Shown here piece after piece: positions 1-36,673 of a stretch of 36,673 bases of DNA (the first letter of the stretch is position 1; each line of letters opens with the position of its first letter). A program made the position numbers and the translations under genes. The notes below the pieces were generated by a model. That model searched no databases and was not told the origin of the DNA. It saw only the letters and a program-made list of their open reading frames with translations. The stretch is from Actinomycetes bacterium (lineage in GTDB: Bacteria > Actinomycetota > CADDZG01 > JAHWKV01), in assembly GCA_029263075.1 (NCBI GenBank), contig JAJCYE010000035.1, positions 1 through 36,673 of the forward strand. The letters run 5' to 3'.

Positions 1-99
1 ACACCGACCGACCCGAAAGGTCTCATCCTGAATCTGCCGAACTTCGCCTTCGTTCGCTCTGCGCCAATTGCCGGCCTAACCCGGAAGTACGGCGCTTGA
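1..99 (+). CDS. 3' end of an unidentified protein (partial, runs off the window start)
   Basis: Frame 1 is open from the first base to a TGA at 97-99 and encodes 32 residues ending in TRKYGA. Roughly two thirds of its codons end in G or C, as in real genes here. The stop overlaps the TTG start of the next gene as TTGA, an arrangement seen repeatedly in this window, which suggests co-translation. Too little remains to name the family. It could also be chance open sequence. Confidence 0.45.
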   Translation, partial: TPTDPKGLILNLPNFAFVRSAPIAGLTRKYGA

Positions 100-761
100 A
101 TCAGTTCGTCGCCCTGATGCGCGAAAAATGGCTGATGACCAGGGATCGCTTCACGACCCTCAACCTCCCGCCCTTCATCAAGCTGGGCCTGCTGGTTGCG
201 GTCGGAGTCCTGCCTTTCGCCGCGTTCGTTGCCCTCCAGAACAATGATTCGACCGAGCCCGACGCCGCGCCCATCCAGCAGGCCATCGACACCAGCCAGA
301 AAGTGCCGCTGCTCTTCCCCTTTGGAGGCAACCCTGAGCCGGTCACCCCGCTGGAGCCCGAGGTCGTCGAAATGAGCCCCAGCCCGGAACCGACTCCCAC
401 CAAATCGCCGGCTGCGCCCCAGTGCTCCAACGGCAAGGACGACGACAAAGACGGCAAGATCGATCTCAAGGATCCGGGATGCTCTTCTCGTACGGACAAG
501 ACCGAGTCACCGGATCCGCAGGCCACCAAGCCGCCGGTTTCACCGGCAGCCCCACCCGCGGCGCCAACACCTCCCCAACCGGCCCCTTCAACGCCTCCGG
601 CGCCAACCCCCACACCGCCGGCTTCACCTCCCGCGCCGTCGCCAACCCCTTCACGGGTGCCCTTGGGCGAATGCGATGACGGAATCGACAACGACAACGA
701 CGGCAAGATCGATCTAGAGGACAAGGCCAGCTGCCACGGTGATCCGACCGAGGACGAGTAG
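96..761 (+). CDS. Proline-rich membrane-anchored protein with two DxDxDG calcium-loop-like motifs
   Basis: Hypothetical 221-residue protein of unknown function. One hydrophobic segment (about residues 29-48) follows a positively charged N-terminus, suggesting a membrane anchor with the rest outside the cell. Two cysteine-flanked acidic motifs, each carrying DGKIDL with Asp at alternating positions, resemble EF-hand or dockerin-like calcium loops. They lie near residues 111-130 and 193-216 and are joined by a Pro/Thr/Ala linker of about 60 residues typical of cell-wall-spanning spacers. The TTG start is chosen because GGAAG lies about nine bases upstream and because it overlaps the previous stop as TTGA. 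An ATG at 117 has no obvious ribosome site. Calcium binding is inferred from the residue pattern only. Confidence 0.72.
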   Translation: MNQFVALMREKWLMTRDRFTTLNLPPFIKLGLLVAVGVLPFAAFVALQNNDSTEPDAAPIQQAIDTSQKVPLLFPFGGNPEPVTPLEPEVVEMSPSPEPTPTKSPAAPQCSNGKDDDKDGKIDLKDPGCSSRTDKTESPDPQATKPPVSPAAPPAAPTPPQPAPSTPPAPTPTPPASPPAPSPTPSRVPLGECDDGIDNDNDGKIDLEDKASCHGDPTEDE

Positions 762-861
762 CGCCGCCGCTCCACCGCCGGACAAACCCGATTGATCCCA
801 AGAAGGCACCCTGCTTCGGCGCGGGGCGTGGAACACCAGGTCCCACGCCGTACATCACCCG

Positions 862-1050
862 CTACTTGGTTTTTGGACCCTTCTTAAAGAGCCTGCGCAA
901 TCGGGCCGACACGTCGGGCGGCAACACCACGCCGTTGTTCTGGGCCTTGATCACCGCTATCAGCTTCACTGCCAGAAAGATCAACAGGCCGAAGACAACC
1001 ACCTGTCCCACCACGAGCAGGACGAACCATCCCATCCCGATACCGTCCAT
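862..1050 (-). CDS. Small single-pass membrane protein
   Basis: A 62-residue protein of unknown function. Residues about 8-35 are almost entirely hydrophobic, and the C-terminal half ends in a basic cluster (RLRRLFKKGPKTK), so the tail is probably cytoplasmic. The ATG is preceded by GAAAGG at good spacing. It lies 12 bases downstream of the lipoprotein gene on the same strand and is probably co-transcribed with it. Size and architecture resemble accessory membrane peptides, but I recognise no family. Confidence 0.6.
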   Translation of the reverse strand: MDGIGMGWFVLLVVGQVVVFGLLIFLAVKLIAVIKAQNNGVVLPPDVSARLRRLFKKGPKTK

Positions 1051-1062
1051 TGGCAGCCTTTC

Positions 1063-1575
1063 TTAACCCTGGAACGAAGCCAAGGCGGCCTCGTACTCGG
1101 CAGCCTGATCCGGGGTGAGGACGTGTCCCAGGCGGAGCAGAACCACTCCGTTGCTGTACTGGTACTCGGGGAACGCGGCAGGGAACTGCTGGCGAGCTAG
1201 ATCCAGCGCCTTCTGGCGATCTTCAAGATCGTCCGTGTTGGAGAACACTTCAACGATCCCGCCAGAGTTCTGGAAGCTGATCACATCCTGGCCTTGCTGC
1301 AGCACCAGCGGGAGCCTGGAGTCCTGGAAGTTTGCTTTGCCCACGTATTGGCCGGGGCGCCCCAGCCGTTTGGTGGGGTCGGTCTCCACGTCGTAGACGT
1401 CCACCCGCCCTATGGCCAGTCCGGAGGCCTGGAAGTGCTCAACAACCGAACCGGCGTTGATCTCACCGGACACTCCGGTGCCAGGGGTGACCAGATCAAA
1501 GTCATCTTCGGGGGACACATTCTGCCGGCATCCAACGCTCAGGCAGACCAGACACAACGAAACCGCCAAACGCAC
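1063..1575 (-). CDS. Putative lipoprotein of unknown function
   Basis: A 170-residue protein starting at GTG, chosen because GGAAGG sits six bases upstream and gives a compact lipoprotein signal peptide ending LSVGC, with Cys16 as the likely lipidated residue. The -3 position is Ser rather than the usual Leu, so the lipobox is imperfect. An upstream in-frame GTG/ATG pair (1608/1605) would add 10-11 residues and has poorer ribosome-site spacing. The mature part has a segment reading QDVISFQNSGGIVEVFSNTD followed by a region rich in Ala, Gln and Tyr; no catalytic motif is visible. It probably forms a two-gene unit with the small membrane protein downstream. Confidence 0.68.
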   Translation of the reverse strand: MRLAVSLCLVCLSVGCRQNVSPEDDFDLVTPGTGVSGEINAGSVVEHFQASGLAIGRVDVYDVETDPTKRLGRPGQYVGKANFQDSRLPLVLQQGQDVISFQNSGGIVEVFSNTDDLEDRQKALDLARQQFPAAFPEYQYSNGVVLLRLGHVLTPDQAAEYEAALASFQG

Positions 1576-1684
1576 AACAAACCTTCCGGAAAACAAAAAG
1601 CACATCACCCCTTAACTTGTTGCGGACAGGCGTGCCCATCTAAAGCTCGCCGGACCTACAGACTAATCGCCATACCAACGAATA

Positions 1685-1727
1685 CAAAAAAACGGGCCCA
1701 AGCAAGCGTGATGCTTGCTTGGGCCCG
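1685..1727 (-). terminator. Strong intrinsic terminator of the low-complexity secreted protein gene
   Basis: A perfect 15-bp stem (1693-1707 with 1713-1727, five-base loop) is followed on the minus strand by a seven-T run (complement of 1686-1692). It lies about 30 bases beyond the stop of the gene ending at 1760, and is one of the two strongest terminators in the window. Confidence 0.92.
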
Positions 1728-1759
1728 ATTAAGAGCTACTGCTTAGGCGCTACCGGCTC

Positions 1760-2440
1760 TTAGCCGAGCAGGCCGCCGCCGAGCAGGCCGCCGGTGCCAC
1801 CGAGCAGGCCGTTAAGCACGTTGTCCAGCGGGATGTCCAGGTCCTCCAGAAGATCGGAGAGAACCGTGCTGCCGCCGAGCACGTCCGACAGAACGTCGCC
1901 GAGGTCAAGCACGTCGTTCAGGTCCAGGCCGATGTCCGGGTTGCTCAAAAGACAACCCAGCAGACCGGCGGTGCAAGCGGTCACGGTACCAGTGGTGGTG
2001 GTGGGCACGGGAACCGGGATCACGGTGAAGACCGGGACCGGGCGAACCACTTGGCCGCCGCCGACAACAGTCGGGGTGCAGACAACGCCTACGCAGTTAA
2101 AGGTGCCTGCGCACTGCAGCGAGCCGCACTTGAGATTGATGTCGCTCTCGTTGGTGGAATTGCCGCTGGCAGAAGCGCCGGCGGGACCCGCAACCGCAGC
2201 CGAGGTGCTGCTGCCGGTGGAGTCCAGATCAAGGCTGTCGACTCCGCCCGCAACCTGAACGCCCGTTGCGCCCACACCGCTGGTGGTGGTGGTGGCGGAC
2301 TGCCCGGGGGTGGAAGCGGTGGAGGTGCTCTGGGTGCTGCTGGTGTTGTTAACCACTACGGTCTGCGCTTGGGCCACAGCAGGCACAAGTAGTGCGAGTG
2401 CTGCCCCAAGGACAAACACAATGGTTTTGATTCTCGTCAT
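1760..2440 (-). CDS. Secreted low-complexity protein with Leu/Gly-rich C-terminus
   Basis: Unrecognised 226-residue exported protein. The ATG at 2440 is preferred over an upstream in-frame start (2527) because a strong GGGGGAGGT ribosome site precedes it and it opens a clean signal peptide ending VAQAQ. The mature protein has four zones: a Ser/Thr/Ala-rich part, a short cysteine zone containing CGSLQC and CVGVVC (about residues 103-120), a Pro/Val/Thr-rich hydrophobic stretch, and a repetitive Asp/Leu segment (DVLDLGDVLSDVL) ending in GLLGG repeats. No enzyme motif or sorting signal is seen. The composition suggests a structural or self-assembling surface protein, which is inference. It has its own terminator and is divergent from another surface-protein gene. 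Confidence 0.75.
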   Translation of the reverse strand: MTRIKTIVFVLGAALALLVPAVAQAQTVVVNNTSSTQSTSTASTPGQSATTTTSGVGATGVQVAGGVDSLDLDSTGSSTSAAVAGPAGASASGNSTNESDINLKCGSLQCAGTFNCVGVVCTPTVVGGGQVVRPVPVFTVIPVPVPTTTTGTVTACTAGLLGCLLSNPDIGLDLNDVLDLGDVLSDVLGGSTVLSDLLEDLDIPLDNVLNGLLGGTGGLLGGGLLG

Positions 2441-2789
2441 TCGTCTACCTCCCCCAAAAAACACAAGTTCAAAAATATATAGCGCAGGCGATCGCGCAAT
2501 CCTTTCACCTTGCAGATACATATTCAATCAGCAATGTAGCGAACCCCTGAAATTCCTGAACTGCGAAGGGGTCCGAACCTTGTTCACGTGGTGCCATTTC
2601 TATCACAACCCGGGCTTCCACTACCGGCGTTCTCCCAACTCCCCCGGTTCGCAGCGCCAAATTAATGGACCGCCTGATGCAGATGCGGTCAGAGACGCTG
2701 TTTTTTGTCCCACCTACGCAGGACCGGCAGCCCGACCCCGCCGCAACAAACACTAAGGGCGCATCCCTCAACACTCTTTGCAGCAACCC

Positions 2790-2819
2790 TTGTCAACAAA
2801 TCACAAAAGTTGCATTAAT
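2790..2819 (+). promoter_or_regulatory. Candidate promoter for the LAxTG surface protein gene
   Basis: TTGTCA (one mismatch to the -35 consensus) and ATTAAT (two mismatches to the -10 consensus) are separated by 18 bases, in an AT-rich patch about 140 bases before the start codon. Position and composition fit a housekeeping promoter with a long leader, but the match is only moderate. Confidence 0.25.
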
Positions 2820-2889
2820 GCCCATAAGAAGCTTGGACTGGCGTAGTGTCTCGGGGGTATGCTTCAATCTGGCTGCTTCGGCCGCCCGA

Positions 2890-2910
2890 CTCGGACCACA
2901 CCGGTCCGAG
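2890..2910 (+). promoter_or_regulatory. Perfect inverted repeat in the leader of the surface protein gene
   Basis: CTCGGACC and GGTCCGAG form an eight-base perfect inverted repeat around a five-base loop, about 50 bases upstream of the ATG. It could be an operator or a leader hairpin. A poly-T patch lies some 30 bases further on, too far for a standard terminator. Confidence 0.3.
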
Positions 2911-2961
2911 CCAAAGACATACTAAAAATCACATTCTTGTTTTTTGACGGAAGGGGAGCAG

Positions 2962-3723
2962 ATGCAGCCCAGTTGGAAGCGAAGCCGCCTAGTTCTAATG
3001 TCGCTGATGGTTTGCGGGGCACTGTTCTTTGCAGCACCCGCCATTGCTCAGACCGTGCTGGGCTCGTTCACGGCCAACGCCAGTGGTGCGTTCTCGGGAG
3101 CAGTCACCATTCCCGCAGGGACGGCTCCCGGCCTTTACGACATCACCGCGACGGGCACCGGCCCGGCGACCAGCCCCTACCCCCCGACCACCGGCGGCCT
3201 ATCGGTTTCCCGCACCGTAGTTGAGGCCGGCGACAGCCTCACCGTCAGCGGCTCCGGATTTGCTCCCAACTCCGCAGTCAGCGTCAGCCTCAGCCCCCGG
3301 GTTTCCGCCCAAGCCATGCAGATCGCACAGGTCAGCCGGACCCTTACGGCCCGAATCCGTGTAGTCGCTCCGGGCACCGGAGTCGGCGGCAACGGCGGCG
3401 GCAGCATCGTCATCAACAACGACAACCGGGTCACCTGCACGAGCAACGCCACTGCAACCGCAGCGGCCTACCACGTGGCTCAGGCGGGCACGAACATCAA
3501 CATCAACAACAACAACTCCGCCAAGTGTGAGTCCACCGCCAGCGCAGTCAAGAACATTGAAACCACGCCGGTTGCCAAGCCAGTCACCAAAGTTTTGGCC
3601 CGCACCGGTGTCGACGCTCTGCCTCTGCTCGCTGCTGCAGTTGCCACCATCCTGCTGGGTTCGGTGCTGCTTAGCGCCGGGCGCCGCCGGGGCGGTTTCG
3701 AAGGCTCCCTCGGTTCGGTCTAG
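2962..3723 (+). CDS. Secreted surface protein with LARTG cell-wall sorting signal
   Basis: A 253-residue exported protein. The ATG is preceded by a purine-rich GGAAGGGGAG; an in-frame TTG 18 bases upstream lacks support. The signal peptide ends about APAIAQ. The mature protein begins with a short Ig-like-type segment (GSFTANASGAFSGAVTIP, then GTAPGLYDITATG), then a GSGFAPNSAVSVSLSP segment, then an Asn/Gly-rich region with two lone cysteines. The C-terminus has LARTG, a hydrophobic stretch of about 20 residues and an Arg-rich tail (GRRRGG), the layout of a sortase substrate. Class E sortases of actinobacteria use LAxTG, so covalent wall attachment is likely. No sortase gene is in this window. 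The ligand or partner is unknown. Confidence 0.8.
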   Translation: MQPSWKRSRLVLMSLMVCGALFFAAPAIAQTVLGSFTANASGAFSGAVTIPAGTAPGLYDITATGTGPATSPYPPTTGGLSVSRTVVEAGDSLTVSGSGFAPNSAVSVSLSPRVSAQAMQIAQVSRTLTARIRVVAPGTGVGGNGGGSIVINNDNRVTCTSNATATAAAYHVAQAGTNININNNNSAKCESTASAVKNIETTPVAKPVTKVLARTGVDALPLLAAAVATILLGSVLLSAGRRRGGFEGSLGSV

Positions 3724-3726
3724 GAC

Positions 3727-3750
3727 CTTGTCGAAGCTATAATCGACAAG
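3727..3750 (+). promoter_or_regulatory. Hairpin with embedded TATAAT between surface protein and BY-kinase genes
   Basis: CTTGTCGA and TCGACAAG form an eight-base stem directly after the upstream stop; no T-run follows, so termination would be weak. A perfect TATAAT at 3738-3743 overlaps the loop and could be the -10 of the downstream kinase gene, but no good -35 is visible. The two readings compete. Confidence 0.3.
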
Positions 3751-3795
3751 CTTCGAACGCGCCCGAAGCTCAAGCTAGGCGAAAGGGCGTAGACC

Positions 3796-5451
3796 TTGGA
3801 ACTTCGTGACTACCTGCGCATCCTGTGGGGGCGACGATGGCTGATCGTCCTCTGCATGGCGGTTGCCGCAGCTTCCGCCCTTGGGTTCTCGGCGCGGATC
3901 ACACCGACTTACGCAGCAACGGCCAAAGTTTTCGTAGGACCCCGGACGGTAGAGAAGAATGATGCCGCCGGGGTCCTACAGGAACTGACCGCCTCCCAGC
4001 AGTACGTCACCTCATACGCGGAGATCTTGAAGAGCCGGCCCTTGGCCGAGATCGTCGTTCAAAAGACCCAGGCCTCCATCACGCCGTCGGACCTGAGCGA
4101 AAAGACCGAGACCAAGATCCTGCCGGACACCCGGCTGATCGCCGTTACCGTGACGGACACCAACCCGGCCAGGGCGCAAACGTACGTAAACCAGATGGTC
4201 AACTCTTTCGTCTCCGACGACGGCAATCTGTTCGGCGGCGGCGGGGCAATCACCGCGTCCGTCTTCGAGCCTGCTCTCAAGCCCGTGGACCCGGTAAGCC
4301 CCAAGCCCCTCCAGAACGGGATCATCGGCGGTCTGCTGGGTTTGATGCTCGGAGTGGGCATTGCCTTCGTCCTGGAGCAACTCGACACCACCCTGCGCAA
4401 CAAGGAGGACGTGGAGAAGATCCTTGCGCCCATCCCGGTCATCGCTACGATCCCGCTATCCCCCTCCGGCAAGGAGCGGTCGCTGTTTATGGAGACCGAC
4501 ACCAACTCGCCGCAGGCCGAAGCCATCAGGATCCTTCGCACCAACATTCAATTCTTCTCCGTTGATCGACCGGTCAACCGCGTCCTGGTCACCAGCCCCT
4601 TCGCCGGCGACGGTAAAACCACGGTTGCCTCCAACCTTGCGGTCGGCATGGCGGCGGTCGGCTCCTCGGTGCTGTTGGTCGAGACCGATCTACGCAAGCC
4701 GGTCCTAAACAAGATGTTCGGCGGCCCCCAGTCTCCCGGCCTGTCCGACGTCCTCTCCGGTCAGTCGACCCTCACCGAGGCAATCCGCCGGACCCGCATA
4801 CCGAATCTGTCGATCATCGTGGCCGGACCTACCCCTCCCAACCCGTCGGAGTTGCTGGGCAGCGAGCGGATGGCCGACTTGATCAACACCGTTTCCAACA
4901 TGGTTGACATAGTCATCCTGGACACACCTCCGGCGCTTCCCGTCACCGACGCCGCTGTTCTGGCCCCCCACACCGACGGGGTGATCCTGGTGGTACGCGC
5001 CGGACAGACCCACGCCCACAAAGCGCTTGATGTCACCAAGAATTTCGAACGCCACGACGTCAGGGTCCTGGGGGTCGCTATAAACGGTGTGGACCGGGAG
5101 ATGGATGGCGGTTACTACTACCGGTACACCTACGGACGGGAAGATGAGAAGGCAGGCACCGGGCGCAAGCGTGGACGAGGCGGGGACTTTGCCGAGTTCG
5201 ACGATCTCGCTCCGCCGCCGGTCCGGCCGGCCCACCGGCCTGCCCCGGCCAAAGAACCCTCCGACCCTGCTGCCCGGCAGCCCTCCAACGGCAGCCCGCC
5301 CCCCGCATTCAGGCCCGATCGAGCAAGGCCCGGCGTCAAGCCTCCATCCCGTAGGACGGGACGAACCGCCGATGAAGCCCGCAACGCTGCATTCAGAGCG
5401 AAGTTGCGGAGCAGCCTGAGCGATGAATCCGACGAGGACGAGCGCCGGTAA
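3796..5451 (+). CDS. Polysaccharide co-polymerase / BY-kinase (Wzz domain fused to tyrosine autokinase)
   Basis: Regulates chain length or export of a surface polysaccharide. The N-terminal Wzz-type domain has membrane segments near residues 14-35 and 174-195 flanking an extracellular loop. The cytoplasmic P-loop kinase follows: Walker A SPFAGDGKTT (about 267), Walker A' VLLVETDLRKP (about 293) and Walker B DIVILDTPP (about 371). A tyrosine cluster (GGYYYRYTY, about 437-445) is the expected autophosphorylation site, but about 105 disordered Pro/Arg-rich residues follow it, whereas the cluster usually ends the protein. The start is TTG with GAAAGGGCG upstream, and the protein begins MELRDYLRILWGRRW, a normal Wzz start. 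Its place beside exported proteins suggests the edge of an exopolysaccharide locus. Confidence 0.93.
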   Translation: MELRDYLRILWGRRWLIVLCMAVAAASALGFSARITPTYAATAKVFVGPRTVEKNDAAGVLQELTASQQYVTSYAEILKSRPLAEIVVQKTQASITPSDLSEKTETKILPDTRLIAVTVTDTNPARAQTYVNQMVNSFVSDDGNLFGGGGAITASVFEPALKPVDPVSPKPLQNGIIGGLLGLMLGVGIAFVLEQLDTTLRNKEDVEKILAPIPVIATIPLSPSGKERSLFMETDTNSPQAEAIRILRTNIQFFSVDRPVNRVLVTSPFAGDGKTTVASNLAVGMAAVGSSVLLVETDLRKPVLNKMFGGPQSPGLSDVLSGQSTLTEAIRRTRIPNLSIIVAGPTPPNPSELLGSERMADLINTVSNMVDIVILDTPPALPVTDAAVLAPHTDGVILVVRAGQTHAHKALDVTKNFERHDVRVLGVAINGVDREMDGGYYYRYTYGREDEKAGTGRKRGRGGDFAEFDDLAPPPVRPAHRPAPAKEPSDPAARQPSNGSPPPAFRPDRARPGVKPPSRRTGRTADEARNAAFRAKLRSSLSDESDEDERR

Positions 5452-5470
5452 AACGGGTCGAGTCGGGAAA

Positions 5471-5485
5471 CCCTACGCGGTAGGG
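5471..5485. terminator. Short hairpin between convergent genes (weak terminator candidate)
   Basis: CCCTAC, a three-base loop and GTAGGG form a six-base perfect stem in the 43-base gap between convergent genes. There is no T-run on either strand, so activity as an intrinsic terminator is doubtful. Confidence 0.25.
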
Positions 5486-5494
5486 CGTCCGGAT

Positions 5495-6034
5495 TTAGGC
5501 TTGAGCTTCCCCGCCGCCGGAATCCGGCTCGGGGGCCTCGGGCTCATCAACATCTACAGATTCATCGACCTCGGCTAGCGTCGTGCCGCCGATCCTTCGC
5601 CTACCCCGCCGCCGGCGCCGGGTGGGGCGTGGTGGTCGGGGAGCCTCGACTGCTTCCGGGTCGGCTGGTGGGGGCGGGGGAGGTTTGACCTCCAGAGCCG
5701 GGTCGGTCGAGTGATCCTCCGCAGCGGGTACCTTGATGATCAACCGGTATTCCTGAGGGGTCGCCGGGACTCCGTACTCACTTTGCAGCGCCCCGATCAA
5801 CTCATCGAGATCGGTCCCGTCCGGGGGCAGGGTTTTAAGCGTCGTGGGCAGCGAGCTCATCGACTCCAGAACTGACTTTTCCCTGGTAGTGCTTCTGCCA
5901 TGCCCACGGCGCCGCCCGGGCGACTGGCTCTCGCGCTCCTCAAGCGGCTCCTGGCTTGGACCGGGTCGGTGTTCACCGGTTCCGGCGCCCCGGCGGCCCC
6001 TCTTTCCCTTGCGGCGGCGGCCTCCCCTGGACAC
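5495..6034 (-). CDS. Arg/Pro-rich low-complexity protein downstream of rsfS
   Basis: A 179-residue protein of unknown function. The N-terminal 45 residues are very basic (GGRRRKGKRGRRG). The only ordered-looking part is about residues 55-105, containing a helical stretch DLDELIGALQSEYGV and RLIIKVPA. A poly-proline run, a second basic block (RRRRRGRRR) and an acidic tail follow. It begins at GTG three bases after the rsfS stop and is probably co-translated with it. The alternation of basic and acidic disorder suggests RNA or ribosome association, which is inference from composition and context. High GC makes long open frames common, but the tight spacing and strand agreement favour a real gene. 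Confidence 0.55.
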   Translation of the reverse strand: MSRGGRRRKGKRGRRGAGTGEHRPGPSQEPLEERESQSPGRRRGHGRSTTREKSVLESMSSLPTTLKTLPPDGTDLDELIGALQSEYGVPATPQEYRLIIKVPAAEDHSTDPALEVKPPPPPPADPEAVEAPRPPRPTRRRRRGRRRIGGTTLAEVDESVDVDEPEAPEPDSGGGEAQA

Positions 6035-6037
6035 CGG

Positions 6038-6406
6038 CTAAGCGGGTTGGCGGTCCTCGAAGGGTACGGTGTCAGCGTCCCTCCAGAGCCGCTCAATGCC
6101 GTAGAACTCGCGCTCTTCGGCGTGGAAGACGTGAACGACGATATCCAAATAATCCAGCAAGACCCAGCGGTTGTCCTTTTCGCCTTCTCGCCTGTAGGTC
6201 TTGACTCCGTTCTCCAACATCTGACGCATTACCTCATCAGCAATTGTTTTTACCTGGCGTTCGGTGTTGCCGGAACAAATAACGAAGTAGTCGGTTATTC
6301 CGATCAGCGGTTCAACTTCCAGGATCACGATCTCGCCGGCCTTTTTCGCCGACGCTGCTTCGGCTGCAATCAGCGCCTTTGAACGGGATTCCTTGTGGAT
6401 TCGCAT
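6038..6406 (-). CDS. rsfS: Ribosomal silencing factor RsfS
   Basis: RsfS binds ribosomal protein L14 on the 50S subunit and blocks joining with 30S when nutrients are short. The 122-residue product shows the family core: DYFVICSGNTERQVKTIADEV, then the REGEKDNRWVLLDYLDIVVHVF segment and the FYGIERLWRDA signature. I chose ATG 6406 (MRIHKESRSKAL) because it matches the usual family N-terminus. An in-frame ATG at 6439 would add 11 residues and has only a weak ribosome site. It follows nadD on the same strand, a very common pairing. It was long annotated as an iojap-like protein. Confidence 0.94.
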   Translation of the reverse strand: MRIHKESRSKALIAAEAASAKKAGEIVILEVEPLIGITDYFVICSGNTERQVKTIADEVMRQMLENGVKTYRREGEKDNRWVLLDYLDIVVHVFHAEEREFYGIERLWRDADTVPFEDRQPA

Positions 6407-6465
6407 CACCCTTTCTTTATTGGTGGATGCTTCTAGCATAACCAGCTTGATCCCCGAGCGGGCGC

Positions 6466-7095
6466 CTATCCCCCACCGAGGGCGGCTGGTTCCGACCGGT
6501 ACAACCGTCGTTCGGTGATGAATTCCCTGACCTCACGAGGCAGCAGGTAACGAATCGTACGGCCCTCCGACACCCGCTTGCGGATATCGGTGGACGAGAT
6601 CGCCAGCGCCGGTATCTCCATCACGCTTACCCGGTCCCGGAACAGCCTTTGATGATCATCGCTCAGCGAGTAGCTCGGCCGGTTGGCCGCGATGAACAGA
6701 GCCTCCTCCAATACCGCCTCCGGGTCCTTCCAGGTCAAGATTTCGGCGACGGCGTCCGTACCGGTGATGAAGAACAGTTCCGCCCGTTCACCGTAAAACG
6801 CCCTGAACGCCCTCAGAGTGTCCACGGTGTAGGTGGGTCCCCCGCGGTCGATGTCGATCCGGGACACCGAAAAGTGGTGGTTAGAGGCAGTGGCAAGCAC
6901 CGTTATCAGATAGCGGTCCTCCGCCTCCGAGACCGCCGCCTTCTGCCAGGGCTGACCGGTGGGGACAAAAACCACCTCGTCCAGACCGAATTGCAGGCGC
7001 GCCTCCTCGGCACAAACCAGGTGGCCGTTGTGTATGGGGTCGAAAGTTCCGCCCATAATTCCAATTCGGCGGGGATCTTGCTGCTCTGGGATCAA
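6466..7095 (-). CDS. nadD: Nicotinate-nucleotide adenylyltransferase
   Basis: Transfers AMP from ATP to nicotinate mononucleotide to make deamido-NAD, the penultimate step of NAD synthesis. The 209-residue product has the nucleotidyltransferase signature GGTFDPIHNGH at residues 15-25 and the second motif ISSTDIRKR at about 166-174; TGTDAVAEILTW in between is also typical. The start is a TTG that overlaps the stop of the upstream PH-domain gene as TTGA, indicating translational coupling. It leads into rsfS, so NAD synthesis and ribosome silencing sit in one transcript, as in many bacteria. Confidence 0.95.
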   Translation of the reverse strand: MIPEQQDPRRIGIMGGTFDPIHNGHLVCAEEARLQFGLDEVVFVPTGQPWQKAAVSEAEDRYLITVLATASNHHFSVSRIDIDRGGPTYTVDTLRAFRAFYGERAELFFITGTDAVAEILTWKDPEAVLEEALFIAANRPSYSLSDDHQRLFRDRVSVMEIPALAISSTDIRKRVSEGRTIRYLLPREVREFITERRLYRSEPAALGGG

Positions 7096-7664
7096 AGCTT
7101 CACCTGAGGGAGCGGTCCGGTGGTCTCCTCCCCCGGGTCCAAGTGCCGGGGTTCGGAGTCCGGCTCACCCAACAGCAACGAGGTGACCAGGCGGTAGACC
7201 TCGCCGGCCCTGGGGAGGCGGGAAAGGGTGGCAAGACTCAACTGTTCGCCGGCGGCGTCCAGTTTGAGGTCGCCGTAGCCCAAAATGCGGCCGAGGACCG
7301 ACCGGTTGAAGCTGGTTTCGGTCACACGGGCAAGACGCACCGAACTGACGTTTACCGAAAGAAGACCCTGGAGCAGCAACACGCGCTCGTCGGTCACCAC
7401 GTAGGACGACTTCCACCAGATCAGACCCGGCACTATCGTGTACGCCGTAACCGCCAGCGACAACCAAAGCACCGCCCGATCAACAAAAACGATCGGGTTA
7501 CTCTCGGTGATAACCATAGAAATCGACCCCAGAACCAAAAGAGTCGCCAGCCATATGGCTAGCGGCTTCACCAAAACCACCGGGTGCCTGCGGGTGGTCA
7601 GCAGTACCTGTTCCCCGGGCGCCAAGTACTTGCTGGCGCCGCGTAGGCGGGGTTTCCTGAACAA
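7092..7664 (-). CDS. PH-domain membrane protein (bacterial PH / YdbS-like)
   Basis: A 190-residue membrane protein. Two hydrophobic segments (about residues 29-52 and 60-85) precede a bacterial PH-like domain beginning WWKSSYVVTDERVLLLQGLLS and continuing with VSSVRLARVTETSFNRSVLGRILGYGDLKLD, the usual signature. The N-terminal LAPGEQVLLTTRRHP is also typical. The function of these proteins is largely unknown; a membrane-associated scaffold role is inferred. The start is TTG with GGAGAG at good spacing. It heads the operon leading to nadD and rsfS and is divergent from the DUF192 lipoprotein gene. Confidence 0.88.
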   Translation of the reverse strand: MFRKPRLRGASKYLAPGEQVLLTTRRHPVVLVKPLAIWLATLLVLGSISMVITESNPIVFVDRAVLWLSLAVTAYTIVPGLIWWKSSYVVTDERVLLLQGLLSVNVSSVRLARVTETSFNRSVLGRILGYGDLKLDAAGEQLSLATLSRLPRAGEVYRLVTSLLLGEPDSEPRHLDPGEETTGPLPQVKL

Positions 7665-7724
7665 TAGGGCTCTCCGGTTTCCGGGGACACGAACACGACC
7701 CCCTTAGGATAAAGAATCGGACCG

Positions 7725-8195
7725 ATGAAGCCCCGACACCGCCACCGCCCGTCATGGATGTTCCTGCTGGTCCTGCTGGCGGCCTGCGGGGGTTCCGGGC
7801 AGGAACCGGGCGTCACGGAGGGCCTCCCCCGTGGGACCCTGACCATTGAGGCGGACCAAAAGCTGGTGCTAAACGTAGATCTGGCGCTGACAGTCGAAGC
7901 GCAAGCCCGCGGACTGATGGGAGTCAAAGATCTCCCGGACGACTACGGAATGGTATTCGCCTGGGCTGAGCCGGGGATCCACGCCTTCTATATGAAGAAC
8001 ACCCTCATCCCACTGGACATCGCCTGGTGGAACGAGGACCTGGAGATCATCGATATCCAAACGATGCAACCGTGCACCGCCGACCCGTGCCGCACCTACG
8101 TGCCGGCCGCTCGGCACACGGCGGCGGTGGAAGTCGCGGCGGGCCGACTGGAATCGGCCGGCGTCAAGGTCGGCGATCGGGTAAGGCTGGACTAG
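7725..8195 (+). CDS. DUF192 family lipoprotein
   Basis: A 156-residue predicted lipoprotein. The signal peptide ends LLAAC with Cys21 as the lipidation site. The rest is a complete DUF192 domain: RGLMG at 62-66, then GMVFAW, FYMKNT at 88-93, PLDIAWWNED, and a paired-cysteine segment (Cys117, Cys122) before RTYVPA. The biochemical role of DUF192 is not established. It stands alone on the plus strand, divergent from the PH-nadD operon and convergent with zwf. The ribosome site is weak; a TAGGAT about 14 bases before the ATG could serve as a -10, giving a very short leader. Confidence 0.9.
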   Translation: MKPRHRHRPSWMFLLVLLAACGGSGQEPGVTEGLPRGTLTIEADQKLVLNVDLALTVEAQARGLMGVKDLPDDYGMVFAWAEPGIHAFYMKNTLIPLDIAWWNEDLEIIDIQTMQPCTADPCRTYVPAARHTAAVEVAAGRLESAGVKVGDRVRLD

Positions 8196-8216
8196 GGCCG
8201 ACGCAAGACCAGGACA

Positions 8217-8245
8217 CGGATCCGCCTGGTTTACGGCGGGATCCG
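8217..8245. terminator. Hairpin between convergent DUF192 and zwf genes
   Basis: CGGATCCGCC pairs with GGCGGGATCCG with one bulged base around an eight-base loop, right before the zwf stop on the opposite strand. It may serve both convergent genes, but no T-run follows on either side. Confidence 0.35.
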
Positions 8246-8246
8246 C

Positions 8247-9695
8247 TTAGTGGGGCAGGTGCCAGGTATCGGGAGCGATCAGCTCGTCGGCCGCCACCGG
8301 GCCCCAGGTTCCCGCCGGGTAGCGGTCGACCGGCCCCTTGGGCAGAATCTTCTCGACGATCTGCCAAGACCGCTCAATTTCATCCGCCCTGGTGAACAAG
8401 GTGGCGTCGCCCAGCATGGCATCGAGGATCAGGCGTTCGTAGGCCTCCGCCGGTGCGCTCATGAACGACTCGTCGTAGTCGAAGTCCATGTCCACCGGGG
8501 CCACCTTCATATCCGGTCCCGGGACTTTGGCGCCGAACGTGAGCGTGATTCCTTCGTCGGGCTGGACCCGGATGGTCAGGTGGTTGCGCTCTGGTCGCTC
8601 CAGACCGGAGGCTTCGAACAACAGATGAGGCGCTCCGTGAAAAAACACGGTGATAGTGGTCGCCCGCTTGGGCATCCGCTTCCCGGTCCTCAGATACACC
8701 GGGACGCCGGCCCAACGCCAGTTGTCGATGCTTACTTTCATCGCGGCGAAGGTCTCGGTCAAAGATCCGTCCTCGACGCCATCCTCCTCGGGATAACCGG
8801 GTACCGCCCGGCCGTCGACAACTCCGGAGTTGTACTGACCCTTGACCGTTTCGGCCGGGTCGATCTGCCGGATAGACCTCAAAAGTTTGACCTTTTCGTT
8901 GCGGATCGATTCCGCGTCGAACAGCGCCGGAGGCTCCATGGCCAAGGTGGCAAGCAGTTGGAGCATGTGGTTCTGCACGATGTCGCGGATGGCTCCCGCG
9001 CCTTCGTAGAAGCTGCCCCGGCCCTCGACGCCGACCGACTCGGAGACGTCGATCTGCACCGACTCGACGTAGCTACGGTTCCAGATGGGCTCGAACATCC
9101 CGTTGGAGAACCTGAATACCAGGATGTTCTGAACGGTTTCTTTGCCCAGGTAGTGATCGATCCGGAAGATCTGGGGCTCTTGGAACACACCGTGCAGCAC
9201 GGAGTTGAGATCGGTGGCGGTGTGTTCGTCGTAGCCGAACGGCTTTTCGACCACAATCCGTGCCCGGTCCGCCATGCCCAACTCACCGATGCTGTGGGTA
9301 ATCTCCGGAAACGCCGAAGGCGGCGTCGCACAGTAATACAGGCGGCCCCCCTGGGTCCCGTGCTGGGCGTCGATCTCCTCCAGGAACTTGCGGAACTCGA
9401 TCCACCGGTCCGGATCTCCGTAGCTCCCCGAGAAATAGTCCAGATGTTCCTCGAAAGGAAGCCAGTAGCGGTCCGCAATGCCCGAACGGCTGTGCCGGGA
9501 GACGGCTTCCCTCATGGATGCCCGGAACTCTTCTTTGGTCATGGGCGTGCGGGCGAACCCAACCACCGCAAAGTTGCCGGGCAGCAGGTTTTCCCTATAC
9601 AGGTTGTAGAGAGCGGGGACGGCTTTGCGTTTGGTCAGATCTCCGGACGCTCCGAAAATCACCACGACCTGGGGGTCCGGTCTAGCTAAGCCCAT
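8247..9695 (-). CDS. zwf: Glucose-6-phosphate 1-dehydrogenase
   Basis: Oxidises glucose 6-phosphate to 6-phosphogluconolactone with NAD(P)+, the entry step of the pentose phosphate pathway and a main NADPH source. The 482-residue product has the nucleotide-binding motif GASGDLTKRK (15-24), the substrate-binding signature RIDHYLGKE (178-186) and conserved EKPFG (150-154); length is normal. A GGGGGTG ribosome site precedes the ATG. The usual actinobacterial partners (opcA, tal, tkt, pgl) are not next to it. Instead a 119-residue unknown lies 27 bases upstream and a DUF192 gene converges on it, so this is a detached zwf. Confidence 0.97.
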   Translation of the reverse strand: MGLARPDPQVVVIFGASGDLTKRKAVPALYNLYRENLLPGNFAVVGFARTPMTKEEFRASMREAVSRHSRSGIADRYWLPFEEHLDYFSGSYGDPDRWIEFRKFLEEIDAQHGTQGGRLYYCATPPSAFPEITHSIGELGMADRARIVVEKPFGYDEHTATDLNSVLHGVFQEPQIFRIDHYLGKETVQNILVFRFSNGMFEPIWNRSYVESVQIDVSESVGVEGRGSFYEGAGAIRDIVQNHMLQLLATLAMEPPALFDAESIRNEKVKLLRSIRQIDPAETVKGQYNSGVVDGRAVPGYPEEDGVEDGSLTETFAAMKVSIDNWRWAGVPVYLRTGKRMPKRATTITVFFHGAPHLLFEASGLERPERNHLTIRVQPDEGITLTFGAKVPGPDMKVAPVDMDFDYDESFMSAPAEAYERLILDAMLGDATLFTRADEIERSWQIVEKILPKGPVDRYPAGTWGPVAADELIAPDTWHLPH

Positions 9696-9722
9696 TTGAG
9701 CACCCCCTTAAACACGACCGAG

Positions 9723-10082
9723 TTAAACAGAGGCGAGCGCGGTGACCGGAACGTCGACGGGAGCCATTGCGACGTCGTCGATGACAAAAACCAACTGGCA
9801 GGTGCCTTGGGACAAATTGATGCGCTCATTGACGTGATCCGAGTAGGTTGTGGTGGACTGGAGTCCCCGCACAAACATCTGCTGCGGGACGCTGGCGAAG
9901 ACCTGCTTGCCGTCCGACAGGATCAAGTACTGCTCGAAGTAGTAGCCCTGGACTCCCGAGTAGCTGCGTTCCAGCGTAAAGGGCAGACTCAAGGCGCCTT
10001 CCAACAGGATGCCGCTGCCGGCGGGGTCGTCGTCCGGAGTAACCCGAAGGCTCAAGATCTGCACGATGTGAATGTGGTCCAT
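9723..10082 (-). CDS. Hypothetical protein upstream of zwf
   Basis: A 119-residue cytosolic protein with no signal peptide or membrane segment. A GAGGGG ribosome site sits just before the ATG. The sequence looks beta-rich: alternating hydrophobic stretches such as YYFEQYLILSDGKQVFASVP and GTCQLVFVIDDVAMAPVDVP. Starting MDHIHIVQILSLRV, it begins directly in a strand. I recognise no family. The 27-base gap to zwf on the same strand implies co-transcription, so a link to zwf or NADPH supply is possible but unproven. It is not OpcA, which is about 300 residues. Confidence 0.72.
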   Translation of the reverse strand: MDHIHIVQILSLRVTPDDDPAGSGILLEGALSLPFTLERSYSGVQGYYFEQYLILSDGKQVFASVPQQMFVRGLQSTTTYSDHVNERINLSQGTCQLVFVIDDVAMAPVDVPVTALASV

Positions 10083-10170
10083 TTACCCCTCTATCTCTGA
10101 TCGTTTGTGAGGATGATAACCATTGGACCATGTCAATCCCTTAGCCGGCGGGTGTTGGTCAACTGTTCAC

Positions 10171-11439
10171 TCACGTCCGGACCTGGCCGGTCCCCCAAAC
10201 AACATAGCCGGAACTGGTTAACTCCCTGAGTCCCATCGGACCCCGGGCGTGTAGTTTTTGGGTCGAGATTCCGATCTCCGCGCCGTAGCCGAACTGGCCC
10301 CCATCGCTGAAGCGGGTGGACGCGTTCACAAAAACGGTCCCCGAATCCACCTGTGCGGTGAACATCCGGGCGGCTTGGGAGTCCTCGGTGACTATGGCTT
10401 CGGCGTTGGAGGTTCCCCACCTGTTTACGTGGGCGATTGCCTCATCAATTCCTTCCACCACGCGGACCGCCATAACCAGATCCAGATACTCGGTCCCCCA
10501 ATCCTCCTCGGTGGCGGGCAAAGCGGCCGGCCACACTCGGCAGACCGTTTCATCACCCCTGATCTCAACGCCCTTCTGCTTCAGGGCATCCAGGGCTCCC
10601 GGCAGCCAGCCTTCAACCAGATCGGAGTGGACAACCAGGGTCTCAGCGGCGTTGCAGACACTTGGTTTTGAGGTCTTGGCGTTGACCACTATGGCGGTGG
10701 CCATCTTTGGGTCGGCGGACCGGTCGACGTATACGTGGCAATTCCCATCGCCGTCGATGAGGTAAGGAACGGTGGCGTTGGCTTCGATCGACGCTATGAG
10801 GGCCGGTCCGCCCCGTGGGACGATCAGGTCCACCAGGCCCTTTAGCTGCATGAGCTCAACCGTTGCCTCCCGGGAGGTGTCGTCCACCAGTTGAATCGCA
10901 TGCTCCGGCAGACCCGCCCCGATCGCGGCTTCAACAAGGATTTTAGTGATGCCCAGGTTGGTACGGAGCGCCGACGATGATCCCCGGAGGATCGCTGCGT
11001 TGCCCGACATGATGCACAGGCCCGCCACGTCGGCCGTGACGTTGGGGCGGGCTTCATAAATCACCGATACCACGCCCATCGGTCGGCGGATCTTCTGGAT
11101 CTTCAGGCCGTTGGGGCGGATCCATTCTTCAACCACCTCGCCGACTGGGTCGGGCTGCTCGCTGATGGTCCTCAGTCCACCGCTCATGTCCGCCAGGCGG
11201 CTCGGAGTAAGAGTGAGACGGTCGACCAGAGCGTTGGTCAGAGTTCCCCGGGCGGCCTCGACATCCTTGGCATTGATGGCCACCAAGTGGTCGGATCCGG
11301 CGTCGAGAGCGTCGGCCATTGCCCGCAGGGCGGCTCGGCGGACCTCGCCCGAGGTTTGAGCCAGCAGGGCGGAGGCGACCTTGGCCCGCTCCCCCAGGGT
11401 GCGGACCGTTGTGAGGCTCACAGTTGCCGGGTCGTTCAC
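10171..11439 (-). CDS. proA: Gamma-glutamyl phosphate reductase
   Basis: Reduces gamma-glutamyl phosphate to glutamate semialdehyde with NADPH, the second step of proline synthesis. The 422-residue product is full length. The catalytic cysteine lies in KPSVCNAAETL (Cys262), and the aldehyde dehydrogenase-fold N-terminus (VIYEARPNVTADVAGLC) and C-terminal NASTRFSDGGQFGYGAEIGI are intact. The GTG start overlaps the proB stop as GTGA, so the two enzymes, which pass an unstable intermediate, are translationally coupled. Confidence 0.97.
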   Translation of the reverse strand: MNDPATVSLTTVRTLGERAKVASALLAQTSGEVRRAALRAMADALDAGSDHLVAINAKDVEAARGTLTNALVDRLTLTPSRLADMSGGLRTISEQPDPVGEVVEEWIRPNGLKIQKIRRPMGVVSVIYEARPNVTADVAGLCIMSGNAAILRGSSSALRTNLGITKILVEAAIGAGLPEHAIQLVDDTSREATVELMQLKGLVDLIVPRGGPALIASIEANATVPYLIDGDGNCHVYVDRSADPKMATAIVVNAKTSKPSVCNAAETLVVHSDLVEGWLPGALDALKQKGVEIRGDETVCRVWPAALPATEEDWGTEYLDLVMAVRVVEGIDEAIAHVNRWGTSNAEAIVTEDSQAARMFTAQVDSGTVFVNASTRFSDGGQFGYGAEIGISTQKLHARGPMGLRELTSSGYVVWGTGQVRT

Positions 11440-12500
11440 ATCAACACCATCTGGTCGCGGTGTATGACCTCGCGGTTGCCCTTGGTGCCGGCGATTTGAA
11501 TCAGGATGGCCGAGTCGTACGCCACCAGGCCTTTGGCCACCACCTCGTCCCCCACGCTGACCACCTCCACGGCGTCGCCGGCATTAAACGTTCCTTCCAC
11601 CATCTTGACCCCTGCGGCCAACAAACTCTTCTTCCCTTCGGTCAGCGCCGTCACCGCCCCGTCGTCCACCACAATTCGTCCTCGGGATTTCTGCGCCCAG
11701 GCTATCCACAATTTGCGGGCCTGAACCTTCGACGGGCTCGCTTTGAAGTAAGTCCCCACACTCTTGCCGGCCACGGCGTCCAGCACCACGTCTTTGCGCC
11801 GGGCCGAGGCGATCACCACCGGAACGCCGGAAAAGGTGGCCATCCGCGCCGCCTCCAGCTTTGACGCCATACCGCCCGATCCGAGGGATGAGGTCCCGGC
11901 GGCGGAACGCATCAACGCCGGGGTTATCGCATCGACCCTCTCCACCAACTCCGCTCCTTCGTCATCGGGGTGGGACGTAAAGACCCCGTCAACATCCGAG
12001 AGCATCATCAACAGGTCTGCACTCACCAGATTGGCCACCAGGGCCGCCAGACGGTCGTTGTCGCCGTAACGGATCTCCTGGGTGGCAACGGTATCGTTTT
12101 CATTGACGATCGGGATACAGCCCAACTCGAAGAGCCTGTCGATGGTGTGCTTGGCGTTCAGATAGTGGCGGCGCTGAATCATGTCGTCCTGGGTCAACAG
12201 GATCTGGCCCACCGTCAGTCCCCTGTCGCCCAGCAGCGCGGCGTACAGGTCAATAAGGCGCCGCTGACCGACGGCGGCGGCCGCCTGCAGTCCGGGCATA
12301 TCGGTGGGGCGGCCGTTCAGGCCTAGAGCCTGCATCCCGGCGGCGATGGCCCCCGAGGAGACGATCAGGCAGTTGACCCCCTGGCCCGACAGCGCAGCAA
12401 CCTGATCGGTCACCCTTTTGATTCGGTCCCGGTCGGGTTCGCCGTCCGGTCCGGTCAACGAGGTGGTTCCCAGCTTTACTACCACCCGGCGGATCTTCAC
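11436..12500 (-). CDS. proB: Glutamate 5-kinase with C-terminal PUA domain
   Basis: Phosphorylates glutamate with ATP, the first and feedback-controlled step of proline synthesis. The 354-residue form starts at GTG 12500, chosen because AAAGGAG lies six bases upstream and because it overlaps the obgE stop as GTGA. A longer in-frame start at 12575 would only add obgE-overlapping sequence. Motifs: VVVKLGTTSL at the N-terminus, VSSGAIAAG, NENDTVATQEIRYGDNDRLAA, and SDVDGVF. Residues after about 265 form a PUA domain (RGRIVVDDGAVTALTEGKKSLL), as in the long ProB type. It sits between obgE and proA, the standard actinobacterial order. Confidence 0.96.
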   Translation of the reverse strand: MKIRRVVVKLGTTSLTGPDGEPDRDRIKRVTDQVAALSGQGVNCLIVSSGAIAAGMQALGLNGRPTDMPGLQAAAAVGQRRLIDLYAALLGDRGLTVGQILLTQDDMIQRRHYLNAKHTIDRLFELGCIPIVNENDTVATQEIRYGDNDRLAALVANLVSADLLMMLSDVDGVFTSHPDDEGAELVERVDAITPALMRSAAGTSSLGSGGMASKLEAARMATFSGVPVVIASARRKDVVLDAVAGKSVGTYFKASPSKVQARKLWIAWAQKSRGRIVVDDGAVTALTEGKKSLLAAGVKMVEGTFNAGDAVEVVSVGDEVVAKGLVAYDSAILIQIAGTKGNREVIHRDQMVLM

Positions 12501-13813
12501 CGCCGGCTCCTTTTGACCTTCGTCTCTCCCTCGACGTCGTAGGCCTCCAAAGGCGCAGACCCCTTGGGCCACCAACTGAAGACCGACTTGCCGATTCTCA
12601 CCTCGTCCCCGTGCTCGGCTCCCGCCTTGCCCAACAAGCTCTCCACGCCGGCCCTATCGATCCGGTTCTGCAGGTAGGAGACGGCCTCCGCGTTGTTGAG
12701 GTCGGTCATGGCGACCCACCGCAGGAGAGCGCCGCCGGAAACCCGCCAGGCATTGTCCTCCCGTGCGACCTTGATGGGGTCCGGGGTTGTCTTGAACAGC
12801 TCGAATCCCTGGGGGGTTGCCCGTTCGGTCCGGTAGTCGGTAACAACCTGGGCCAGTTTCTTGGTCAACGGGTAGAGACCGGATCCATCCGCCGCCGAAA
12901 TGATGAACGCGTCGATGCCCCGTTGAGCGAACAGGGCCTTGACCTCATCGGCCTTGGCTTCACCCGCCACGTCAACCTTGTTCAACGCCACAATGACGGG
13001 ACGTTCGGTCAGGTCCTCGCGGAACTTGCGAAGCTCCGCGGAAATCACATCGAAGCTGTGGATGGGGTCCGCCTCGGCCGACAGGTCGATCAGGTGGACG
13101 AAAGCCGCCGAGCGCATGGCGTGGCGGAGGAATTTGAGACCAAGGCCTTTTCCTTCGGCGGCGCCCTCAATCAGGCCGGGGACATCGCAGACCGTGAACA
13201 CCATGTCACCGCTGCTGACGACGCCGAGCGAAGGCTCGAGCGTGGTGAACGGGTAGTCGGCCACCTTGGGTTTGGCTTCGGAAAGCGAGCCGACCAGAGT
13301 CGACTTGCCCACGTTGGGCAGTCCGATGATGGCGACGTCGGCGATCATCTGAAGCTCCAGCCGCAGCCACGACTCCTGGCCAGGCTCGCCGAGTTCGCCG
13401 AAAGCGGGTGCTCGTCTCTGAGAAGAAATGAATTTGGCGTTGCCGCGGCCGCCGCGGCCCCCCTTGGCAACGATTACCCGGTCACCCGGGGAAGCCAAGT
13501 CGGCCAGCACCTGGCCTGCGTCGTCCTTGACCAAGGTTCCTGGGGGTACCTGGAGCACCAAATCCGGTGAAGACGCCCCCGAACAGTTGTTTCTAGAGCC
13601 CTGAATGCCGGCTTTGGCTATCTGGTGGGGGTGGTTTTTGAGCCAGGAAAGCGAGTTGATGCCGGCGTGGGCGACAAAGACCACCGAACCGCCGTTTCCC
13701 CCGTTGCCGCCGTCCGGTCCGCCGCGAGGCTGGTACTTCTGCTTATGGAACGACACGGCGCCGTCCCCCCCTTTTCCGGAGGAGACGTAAATGTGTGCTT
13801 CATCGACAAGCAT
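12497..13813 (-). CDS. obgE: GTPase Obg / CgtA
   Basis: Essential GTPase that binds the 50S subunit and acts in late ribosome assembly and the stress response. The 438-residue product has the glycine-rich Obg fold (residues 1-158, with GGPDGGNGGNGGS and KGGRGGRGN), the G domain (GLPNVGKST 164-172, DVPGLIEGA from 210, NKVD near 285) and an OCT-type C-terminal domain from about 345 typical of actinobacteria. It follows rplU-rpmA, a widely conserved gene order. Its stop overlaps the proB start as GTGA. Confidence 0.97.
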   Translation of the reverse strand: MLVDEAHIYVSSGKGGDGAVSFHKQKYQPRGGPDGGNGGNGGSVVFVAHAGINSLSWLKNHPHQIAKAGIQGSRNNCSGASSPDLVLQVPPGTLVKDDAGQVLADLASPGDRVIVAKGGRGGRGNAKFISSQRRAPAFGELGEPGQESWLRLELQMIADVAIIGLPNVGKSTLVGSLSEAKPKVADYPFTTLEPSLGVVSSGDMVFTVCDVPGLIEGAAEGKGLGLKFLRHAMRSAAFVHLIDLSAEADPIHSFDVISAELRKFREDLTERPVIVALNKVDVAGEAKADEVKALFAQRGIDAFIISAADGSGLYPLTKKLAQVVTDYRTERATPQGFELFKTTPDPIKVAREDNAWRVSGGALLRWVAMTDLNNAEAVSYLQNRIDRAGVESLLGKAGAEHGDEVRIGKSVFSWWPKGSAPLEAYDVEGETKVKRSRR

Positions 13814-13882
13814 GGGTTACCGCCTAAAGAAGAGAACTAAAAGAAAGTTTAGGTGCACCCGCCCCCCACAGGAGGCAAAGGG

Positions 13883-14143
13883 CTAGTTTTCTTCTGGAGG
13901 GATCACGCTGACCAGGTGACGGTTAGCGCGATGGTGATACTTGACTGCACCGTCCGACAGGGCGAACAGCGTGTCGTCTTTACCTTTGCCGACCAGCACG
14001 CCCGGGTGGATACGGGTCCCACGCTGGCGAACCAGGATGGATCCGGCGGTGACAATCTGTCCGCCGAACACCTTTACCCCCAGACGCTGAGCGTTGGAGT
14101 CTCTACCGTTTCGTGACGCCGAGGCGCCCTTTTTGTGTGCCAT
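13883..14143 (-). CDS. rpmA: 50S ribosomal protein L27
   Basis: L27 lies near the peptidyl-transferase centre of the large subunit. The 86-residue product begins directly with [16 protein letters not shown], so it lacks the removable N-terminal extension seen in Firmicutes. The core [21 protein letters not shown] is intact. The ATG overlaps the rplU stop by one base (TAATG), giving coupled synthesis of L21 and L27. Confidence 0.98.
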
Positions 14144-14520
14144 TACTTCTCCACGCTATCAGAGTCGCCTGCATCCGACTTCTTGGCTGTTTCCTTCTGC
14201 GCCTTCTCAGAACCGATGGAGGTGATCTCGATCAGCGAGTACTGCTGGCGGTGTCCGGTTTTGGAGGCGTAGCCGGATTTGTTGCGGTACTTGAAGACGG
14301 TGATCTTGTCACCTTTGGTGTCACCGACCACCTTCACGCCAACCTTGTAGCCGGCCAATTTGTCCGCACCGGAGATTGCGTTGCCGCTGTCATCAACAAC
14401 GAACAGCGGAGTCAGCGTAAGAGTGGGGTCATCCCCCTTGAAATTGATGCGCTCTACCTCGAGCACATCGCCGGCGGTTACCTTGTACTGCTTGCCGCCC
14501 GTCTTTATGACCGCGTACAT
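14143..14520 (-). CDS. rplU: 50S ribosomal protein L21
   Basis: L21 binds 23S rRNA in the large subunit. The 125-residue product has the normal core ([51 protein letters not shown]), followed by about 20 extra charged residues ([20 protein letters not shown]) beyond the usual end, a tail seen in several actinobacterial L21 proteins. AAGAGG precedes the ATG. A 184-base gap with two hairpins separates it from rne upstream. Confidence 0.98.
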
Positions 14521-14610
14521 AACTAAGACCTCTTTACTTTTGTTGCCGGGGGCGAGCCAAACCGAATGAGGGCCCGATCAAGCCGGATGGATTCCTAAAC
14601 AGCATACCAA

Positions 14611-14634
14611 CCGTTGAGCAGGGGCGCTCAACGG
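14611..14634 (-). promoter_or_regulatory. Perfect hairpin in the rne-rplU gap (proximal to rplU)
   Basis: CCGTTGAGC and GCTCAACGG form a nine-base perfect stem around a six-base loop about 90 bases before rplU. On the minus strand it is followed by TTGGTATGCTGTTT, a poor T-run. It could be an L21-binding leader, an RNA-processing site or a weak terminator; the sequence does not decide. Confidence 0.4.
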
Positions 14635-14643
14635 GAGCGAACG

Positions 14644-14685
14644 GGCCATCGGCGAGTCGCTGGTCTCCCAGACTCCCCGATGGCC
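14644..14685 (-). promoter_or_regulatory. Long hairpin directly after rne
   Basis: Arms GGCCATCGG-c-GAGTC and GACTC-c-CCGATGGCC pair over 14 base pairs with a single C-C mismatch and a 12-base loop. The hairpin begins about 20 bases after the rne stop. No T-run follows, so a 3'-end stabilising or processing element between rne and the ribosomal genes is as likely as a terminator. Confidence 0.45.
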
Positions 14686-14704
14686 AACCCACCCTTGACT
14701 GCGG

Positions 14705-16987
14705 TTACGACAGGTCGGTAAGGATCACCCCGCGGCCGTCACACGGCTCGCATTGATGGGAGAACGCCTCCAGCAGCCCTTCGGACACCTTCTTGCGGGT
14801 CATCTGCACCAGGCCCAACTCCGACACCCCGTAAACCTGGGTGCGGGTCTTGTCCCTCAGCAGCGCCCTCTCAAAGGTCCGCAGCAGCTCGTCCCGGTTG
14901 CGTTCATAGCCCATATCGATGAAGTCGATGACGATGATGCCGCCGATATCCCGCAGCCTGAGCTGCTTGGCGATCTCCTCGGCTGCCTCCAAGTTGGCGT
15001 GGAGAACGGTGTCTTCCAGCGTGGAGCGCCCGACGTAGCGCCCGGTGTTAACGTCAACCACCGTCATGGCCTCGGTGCGGTCGATCACAATGTGACCCCC
15101 GGACTGCAGCCAGACTTTACGATCGATTGCCTTCCGGACCTGCTCGGTCACGTGATACCGCTCGAACAACGACATGGGGTCGGAGTACAGCGAGACCCGA
15201 TCCCCGAATTCGGGCGCAACTTCCTCAAGGTAGTCACGGATCTGGTTGTACGACTCCTCCGTGTCAACGACCACCTCTTCCACGTCGGCGGTGAACAGGT
15301 CACGCACCACCCGGATGGCCAAAGGAGGCTCGGAGTAGATGAGCTTAGGGGGTTTGGCCCCTTCAATCCGCTCCGACACTTCATTCCAGATGCGGGTCAG
15401 GCGTGCGACGTCCCGCTCCAGATCCTCCTCGGAGGCCCCTACGGCGGCGGTACGGACAATCATGCCGTGGCCCTCCGGACGGATCCGGTTGGCGATGTCA
15501 CGCAGACGGCGCCTTTCGGCGTCGGCAAGGCGCCTGCTGATGCCCAGCGAGTCGCTGTTGGGAACCAGGACCAGGTACCTTCCGGCAAGCGAGACTTCGG
15601 TTGTCAGCCGGGCGCCCTTGGACCCCATCGGGTCTTTGGTCACCTGTGCCACAACGGCCTGGCCGGACTTCAGGAGTGCTTCGATCCGCGGAGGCGGACC
15701 CTCAAGGTCCTCTTCGTAAGAGACCTCTCCCACGTAAAGCACCGCATTGCGGGCTTCGCCGATATCAAGGAACGCAGCCTCCATACCGGGAAGCACGTTC
15801 TCTACACGGCCGATGTAAACGTTGCCGACGATCGATTGGTCCGCGTGGTTGGCCACGTAGTGCTCGATCAGCTCACGGCCTTCCAACACGGCGATTTGAC
15901 TACGGGTATCGCCCTGGGTCACCAACATCTTGCGGGGGCCCAGAGGAGCTACGTGCTCCAATCGGGGCCTGCGACTGGTCCGGCGCTTGCGGCTCCGGCC
16001 CGTTGACGACTGGCTCTGCCGGCTATCGCGCGTCTCCACCAACGGCTCACTGGCAGCCGCCACCTTGGTACCGCCGGATCCGTTGCCGGAGTCGGCGCTC
16101 GATTCTGTGTTTTCTGAGCCGTTGGAACGGTCGGACGAGCCCGATCCTGAACCCCGGCTTCTCGACCGGCGCCTGCGGTTGCGGGTCCGTGCGGTCCCGT
16201 TGCCGGACGACCCGTCGGACTCACCCGAGTCGGATGCCGGTTCGGCGCCCTCGTCGGATCCAGCCTTGTCTTGAGCGGGCCCGGCGGGCGAATCGCTTTC
16301 CGGCTTGGCGTCGTTCTCGGTCTCGGTAGAGGAACCCTCCGCCGCGGCCGCAGCGGCGCCTGAGCGGCTCCTGCGCCGGCGCGGCGGACGGCTGGGGCGG
16401 GTTGAGGCTGTTGAATCTTCGGGCGCAGAGTCGGACGATGCCGCCGCCGCGTCATCTGCTTGGGTATTCCCGTCGGCCGCTCCAGCTTTGCGACGGGGAG
16501 CGCGAGAGCGCCTCTCGGCAAAGGGAACCGTCGGTGCGCCGTCCCCGGAGACCGCAGGAGCGGACTCGGCCGGAGCCGGAGGGGTTGGGGCACTCGCGGC
16601 CGGAGCCGGAGGCGTTGGGGCACTCGCGGCCGGGGCTGGGGCCGGAGGGGTTGGGGCGACGGGGGCCGGGGCCGGAGGGACCGGCACGCTCCCCGATGCG
16701 GGCGCCGGGGCGGAAACCGAAGTCACCTTGGCCTTGCGGACTCGAGTTCTGGGAGCCGGCTTGGGCTTGGCCTCGCCGGTCTGAGCATCCCCGGTCTGAG
16801 CGTCTGCGGTCGGTGGTGCGGCTTTGCCGGAATCGGCGTCGCCTTTAGGCTGCGAGGCCGCGGGTGCCTCGGTTGTTGCGGACTCCGCGGGTGATGCTTT
16901 CGAGGCTGCCGGGGCCCTCCGCTTGCGCGGGGCCCGGGTGGCAGTTGGCGGCTTGTCCTCTACCGCCTCTGCTGGTTGATCATTCAA
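14705..16987 (-). CDS. rne: Ribonuclease E/G with long disordered N-terminal extension
   Basis: Endoribonuclease that processes rRNA precursors and starts mRNA decay. Of 760 residues, the first 340 or so are disordered: Ala/Pro repeats (about 100-145), basic islands (RRRRSRSG near 205, RRRRSRSRG near 273, RKRRTSRR near 335) and acidic Ser/Glu stretches. The catalytic part follows: S1 domain (about 385-450), DNase I-like domain with metal-binding aspartates in VVDVNTG (Asp645) and IDFIDM (Asp688), and the zinc-link CEPC (746-749). It stops soon after the zinc link, so the scaffold region that E. coli RNase E has at its C-terminus lies N-terminal here. The start is TTG with GGAG five bases upstream. 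It precedes rplU-rpmA, as is usual. Confidence 0.95.
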   Translation of the reverse strand: MNDQPAEAVEDKPPTATRAPRKRRAPAASKASPAESATTEAPAASQPKGDADSGKAAPPTADAQTGDAQTGEAKPKPAPRTRVRKAKVTSVSAPAPASGSVPVPPAPAPVAPTPPAPAPAASAPTPPAPAASAPTPPAPAESAPAVSGDGAPTVPFAERRSRAPRRKAGAADGNTQADDAAAASSDSAPEDSTASTRPSRPPRRRRSRSGAAAAAAEGSSTETENDAKPESDSPAGPAQDKAGSDEGAEPASDSGESDGSSGNGTARTRNRRRRSRSRGSGSGSSDRSNGSENTESSADSGNGSGGTKVAAASEPLVETRDSRQSQSSTGRSRKRRTSRRPRLEHVAPLGPRKMLVTQGDTRSQIAVLEGRELIEHYVANHADQSIVGNVYIGRVENVLPGMEAAFLDIGEARNAVLYVGEVSYEEDLEGPPPRIEALLKSGQAVVAQVTKDPMGSKGARLTTEVSLAGRYLVLVPNSDSLGISRRLADAERRRLRDIANRIRPEGHGMIVRTAAVGASEEDLERDVARLTRIWNEVSERIEGAKPPKLIYSEPPLAIRVVRDLFTADVEEVVVDTEESYNQIRDYLEEVAPEFGDRVSLYSDPMSLFERYHVTEQVRKAIDRKVWLQSGGHIVIDRTEAMTVVDVNTGRYVGRSTLEDTVLHANLEAAEEIAKQLRLRDIGGIIVIDFIDMGYERNRDELLRTFERALLRDKTRTQVYGVSELGLVQMTRKKVSEGLLEAFSHQCEPCDGRGVILTDLS

Positions 16988-16999
16988 TTTCGCTCCGAT

Positions 17000-18178
17000 C
17001 TAAACGAATCGGCGCATATGGATGTTCATAACAAGTCCGACACCGACAAAACTGGTGATAAGCGACGTGCCTCCATATGACACGAACGGCAATGGAATGC
17101 CGGTAATAGGCATAATGCCGATCGTCATGCCGATATTTACAAACAACTGAAATCCGAGCATGGCCGCAATGCCGCCGGCCATGAGTGCACCAAAAAGGTC
17201 TTTGGAGAGCATAGCCGTACGGATGCATCTCCACAGAACAACGCTAAAAAGACCCAATACAAGCAGACCACCCAAGAACCCTCTTTCTTCGCCGATGGCG
17301 GTGAAGATGAAGTCGGTCCGCTGCTCCGGAACGTACGCCAGGTTGGTCTGCGAACCCTGGCCCCAACCCTTCCCGTTGATCCCGCCGGAACCAATGGCGA
17401 TTTTCGACTGCTCCAGGTTGAACCCCGGCCCCTGCGGGTCCGTTCCCGAGTCCAAGAACGAGGTCAACCGGGCAACCTGATAGTCATGCAAGACGTCAAG
17501 ACGCAACGCCAGGGCCCCCACCGCCAGACAACCGACCACAACCAAAACCATCCAACGAATCGGGACTCCGGCTACCAATAGCACGGCGAATGCTATGGCG
17601 AACAGCACCAGGGCGGATCCAAGGTCCGGCTGCAAGAAGATGAGCAATGCCGGGCCCGCCGCCAGGATCATCGCCTGCAACACCGGAGTGAATCCGGCCA
17701 CCGGCCCCTCGTTGCGGCGCTCCCGGGAAAGCACCGCGGCGAGAAACAGGATGTAGCCCATCTTCATTACCTCGGCGGGCTGGAGTTGGAAGATCCCAAG
17801 GTTGATCCAGCGCTGCGCCCCCTTCACGTTCTGCCCGGCGGGAGTGAGGACCAGCAATAACAACAGCACCAGACCCAGGTAGGCCATGGGGGCGTACGGC
17901 TGCAACCGGCGGTAGTCCACTATCAGGGTCAGCCCGAAACCGATGGTCGCCAGGGAAAAGAAGATGAGCTGTCGTTTGAGGTAGTGGTCCGCGTCAAGTT
18001 CCTGGACCTCGAGAATTGGGGCCGAGGCGGATCGGATCGCCACACATCCGAGGGCCGTGAGGCCCATCACAGCCGCGATCAGCCACCCGTCAAGATGACG
18101 GATAGGGGCTTTGGACGACATCGCCATCCGATCCCGCCCGGCGTAGTGGCGGCTCCCGAACTCGGCGAAATCAGTCAA
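17000..18178 (-). CDS. rodA: Peptidoglycan glycosyltransferase RodA (SEDS family)
   Basis: Polymerises glycan strands for side-wall elongation together with PBP2. The 392-residue product has about ten membrane segments and SEDS signatures: KGAQRWINLGIFQLQPAEVMK, QPDLGSALVL, the long extracellular loop with GINGKGWGQGSQTNLAYVPEQRTDFIF, and the C-terminal GIPLPFVSYGGTSL. The annotated TTG overlaps the end of mrdA by eight bases. An ATG at 18127 (MAMSSKAPIRHLDGW) would also give a full protein, so the start is uncertain. Gene order mrdA-rodA supports RodA rather than FtsW. Confidence 0.95.
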   Translation of the reverse strand: MTDFAEFGSRHYAGRDRMAMSSKAPIRHLDGWLIAAVMGLTALGCVAIRSASAPILEVQELDADHYLKRQLIFFSLATIGFGLTLIVDYRRLQPYAPMAYLGLVLLLLLVLTPAGQNVKGAQRWINLGIFQLQPAEVMKMGYILFLAAVLSRERRNEGPVAGFTPVLQAMILAAGPALLIFLQPDLGSALVLFAIAFAVLLVAGVPIRWMVLVVVGCLAVGALALRLDVLHDYQVARLTSFLDSGTDPQGPGFNLEQSKIAIGSGGINGKGWGQGSQTNLAYVPEQRTDFIFTAIGEERGFLGGLLVLGLFSVVLWRCIRTAMLSKDLFGALMAGGIAAMLGFQLFVNIGMTIGIMPITGIPLPFVSYGGTSLITSFVGVGLVMNIHMRRFV

Positions 18179-20084
18179 CGGCGGCCTGCGGTTTGATCTC
18201 GCTCAGGGGGAGGTCGAAAATGCCTTCGAAGATCCGTCCGGCAATGGGTGCCGCCGTCTCGCCACCGTGGCCGCCCTCCTCCAGCATGATCGCCACCACG
18301 TACTGGGGGTCGCGGGCCGGGGCATAGGCCGCAAACCAGGCGTAAGGCTGCTTCGTGCCTATCTCGGCGGTCCCCGTCTTACCCGCCACGCCGATGGCGT
18401 TGAGCGGAGAGTTCACAAACGTCCCCGCCGCGGTGCCTACGGTGGTTACCGCTTCGAGGCTGGACCGGATCGACTGAAGGTTGGCAGGGCTTATCTGTAC
18501 GGACTTCGGCTCGTTGGTCTGCACGGTGGAGACCTCCTCGGATCCGTCCATCAAACTCATGCCGAAGTGGGGCTGGTACAGGGTCCCGCCGTTGGCTATA
18601 GCGGCGTACGAGTTCGCAAGCTGGAGCGGCGTCGCCAGCACGTCTCCCTGTCCGATGGACATGTTGATGGTGTAGCCGGGAAGCCAGGTTGCGTAGGGGA
18701 AGGCGTCGGGGAACTCCTTGTTCACCCGCTTGAGCCAGCCGTCGTCGGGCACCCGGCCCGGCTTTTCGCTGGGGATTTCGACGCCCGTTTTTTCGCCGAA
18801 TCCGAACCGCCGGGCGTAGTCCTGAAGGACCTCCGCTTTGGTGCGGGTGAAGGTGCGGTAAAACTGCAGTCCCCAGTCGTAAAAGACGGTGTCACAGGAG
18901 TCCGCCATCGACTGATTGAACGTCAACATCCCCGAGTCGGTGGACTTCCAGTTCCTGAAGGTCCGGTCGGCGATACGAACCGATCCCGGGCAAGCGTAGC
19001 GCTGGTCGGCCTGAGCCACCCCGGTTTCCAAAGCCGCGGCGGCAGTGACGGTTTTGAACGTAGAACCGGGCGGATAGGCCACCTGGATGGCCCGGTTGAT
19101 CAGGGGCAGACCGGTGTCCTCCCGGGTCAACTCCTCGTACTCCGCCACACTGATCCCGCCGACGAAAGCTCCCGGGTCGTAGTCGGGGAAAGACGCCATG
19201 GCGATGATCTCTCCCGAACGGGGGTCCATTACCACCGCTCCTCCCGCCGGCGCCTTGTATTTCGAAGCCGTCTCTTCGTGGTAGATGGTCCGGGCCTTCT
19301 CGATGCCCTGGGCAAGTGACTCCTCGGTCAGCTTCTGGATCCTTGAGTCGATGGTGGTCACCAGGTCGAGGCCCCGAACCGGCTCTCTTCGTCCCAGAGT
19401 CCGCCGTACGTCTCCGGTCGAATCAACTTCCAGCTTGCGAAGACCTTCCACGCCGTGAAGTTCCTTTTCGTAGGCATATTCGATCCCACCTCGGCCGATG
19501 ATCGAGCCGGGGCGGTAGCCGAGATCTTTGTAGCGGTCGCTGTTGATCTGGTCGTCCTGGATCTCGCCCAAATACCCGAGCACGTGGGAGGCCAGCTTCC
19601 CCTGCGGATAAATGCGGGTAGGCCGGGTGGTGGTCTCCACCTTCGGAAACTCGTCCTGGTGTTCGCGCAAATAGACCACCGTGTCCTCCGGCACGTTCTC
19701 GGCGATAGGGATCGGCGTGAACGCGGACAGACTCTTGTCGGCCAGTCGTTTGTTCAATTCCTCAACCGGCACCTCAAGAATCGGAGAAAGACGGTTGATC
19801 ACGTCGGCCAGTTCATCGGAACTCAACTCCTGGCGGCGGATCGACACCACCAGCGACATACCGTTGCTGACCAAGACCTCGCCGTTGCGATCCAGAATCT
19901 GCCCGCGCGCCGGCTGCTCCGGGACGAGGCGGATCTGGTTTCGCTGGGCACCTTCGGTGAATTCGGCAGTGTTCAAAACCTGCAGGAAATACAGGCGGAG
20001 GGCCAGGGTGACTATGAGTGAGGCAAAAATTGCGCCCAGGAAAGCCAACCGCAACCGAGTGGTGCCCAACGCAGCCTGATTCAT
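18171..20084 (-). CDS. mrdA: Penicillin-binding protein 2 (elongasome transpeptidase)
   Basis: Cross-links peptidoglycan during elongation. The 637-residue class B PBP has an N-terminal membrane anchor (about residues 12-35), the PBP dimer domain (beginning QPARGQILDRNGEVLVSNG), and the transpeptidase domain with all three motifs: STFK at 341-344 (catalytic Ser341), SCD at 396-398 and KTGT at 569-572. The SxD form of motif two matches PBP2 of E. coli. It lies between mreD and rodA on one strand, the classical elongation cluster. Confidence 0.96.
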   Translation of the reverse strand: MNQAALGTTRLRLAFLGAIFASLIVTLALRLYFLQVLNTAEFTEGAQRNQIRLVPEQPARGQILDRNGEVLVSNGMSLVVSIRRQELSSDELADVINRLSPILEVPVEELNKRLADKSLSAFTPIPIAENVPEDTVVYLREHQDEFPKVETTTRPTRIYPQGKLASHVLGYLGEIQDDQINSDRYKDLGYRPGSIIGRGGIEYAYEKELHGVEGLRKLEVDSTGDVRRTLGRREPVRGLDLVTTIDSRIQKLTEESLAQGIEKARTIYHEETASKYKAPAGGAVVMDPRSGEIIAMASFPDYDPGAFVGGISVAEYEELTREDTGLPLINRAIQVAYPPGSTFKTVTAAAALETGVAQADQRYACPGSVRIADRTFRNWKSTDSGMLTFNQSMADSCDTVFYDWGLQFYRTFTRTKAEVLQDYARRFGFGEKTGVEIPSEKPGRVPDDGWLKRVNKEFPDAFPYATWLPGYTINMSIGQGDVLATPLQLANSYAAIANGGTLYQPHFGMSLMDGSEEVSTVQTNEPKSVQISPANLQSIRSSLEAVTTVGTAAGTFVNSPLNAIGVAGKTGTAEIGTKQPYAWFAAYAPARDPQYVVAIMLEEGGHGGETAAPIAGRIFEGIFDLPLSEIKPQAAVD

Positions 20085-20112
20085 CTCGCCCTAACGTATT
20101 GATGCAGAAAAC

Positions 20113-20230
20113 GGGCGCCGCAGGCGGTCGAACCCCGGGGGAGGTTGGGGGCGGAGCCAGCGGCCTTCGGCCCCAGAAGAACCTGGGCGCCGCAGGCGTC
20201 CAATTCCCGGGGGAGGTTGGGGGCGGAGCC
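20113..20230. repeat. Two direct copies of a 46-bp GC-rich repeat between mreD and mrdA
   Basis: Copies at 20113-20158 and 20185-20230 are identical over the first 14 and last 24 bases and differ at five of the eight middle bases (41 of 46 match). They share GGGCGCCGCAGGCG at one end and GGTTGGGGGCGGAGCC at the other, 26 bases apart. The pattern of conserved ends with a variable middle looks like an interspersed intergenic element. It interrupts an otherwise tightly packed operon. Confidence 0.8.
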
Positions 20231-20236
20231 CCCAAC
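20216..20236 (-). other. Hairpin at the mreD stop formed by the second repeat copy
   Basis: GTTGGGGGC, a three-base loop and GCCCCCAAC form a perfect nine-base stem that starts two bases after the mreD stop on the minus strand. It uses the end of the second repeat copy. No T-run follows, so mRNA stabilisation or partial attenuation is more likely than full termination. Confidence 0.5.
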
Positions 20237-20238
20237 TG

Positions 20239-20745
20239 CTACCACTGGTACACCCGCTCCGGGCGGTAGAAGGACACAATCCGTCGCACGGGCGGGTAAA
20301 TGAACGGCACCAGGATGGTGTTGTAGAGCGCGGTGAGGATGATCACCTGCAGGGCGCGGGACAAAGGTGGAGTCCTCTGGCCCAGAAGCGCCTGGAGCAC
20401 CTCGTAAAGCCCGGTAGCCAGGGCGGTTCCGGCAAATACTCCGGCGGCCGGCACAAAAACGCTGGTTGAACTGATGTAGGGCCGGATGCTGCCCGCAATG
20501 TAACCGACGGTCAGGTAGGCCAGCCCGGTCAACCCCATTGGCGCGTCGAGGAGCAGGTCCCTCATGAACCCCCCGCTGAATCCAAGGACTCCGCCTACGG
20601 TTGGGCCTTCGAGCAGGGCGAAACAGATCACCACCGCCAGCAGTAGGTCCGGTGAAACCTGCAAAATCCTCAGCTTGGAGAAGACGGTTGTTTGCAGCAA
20701 CACCGCAGTGAGAAGGGTCAGGCTGAAGATTGCGAACCGCTTCAT
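20239..20745 (-). CDS. mreD: Rod shape-determining protein MreD
   Basis: Inner-membrane component of the elongasome that works with MreC and PBP2/RodA. The 168-residue product has five to six membrane segments and typical spots such as LLQTTVFSKLRILQVSPDLLLAVVI and LDAPMGLTGLAYLTVGYIAG. It begins 15 bases after the mreC stop, consistent with one transcript. Identification rests on topology, length and position between mreC and mrdA, because MreD is poorly conserved in sequence. Confidence 0.92.
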   Translation of the reverse strand: MKRFAIFSLTLLTAVLLQTTVFSKLRILQVSPDLLLAVVICFALLEGPTVGGVLGFSGGFMRDLLLDAPMGLTGLAYLTVGYIAGSIRPYISSTSVFVPAAGVFAGTALATGLYEVLQALLGQRTPPLSRALQVIILTALYNTILVPFIYPPVRRIVSFYRPERVYQW

Positions 20746-20760
20746 GGTCGCTCATTGCTA

Positions 20761-21603
20761 TTAGGACTGGTCAATGGGTCCCGAATCCAAGAGGACAAGC
20801 AGGGTGCCGAGCGCGGTTGTGTTGACGACCGGCTCAACCCGGGCGCTCTTGGTCAACCCGTCGGCGTTGCGCTGGACCTCAGTTACCCGCCCGATGGGTA
20901 TCCCTCCCGGATAGATGCCCTTGTCGAAACCGGATGTCACCACGGTTTCTCCGTCTTTGATTTCGATGTCGGTGCTGATCAGGTCCATCCTCAGGTCCTC
21001 CAGGCCCCGACCGCTCGCCACTCCGGTTTCCCCCGAGCCCGTTAGGCGGGCGCCGACCGAGTGTTGCGGGTCCGTGATCAGAAGAACCTTGGAGTACTTC
21101 TCGGCCACGAAGAAGGTGCGGCCCACCAAGCCCTGGGCCGATACCACGGCCATGTTCTCCTTGATGCCGTCATCGGATCCCTTGTTGACGAAGGCGGTCC
21201 ATTCGTAGTTGGACGGACCGTCGCCGATGACCCGGACCGCGAGCGTCTTACCCTTGGCCCAGTCCTGGTCCTTCACCGCAACCAGTTCTTTCAGCCGGTC
21301 GTTCTCAAGCATGATCTCGGGGACGCGCCGCTGCTGGGCGGTCAGCCGTTCGATCTCTGTCTCAAGCTTCGCGTTCTCTTCTTTGAGGTTGCTGATGTTG
21401 CCCAGATCAGACAAGAAGTCGCCCACCGGGCCGAAGACCTGCCCGATGCCGTCCTGGAGGGGGGCCACCACGGAAATAGCCACCTCCTGGGCTCGGTTTA
21501 GCGGCCCGCCGGAGTTTTCGCGGAAATCCAGAGTAACCACCGTGGCCGTTGCGGCGAGAAGCGCTGCCAGCGCGAGCCGGTGCCTGGTGGACTTGCGGTA
21601 CAT
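20761..21603 (-). CDS. mreC: Rod shape-determining protein MreC
   Basis: Bitopic protein that links MreB filaments to the PBP2/RodA synthase. The 280-residue product has a short cytoplasmic N-terminus, one membrane segment (about residues 10-24), a coiled coil (LKEENAKLETEIERLTAQQR) and the extracytoplasmic beta domain with NKGSDDGIKENMAVV, GLVGRTFFVAEKYSKVLLITDP and DKGIYPGGIPIGRVTEV. I use ATG 21603; the codon before it is a TTG that could also serve. It follows mreB by about 120 bases, a gap that may hold its own promoter. Confidence 0.95.
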   Translation of the reverse strand: MYRKSTRHRLALAALLAATATVVTLDFRENSGGPLNRAQEVAISVVAPLQDGIGQVFGPVGDFLSDLGNISNLKEENAKLETEIERLTAQQRRVPEIMLENDRLKELVAVKDQDWAKGKTLAVRVIGDGPSNYEWTAFVNKGSDDGIKENMAVVSAQGLVGRTFFVAEKYSKVLLITDPQHSVGARLTGSGETGVASGRGLEDLRMDLISTDIEIKDGETVVTSGFDKGIYPGGIPIGRVTEVQRNADGLTKSARVEPVVNTTALGTLLVLLDSGPIDQS

Positions 21604-21645
21604 CAAATCTATGGGTGTCCCTTCTGCGTGGACAGCGTAGAGGTC

Positions 21646-21677
21646 ATTCTACTTGGGGGCAGGCAAACACAAGTCAA
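21646..21677 (-). promoter_or_regulatory. Possible internal promoter before mreC
   Basis: On the minus strand TAGAAT (five of six to the -10 consensus) lies 43 bases before the mreC ATG, with TTGACT 20 bases further up, longer than the ideal 17. A bulged hairpin just after the mreB stop (21686-21707) precedes it and may slow read-through. Together they could uncouple mreC from mreB. Confidence 0.27.
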
Positions 21678-21723
21678 ATTTCCAACCGAACACGCCAAGG
21701 CGTTCGGCACAGCAGGCAGCTTG

Positions 21724-22770
21724 TTAGCGGCTGGAGCCTGACGAGATCAGTACCCTCTTCAGAGCCTGGAATTCTTCCAGGCATTTGCCCGACCCGATGG
21801 CCACAGCCTGAAGTGCGCTTTCGGCGACGTGGATGGGCATTCCGGTTTCGTGCTTCAGCCGCTCGTCCAGGCCCTTGAGCAGGGCACCGCCGCCGGTGAG
21901 CACAATTCCCTTTTCCATGATGTCCGCCGCCAACTCCGGGGGCGTCTTGTCCAGTGTGGTTTTGACCGAGTCGATGATGGCGTGAACCGGTTCTTCCAGC
22001 GCCCGGCGGATCTCTTCGGATGACACAATGATGGTCTTCGGCAGGCCGGTCACCAGGTCACGACCCCGGATCTCGGCATGCGGCTCGTCGGGTAGGGGGA
22101 ACGCCGAACCGATTGTCATCTTGATTTCTTCGGCCGTGCGCTCGCCGAGCATCAGCGAGTACTCCTTTTTGATGTAGTTGATGATTGCATCGTCCAGTTC
22201 GTCGCCCCCGATGCGGGTGGACAGGCTGGTCACGATCCCGCCCAGCGAGATGACTGCCACCTCGGTGGTCCCACCGCCGATGTCGACCACCATGTTGCCG
22301 GCCGGTTCGTGCACCGGGAGCCCTGCACCGATGGCCGCTGCCATGGGCTCCTCGATTATGAAAACTTTGCGGGCACCTGCCGCGATTGTGGCGTCCTCAA
22401 CGGCTCGCTGCTCCACCCCGGTGATTCCGGACGGAACGCAGATCACGACGCGGGGTTTCGCCAGCATGCGGCGTTTGTGCACCTTCTGGATGAAGTAGCG
22501 CAGCATCTTCTCGGTGACCTCGAAGTCCGCGATCACTCCGTCCTTCAGCGGACGAATGGCCAGGATGTGTCCCGGAGTACGCCCGATCATGCGCTTCGCC
22601 TCCATGCCGACCGCCAGAATGGCGTTCGTCTTGGTGTTCAGCGCCACCACGGACGGCTCGTTCAACACGATGCCGCGTCCGCGCACGTATACCAGGGTGT
22701 TTGCAGTGCCCAGGTCAACGGCCATGTCGCGACCCATGAACGTAAAGGCAGAATCGTTTGCAATCGGCAT
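21724..22770 (-). CDS. mreB: Rod shape-determining protein MreB (bacterial actin)
   Basis: Polymerises into membrane-bound filaments that direct side-wall synthesis. The 348-residue product shows the actin-fold phosphate and adenosine motifs: [69 protein letters not shown] and [19 protein letters not shown] chose ATG 22770 ([15 protein letters not shown]) because GGAG lies eight bases upstream and the length fits the family. An in-frame ATG at 22848 would add a 26-residue hydrophobic segment. It opens the mreBCD-mrdA-rodA block and follows ndk. Confidence 0.96.
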
Positions 22771-22900
22771 ACGGACGACTCCAAGTCGAAATAGAACTAA
22801 ACCAGCGGTGACGATTGCCACCACAAACACCAGGACGCCCGTTAGCATATGCGGCTATCTTGCCGGAGTGCTAGGGGCCAATTTCGCGGGATTGGGTCCC

Positions 22901-23341
22901 CTAGGCGTTAGTGCGCGAAAAAAGTTCGGGGAAAAACAAGCCCAACTCGTGCGCCGCCGACTCCACGGCGTCAGAGCCATGGACCAGGTTCTCAGTTACT
23001 ACCAGGCCAAAGTCTCCGCGGATGGTTCCGGGAGCCGCCTTCTTGGGATCGGTGGCGCCCATCAGGTTGCGGACGACTTCCACCGCCCCTTCTCCCTGCA
23101 CGGCCAAAGCCACTACCGGCCCGGACGTGATGAACTCCAGCAATCCGGGGAAAAACGGCTTGTCGACGTGAGCCGAATAGTGGCGACGGGCCAGGTCCTC
23201 ATCCACCCGCAGCATCTGCATGGCGACGAGCTTGAGATTTTTACGTTCGATTCGGGCAACGACCTCGCCGACCAATCCACGGCGAACGCCGTCGGGCTTG
23301 ACAAGTACGAGGGTTGTTTCGGGGCGGAAGTTTATTGTCAT
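22901..23341 (-). CDS. ndk: Nucleoside diphosphate kinase
   Basis: Transfers the gamma phosphate of ATP to nucleoside diphosphates through a phosphohistidine. The 146-residue product has the N-terminal strand [18 protein letters not shown], the [17 protein letters not shown] segment and the active-site histidine in NLVHGSD (His121). The last residues are slightly longer than the shortest family members. It lies upstream of mreB on the same strand and is separated from folC by two small genes on the opposite strand. Confidence 0.97.
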
Positions 23342-23419
23342 GTAACCAAGGATAGACGGGAGTTGGAGACAACGTGTTCGGGTCCCGAAACGGTGCTTTC
23401 CTGGGCCCGGCCCAACTCC

Positions 23420-23425
23420 TAGACT
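23420..23425 (+). promoter_or_regulatory. Candidate -10 box for a leaderless transcript
   Basis: TAGACT (four of six to TATAAT) ends six bases before the ATG of the 67-residue gene, which has no ribosome site. The spacing would place the transcript start at or next to the ATG. The -35 region (TTTCCT at 17 bases) is weak. Confidence 0.3.
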
Positions 23426-23431
23426 TGGCCC

Positions 23432-23635
23432 ATGGACTTCAAGCTTGAGGACGCTCCGAACCCGGTTTCAGATGCCACCCGAGGCCAGCCCGCCAGCGGC
23501 GGTGATGTCACCCCGGTGCGGCACATCGAGGACGGCGCCTGGGTCGACGGACCCGGGGTCCCATGGAACAACTTCGACTTTTTCGGCGACCCGGGCTCCA
23601 ACGGGTTGGTCCTGCAGGAAAGGCCCAAGTCTTGA
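23432..23635 (+). CDS. Small hypothetical protein, first gene of a plus-strand pair between ndk and folC
   Basis: A 67-residue protein without signal peptide or membrane segment. The second half is distinctive: [20 protein letters not shown], then [22 protein letters not shown], rich in Gly, Asp and aromatic residues. I recognise no family. There is no ribosome site, but a -10-like box just before the ATG may make it leaderless. The stop overlaps the TTG start of the next gene as TTGA, which supports both genes being real. In many actinobacteria this slot holds a DUF4233 membrane protein gene on the folC strand; this is neither. Confidence 0.6.
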
Positions 23636-23874
23636 CCGCCAGCCTCCCTCCTCCCGGGAGAGGGCGTAAGGGCCACAAGCCCGCACTCCCCTGGCAGAAA
23701 GGCAACACCCGGTACGCGGTAATCTTTTTGGTTGCCGCAGTCCTGATCGTCAGCCTTTACAGCTGGAACCGAAAACAGGTGGAGATCAAGAACCGGGAAG
23801 AGGACGGCAAAGATCTGCTTTGTGAGGTACGGGCCCGTACCGGCGCCGATCCGATGGACTGCGAAACGGAATAA
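23632..23874 (+). CDS. Small single-pass membrane protein, second gene of the pair
   Basis: An 80-residue protein. A basic N-terminus (PGRGRKGHKPALPWQKGN) precedes one membrane segment (about residues 27-45, YAVIFLVAAVLIVSLYSW) and a charged C-terminal tail with two cysteines 13 apart (LLCEVRARTGADPMDCETE), probably outside the cell, where they could form a disulfide. The TTG start has GGAAAGG about eight bases upstream and overlaps the previous stop. An upstream in-frame ATG at 23563 is less likely. It ends two bases from the convergent folC stop, with no terminator between. Confidence 0.65.
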   Translation: MTASLPPPGRGRKGHKPALPWQKGNTRYAVIFLVAAVLIVSLYSWNRKQVEIKNREEDGKDLLCEVRARTGADPMDCETE

Positions 23875-23876
23875 AA

Positions 23877-25190
23877 CTACTCCAGAAGAAGCCGGCGGGC
23901 CTCCCCGACCCCATGCAACGAACCGGTGACCAGGATCATGTCCTCCTCGTCGGAAATGTCCATCGCCCGGTTGAGCGCTTCGCTCATCGTGGGCACCAGT
24001 TCGGGGGCATCCTGACCGGCAACCACCGGCGCCAGGGCAGCCAGGGCCTCGGGCGAAGCCGCCCTATCGCTGTCCGCACGGGTGAATATCACCCGATCGG
24101 CGGCCGGGACAAGCTCGTTCAGTACCCCGGCCACATCCTTGTCCTCAAAGACCGAGATCACCATGGTCAGGTTCTTGAATAGGAAGTCGGAAGACAAGGT
24201 GGTCCTGAGGGCGAGAGCCGCATGCGGGTTGTGGGCGCCGTCGAGTACTACCAGGGGTTTGCGGCCCATGACCTCCAACCGTCCCGGAGAAGTGACGGAC
24301 GCCAGGGCGGCCTGCAGCAGGTCAAAGTCAAGGTTGCGGTCCAAGAACGCTTCCGCCGCCGCGACGGCCAGCGCCAGGTTGACCCCTTGGTGGGCTCCGT
24401 GGAGAGGCAAAAACAGGTCTTCATAGTCCGCCCTGGGCGTCTTGAGGGTCACCGCCCGGCCCCCTACCGCCGTCTCGTTGGAGACGATATGGAAATCGGT
24501 CCCCAGCACCAACGGCTCGGCCCCGACCTTGGTGGTTCGCGCATTCATCAATTCCTGGACCTCAGGAAGTTGCGCCGCCGAGACCACCGTGGACCCGACC
24601 TTGATGATGTCGACCTTCTCGGCGCCGTTCGCGGCCGGGGTGGTGCCCAGGTAGCTGGAGTGGTCCACGTCGATTGGGGTTAGGACCGCCACCTGGCTCC
24701 TCACCAGGTTGGTGGCGTCCCAGCGGCCACCCAGCCCGGTCTCGAGGATTCCGGCGGCTACCGACCGGTCGGACATCCACTCGAACGCCAGTGCGGTGGT
24801 CAACTCGAAGTAGGTAAGGGGTTCGCCGAGATCACTTTCCACCATCTCGATGAACGGCATGAGGTAATTCACGGTGTCCGCGAACTCCTGCTCCCCGATG
24901 ATGTCCCACACCATGCCGTCGTCCCAACCGGCAAGCACAAAGCGCTCCCTCACGTCCGAAAGGTGGGGCGAGGTGTATAGACCCGTGCTGAGCCCGTGGC
25001 CGGCCAGGATGGCGGCAAGAATCCGGGAGGTGGAGGACTTGCCGTTGGTCCCGGCCAGGTGAATGGTCAAAAAGTTAAGTTGCGGGTCGTCCAGAAGACG
25101 CGTCAGGGCCTCGATCCGCGCCAGACCCGGAGTGATCCCGAACCCCCGGGACTCCAGATAGTCGTGTGCCTGCTTGTAGTTGAGCCCCAA
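23877..25190 (-). CDS. folC: Folylpolyglutamate synthase / dihydrofolate synthase
   Basis: Adds glutamate to dihydropteroate and extends the polyglutamate tail of folates. The 437-residue form starts at TTG 25190 (MGLNYKQAHDYLESRGFGI), which matches the family N-terminus. A longer in-frame start at 25322 only overlaps valS. Motifs: P-loop AGTNGKSST (about 46-54), YTSPHL near 75, the Mur-ligase-type LETGLGGRWDATN and VLDGAHNPHA. It begins one base after the valS stop, so valS-folC is tightly coupled, as in other actinobacteria. Confidence 0.95.
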   Translation of the reverse strand: MGLNYKQAHDYLESRGFGITPGLARIEALTRLLDDPQLNFLTIHLAGTNGKSSTSRILAAILAGHGLSTGLYTSPHLSDVRERFVLAGWDDGMVWDIIGEQEFADTVNYLMPFIEMVESDLGEPLTYFELTTALAFEWMSDRSVAAGILETGLGGRWDATNLVRSQVAVLTPIDVDHSSYLGTTPAANGAEKVDIIKVGSTVVSAAQLPEVQELMNARTTKVGAEPLVLGTDFHIVSNETAVGGRAVTLKTPRADYEDLFLPLHGAHQGVNLALAVAAAEAFLDRNLDFDLLQAALASVTSPGRLEVMGRKPLVVLDGAHNPHAALALRTTLSSDFLFKNLTMVISVFEDKDVAGVLNELVPAADRVIFTRADSDRAASPEALAALAPVVAGQDAPELVPTMSEALNRAMDISDEEDMILVTGSLHGVGEARRLLLE

Positions 25191-25191
25191 G

Positions 25192-27837
25192 CTAGTGCCG
25201 GCCCAGCCGGGACTGGAGTTTGGCCAAGGTGGCCCTCTCTTCATCCAACCGGCGGTGCTGCTCTGCCACCACATCCTGGGGAGCGCGGTCGGTGAAACCC
25301 TTGTTGGCAAGTTTGGTCTCAATCTTGGAGATCTGGCCCTGCGCTTTGTCGATCAGCTTGTTGAGCCGCTCCGCCTCCGCCTCCAGGTCGATCAGACCTT
25401 CCAGAAGAATTGCGATCTCGATGTTGCCGGCGATGACCCGGGCACCCGGGACCCCTTCGAGCGACGGCACCACGTTGAGGTCCTGCAGGCCGGCCAGCCG
25501 GGAGATCAGGGTACTGTCTTCGCCCAACGCCGCCCTATCGGACGGATCGTCGGAAGTGACGACGGGGCTCAGACGGACCTTCGGGCTAATCGAGTACTCG
25601 GAGCGGAAACTGCGGATCGCCGAGACCACGGAGCGGACCCTGTCGAAGTCCTGCTCGGCGCCGGCGTCGGCGGGCCGTGCGACGGGCCAGGCCGAGATCA
25701 TGATCGAGGGCTTGTCCCGTTCGATGGGGAGCATCTGCCATATCTCCTCGGTCACGAACGGAATGAAGGGGTGCGCCAGCCTGAGCGCTTGCTCCAGCAC
25801 GGTAACCAGCACCGCCCGCACGGGCCCGGCCACCGACGGGTCGTCGGAGGAGAGGCGCTGTTTGGCCGCCTCGATATACCAGTCGCAGAACTCGCTCCAG
25901 ATGAACTCGTAGACGGTACGGGCTGCGGCGGCCAGTTCGAACGACTCAAGTTGGCGGGTCGCGTCCCCGATCGCCGCCGATAGGCGGCTCAGGATCCAGC
26001 GGTCGGCCAGTTCCAGCCGGTCGTCGTCCGGCAGACCGGTGACGGTCCCGGAACCGGCGTTGACAAGCACGAACCGCGCGGCGTTCCACAACTTGTTCAC
26101 GAAGTTGCGCGAACCAGAAACCCACTCGGTGCTCAAGAAGATGTCCTGCCCGGTGGCGTGCTCAACCAGGGAGAAACGCAGGGCGTCGGTGCCGTACTGG
26201 TCGATCAACTCAAGCGGGTCGATCACGTTGCCCAGGGATTTGGACATCTTTCTGCCCTGGGCGTCCCTGACGATGCCGTGGATGTAGACCCACTCGAAGG
26301 GGACTTCATCCATAAAACGCAGTCCGGACATCATCATGCGCGCCACCCAGATGTGGATGATCTCGTAACCGGTGACCAGGACCGATGTCGGGTAAAAGTA
26401 CTTGAGGTCTTCGGTTTCATCGGGCCAGCCCAGCGTCGAGAACGGCCAGAGCTGACTGGAAAACCAGGTGTCCAGGACGTCGGGATCCTGGTGGATGTCC
26501 CCACCGCCGCACTCCGGGCAGTTCGTCGGGTCGTCCATGGCCGCCCACCGATGGTCGTTTTCGCAGTACCAGACCGGGATGCGGTGCCCCCACCACAACT
26601 GCCGAGAGATGCACCAGTCCCGGATGCCCTCCATCCAGTTCAGGTAGTAATTGGTCCAGCGAGCCGGGTAGAACTGGGTCCGGCCGTCCTTGACCGCGGC
26701 GATCGCCGGCTCCGCAAGCGGCTTCATGCTGACGAACCACTGCTCGGACAGCCAGGGCTCCACGATGGTGCCGCACCGGCTGCACTTGCCGATGGCGTAG
26801 TTGTGCGGCGTCGAGCCCTCGTAGAGACCCTTGTCCTGCAACATCTGGCGTAGTTGTTTGCGGGCGTCGTAGCGGTCCAAACCTTCAAAAGGCGCGCCGT
26901 TGGCGTTGATCTTCGCCTGGCCGTCCATGATTGAGATCTTTTCCAGGCCGTGCCGTTCGGCAACCTCGAAGTCGGTGGGGTCGTGGGCAGGGGTCATCTT
27001 GACTGCGCCGGTCCCGAACTCCATGTCCACCGCATCGTCGGAGATGATTGCGATTCGCCGCCCGTTGATCGGGTGGAGGGCGAACTTGCCGATGACGTCG
27101 GCATACCGCGGGTCTTTGGGGTTCACGGCAACCGCGGTGTCGCCCAGCATGGTCTCCAGCCGGGTGGTCGCGACGCTCACCGAACCCGACCCATCTTCAA
27201 AGTCGTAGCGGAACTGCTCCAGGACGCCTTCGTGGTCCGAGTGTTCGACCTCGATGTCGCTGAGAGCCGTGCCGCAGCGGGGGCACCAGTTGATGATCCG
27301 GTTGCCGCGGTAGATCAGCCCGCTGTTGTAGAGGTCGACAAAAACCCGGCGAACCGCGCGGGACAGGCCCTCGTCCATGGTGAATCGTTCGCGCTCCCAA
27401 TCCAAGGAGGCGCCCAGGCGGCGGTCCTGCTCGGTGATTTTGCCGCCGTAGAGTTCTTTCCATTCCCAGACGGTTTCCACGAACTTCTCCCGGCCCAGGT
27501 CATGGCGGGTAAGTCCTTTGGTTCGCAACTCGCGCTCAACGACGTTCTGGGTTGCGATACCGGCGTGGTCCATGCCGGGCAGCCAGAGGGTGGCGTAGGC
27601 CTGCATACGCTTGAACCGGACGAGGACGTCCTGGAGGGTGTGGTCCAGGGCATGGCCGATGTGAAGCGCTCCGGTGACGTTCGGAGGCGGGATGACTATT
27701 GTGAACGGCTTTTTATCCGGGTCGATCTCGGCGTGGAAGTACCCGTTGGATTCCCACTCGGAATAGAGGCGGTCCTCGACCTCGGCCGGGGAGTAGACCT
27801 TGGGGATCTCTGCAGGGTCCGCGGGCGCGCCGTTCAC
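25192..27837 (-). CDS. valS: Valyl-tRNA synthetase
   Basis: Charges tRNA-Val and edits misactivated threonine. The 881-residue form starts at GTG 27837, chosen because AAAAAGGAG lies five bases upstream; an in-frame ATG at 27873 has nothing comparable. Class I motifs are present: PPPNVTGALHIGH with HIGH at 59-62, and KMSKS at 530-534. The editing domain (WCPRCGTALSDIEVEH and following) and the C-terminal coiled-coil arm (EAEAERLNKLIDKAQGQISK) are complete. No T-box was found in the 190-base upstream gap. Confidence 0.97.
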   Translation of the reverse strand: MNGAPADPAEIPKVYSPAEVEDRLYSEWESNGYFHAEIDPDKKPFTIVIPPPNVTGALHIGHALDHTLQDVLVRFKRMQAYATLWLPGMDHAGIATQNVVERELRTKGLTRHDLGREKFVETVWEWKELYGGKITEQDRRLGASLDWERERFTMDEGLSRAVRRVFVDLYNSGLIYRGNRIINWCPRCGTALSDIEVEHSDHEGVLEQFRYDFEDGSGSVSVATTRLETMLGDTAVAVNPKDPRYADVIGKFALHPINGRRIAIISDDAVDMEFGTGAVKMTPAHDPTDFEVAERHGLEKISIMDGQAKINANGAPFEGLDRYDARKQLRQMLQDKGLYEGSTPHNYAIGKCSRCGTIVEPWLSEQWFVSMKPLAEPAIAAVKDGRTQFYPARWTNYYLNWMEGIRDWCISRQLWWGHRIPVWYCENDHRWAAMDDPTNCPECGGGDIHQDPDVLDTWFSSQLWPFSTLGWPDETEDLKYFYPTSVLVTGYEIIHIWVARMMMSGLRFMDEVPFEWVYIHGIVRDAQGRKMSKSLGNVIDPLELIDQYGTDALRFSLVEHATGQDIFLSTEWVSGSRNFVNKLWNAARFVLVNAGSGTVTGLPDDDRLELADRWILSRLSAAIGDATRQLESFELAAAARTVYEFIWSEFCDWYIEAAKQRLSSDDPSVAGPVRAVLVTVLEQALRLAHPFIPFVTEEIWQMLPIERDKPSIMISAWPVARPADAGAEQDFDRVRSVVSAIRSFRSEYSISPKVRLSPVVTSDDPSDRAALGEDSTLISRLAGLQDLNVVPSLEGVPGARVIAGNIEIAILLEGLIDLEAEAERLNKLIDKAQGQISKIETKLANKGFTDRAPQDVVAEQHRRLDEERATLAKLQSRLGRH

Positions 27838-28026
27838 AGGGACTCCTTTTTGATCGCGTCCGGCATCAGGCATGGTCTCCAGGGTCGAAGGTCTAAGGTC
27901 GGGCGGGACAGCGGCGGTAGCTCAAGAGTCGCTCGGGTGGCCGGAATGCCGTACCAAGGAGCGGTTGGGATTGCTGACCCTGGGTCGATTGTACCAACTG
28001 CTCCAATCCGCTTGGCGTTTCCGGGC

Positions 28027-29175
28027 TCAGTCCCGAGCGACGATGATTGTTGCCGGCGGCTGCTCACCCTGACCGAGGTTGCCCAGAGTTACGGTAAACC
28101 CCGAGTAAACGACCGACTTCGGCTCCAACGAGGTGTTGAGCTCGATACTTGCGGGGACGCTTTCGCCGTCCGCCAGAGTCAGCAGGACCCGGCCGTTACC
28201 TTCCCAGACGCACTGGACGTCGGCGGGGCACCGGGAGTCCTCCAGCAACCGGTCGTAGGTGATGGTCAACGTCTCGCCGTCCATCACCACGGTCTCCCCC
28301 ACCTGGATCGAGAACGGATAACCCAACGATCTGGTTTCCAGCCCGGCGGGAGGCGGGGTTGCGGGTGACGGCGACGTCCGCGGGCTTGGGCCGGTATCCG
28401 GGGACCGAGCGGGCTCCGTCCCCCCGGGAAGCGGCCCATCTGGATCCAAAATGCCGGCGATGTCCGCCGTGGGGACCTCGCACCGGACCGGGCCCATCGC
28501 GTAGGGGCCTACCTGGTACTCCTGGAACGTAATCAGCAGCCCGCTCCGGCCGATGTTCCAGGAGGCGTAGTTGGCAGCAACCGGCCGGGTTCCCTCCTCG
28601 ATCCAATCGTTCGCCGGCCGGTCCAGTGGACCGTCCGCCAGCCAGACCGCTTCCACCGCCTCCCGGCAGTGCGCGGCAAGCGTCTTGAGGTGTTCGGAGC
28701 CGGGACGGAACAGGTCCTCAAGGGCAAGCTGGTTGCCGGTAGCCAGGTCGAAGGAGAACGTGGGGATCGTCGCTCCGGGGTGAGCTGCACCGGCCAGATA
28801 ATGCGAGATGGTGAACCGGAACGACGCGGCGCCGGCGTCGAACAATGTGGTTTCAAAGGTCCCATCCAAGGTCGATGCGGCGCCCGGCTCTTCCACTACC
28901 GGCTCCCCCAAACCCTCCCGGAACTCCCGCACATAACCTTCGGCCGCTTCGAACAGGGCCGCGTTTACCCGGTCCTCGACCTTGCTCTTGCCGGGAAGAG
29001 ACAGCGCCGGGTACTCCAACCTGACCTGTACCGGGTCGTCGGCCGAACCTTCGGCGAGGACCAGAGTCCTTACGGCAGCCTGTTGGTCTTCCGGCGGGGA
29101 GGCAGCGCCTCCGGGCGAACCTTTACCGCACGCCAGGGCGAGCAGGAGGAGGATACAAACCCCAATTTGCTTCAA
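28027..29175 (-). CDS. Two-domain lipoprotein (DUF3298-like plus C-terminal beta domain)
   Basis: A 382-residue predicted lipoprotein. TTG 29175 is preferred over an upstream ATG-like start at 29256 because TGGAG precedes it and it gives a clean signal ending LALAC (Cys16). The N-terminal domain (about 35-255) resembles DUF3298/RsiV-type proteins: SHYLAGAAHPGATIPTFSFD, ALEDLFRPGS, then LLITFQEYQVGPYAMGP. A Pro/Ser/Thr linker joins it to a C-terminal domain with SRCPADVQCVWEGNGRVLLTL, a cysteine-pair beta domain seen in other secreted proteins. In RsiV this fold binds lysozyme, but here there is no membrane anti-sigma part, so ligand binding is only a possibility. It is divergent from msrA. 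Confidence 0.8.
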   Translation of the reverse strand: MKQIGVCILLLLALACGKGSPGGAASPPEDQQAAVRTLVLAEGSADDPVQVRLEYPALSLPGKSKVEDRVNAALFEAAEGYVREFREGLGEPVVEEPGAASTLDGTFETTLFDAGAASFRFTISHYLAGAAHPGATIPTFSFDLATGNQLALEDLFRPGSEHLKTLAAHCREAVEAVWLADGPLDRPANDWIEEGTRPVAANYASWNIGRSGLLITFQEYQVGPYAMGPVRCEVPTADIAGILDPDGPLPGGTEPARSPDTGPSPRTSPSPATPPPAGLETRSLGYPFSIQVGETVVMDGETLTITYDRLLEDSRCPADVQCVWEGNGRVLLTLADGESVPASIELNTSLEPKSVVYSGFTVTLGNLGQGEQPPATIIVARD

Positions 29176-29346
29176 ACCAAAACTCCAATACTCAATCGGA
29201 TGCAGGACCGGCCCGTGCGAGCATGCTGGTTGCAGCCGCCCGGTGCAACCCGGCATGTCCCGGCGGTCCGGCGGAACAAAAACTGAGAAGCTGGTGTTGT
29301 AAGAGTCAGGCTGACTTCACGAACAAAGCCGACCTAGGAGCCGAAA

Positions 29347-29997
29347 ATGTTGTTCACGTCCCGCGCCAAGACCGACCCCGTCACCGCGGACAACGCCCTG
29401 GCGGGCCGCGAAGACTACCTGTTCCCGATTCCCGACACCCACGAGGTGCTGGGCAACCCCATCAAACCCCCGTTCCCCGACGACCTGGAGACGGCGATCT
29501 TCGCTCTGGGCTGCTTCTGGGGGGCCGAGCGCCTGTTCTGGAAGGTGCCCGGCGTGTGGTCGACCGCAGTCGGCTACGCCGGCGGCTACACCCCCCACCC
29601 GACCTACCGGGAGGCCTGTTCGGGCCGCACCGGCCATGCGGAGGCGGTCCTGGTGGTATTCGACCCCACCAAGGTCACCTATGCCGAACTGCTCAAGACC
29701 TTCTTCGAGGAGCACAACCCGACCCAAGGCATGCGCCAGGGCAACGACGTAGGCAGCCAGTACCGGTCCGCGATCTACTACACAACAGAGGAGCAAGAGC
29801 AGATGGCGCTAGCGACTGCAGAAAACTACAACCAGGCCCTGGAGAAGGCCCACCGGGGGTCGGTAACCACCGAAATTGCCCCGGCCGGTCCGTTCTACTA
29901 CGCCGAGGACTACCACCAGCAGTACCTGCACAAGGTCCCCAACGGCTACTGCGGCCTCAAGGGAACCGGTGTCACCTGCGCGGTACCGCAATCATGA
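29347..29997 (+). CDS. msrA: Peptide methionine-S-sulfoxide reductase
   Basis: Repairs oxidised methionine (S-sulfoxide form) in proteins. The 216-residue product has the catalytic GCFWG with Cys56, [24 protein letters not shown] and the [21 protein letters not shown] region with a C-terminal resolving cysteine. It is of the long form common in actinobacteria and yeast-like relatives, with about 45 residues before the core. TAGGAG precedes the ATG. The stop overlaps the next gene as ATGA, tying it to a redoxin that may reduce it. Confidence 0.97.
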
Positions 29998-30245
29998 CGA
30001 TCAAGGTGTACAGCACCACCTGGTGCGGGGACTGTGTCAGGTCCAAAAGGACACTCGACCAACACGGCGTTCCCTACGAGGACATCAACATAGAGAGTGA
30101 CCCCGCCTCCGTGGAGTTGGTCAAAAAGATCAACCGCGGCGCCCGCAGCGTCCCCACAATCGTGTTCCCCGATCAGTCGACGCTCACCGAGCCCAACAAC
30201 CGCGAACTGGTCGACAAACTTAAAGAACTCGGTCTGATTCACTAA
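29994..30245 (+). CDS. Mycoredoxin / glutaredoxin-like thiol reductase
   Basis: An 83-residue single-domain redoxin with the catalytic motif WCGDC (Cys11, Cys14), cis-proline segment SVPTIVFPD (about 52-60) and [15 protein letters not shown] at the end. The layout matches mycoredoxin-1, which uses mycothiol to reduce protein mixed disulfides; the usual motif there is WCGYC, so Asp in place of Tyr is a small difference. Because it overlaps msrA by ATGA, the pair probably works as a methionine-sulfoxide repair unit, with this protein recycling MsrA. The mycothiol link is inferred from family and host type. Confidence 0.9.
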
Positions 30246-30281
30246 TCCCAAAGGCCTTCCGCCCAAGGCCCCCTGACACAC

Positions 30282-30312
30282 AAAAACGGCCCTCCGAAGA
30301 GGGCCGTTTTTT
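30282..30312. terminator. Bidirectional intrinsic terminator between mycoredoxin and clpX
   Basis: ACGGCCCTC, loop CGAA and GAGGGCCGT form a perfect stem extended by paired A and T runs to 13 base pairs, with T-runs on both strands. It serves the plus-strand msrA pair and the convergent clpX gene. Confidence 0.94.
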
Positions 30313-30327
30313 GTTACACGGAATTCC

Positions 30328-31614
30328 TTACGCCGAACGCTCGCCCCGCTCCGGACGCTTGGGCGTGGTGCGGCCCGAAGCTCTGGGAACCAGCGTGGGG
30401 TTGACCTTCTTAAGGACGGTCTCGGCGTCTATGACGCACTGACCGATGTCCTTGCGGCTCGGCAAGTCGTACATGACGTCAAGCAGGACCTCCTCGATGA
30501 TCGCCCGCAAACCTCGGGCGCCGGTGCCTCTCAGCATCGCCTGATCGGCAATTGCCGCCAATGCACCGTCAGAGAACTCCAACTCCACCCCGTCCAGTTC
30601 GAAGGTCTTCTTGAACTGGCGGACCAGGGCGTTCTTTGGTTTGGTCAGGATCTCGATCAGCGCTTCCCGGCTCAGGTTGTGAACGTGGGAGATGACAGGC
30701 AGGCGCCCGACGAATTCGGGGATAAGGCCGAATTTCAGCAGGTCCTCGGGCAGGATGTTCTCAAGGATTTCCCCGAGGTCTTTGGTCTCCATCTTCCGGA
30801 CATCCGCCCCGAAGCCGATGCTCCGGCTACCGATGCGAGCCCCGATGATCTTCTCCAGCCCGGCAAAAGCGCCACCGCAGATGAACAGGACGTTGGAGGT
30901 GTCGATCTGGATGAATTCCTGGTGGGGGTGCTTGCGCCCGCCCTGCGGCGGGACCGAAGCGGTGGTGCCCTCCAGGATCTTCAGCAGGGCCTGCTGGACC
31001 CCCTCCCCCGAGACGTCCCGGGTGATAGACGGGTTCTCGGACTTACGGGCGATCTTGTCGACCTCATCGATGTAGATGATGCCGGTCTCGGCCTTCTTGA
31101 CGTCGTAATCGGCGGCCTGAATCAGCTTCAGCAAGATGTTTTCGACGTCCTCCCCGACATAGCCGGCCTCGGTCAGAGCCGTGGCATCGGCGATGGCAAA
31201 GGGGACGTTGAGCATGCGGGCCAGGGTTTGCGCCAGCAGCGTCTTGCCGCAGCCGGTCGGACCAAGCAACATGATGTTGGACTTTTGGAGTTCAACTTCG
31301 TCGTTGTCCTTGGTGGCGCCGGCTTGAATCCGCTTGTAGTGGTTGTAGACCGCTACGGAAAGTACCTTTTTGGCCTGTTCCTGGCCGACGACGTAGTCGT
31401 TCAGGAACTTGTAGATCTCCCTGGGCTTGGGGAGTTCTTCAAGTTTTAGCTCGGTGGTCTCGGTGAGTTCTTCCTCAATGATCTCGTTGCAGAGGTCGAT
31501 GCACTCGTCACAGATATAGACCCCGGGACCGGCGATCAACTTTTTGACCTGCTTCTGGGATTTCCCGCAGAAGCTGCACTTGAGGAGATCGCCTCCTTCG
31601 CCGAATTTAGGCAA
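30328..31614 (-). CDS. clpX: ATP-dependent Clp protease ATP-binding subunit ClpX
   Basis: AAA+ unfoldase that feeds proteins to ClpP. The 428-residue product has the N-terminal zinc finger (Cys13, Cys16, Cys35, Cys38), Walker A GPTGCGKT (118-125), Walker [11 protein letters not shown] (about 185), sensor region and the ClpP-docking IGF loop ([10 protein letters not shown]). The C-terminus is short and Arg/Thr-rich. The start is TTG with AGGGAG six bases upstream, giving the standard [16 protein letters not shown]. It follows clpP by 24 bases. Confidence 0.98.
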
Positions 31615-31638
31615 TATCTACTCCCTAGAGGTTGGAAT

Positions 31639-32277
31639 TCAGTTGTCTTCGGTTGCCTCGTTGAGGTGCTGCATCGCGACGGGTGACTGCTCTCGGTGAG
31701 CCAGAATGTCGTCGATGATACCGTACTCTTTGCCCTCTTCGGAGGTCATGAACTTGTCACGATCGATGTCGGACTCGACCCTTTCGAGGGGCTGACCGGT
31801 GTGCTTGGCGAGGATCTCCGCCATCCGCTTGCGCAGCGACAAAACTTCCCGAGCCTGGATGTCGATGTCCGTAGGGGTGCCTTGGAATCCGGCGGAACCC
31901 TGGTGGATCATGATCTTGGCGTTGGGGAGGGCAAAACGTTTGCCCTTGGCGCCGCCGCCCAGCAGGATTGCTCCCATGGACATGGCCATACCCAGGCACA
32001 GGGTGGAGACCTCCGGCTTGATGTACTGCATCGTGTCGTAGATGGCCATCCCGGCGTAAACCTGCCCGCCCGGGGAGTTGATGTAGATGGAGATATCCCG
32101 GTCCGAGTCCTCGGACTCCAAGAACAGAAGCTGCGCGGTGATCAGGTTGGCCACCGCGTCGTCGATGGGGGTGCCCAAGAAGATGATCCTGTCCTTGAGC
32201 AACCGCGAGTAGATGTCATAAGAACGTTCACCGCGGTTGGTCTGCTCCACAACCATGGGGACGAGGTAGTTGTTCAT
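31639..32277 (-). CDS. clpP: ATP-dependent Clp protease proteolytic subunit ClpP
   Basis: Serine peptidase forming the tetradecameric chamber of ClpXP/ClpCP. The 212-residue product has the catalytic Ser100 in LGMAMSMGA, His125 in MIHQGSAG and an aspartate near 174 ([10 protein letters not shown]). ATG 32277 is used because AGAGG lies five bases upstream; a GTG six bases earlier is inside that site. Many actinobacteria have two adjacent clpP genes; only one is present here, so any second copy lies elsewhere. Confidence 0.97.
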
Positions 32278-32308
32278 CTTCACCTCTAATCGAGTAGGTA
32301 GTGCTTCA

Positions 32309-33607
32309 TTAGTCTTTGGAAGTTTTTTCAGCGAGAACGACCGCGTTCTCTACCAGGAAGTCGAGGGCCTTCCTCCTGAGAATATCACCGGCCAACACAG
32401 TAACTGAGCCGCTGTTTGCAATATTGTTCGCCAGCGTCTCCACGTCCGTCTGCATCTGGCCCGCCATAATTTCGATCTCTGCCTGCAGGTCCTCGGCGGT
32501 ACATTCCATTCCCTCGGCCTTGGCCACCGACTCCAGGATCAGGTCTGCGGACACCGCAGTTTCGGCCGACTTGCGGTAGGTCTCGATGAACTCGTCCCGG
32601 GTGGTCTGCTGTGACTCCAGGTACTCGTCGATGTCAATCTCACTGCGCTGGAGGTCCTGGAGGAATCGAGCCAGACGGACTTCCGTTTCTTTGGCCACCA
32701 TGGACTCCGGAAGCGGCACCTCGATCCGATTCAAAAGATCCTCAAGGATCAGGTTGCGAACTGCGACGTCCGAATCCTTCTTTTTGTGCTTGCCGATGCG
32801 GGCGCCGATATCGTCCTTGAGTTCCTGCAGGGTTTCGAACTCGGAGGCCGACTTGGCAAACTCGTCGTCCAAGGGGGGCAGGCGTTTGGTCTGCACCTCC
32901 TTGACCACGACCTTGAGGGTGCCCTCCTCCTGGTCGGGACCGAATCCCCGGGGCATGACGCTGTTGAACTGGACGATGTCGCCGGCTTTTTTGCCCAGCA
33001 ACTCCTCGTCCAACTGGGGAAGGAAGCGGGCGGAACCCACCTCATAAACGAAGTCCTCTACCGAGGCGCCCTCCAGGGGCTCACCGTGGCGGAAGCCGAA
33101 CAGGTCGATGGTGGCGTAGTCGCCCTTGTCCGCGGGCCGCTTTACCGGCTCCAGGATTCCGTTGCGCTCCCGGATGCGCTCAAGCTGGTTGTTGATGTCC
33201 TCCTCGGCGGCGTCCGGGGACGGGGCGTGGACTTCGATGCCTTTGTACTCGGGAAGGTTCAGGTCCGGGCGGACATCCACTGTTGCAGTGAGCTTGAGGG
33301 GCTCGTTCTCGTCGTAATCGGTGACGTTGATCTCGGGCTGGTTGAGGGGCTTGATGTCGTGTTCGATGATGGCTTTGGAGTAGAAATGCGGGAGTGCGTC
33401 GGCCAGGATCTCCTGCCGGATGGTCTCTTTGCCGATGCGCGACTCCATGACCTGCGACGGCACCTTGCCTTTGCGGAAGCCGGGGACCTTGACCTCCTGC
33501 GCCAAGCGCTTGAGGGTGTCGGACTTTAGGGTTTGGAGTTCCTCTTGAGGAACTTCAATATTGAGTTGGACCTGCGTGGGTCCCTTGATAACTACGGTTG
33601 AGTTCAC
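32309..33607 (-). CDS. tig: Trigger factor
   Basis: Ribosome-bound chaperone and prolyl isomerase for nascent chains. The 432-residue form begins at GTG 33607 ([19 protein letters not shown]), matching the family N-terminus; the in-frame extension to 33670 is Cys-rich and not conserved-looking. The ribosome-binding loop is [11 protein letters not shown], the FKBP-like domain is about 155-240 ([20 protein letters not shown]), and the helical C-terminal arms follow. There is no ribosome site, and a -10-like box seven bases upstream suggests a leaderless transcript. It leads the clpP-clpX operon. Confidence 0.95.
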
Positions 33608-33923
33608 AACGCGAATGGTAGCGCACCCTGGATTACAAAACAGGCAGCGCGCGCCTGCATTCGCCTGCACAAGGGGTCCGGATGGGCTACAACCCCCAGG
33701 CTCAAGCGCTCAGTTTGGCGGTCCCGGGCGGTGAGGAGTGCAGGTAATCCAACTCTCTCCAACCTCAATCTACACCCTACGGGGGGGCTTGCCGCAAGCC
33801 CCCGGTGGTGGCCCATAATCGTCGGCCGGAGCCCGGACCCAGTGGCCACCAGGCATGGAATACGGGGTTGTTGACGGCATAAGGATCGTGTTGTGCCGTG
33901 ACGAGCGTGGGAAGGGAGTTGCC
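33608..33923. other. 316-base divergent region between tig and the monooxygenase
   Basis: No convincing gene or tRNA. It holds the tig promoter and a perfect nine-base hairpin at 33783-33803 (GGGGGCTTG, loop CCG, CAAGCCCCC) without a T-run. The hairpin is similar in style to the G-rich one at the mreD stop. It marks the boundary between the conserved block and a higher-GC accessory gene. Confidence 0.6.
33615..33620 (-). promoter_or_regulatory. Candidate -10 box for leaderless tig
   Basis: On the minus strand TACCAT ends seven bases before the GTG start, the distance expected if transcription starts at the codon itself. The upstream region (TGTTTT at about 16 bases) is only weakly like a -35. 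Confidence 0.33.
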
Positions 33924-35456
33924 TTGACCGATTCTGAGGTGATCATCGTGGGTGCCGGACCGACTGGTCTGATGCTCGCTTGTGAACTGGGTCTGGCCGG
34001 CGTACGGACACTGGTGCTGGAGCGACAGCCGCAAATCCGGGACATCCCGAAGGCCGGTGGCCTCAACGGCCGGATCCTGGACCTGCTGGCCTACCGGGGC
34101 GAGCTCAATCGATTTGAAGCGGCCAGTCCCGCGGCGCCGCCCCCGCCTCCTTACCGTTTCCCCTGGGGCGGGATGCATGTGGACTTCACCCGCCTGGACG
34201 AGCAACCGATGCGGGTGCTGCCGCTGCCCCAGCCCAAACTCGAAGGCGTGCTCGATGAGTTCGCCCGCGAACTCGGCGCCGAGATCCGCCGCGGCCACAA
34301 GGTGGTCGGGCTCAGCCAGGACCCCGACGCCGTCGGCGCACAGGTAAGGGGACCGGACGGGAGGTACGGCGCGACCGCCCGATACCTGGTCGGCTGCGAC
34401 GGTGCGAGCAGCACGGTGCGAGATCTGGCCGGAATCCCGTTTCCGGGAACTACCTATCCGGAGGTCCAACGACTCGCCATGGTCACTGTGCCCGACTCGG
34501 TGACCATGCTCGACAACGGCGACATAGACGTCCCCGGGGTGGGCCGGATCAAATTCGGCTTTACCCGGACCGACCGGGGCGAGTTCGCACTCGGGTCGAC
34601 CACACCCGGGACCCTGGGGCTGTTCACCAGCGAGGAGGAGTCCACCGACTACCAAGATGACGCACCGATGACCCTGACCGAACTCGCCAACAGCATCCGT
34701 CGCGTGCTCGGCGTGGACCTGCCCCTTGGTGAGGCGACCCGGCTGACCCGCTTCACCTTTCACGCTCGTGAAGTCGAGCGGTACCGCGACGGGCGGGTCC
34801 TGCTGGCGGGCGACGCCGCCCACCTGTTCCCCGCTCCGGGCGCCGCTCTCAACGCCGCCCTGCTCGACTGCGCCAACATTGGCTGGAAGCTTGCCGCCGC
34901 CGTCCACGGCTGGGCGCCGGCCGGCCTGCTGGACACCTACCACGACGAACGCCACCTCGCGGCCTCACGGACGATGCTCCACACCCAGGCCCAGGTGGCG
35001 ATACGGCGCGGTCACGACGCAGCCGCGGTCGCACTCCGGGAACTCCTCCAAGAACTCTTCGCCGACGAGCAAGCCCTGCGGCGGTTGGGCGACCTCATGG
35101 CCGGCAACGACGTCCGTTATCCGCAGGCCGGCAGTGGACACCACGCTCTGACCGGCACCTTCGCACCCAACCTCGCCCTACGCACCGGCCGCGGCGCAAC
35201 CAGCCTCGCGGAACTGATGAACGGAGCTCGTCCGATGCTGCTAAACCTCGCCGACCGCCCCGATCTGGTCGACGCCGCCCGGGACTGGCAAGAACGGGTC
35301 GACATCCACACCGCCGAAACGGACGACCCTCCCGCCGACGCCCTGTTGATCCGGCCCGACGCCCACATCGCGTGGGCCGCCGGCGCCGGCCAACCCACCG
35401 ACACCGACGCGCCGGCACTGCGGGAGGCGCTCACCCGATGGTTCGGAACACCATAG
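33924..35456 (+). CDS. FAD-dependent aromatic-type monooxygenase
   Basis: Group A flavin monooxygenase of the PheA/TfdB (aromatic hydroxylase, rifampicin-monooxygenase-like) family. The 510-residue form starts at TTG 33924 with AGGGAG five bases upstream; an in-frame ATG at 33855 is less likely. Motifs: VGAGPTGLMLACELGLAGV near the N-terminus (FAD ADP part), YLVGCDGASSTVRDLAG (DG motif), and VLLAGDAAHLFPAPGAALNAALLD (GD motif). The C-terminal thioredoxin-like part is short. Such enzymes hydroxylate aromatic substrates or modify antibiotics; the substrate cannot be read from sequence. GC and codon bias are higher than in neighbours, and it stands alone on this strand, so transfer is possible. 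Confidence 0.9.
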   Translation: MTDSEVIIVGAGPTGLMLACELGLAGVRTLVLERQPQIRDIPKAGGLNGRILDLLAYRGELNRFEAASPAAPPPPPYRFPWGGMHVDFTRLDEQPMRVLPLPQPKLEGVLDEFARELGAEIRRGHKVVGLSQDPDAVGAQVRGPDGRYGATARYLVGCDGASSTVRDLAGIPFPGTTYPEVQRLAMVTVPDSVTMLDNGDIDVPGVGRIKFGFTRTDRGEFALGSTTPGTLGLFTSEEESTDYQDDAPMTLTELANSIRRVLGVDLPLGEATRLTRFTFHAREVERYRDGRVLLAGDAAHLFPAPGAALNAALLDCANIGWKLAAAVHGWAPAGLLDTYHDERHLAASRTMLHTQAQVAIRRGHDAAAVALRELLQELFADEQALRRLGDLMAGNDVRYPQAGSGHHALTGTFAPNLALRTGRGATSLAELMNGARPMLLNLADRPDLVDAARDWQERVDIHTAETDDPPADALLIRPDAHIAWAAGAGQPTDTDAPALREALTRWFGTP

Positions 35457-35482
35457 ACATCGGCCGTCCGCTCCCCCGGGGA

Positions 35483-35510
35483 TGGGCCGGCTTAAAGGCC
35501 GGCCGGCCCA
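35483..35510. terminator. GC-rich hairpin between convergent genes
   Basis: TGGGCCGGC and GCCGGCCCA form a nine-base stem around a ten-base loop, between the monooxygenase and the convergent small gene. There is no T-run, so intrinsic termination is uncertain. Confidence 0.35.
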
Positions 35511-35542
35511 GCGCTCCGGGTGGGCGGTCTCAGCGGCGCCTC

Positions 35543-35881
35543 TTAGACAATTTCCCGGGTCAGGTGGGAAGTCCAGGGACACCAGTGGCCCCCCGGTAGG
35601 AACGCACCTCCCACCTCGTCGAGGTGGTCTTCCACATACGACATCGAGGCGTCGCAGACCTCGATGGCCATCTCGAAGAATTGAATCGTCATCGGGTCCA
35701 GGTGGTAGCTGAACCCGGGGTTGTAGGGTTTTGGCTGCTTAATGATCCTGCCGTGGACGTGGATCTCCCTGGTTTCCTCACCGGCGAGAACTTTGCGGGC
35801 GTGGGCAATGCTGCTGCTGTCGTTCAACTCGATAACGAACGTCTTGGGGTCACCGTGCTGCTTCATCTCGAATAAGGCCAC
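35543..35881 (-). CDS. Small BP74 N-terminal-domain-like protein
   Basis: A 112-residue soluble protein without signal peptide. It resembles a small bacterial family related to the N-terminal domain of the Dictyostelium calmodulin-binding protein BP74: FVIELNDSSSIAHARKVLAG, IHVHGRIIKQPKPYNPGFSY, HLDPMTIQFFEMAIEVCDAS, and the end VGGAFLPGGHWCPWTSHL. I recall this match from memory and could not test it. The GTG start has AAGGAG nine bases upstream; an ATG at 35866 is an alternative. The bacterial function is unknown. It converges on the flavin monooxygenase, but shared function is not implied. Confidence 0.72.
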   Translation of the reverse strand: MALFEMKQHGDPKTFVIELNDSSSIAHARKVLAGEETREIHVHGRIIKQPKPYNPGFSYHLDPMTIQFFEMAIEVCDASMSYVEDHLDEVGGAFLPGGHWCPWTSHLTREIV

Positions 35882-36048
35882 CTCAAAGATCTCCTTGGCT
35901 GGATGGATGAATGTCTGGGTTCATGCTGGCAAAAATGCGTCCTGCACTGCAACAACCCCCTCAACCCCAACCAGCACTTGAGCCCAACCAGGCAAACCTC
36001 CTTAACTAAACTTCACAGAATTCACGGGTTCTGGTGGATAATTCCGGG

Positions 36049-36673
36049 GTGCCCCTGCGATCGGCCTACTCCCGGCGAGCTCAACCCGACCGCCCTGGTG
36101 GCGCGCGGGGCTGGATGGCCGCGGTATTGACGGCTCTTACCCTGCTTGCGCTGGCTGCCCCAGCACCTGCAGTCTCCGAATCTGAACTCGTACAGGCCCG
36201 TAACGAACGGGCTGCGGTCCAAAAGGAGCTCAACCGGACGGTGGCGGCTTATGACGCCGCCCAGGCCAAGCTCGCCGAGACCCAGGCATCGATCGCCGCC
36301 AGCCAGGAGTCCTTGAAGCTGGCCGAGGTCAAACAACAGGAGGCTCAACTGCGGCTGTCCGCCCGGGCGGACGTGATGTTCCGCCGGGGTCCGGTTTCCA
36401 TCTTTCAGTTCCTCGTCGGCGCAGAGGACCTCAACGACCTCGGGATGCGGATCAAACTCATAGAGGGCGCGGCAAAACAGGACTCCTCGACCATCGCCCA
36501 AGCCTCCCGGACCAGGTCTGAACTGACCGCCCTGCAGCAACAACTGGTCTCCGAAGAGGAGCAGCAACGGACCCTGCTGACCGACATGTCGGAACAGACC
36601 CAGTCGCTCACGGCCAACTTCAGCAAAGCCCAGGTGCTGGAGACCAAGCTGGCCACCGACCGCCAGGCCGCGC
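36049..36673 (+). CDS. Secreted coiled-coil cell-wall protein, N-terminal part (truncated by the window end)
   Basis: The frame is open from a GTG to the last base (208 codons) with no stop. After a basic N-terminus comes an export signal (MAAVLTALTLLALAAPAPAV), then two long helical stretches rich in Gln, Ala, Glu and Leu, separated by RRGPVSIFQFLVGAEDLNDL. This is the layout of the PcsB/CwlO/RipC-type coiled coil that precedes an NlpC/P60 or M23 peptidase domain, which would lie beyond the window. No strong ribosome site is seen; GTG 36034 and ATG 36115 are alternative starts. If the family assignment holds, the protein acts in peptidoglycan remodelling. Confidence 0.8.
   Translation, partial: MPLRSAYSRRAQPDRPGGARGWMAAVLTALTLLALAAPAPAVSESELVQARNERAAVQKELNRTVAAYDAAQAKLAETQASIAASQESLKLAEVKQQEAQLRLSARADVMFRRGPVSIFQFLVGAEDLNDLGMRIKLIEGAAKQDSSTIAQASRTRSELTALQQQLVSEEEQQRTLLTDMSEQTQSLTANFSKAQVLETKLATDRQAA

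What the first reader, a model, noticed from the sequence alone, without database searches (positions are those of the whole stretch)
862..5451. Accessory envelope cluster: four exported or anchored unknowns beside a polysaccharide BY-kinase
A lipoprotein, a small membrane protein, a low-complexity secreted protein and an LAxTG wall-anchored protein lie next to a Wzz/tyrosine kinase gene. This could be a surface-layer or capsule locus in which the unknowns coat or anchor the polymer. It is the best candidate here for an undescribed system.
Basis: inference. Interest (0 to 1): 0.5.

Follow-up and report, generated by a model that had tools for sequence, protein, structure and literature searches.

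The report
Capsule kinase with wall-anchored partner
A gene for a capsule-type chain-length kinase is paired with a gene for a protein that looks tethered to the cell wall; the pair recurs in relatives and probably serves sugar-polymer genes elsewhere, whereas the other three mystery genes beside it are separate neighbours.

Summary
The genes are real and their order is kept in 4 of 4 genus genomes. They are not one capsule or surface-layer cluster. In a sister genus (G005) the small membrane protein, lipoprotein and low-complexity secreted protein stay beside rsfS without the kinase, while the sortase-signal protein and the kinase sit together on another contig, behind a DUF4012 gene. In the best-assembled relative I recognised no glycosyltransferase, flippase or sortase within about 15-20 kb. 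The lipoprotein family turns up elsewhere with unrelated neighbours. So two modules share a place: an LARTG protein + Wzz/BY-kinase pair of polysaccharide type, and a lineage-specific rsfS-linked set.

Beyond the finding: 7 of 16 other BY-kinase regions of the class hold a gene with an LPFTG/LAFTG sorting tail, in 5 of the 7 between a DUF4012 gene and the kinase, against 1 of 20 control regions (p 0.008; filters were tuned after a first look, so indicative only). In several the mature product would be only about 30-60 residues. My paper searches found no account of this DUF4012 / sortase-substrate / BY-kinase triad. The window holds a displaced version. Mechanism is inferred; function was not tested.

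The parts
2944..3723 (+). Wall-anchored protein gene (likely start ATG 2962): signal peptide, beta-sandwich Ig-like domain, Asn-rich two-cysteine module, LARTG-membrane helix-RRR tail
3796..5451 (+). Wzz / BY-kinase (polysaccharide co-polymerase type) with Walker A, A', B and YYYRYTY tail, then a Pro-rich extension with a conserved C-terminus
3724..3795 (+). 72-bp gap between the two; a TATAAT is kept in the four genus sequences, a hairpin in the window is not clearly kept
1760..2440 (-). Secreted Ser/Thr/Asn-rich low-complexity protein; not linked to the kinase in G005
1693..1727 (-). Terminator-like hairpin with T7 after the secreted-protein gene
1063..1608 (-). Predicted lipoprotein of a scattered actinobacterial family; not linked to the kinase in G005
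862..1050 (-). Small one-helix membrane protein following the lipoprotein gene
96..761 (+). Membrane-anchored Pro-rich protein with acidic double-disulfide repeats (NF033662, 43.8 bits against a cut-off of 41), first of a tandem family; the frame is open to base 3
5495..6439 (-). rsfS and the gene that follows it: the housekeeping anchor of the locus, also side by side in G004, G005, G006 and G007

Best explanation
Bases 2944-5451 hold a two-gene pair: a protein that sortase should attach to the cell wall (LARTG) and a Wzz/BY-kinase. The kinase's membrane part sets the chain length of a Wzx/Wzy-type polymer and its cytoplasmic part cycles by tyrosine phosphorylation; the wall-anchored protein sits where the new polymer emerges and holds or organises it. 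The polymer genes are elsewhere in the genome (for example contig C107 with a glycosyltransferase and a Glycos_transf_4-DUF4012 fusion), so the pair acts in trans. It is a displaced piece of a DUF4012 / sortase-substrate / BY-kinase triad found in related genomes. The lipoprotein, small membrane protein and secreted protein are separate envelope genes that share only the rsfS neighbourhood. Shown by sequence: domains, sorting signal, pairing, the G005 arrangement, the recurrence of the triad in the class. Inferred: anchoring, kinase activity, action in trans, and holding of the polymer.
For: Kinase domains and motifs. LARTG protein and kinase are neighbours in 5 of 5 genomes with a full-length member of either, at two different loci. 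In G005: a 697-aa frame with DUF4012, cut by the contig end, then LVRTG protein, then kinase; its counterpart in G000 (59% identical over the DUF4012 region) carries Glycos_transf_4 + DUF4012 on C107, with a glycosyltransferase on the same contig, and no kinase was found there. In G000, G001 and G002 this is the only match to the whole kinase profile, the rest being P-loop matches of about 120-140 positions; G003 has a second kinase in a locus with DUF4012 and Bac_transf. Sorting-tail genes in 7 of 16 other BY-kinase regions of the class (7 of 11 with DUF4012 in the region, 0 of 5 without), and 1 of 20 control regions. On the kinase tree this label needs 4 changes, at least 3 forced by well-supported branches, so it is not one close clade. 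Four sortase genes exist in the genome; LAXTG is the class E signal (PMC5148588, passages read).
Against: In the window's genus no glycosyltransferase, flippase or polymerase was recognised near the pair. 9 of 16 other BY-kinase regions lack a sorting-tail gene, including both in the window's own family (G003 C6, G005 C304), which do have DUF4012; some regions are short. The sorting-tail proteins of different families are not shown to be homologous: beyond the family, A6 found only part-length matches. DUF4012 function is unknown, and no solved relative was found. PF02397 (Bac_transf) was not found in G000. The filter behind the count was changed after a first scan that gave 5 frames in each set. 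No expression or functional data.
Confidence: 0.55

Rival explanations
1. The pair is a chance or purely transcriptional neighbourhood: the kinase regulates a polymer, and the LARTG protein is an unrelated adhesin or Ig-like surface protein.
For: The beta-sandwich and the anchor region have generic part-length matches across the phylum (34 of 396 genomes match in all, 5 of them the window's family). 9 of 16 other BY-kinase regions have no such neighbour. A TATAAT kept in the gap could give the kinase its own promoter.
Against: The pair stays together at two unrelated loci, and sorting-tail genes recur beside BY-kinase/DUF4012 in other families of the class.
Confidence: 0.25
2. One reading: one capsule or surface-layer locus in which all four unknowns coat or anchor the polymer.
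For: Gene order from the proline-rich protein to the kinase is kept in 4 of 4 genus genomes. A FkbM-type methyltransferase lies about 12 kb from the kinase in G003.
Against: Split in G005; lipoprotein family scattered; no glycosyltransferase, flippase or sortase recognised nearby in G003.
Confidence: 0.1
3. A chaplin-like coat: the secreted low-complexity protein is a soluble subunit that assembles on the wall-anchored LARTG protein, as short and long chaplins do.
For: Divergent neighbours in the genus; in G005 the two share a low-complexity Asn/Ser/Ala/Gly stretch that scores above all 300 shuffles.
Against: In the 4 genus genomes the similarity is no better than shuffles (98, 54, 97 and 281 of 300 reach it for G000, G002, G001, G003); profile comparison aligned only signal peptides; no chaplin family listed at E up to 1; unlinked in G005.
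Confidence: 0.07

Closest known systems
CapAB / Wzc-type BY-kinases (Gram-positive CapA-CapB, Gram-negative Wzc)
   Same: Wzz membrane part, P-loop kinase, tyrosine cluster; among 15 PDB sequences matched are CapA1/CapB1 and Wzc
   Different: One fused chain in an actinobacterial cell; first acid of Walker A' is E in this clade; a long Pro-rich extension after the tyrosines; no polymer genes recognised nearby; an anchored-protein partner gene
DUF4012-containing EPS loci, e.g. Bifidobacterium longum 105-A eps (PMC5412050, passages read)
   Same: DUF4012 gene beside a wzz gene in a polysaccharide locus
   Different: The passages read name no sortase substrate between them; in the window's genus the pair lies away from DUF4012
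SrtE (LAXTG) substrates: long chaplins, CwpA/CwpB of Actinoplanes (PMC13251363 and PMC5148588, passages read)
   Same: Sortase tail (LAxTG for the chaplins), actinobacterial, disordered stretches plus small beta domains
   Different: No chaplin domain; coded beside a capsule-type kinase
Scattered actinobacterial lipoprotein family of window 1063-1608
   Same: Matches in 12 of 396 phylum genomes: 5 of the window's family and 7 others, three of them with 8-10 Mb genomes (Streptomyces-like is my guess)
   Different: Here in a conserved rsfS-linked set

Membership tests
BY-kinase / Wzz polysaccharide co-polymerase | Wzz N-terminal domain and AAA_31-type kinase domain | tested here: met
   Pfam Wzz 6.8e-14, AAA_31 8e-11, both over cut-off; TIGR01007 184.1 bits against 108.05
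BY-kinase / Wzz polysaccharide co-polymerase | Walker A, A', B and C-terminal tyrosine cluster | tested here: met
   SPFAGDGKTT, LLVETDLR (E for the first D), IVILDTPP, YYYRYTY; motif definitions recalled
BY-kinase / Wzz polysaccharide co-polymerase | Autophosphorylation and control of polymer length | not testable with these tools
   needs protein or mutants
Capsule/EPS gene cluster | Glycosyltransferases, flippase or polymerase in the neighbourhood | tested here: not met
   none recognised among the window's frames (10 of the later ones scanned with Pfam, the rest by eye) or about 15-20 kb either side in G003; a FkbM methyltransferase is the nearest thing. The G005 copy of the pair does follow a DUF4012 gene
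Sortase (class E) substrate | Signal peptide plus LAxTG, hydrophobic helix, basic tail | tested here: met
   sequence and alignment; model has helices 4-23 and 220-240
Sortase (class E) substrate | A class E sortase in the same genome | tested here: inconclusive
   4 sortase genes found, classes not assigned; the one on C11 lies by a PASTA-kinase-like and a pabA-like gene (by eye), which I recall as typical of class E
Sortase (class E) substrate | Covalent attachment to the wall | not testable with these tools
   experiment needed
Chaplins | Chaplin domain | tested here: not met
   no chaplin family listed at E up to 1 for either protein
Surface-layer locus | SLH or other surface-layer domain | tested here: not met
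   no such family listed at E up to 1 for the five small proteins

The most novel reading that the evidence does not exclude
Many uncultured Actinomycetota hold their capsule by a protein tether: a sortase-anchored protein, in several lineages only 30-60 residues long when mature, is coded between DUF4012 and the Wzz/BY-kinase and is the wall-bound acceptor or guide on which DUF4012 and the kinase place the growing polymer. This would be a sortase-based route of capsule attachment beside direct ligation to peptidoglycan.
Probability: 0.12. Interest if true: 0.75.

Novelty: new variant of a known kind. Interest (0 to 1): 0.42.

Why it matters
How Gram-positive-type cells keep exopolysaccharide on the wall is known mainly for direct ligation to peptidoglycan (recalled). 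A recurring gene triad of DUF4012, a tiny sortase substrate and a BY-kinase points to a protein partner that could be tested by deletion in any culturable carrier, and gives a functional hint for DUF4012. The split of the locus also shows how a conserved gene order inside one genus can look like a system when it is two.

Tried and rejected
Surface-layer or single capsule locus: rejected for three of the unknowns. Chaplin-like pairing: only 1 of 5 genome pairs above shuffles, profile comparison aligned signal peptides only. Hairpin between the two genes: folds better than shuffles (z -2.49) but the stem is not clearly kept in relatives. Rfam: no family in window 1-8000 at gathering scores. Lipoprotein model from three sequences had pLDDT 45.9 and was not searched. 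LARTG model: only residues about 29-114 and, weaker, 124-141 are above pLDDT 50; Foldseek found nothing at E <= 0.001 and VIA-align nothing at Z >= 5; no named fold claimed. DUF4012 against solved structures: 0 matches up to E 10, so the relation to LytR-CpsA-Psr ligases that I suspected stays unsupported. Joining contig C64 to the window's left end: gene order fits relatives but there is no exact overlap of 15 bases or more, so it is only probable. A paper search for 'acidic double-disulfide' found nothing.

Rows left out or chosen by me: one search counts 14 regions of other families (7 with a sorting tail) plus G003 C6 and G005 C304 (0 of 2). Three more fetched regions were left out because the kinase match was weak or absent: L171 (G014), L172, L173; L171 and L173 also hold an LPFTG frame in the looser scan, L172 none. 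Weaker kinase matches (short P-loop ones) were not fetched. Between I changed the filter (dropped the signal-peptide test, required T in the motif, allowed at most three membrane stretches to exclude FtsW/RodA-like proteins): one search gave 5 frames in 135 kb of BY-kinase regions and 5 in 248 kb of controls, one search gave 7 and 1. Control regions were picked by me from genomes of the same class at arbitrary places, mostly genomes that also gave a kinase region; one short control (L177) is on the same contig as a kinase region. p values: 7 of 14 against 1 of 20, 0.0039, and by bases 0.0037; 7 of 16 against 1 of 20, 0.0080; all indicative only. G015's frame is partly masked and only its readable part was used; in G012 C42 the listed frame overlaps the kinase start, and the likely start is a later one. 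Gene boundaries in fetched regions are mechanical open frames.
Full report
What is in the window. The window is a whole contig, C35, of a 2.4-Mb, 142-contig, 94%-complete genome. Left to right: a proline-rich membrane protein with acidic double-disulfide repeats (about 96-761, +), a one-helix small membrane protein (862-1050, -), a predicted lipoprotein (1063-1608, -), a secreted low-complexity protein (1760-2440, -), an LARTG protein (2944-3723, +), a Wzz/BY-kinase (3796-5451, +), then rsfS, nadD, a PH-domain protein, a DUF192 protein, zwf, proA, proB and obg (nadD, proA, proB and obg named by eye).

Conservation. Searching the lipoprotein in 61 genomes gave 6 (4 of 4 of the genus, G005 of the family, and a weak one in G007). 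In the three other genus genomes the genes from the proline-rich protein to obg are found in the same order.

The order breaks in the sister genus. In G005 the small membrane protein, lipoprotein and secreted protein are still beside rsfS, but the secreted protein and the rsfS-side gene are neighbours there, with no LARTG protein or kinase between. Those two are on another contig, C7 (5.3 kb), in the order: a 697-aa open frame with DUF4012 that is cut by the contig end, LVRTG protein (2285-2977), kinase (3060-4637). In G004 (same family), G006 and G007 (same order) none of the five genes was found at rsfS (tblastn, E up to 0.01). A caveat: G005 is 64% complete and in 350 contigs.

What lies around. 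In G003 (7 contigs) about 15 kb on the rsfS side holds housekeeping genes, and 20 kb on the other side a second proline-rich paralogue, a CopC-domain membrane protein, two methyltransferases (one of FkbM type), a LuxR-type regulator, an exchanger, malate synthase, a cation efflux protein and others; seven of those frames were scanned with Pfam, the rest judged by eye. No glycosyltransferase, flippase, polymerase or sortase was recognised. In the window's own genome contig C64 (3.7 kb) carries two more proline-rich proteins and the CopC-type protein in the matching orientation, so it is the probable continuation to the left, without an exact overlap. The genome's four sortases are on C11, C132, C85 and C31, none on C35.

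Polymer genes elsewhere. The G000 frame on C107 has Glycos_transf_4 and DUF4012 domains; the same contig has a glycosyltransferase. In G003 the corresponding frame lies near a Bac_transf and a Polysacc_synt_3 gene. No BY-kinase was listed at these places. PF02397 was not found in G000. With profile A3, G000, G001 and G002 show one match to the whole kinase each, the rest being P-loop matches of about 120-140 positions; G003 has a second kinase, in a locus with DUF4012, Bac_transf and glycosyltransferase-like genes. The pair therefore most likely works in trans; this is inference.

The unknowns one by one. LARTG protein: matched in 5 of 24 class genomes; in 396 phylum genomes 34 have a match, but outside the family only to parts of the Ig-like or anchor region. 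Its Asn-rich two-cysteine module also occurs, next to an LARTG tail, in larger surface proteins of G001 and G002, the latter with DUF11/DUF7507 repeats, so it is a shared stalk module. The model is confident only for a beta-sandwich. Lipoprotein: 12 of 396 phylum genomes, 7 outside the family, next to unrelated genes. Secreted protein: Ser/Thr/Asn-rich, own terminator; similar to the LARTG protein beyond shuffles only in G005.

The wider pattern. Looking at the other BY-kinase genes of the class showed small secreted proteins with LPFTG or LAFTG tails next to some. I fetched larger regions and controls. Final count: sorting-tail gene in 7 of 16 regions outside the window's kinase clade (G020, G012 C42, G022 C161, G021, G010, G013, G015), DUF4012 in 11 of 16, all 7 within those 11; controls 1 of 20. 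In G012 C42, G022 C161, G021, G010 and G015 the sorting-tail gene lies between DUF4012 and the kinase; in G020 it is on the kinase's other side; in G013 it is beside DUF4012, 5.4 kb from the kinase. Mature products look about 30-60 residues long in G012, G010, G021, G022 and G013 (read; cleavage sites inferred). The kinase tree puts the window's clade (5 rows, 100/100) apart from the others, next to the EPS-type kinases of G003 C6, G005 C304 and G006 (99/97); the label needs 4 changes, at least 3 of them forced. The filter was adjusted after a first scan, as told under Tried and rejected.

Literature. LAXTG is the class E sortase signal and long chaplins and CwpA/CwpB are SrtE substrates (PMC5148588, PMC13251363; passages read). 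DUF4012 stands beside wzz in the B. longum 105-A eps locus (PMC5412050, passages read); a second DUF4012 paper names it only as a hub gene in biofilm transcriptomes (PMC7917626, one passage read), the third was seen in the listing only. Searches for DUF4012 (3 papers), for bacterial tyrosine kinase + Wzz + sortase + Actinobacteria (0), for LPXTG + chain length determinant + exopolysaccharide + actinobacteria (1, on a Lactobacillus, listing only), for LytR-CpsA-Psr + DUF4012 (0), for LPFTG (1, listing only) and for sortase substrate + polysaccharide co-polymerase (0) gave no account of the triad; a looser search listed 10 of 65 papers, of which I saw only the listing. The library is open-licence PubMed Central only.

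Verdict. Two modules share a chromosomal place. The LARTG/BY-kinase pair is of polysaccharide type and a displaced member of an arrangement that recurs in the class and that I did not find described; the other three unknowns look like ordinary lineage-specific envelope genes, with no evidence of a tie to it beyond the shared place in one genus.

Noticed in passing
window 96-761; G000 contig C64 (L149) 1-411 and 804-1586: Tandem family of membrane-anchored Pro-rich proteins with acidic double-disulfide repeats, 2-3 copies seen per genus genome at this place.
   Followed up: partly
L149 1636-3729 (C64), L012 2587-4974 (G003): CopC-domain membrane protein with a C-terminal Cys/His-rich region (CHQITHDLGR ... 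YNCVHGVGHG) that no Pfam model named in the G003 copy.
   Followed up: no
L103 7439-8701 (G000 C31): A sortase-domain protein whose C-terminus resembles the acidic double-disulfide repeat of the window's proline-rich protein.
   Followed up: no
L081 7974-10703 (G002), L082 1-1188 (G001): Large surface protein (DUF11/DUF7507 repeats in G002) with LARTG tail and the same Asn-rich two-cysteine module as the window's LARTG protein, beside an rpoC-like gene in G002.
   Followed up: partly
L101 6470-8587 and L102 5273-7822 (G000 C132, C85): Two sortase / LPRTG-protein neighbour pairs in the window's genome.
   Followed up: no
window 3738-3743: TATAAT kept in the 72-bp gap before the kinase in the genus; the promoter scan found no full sigma-70-like site.
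   Followed up: no
L161, L163, L166, L167, L168, L169: Very short predicted sortase substrates (mature about 30-60 residues where fully readable) beside DUF4012 and BY-kinase genes.
   Followed up: partly
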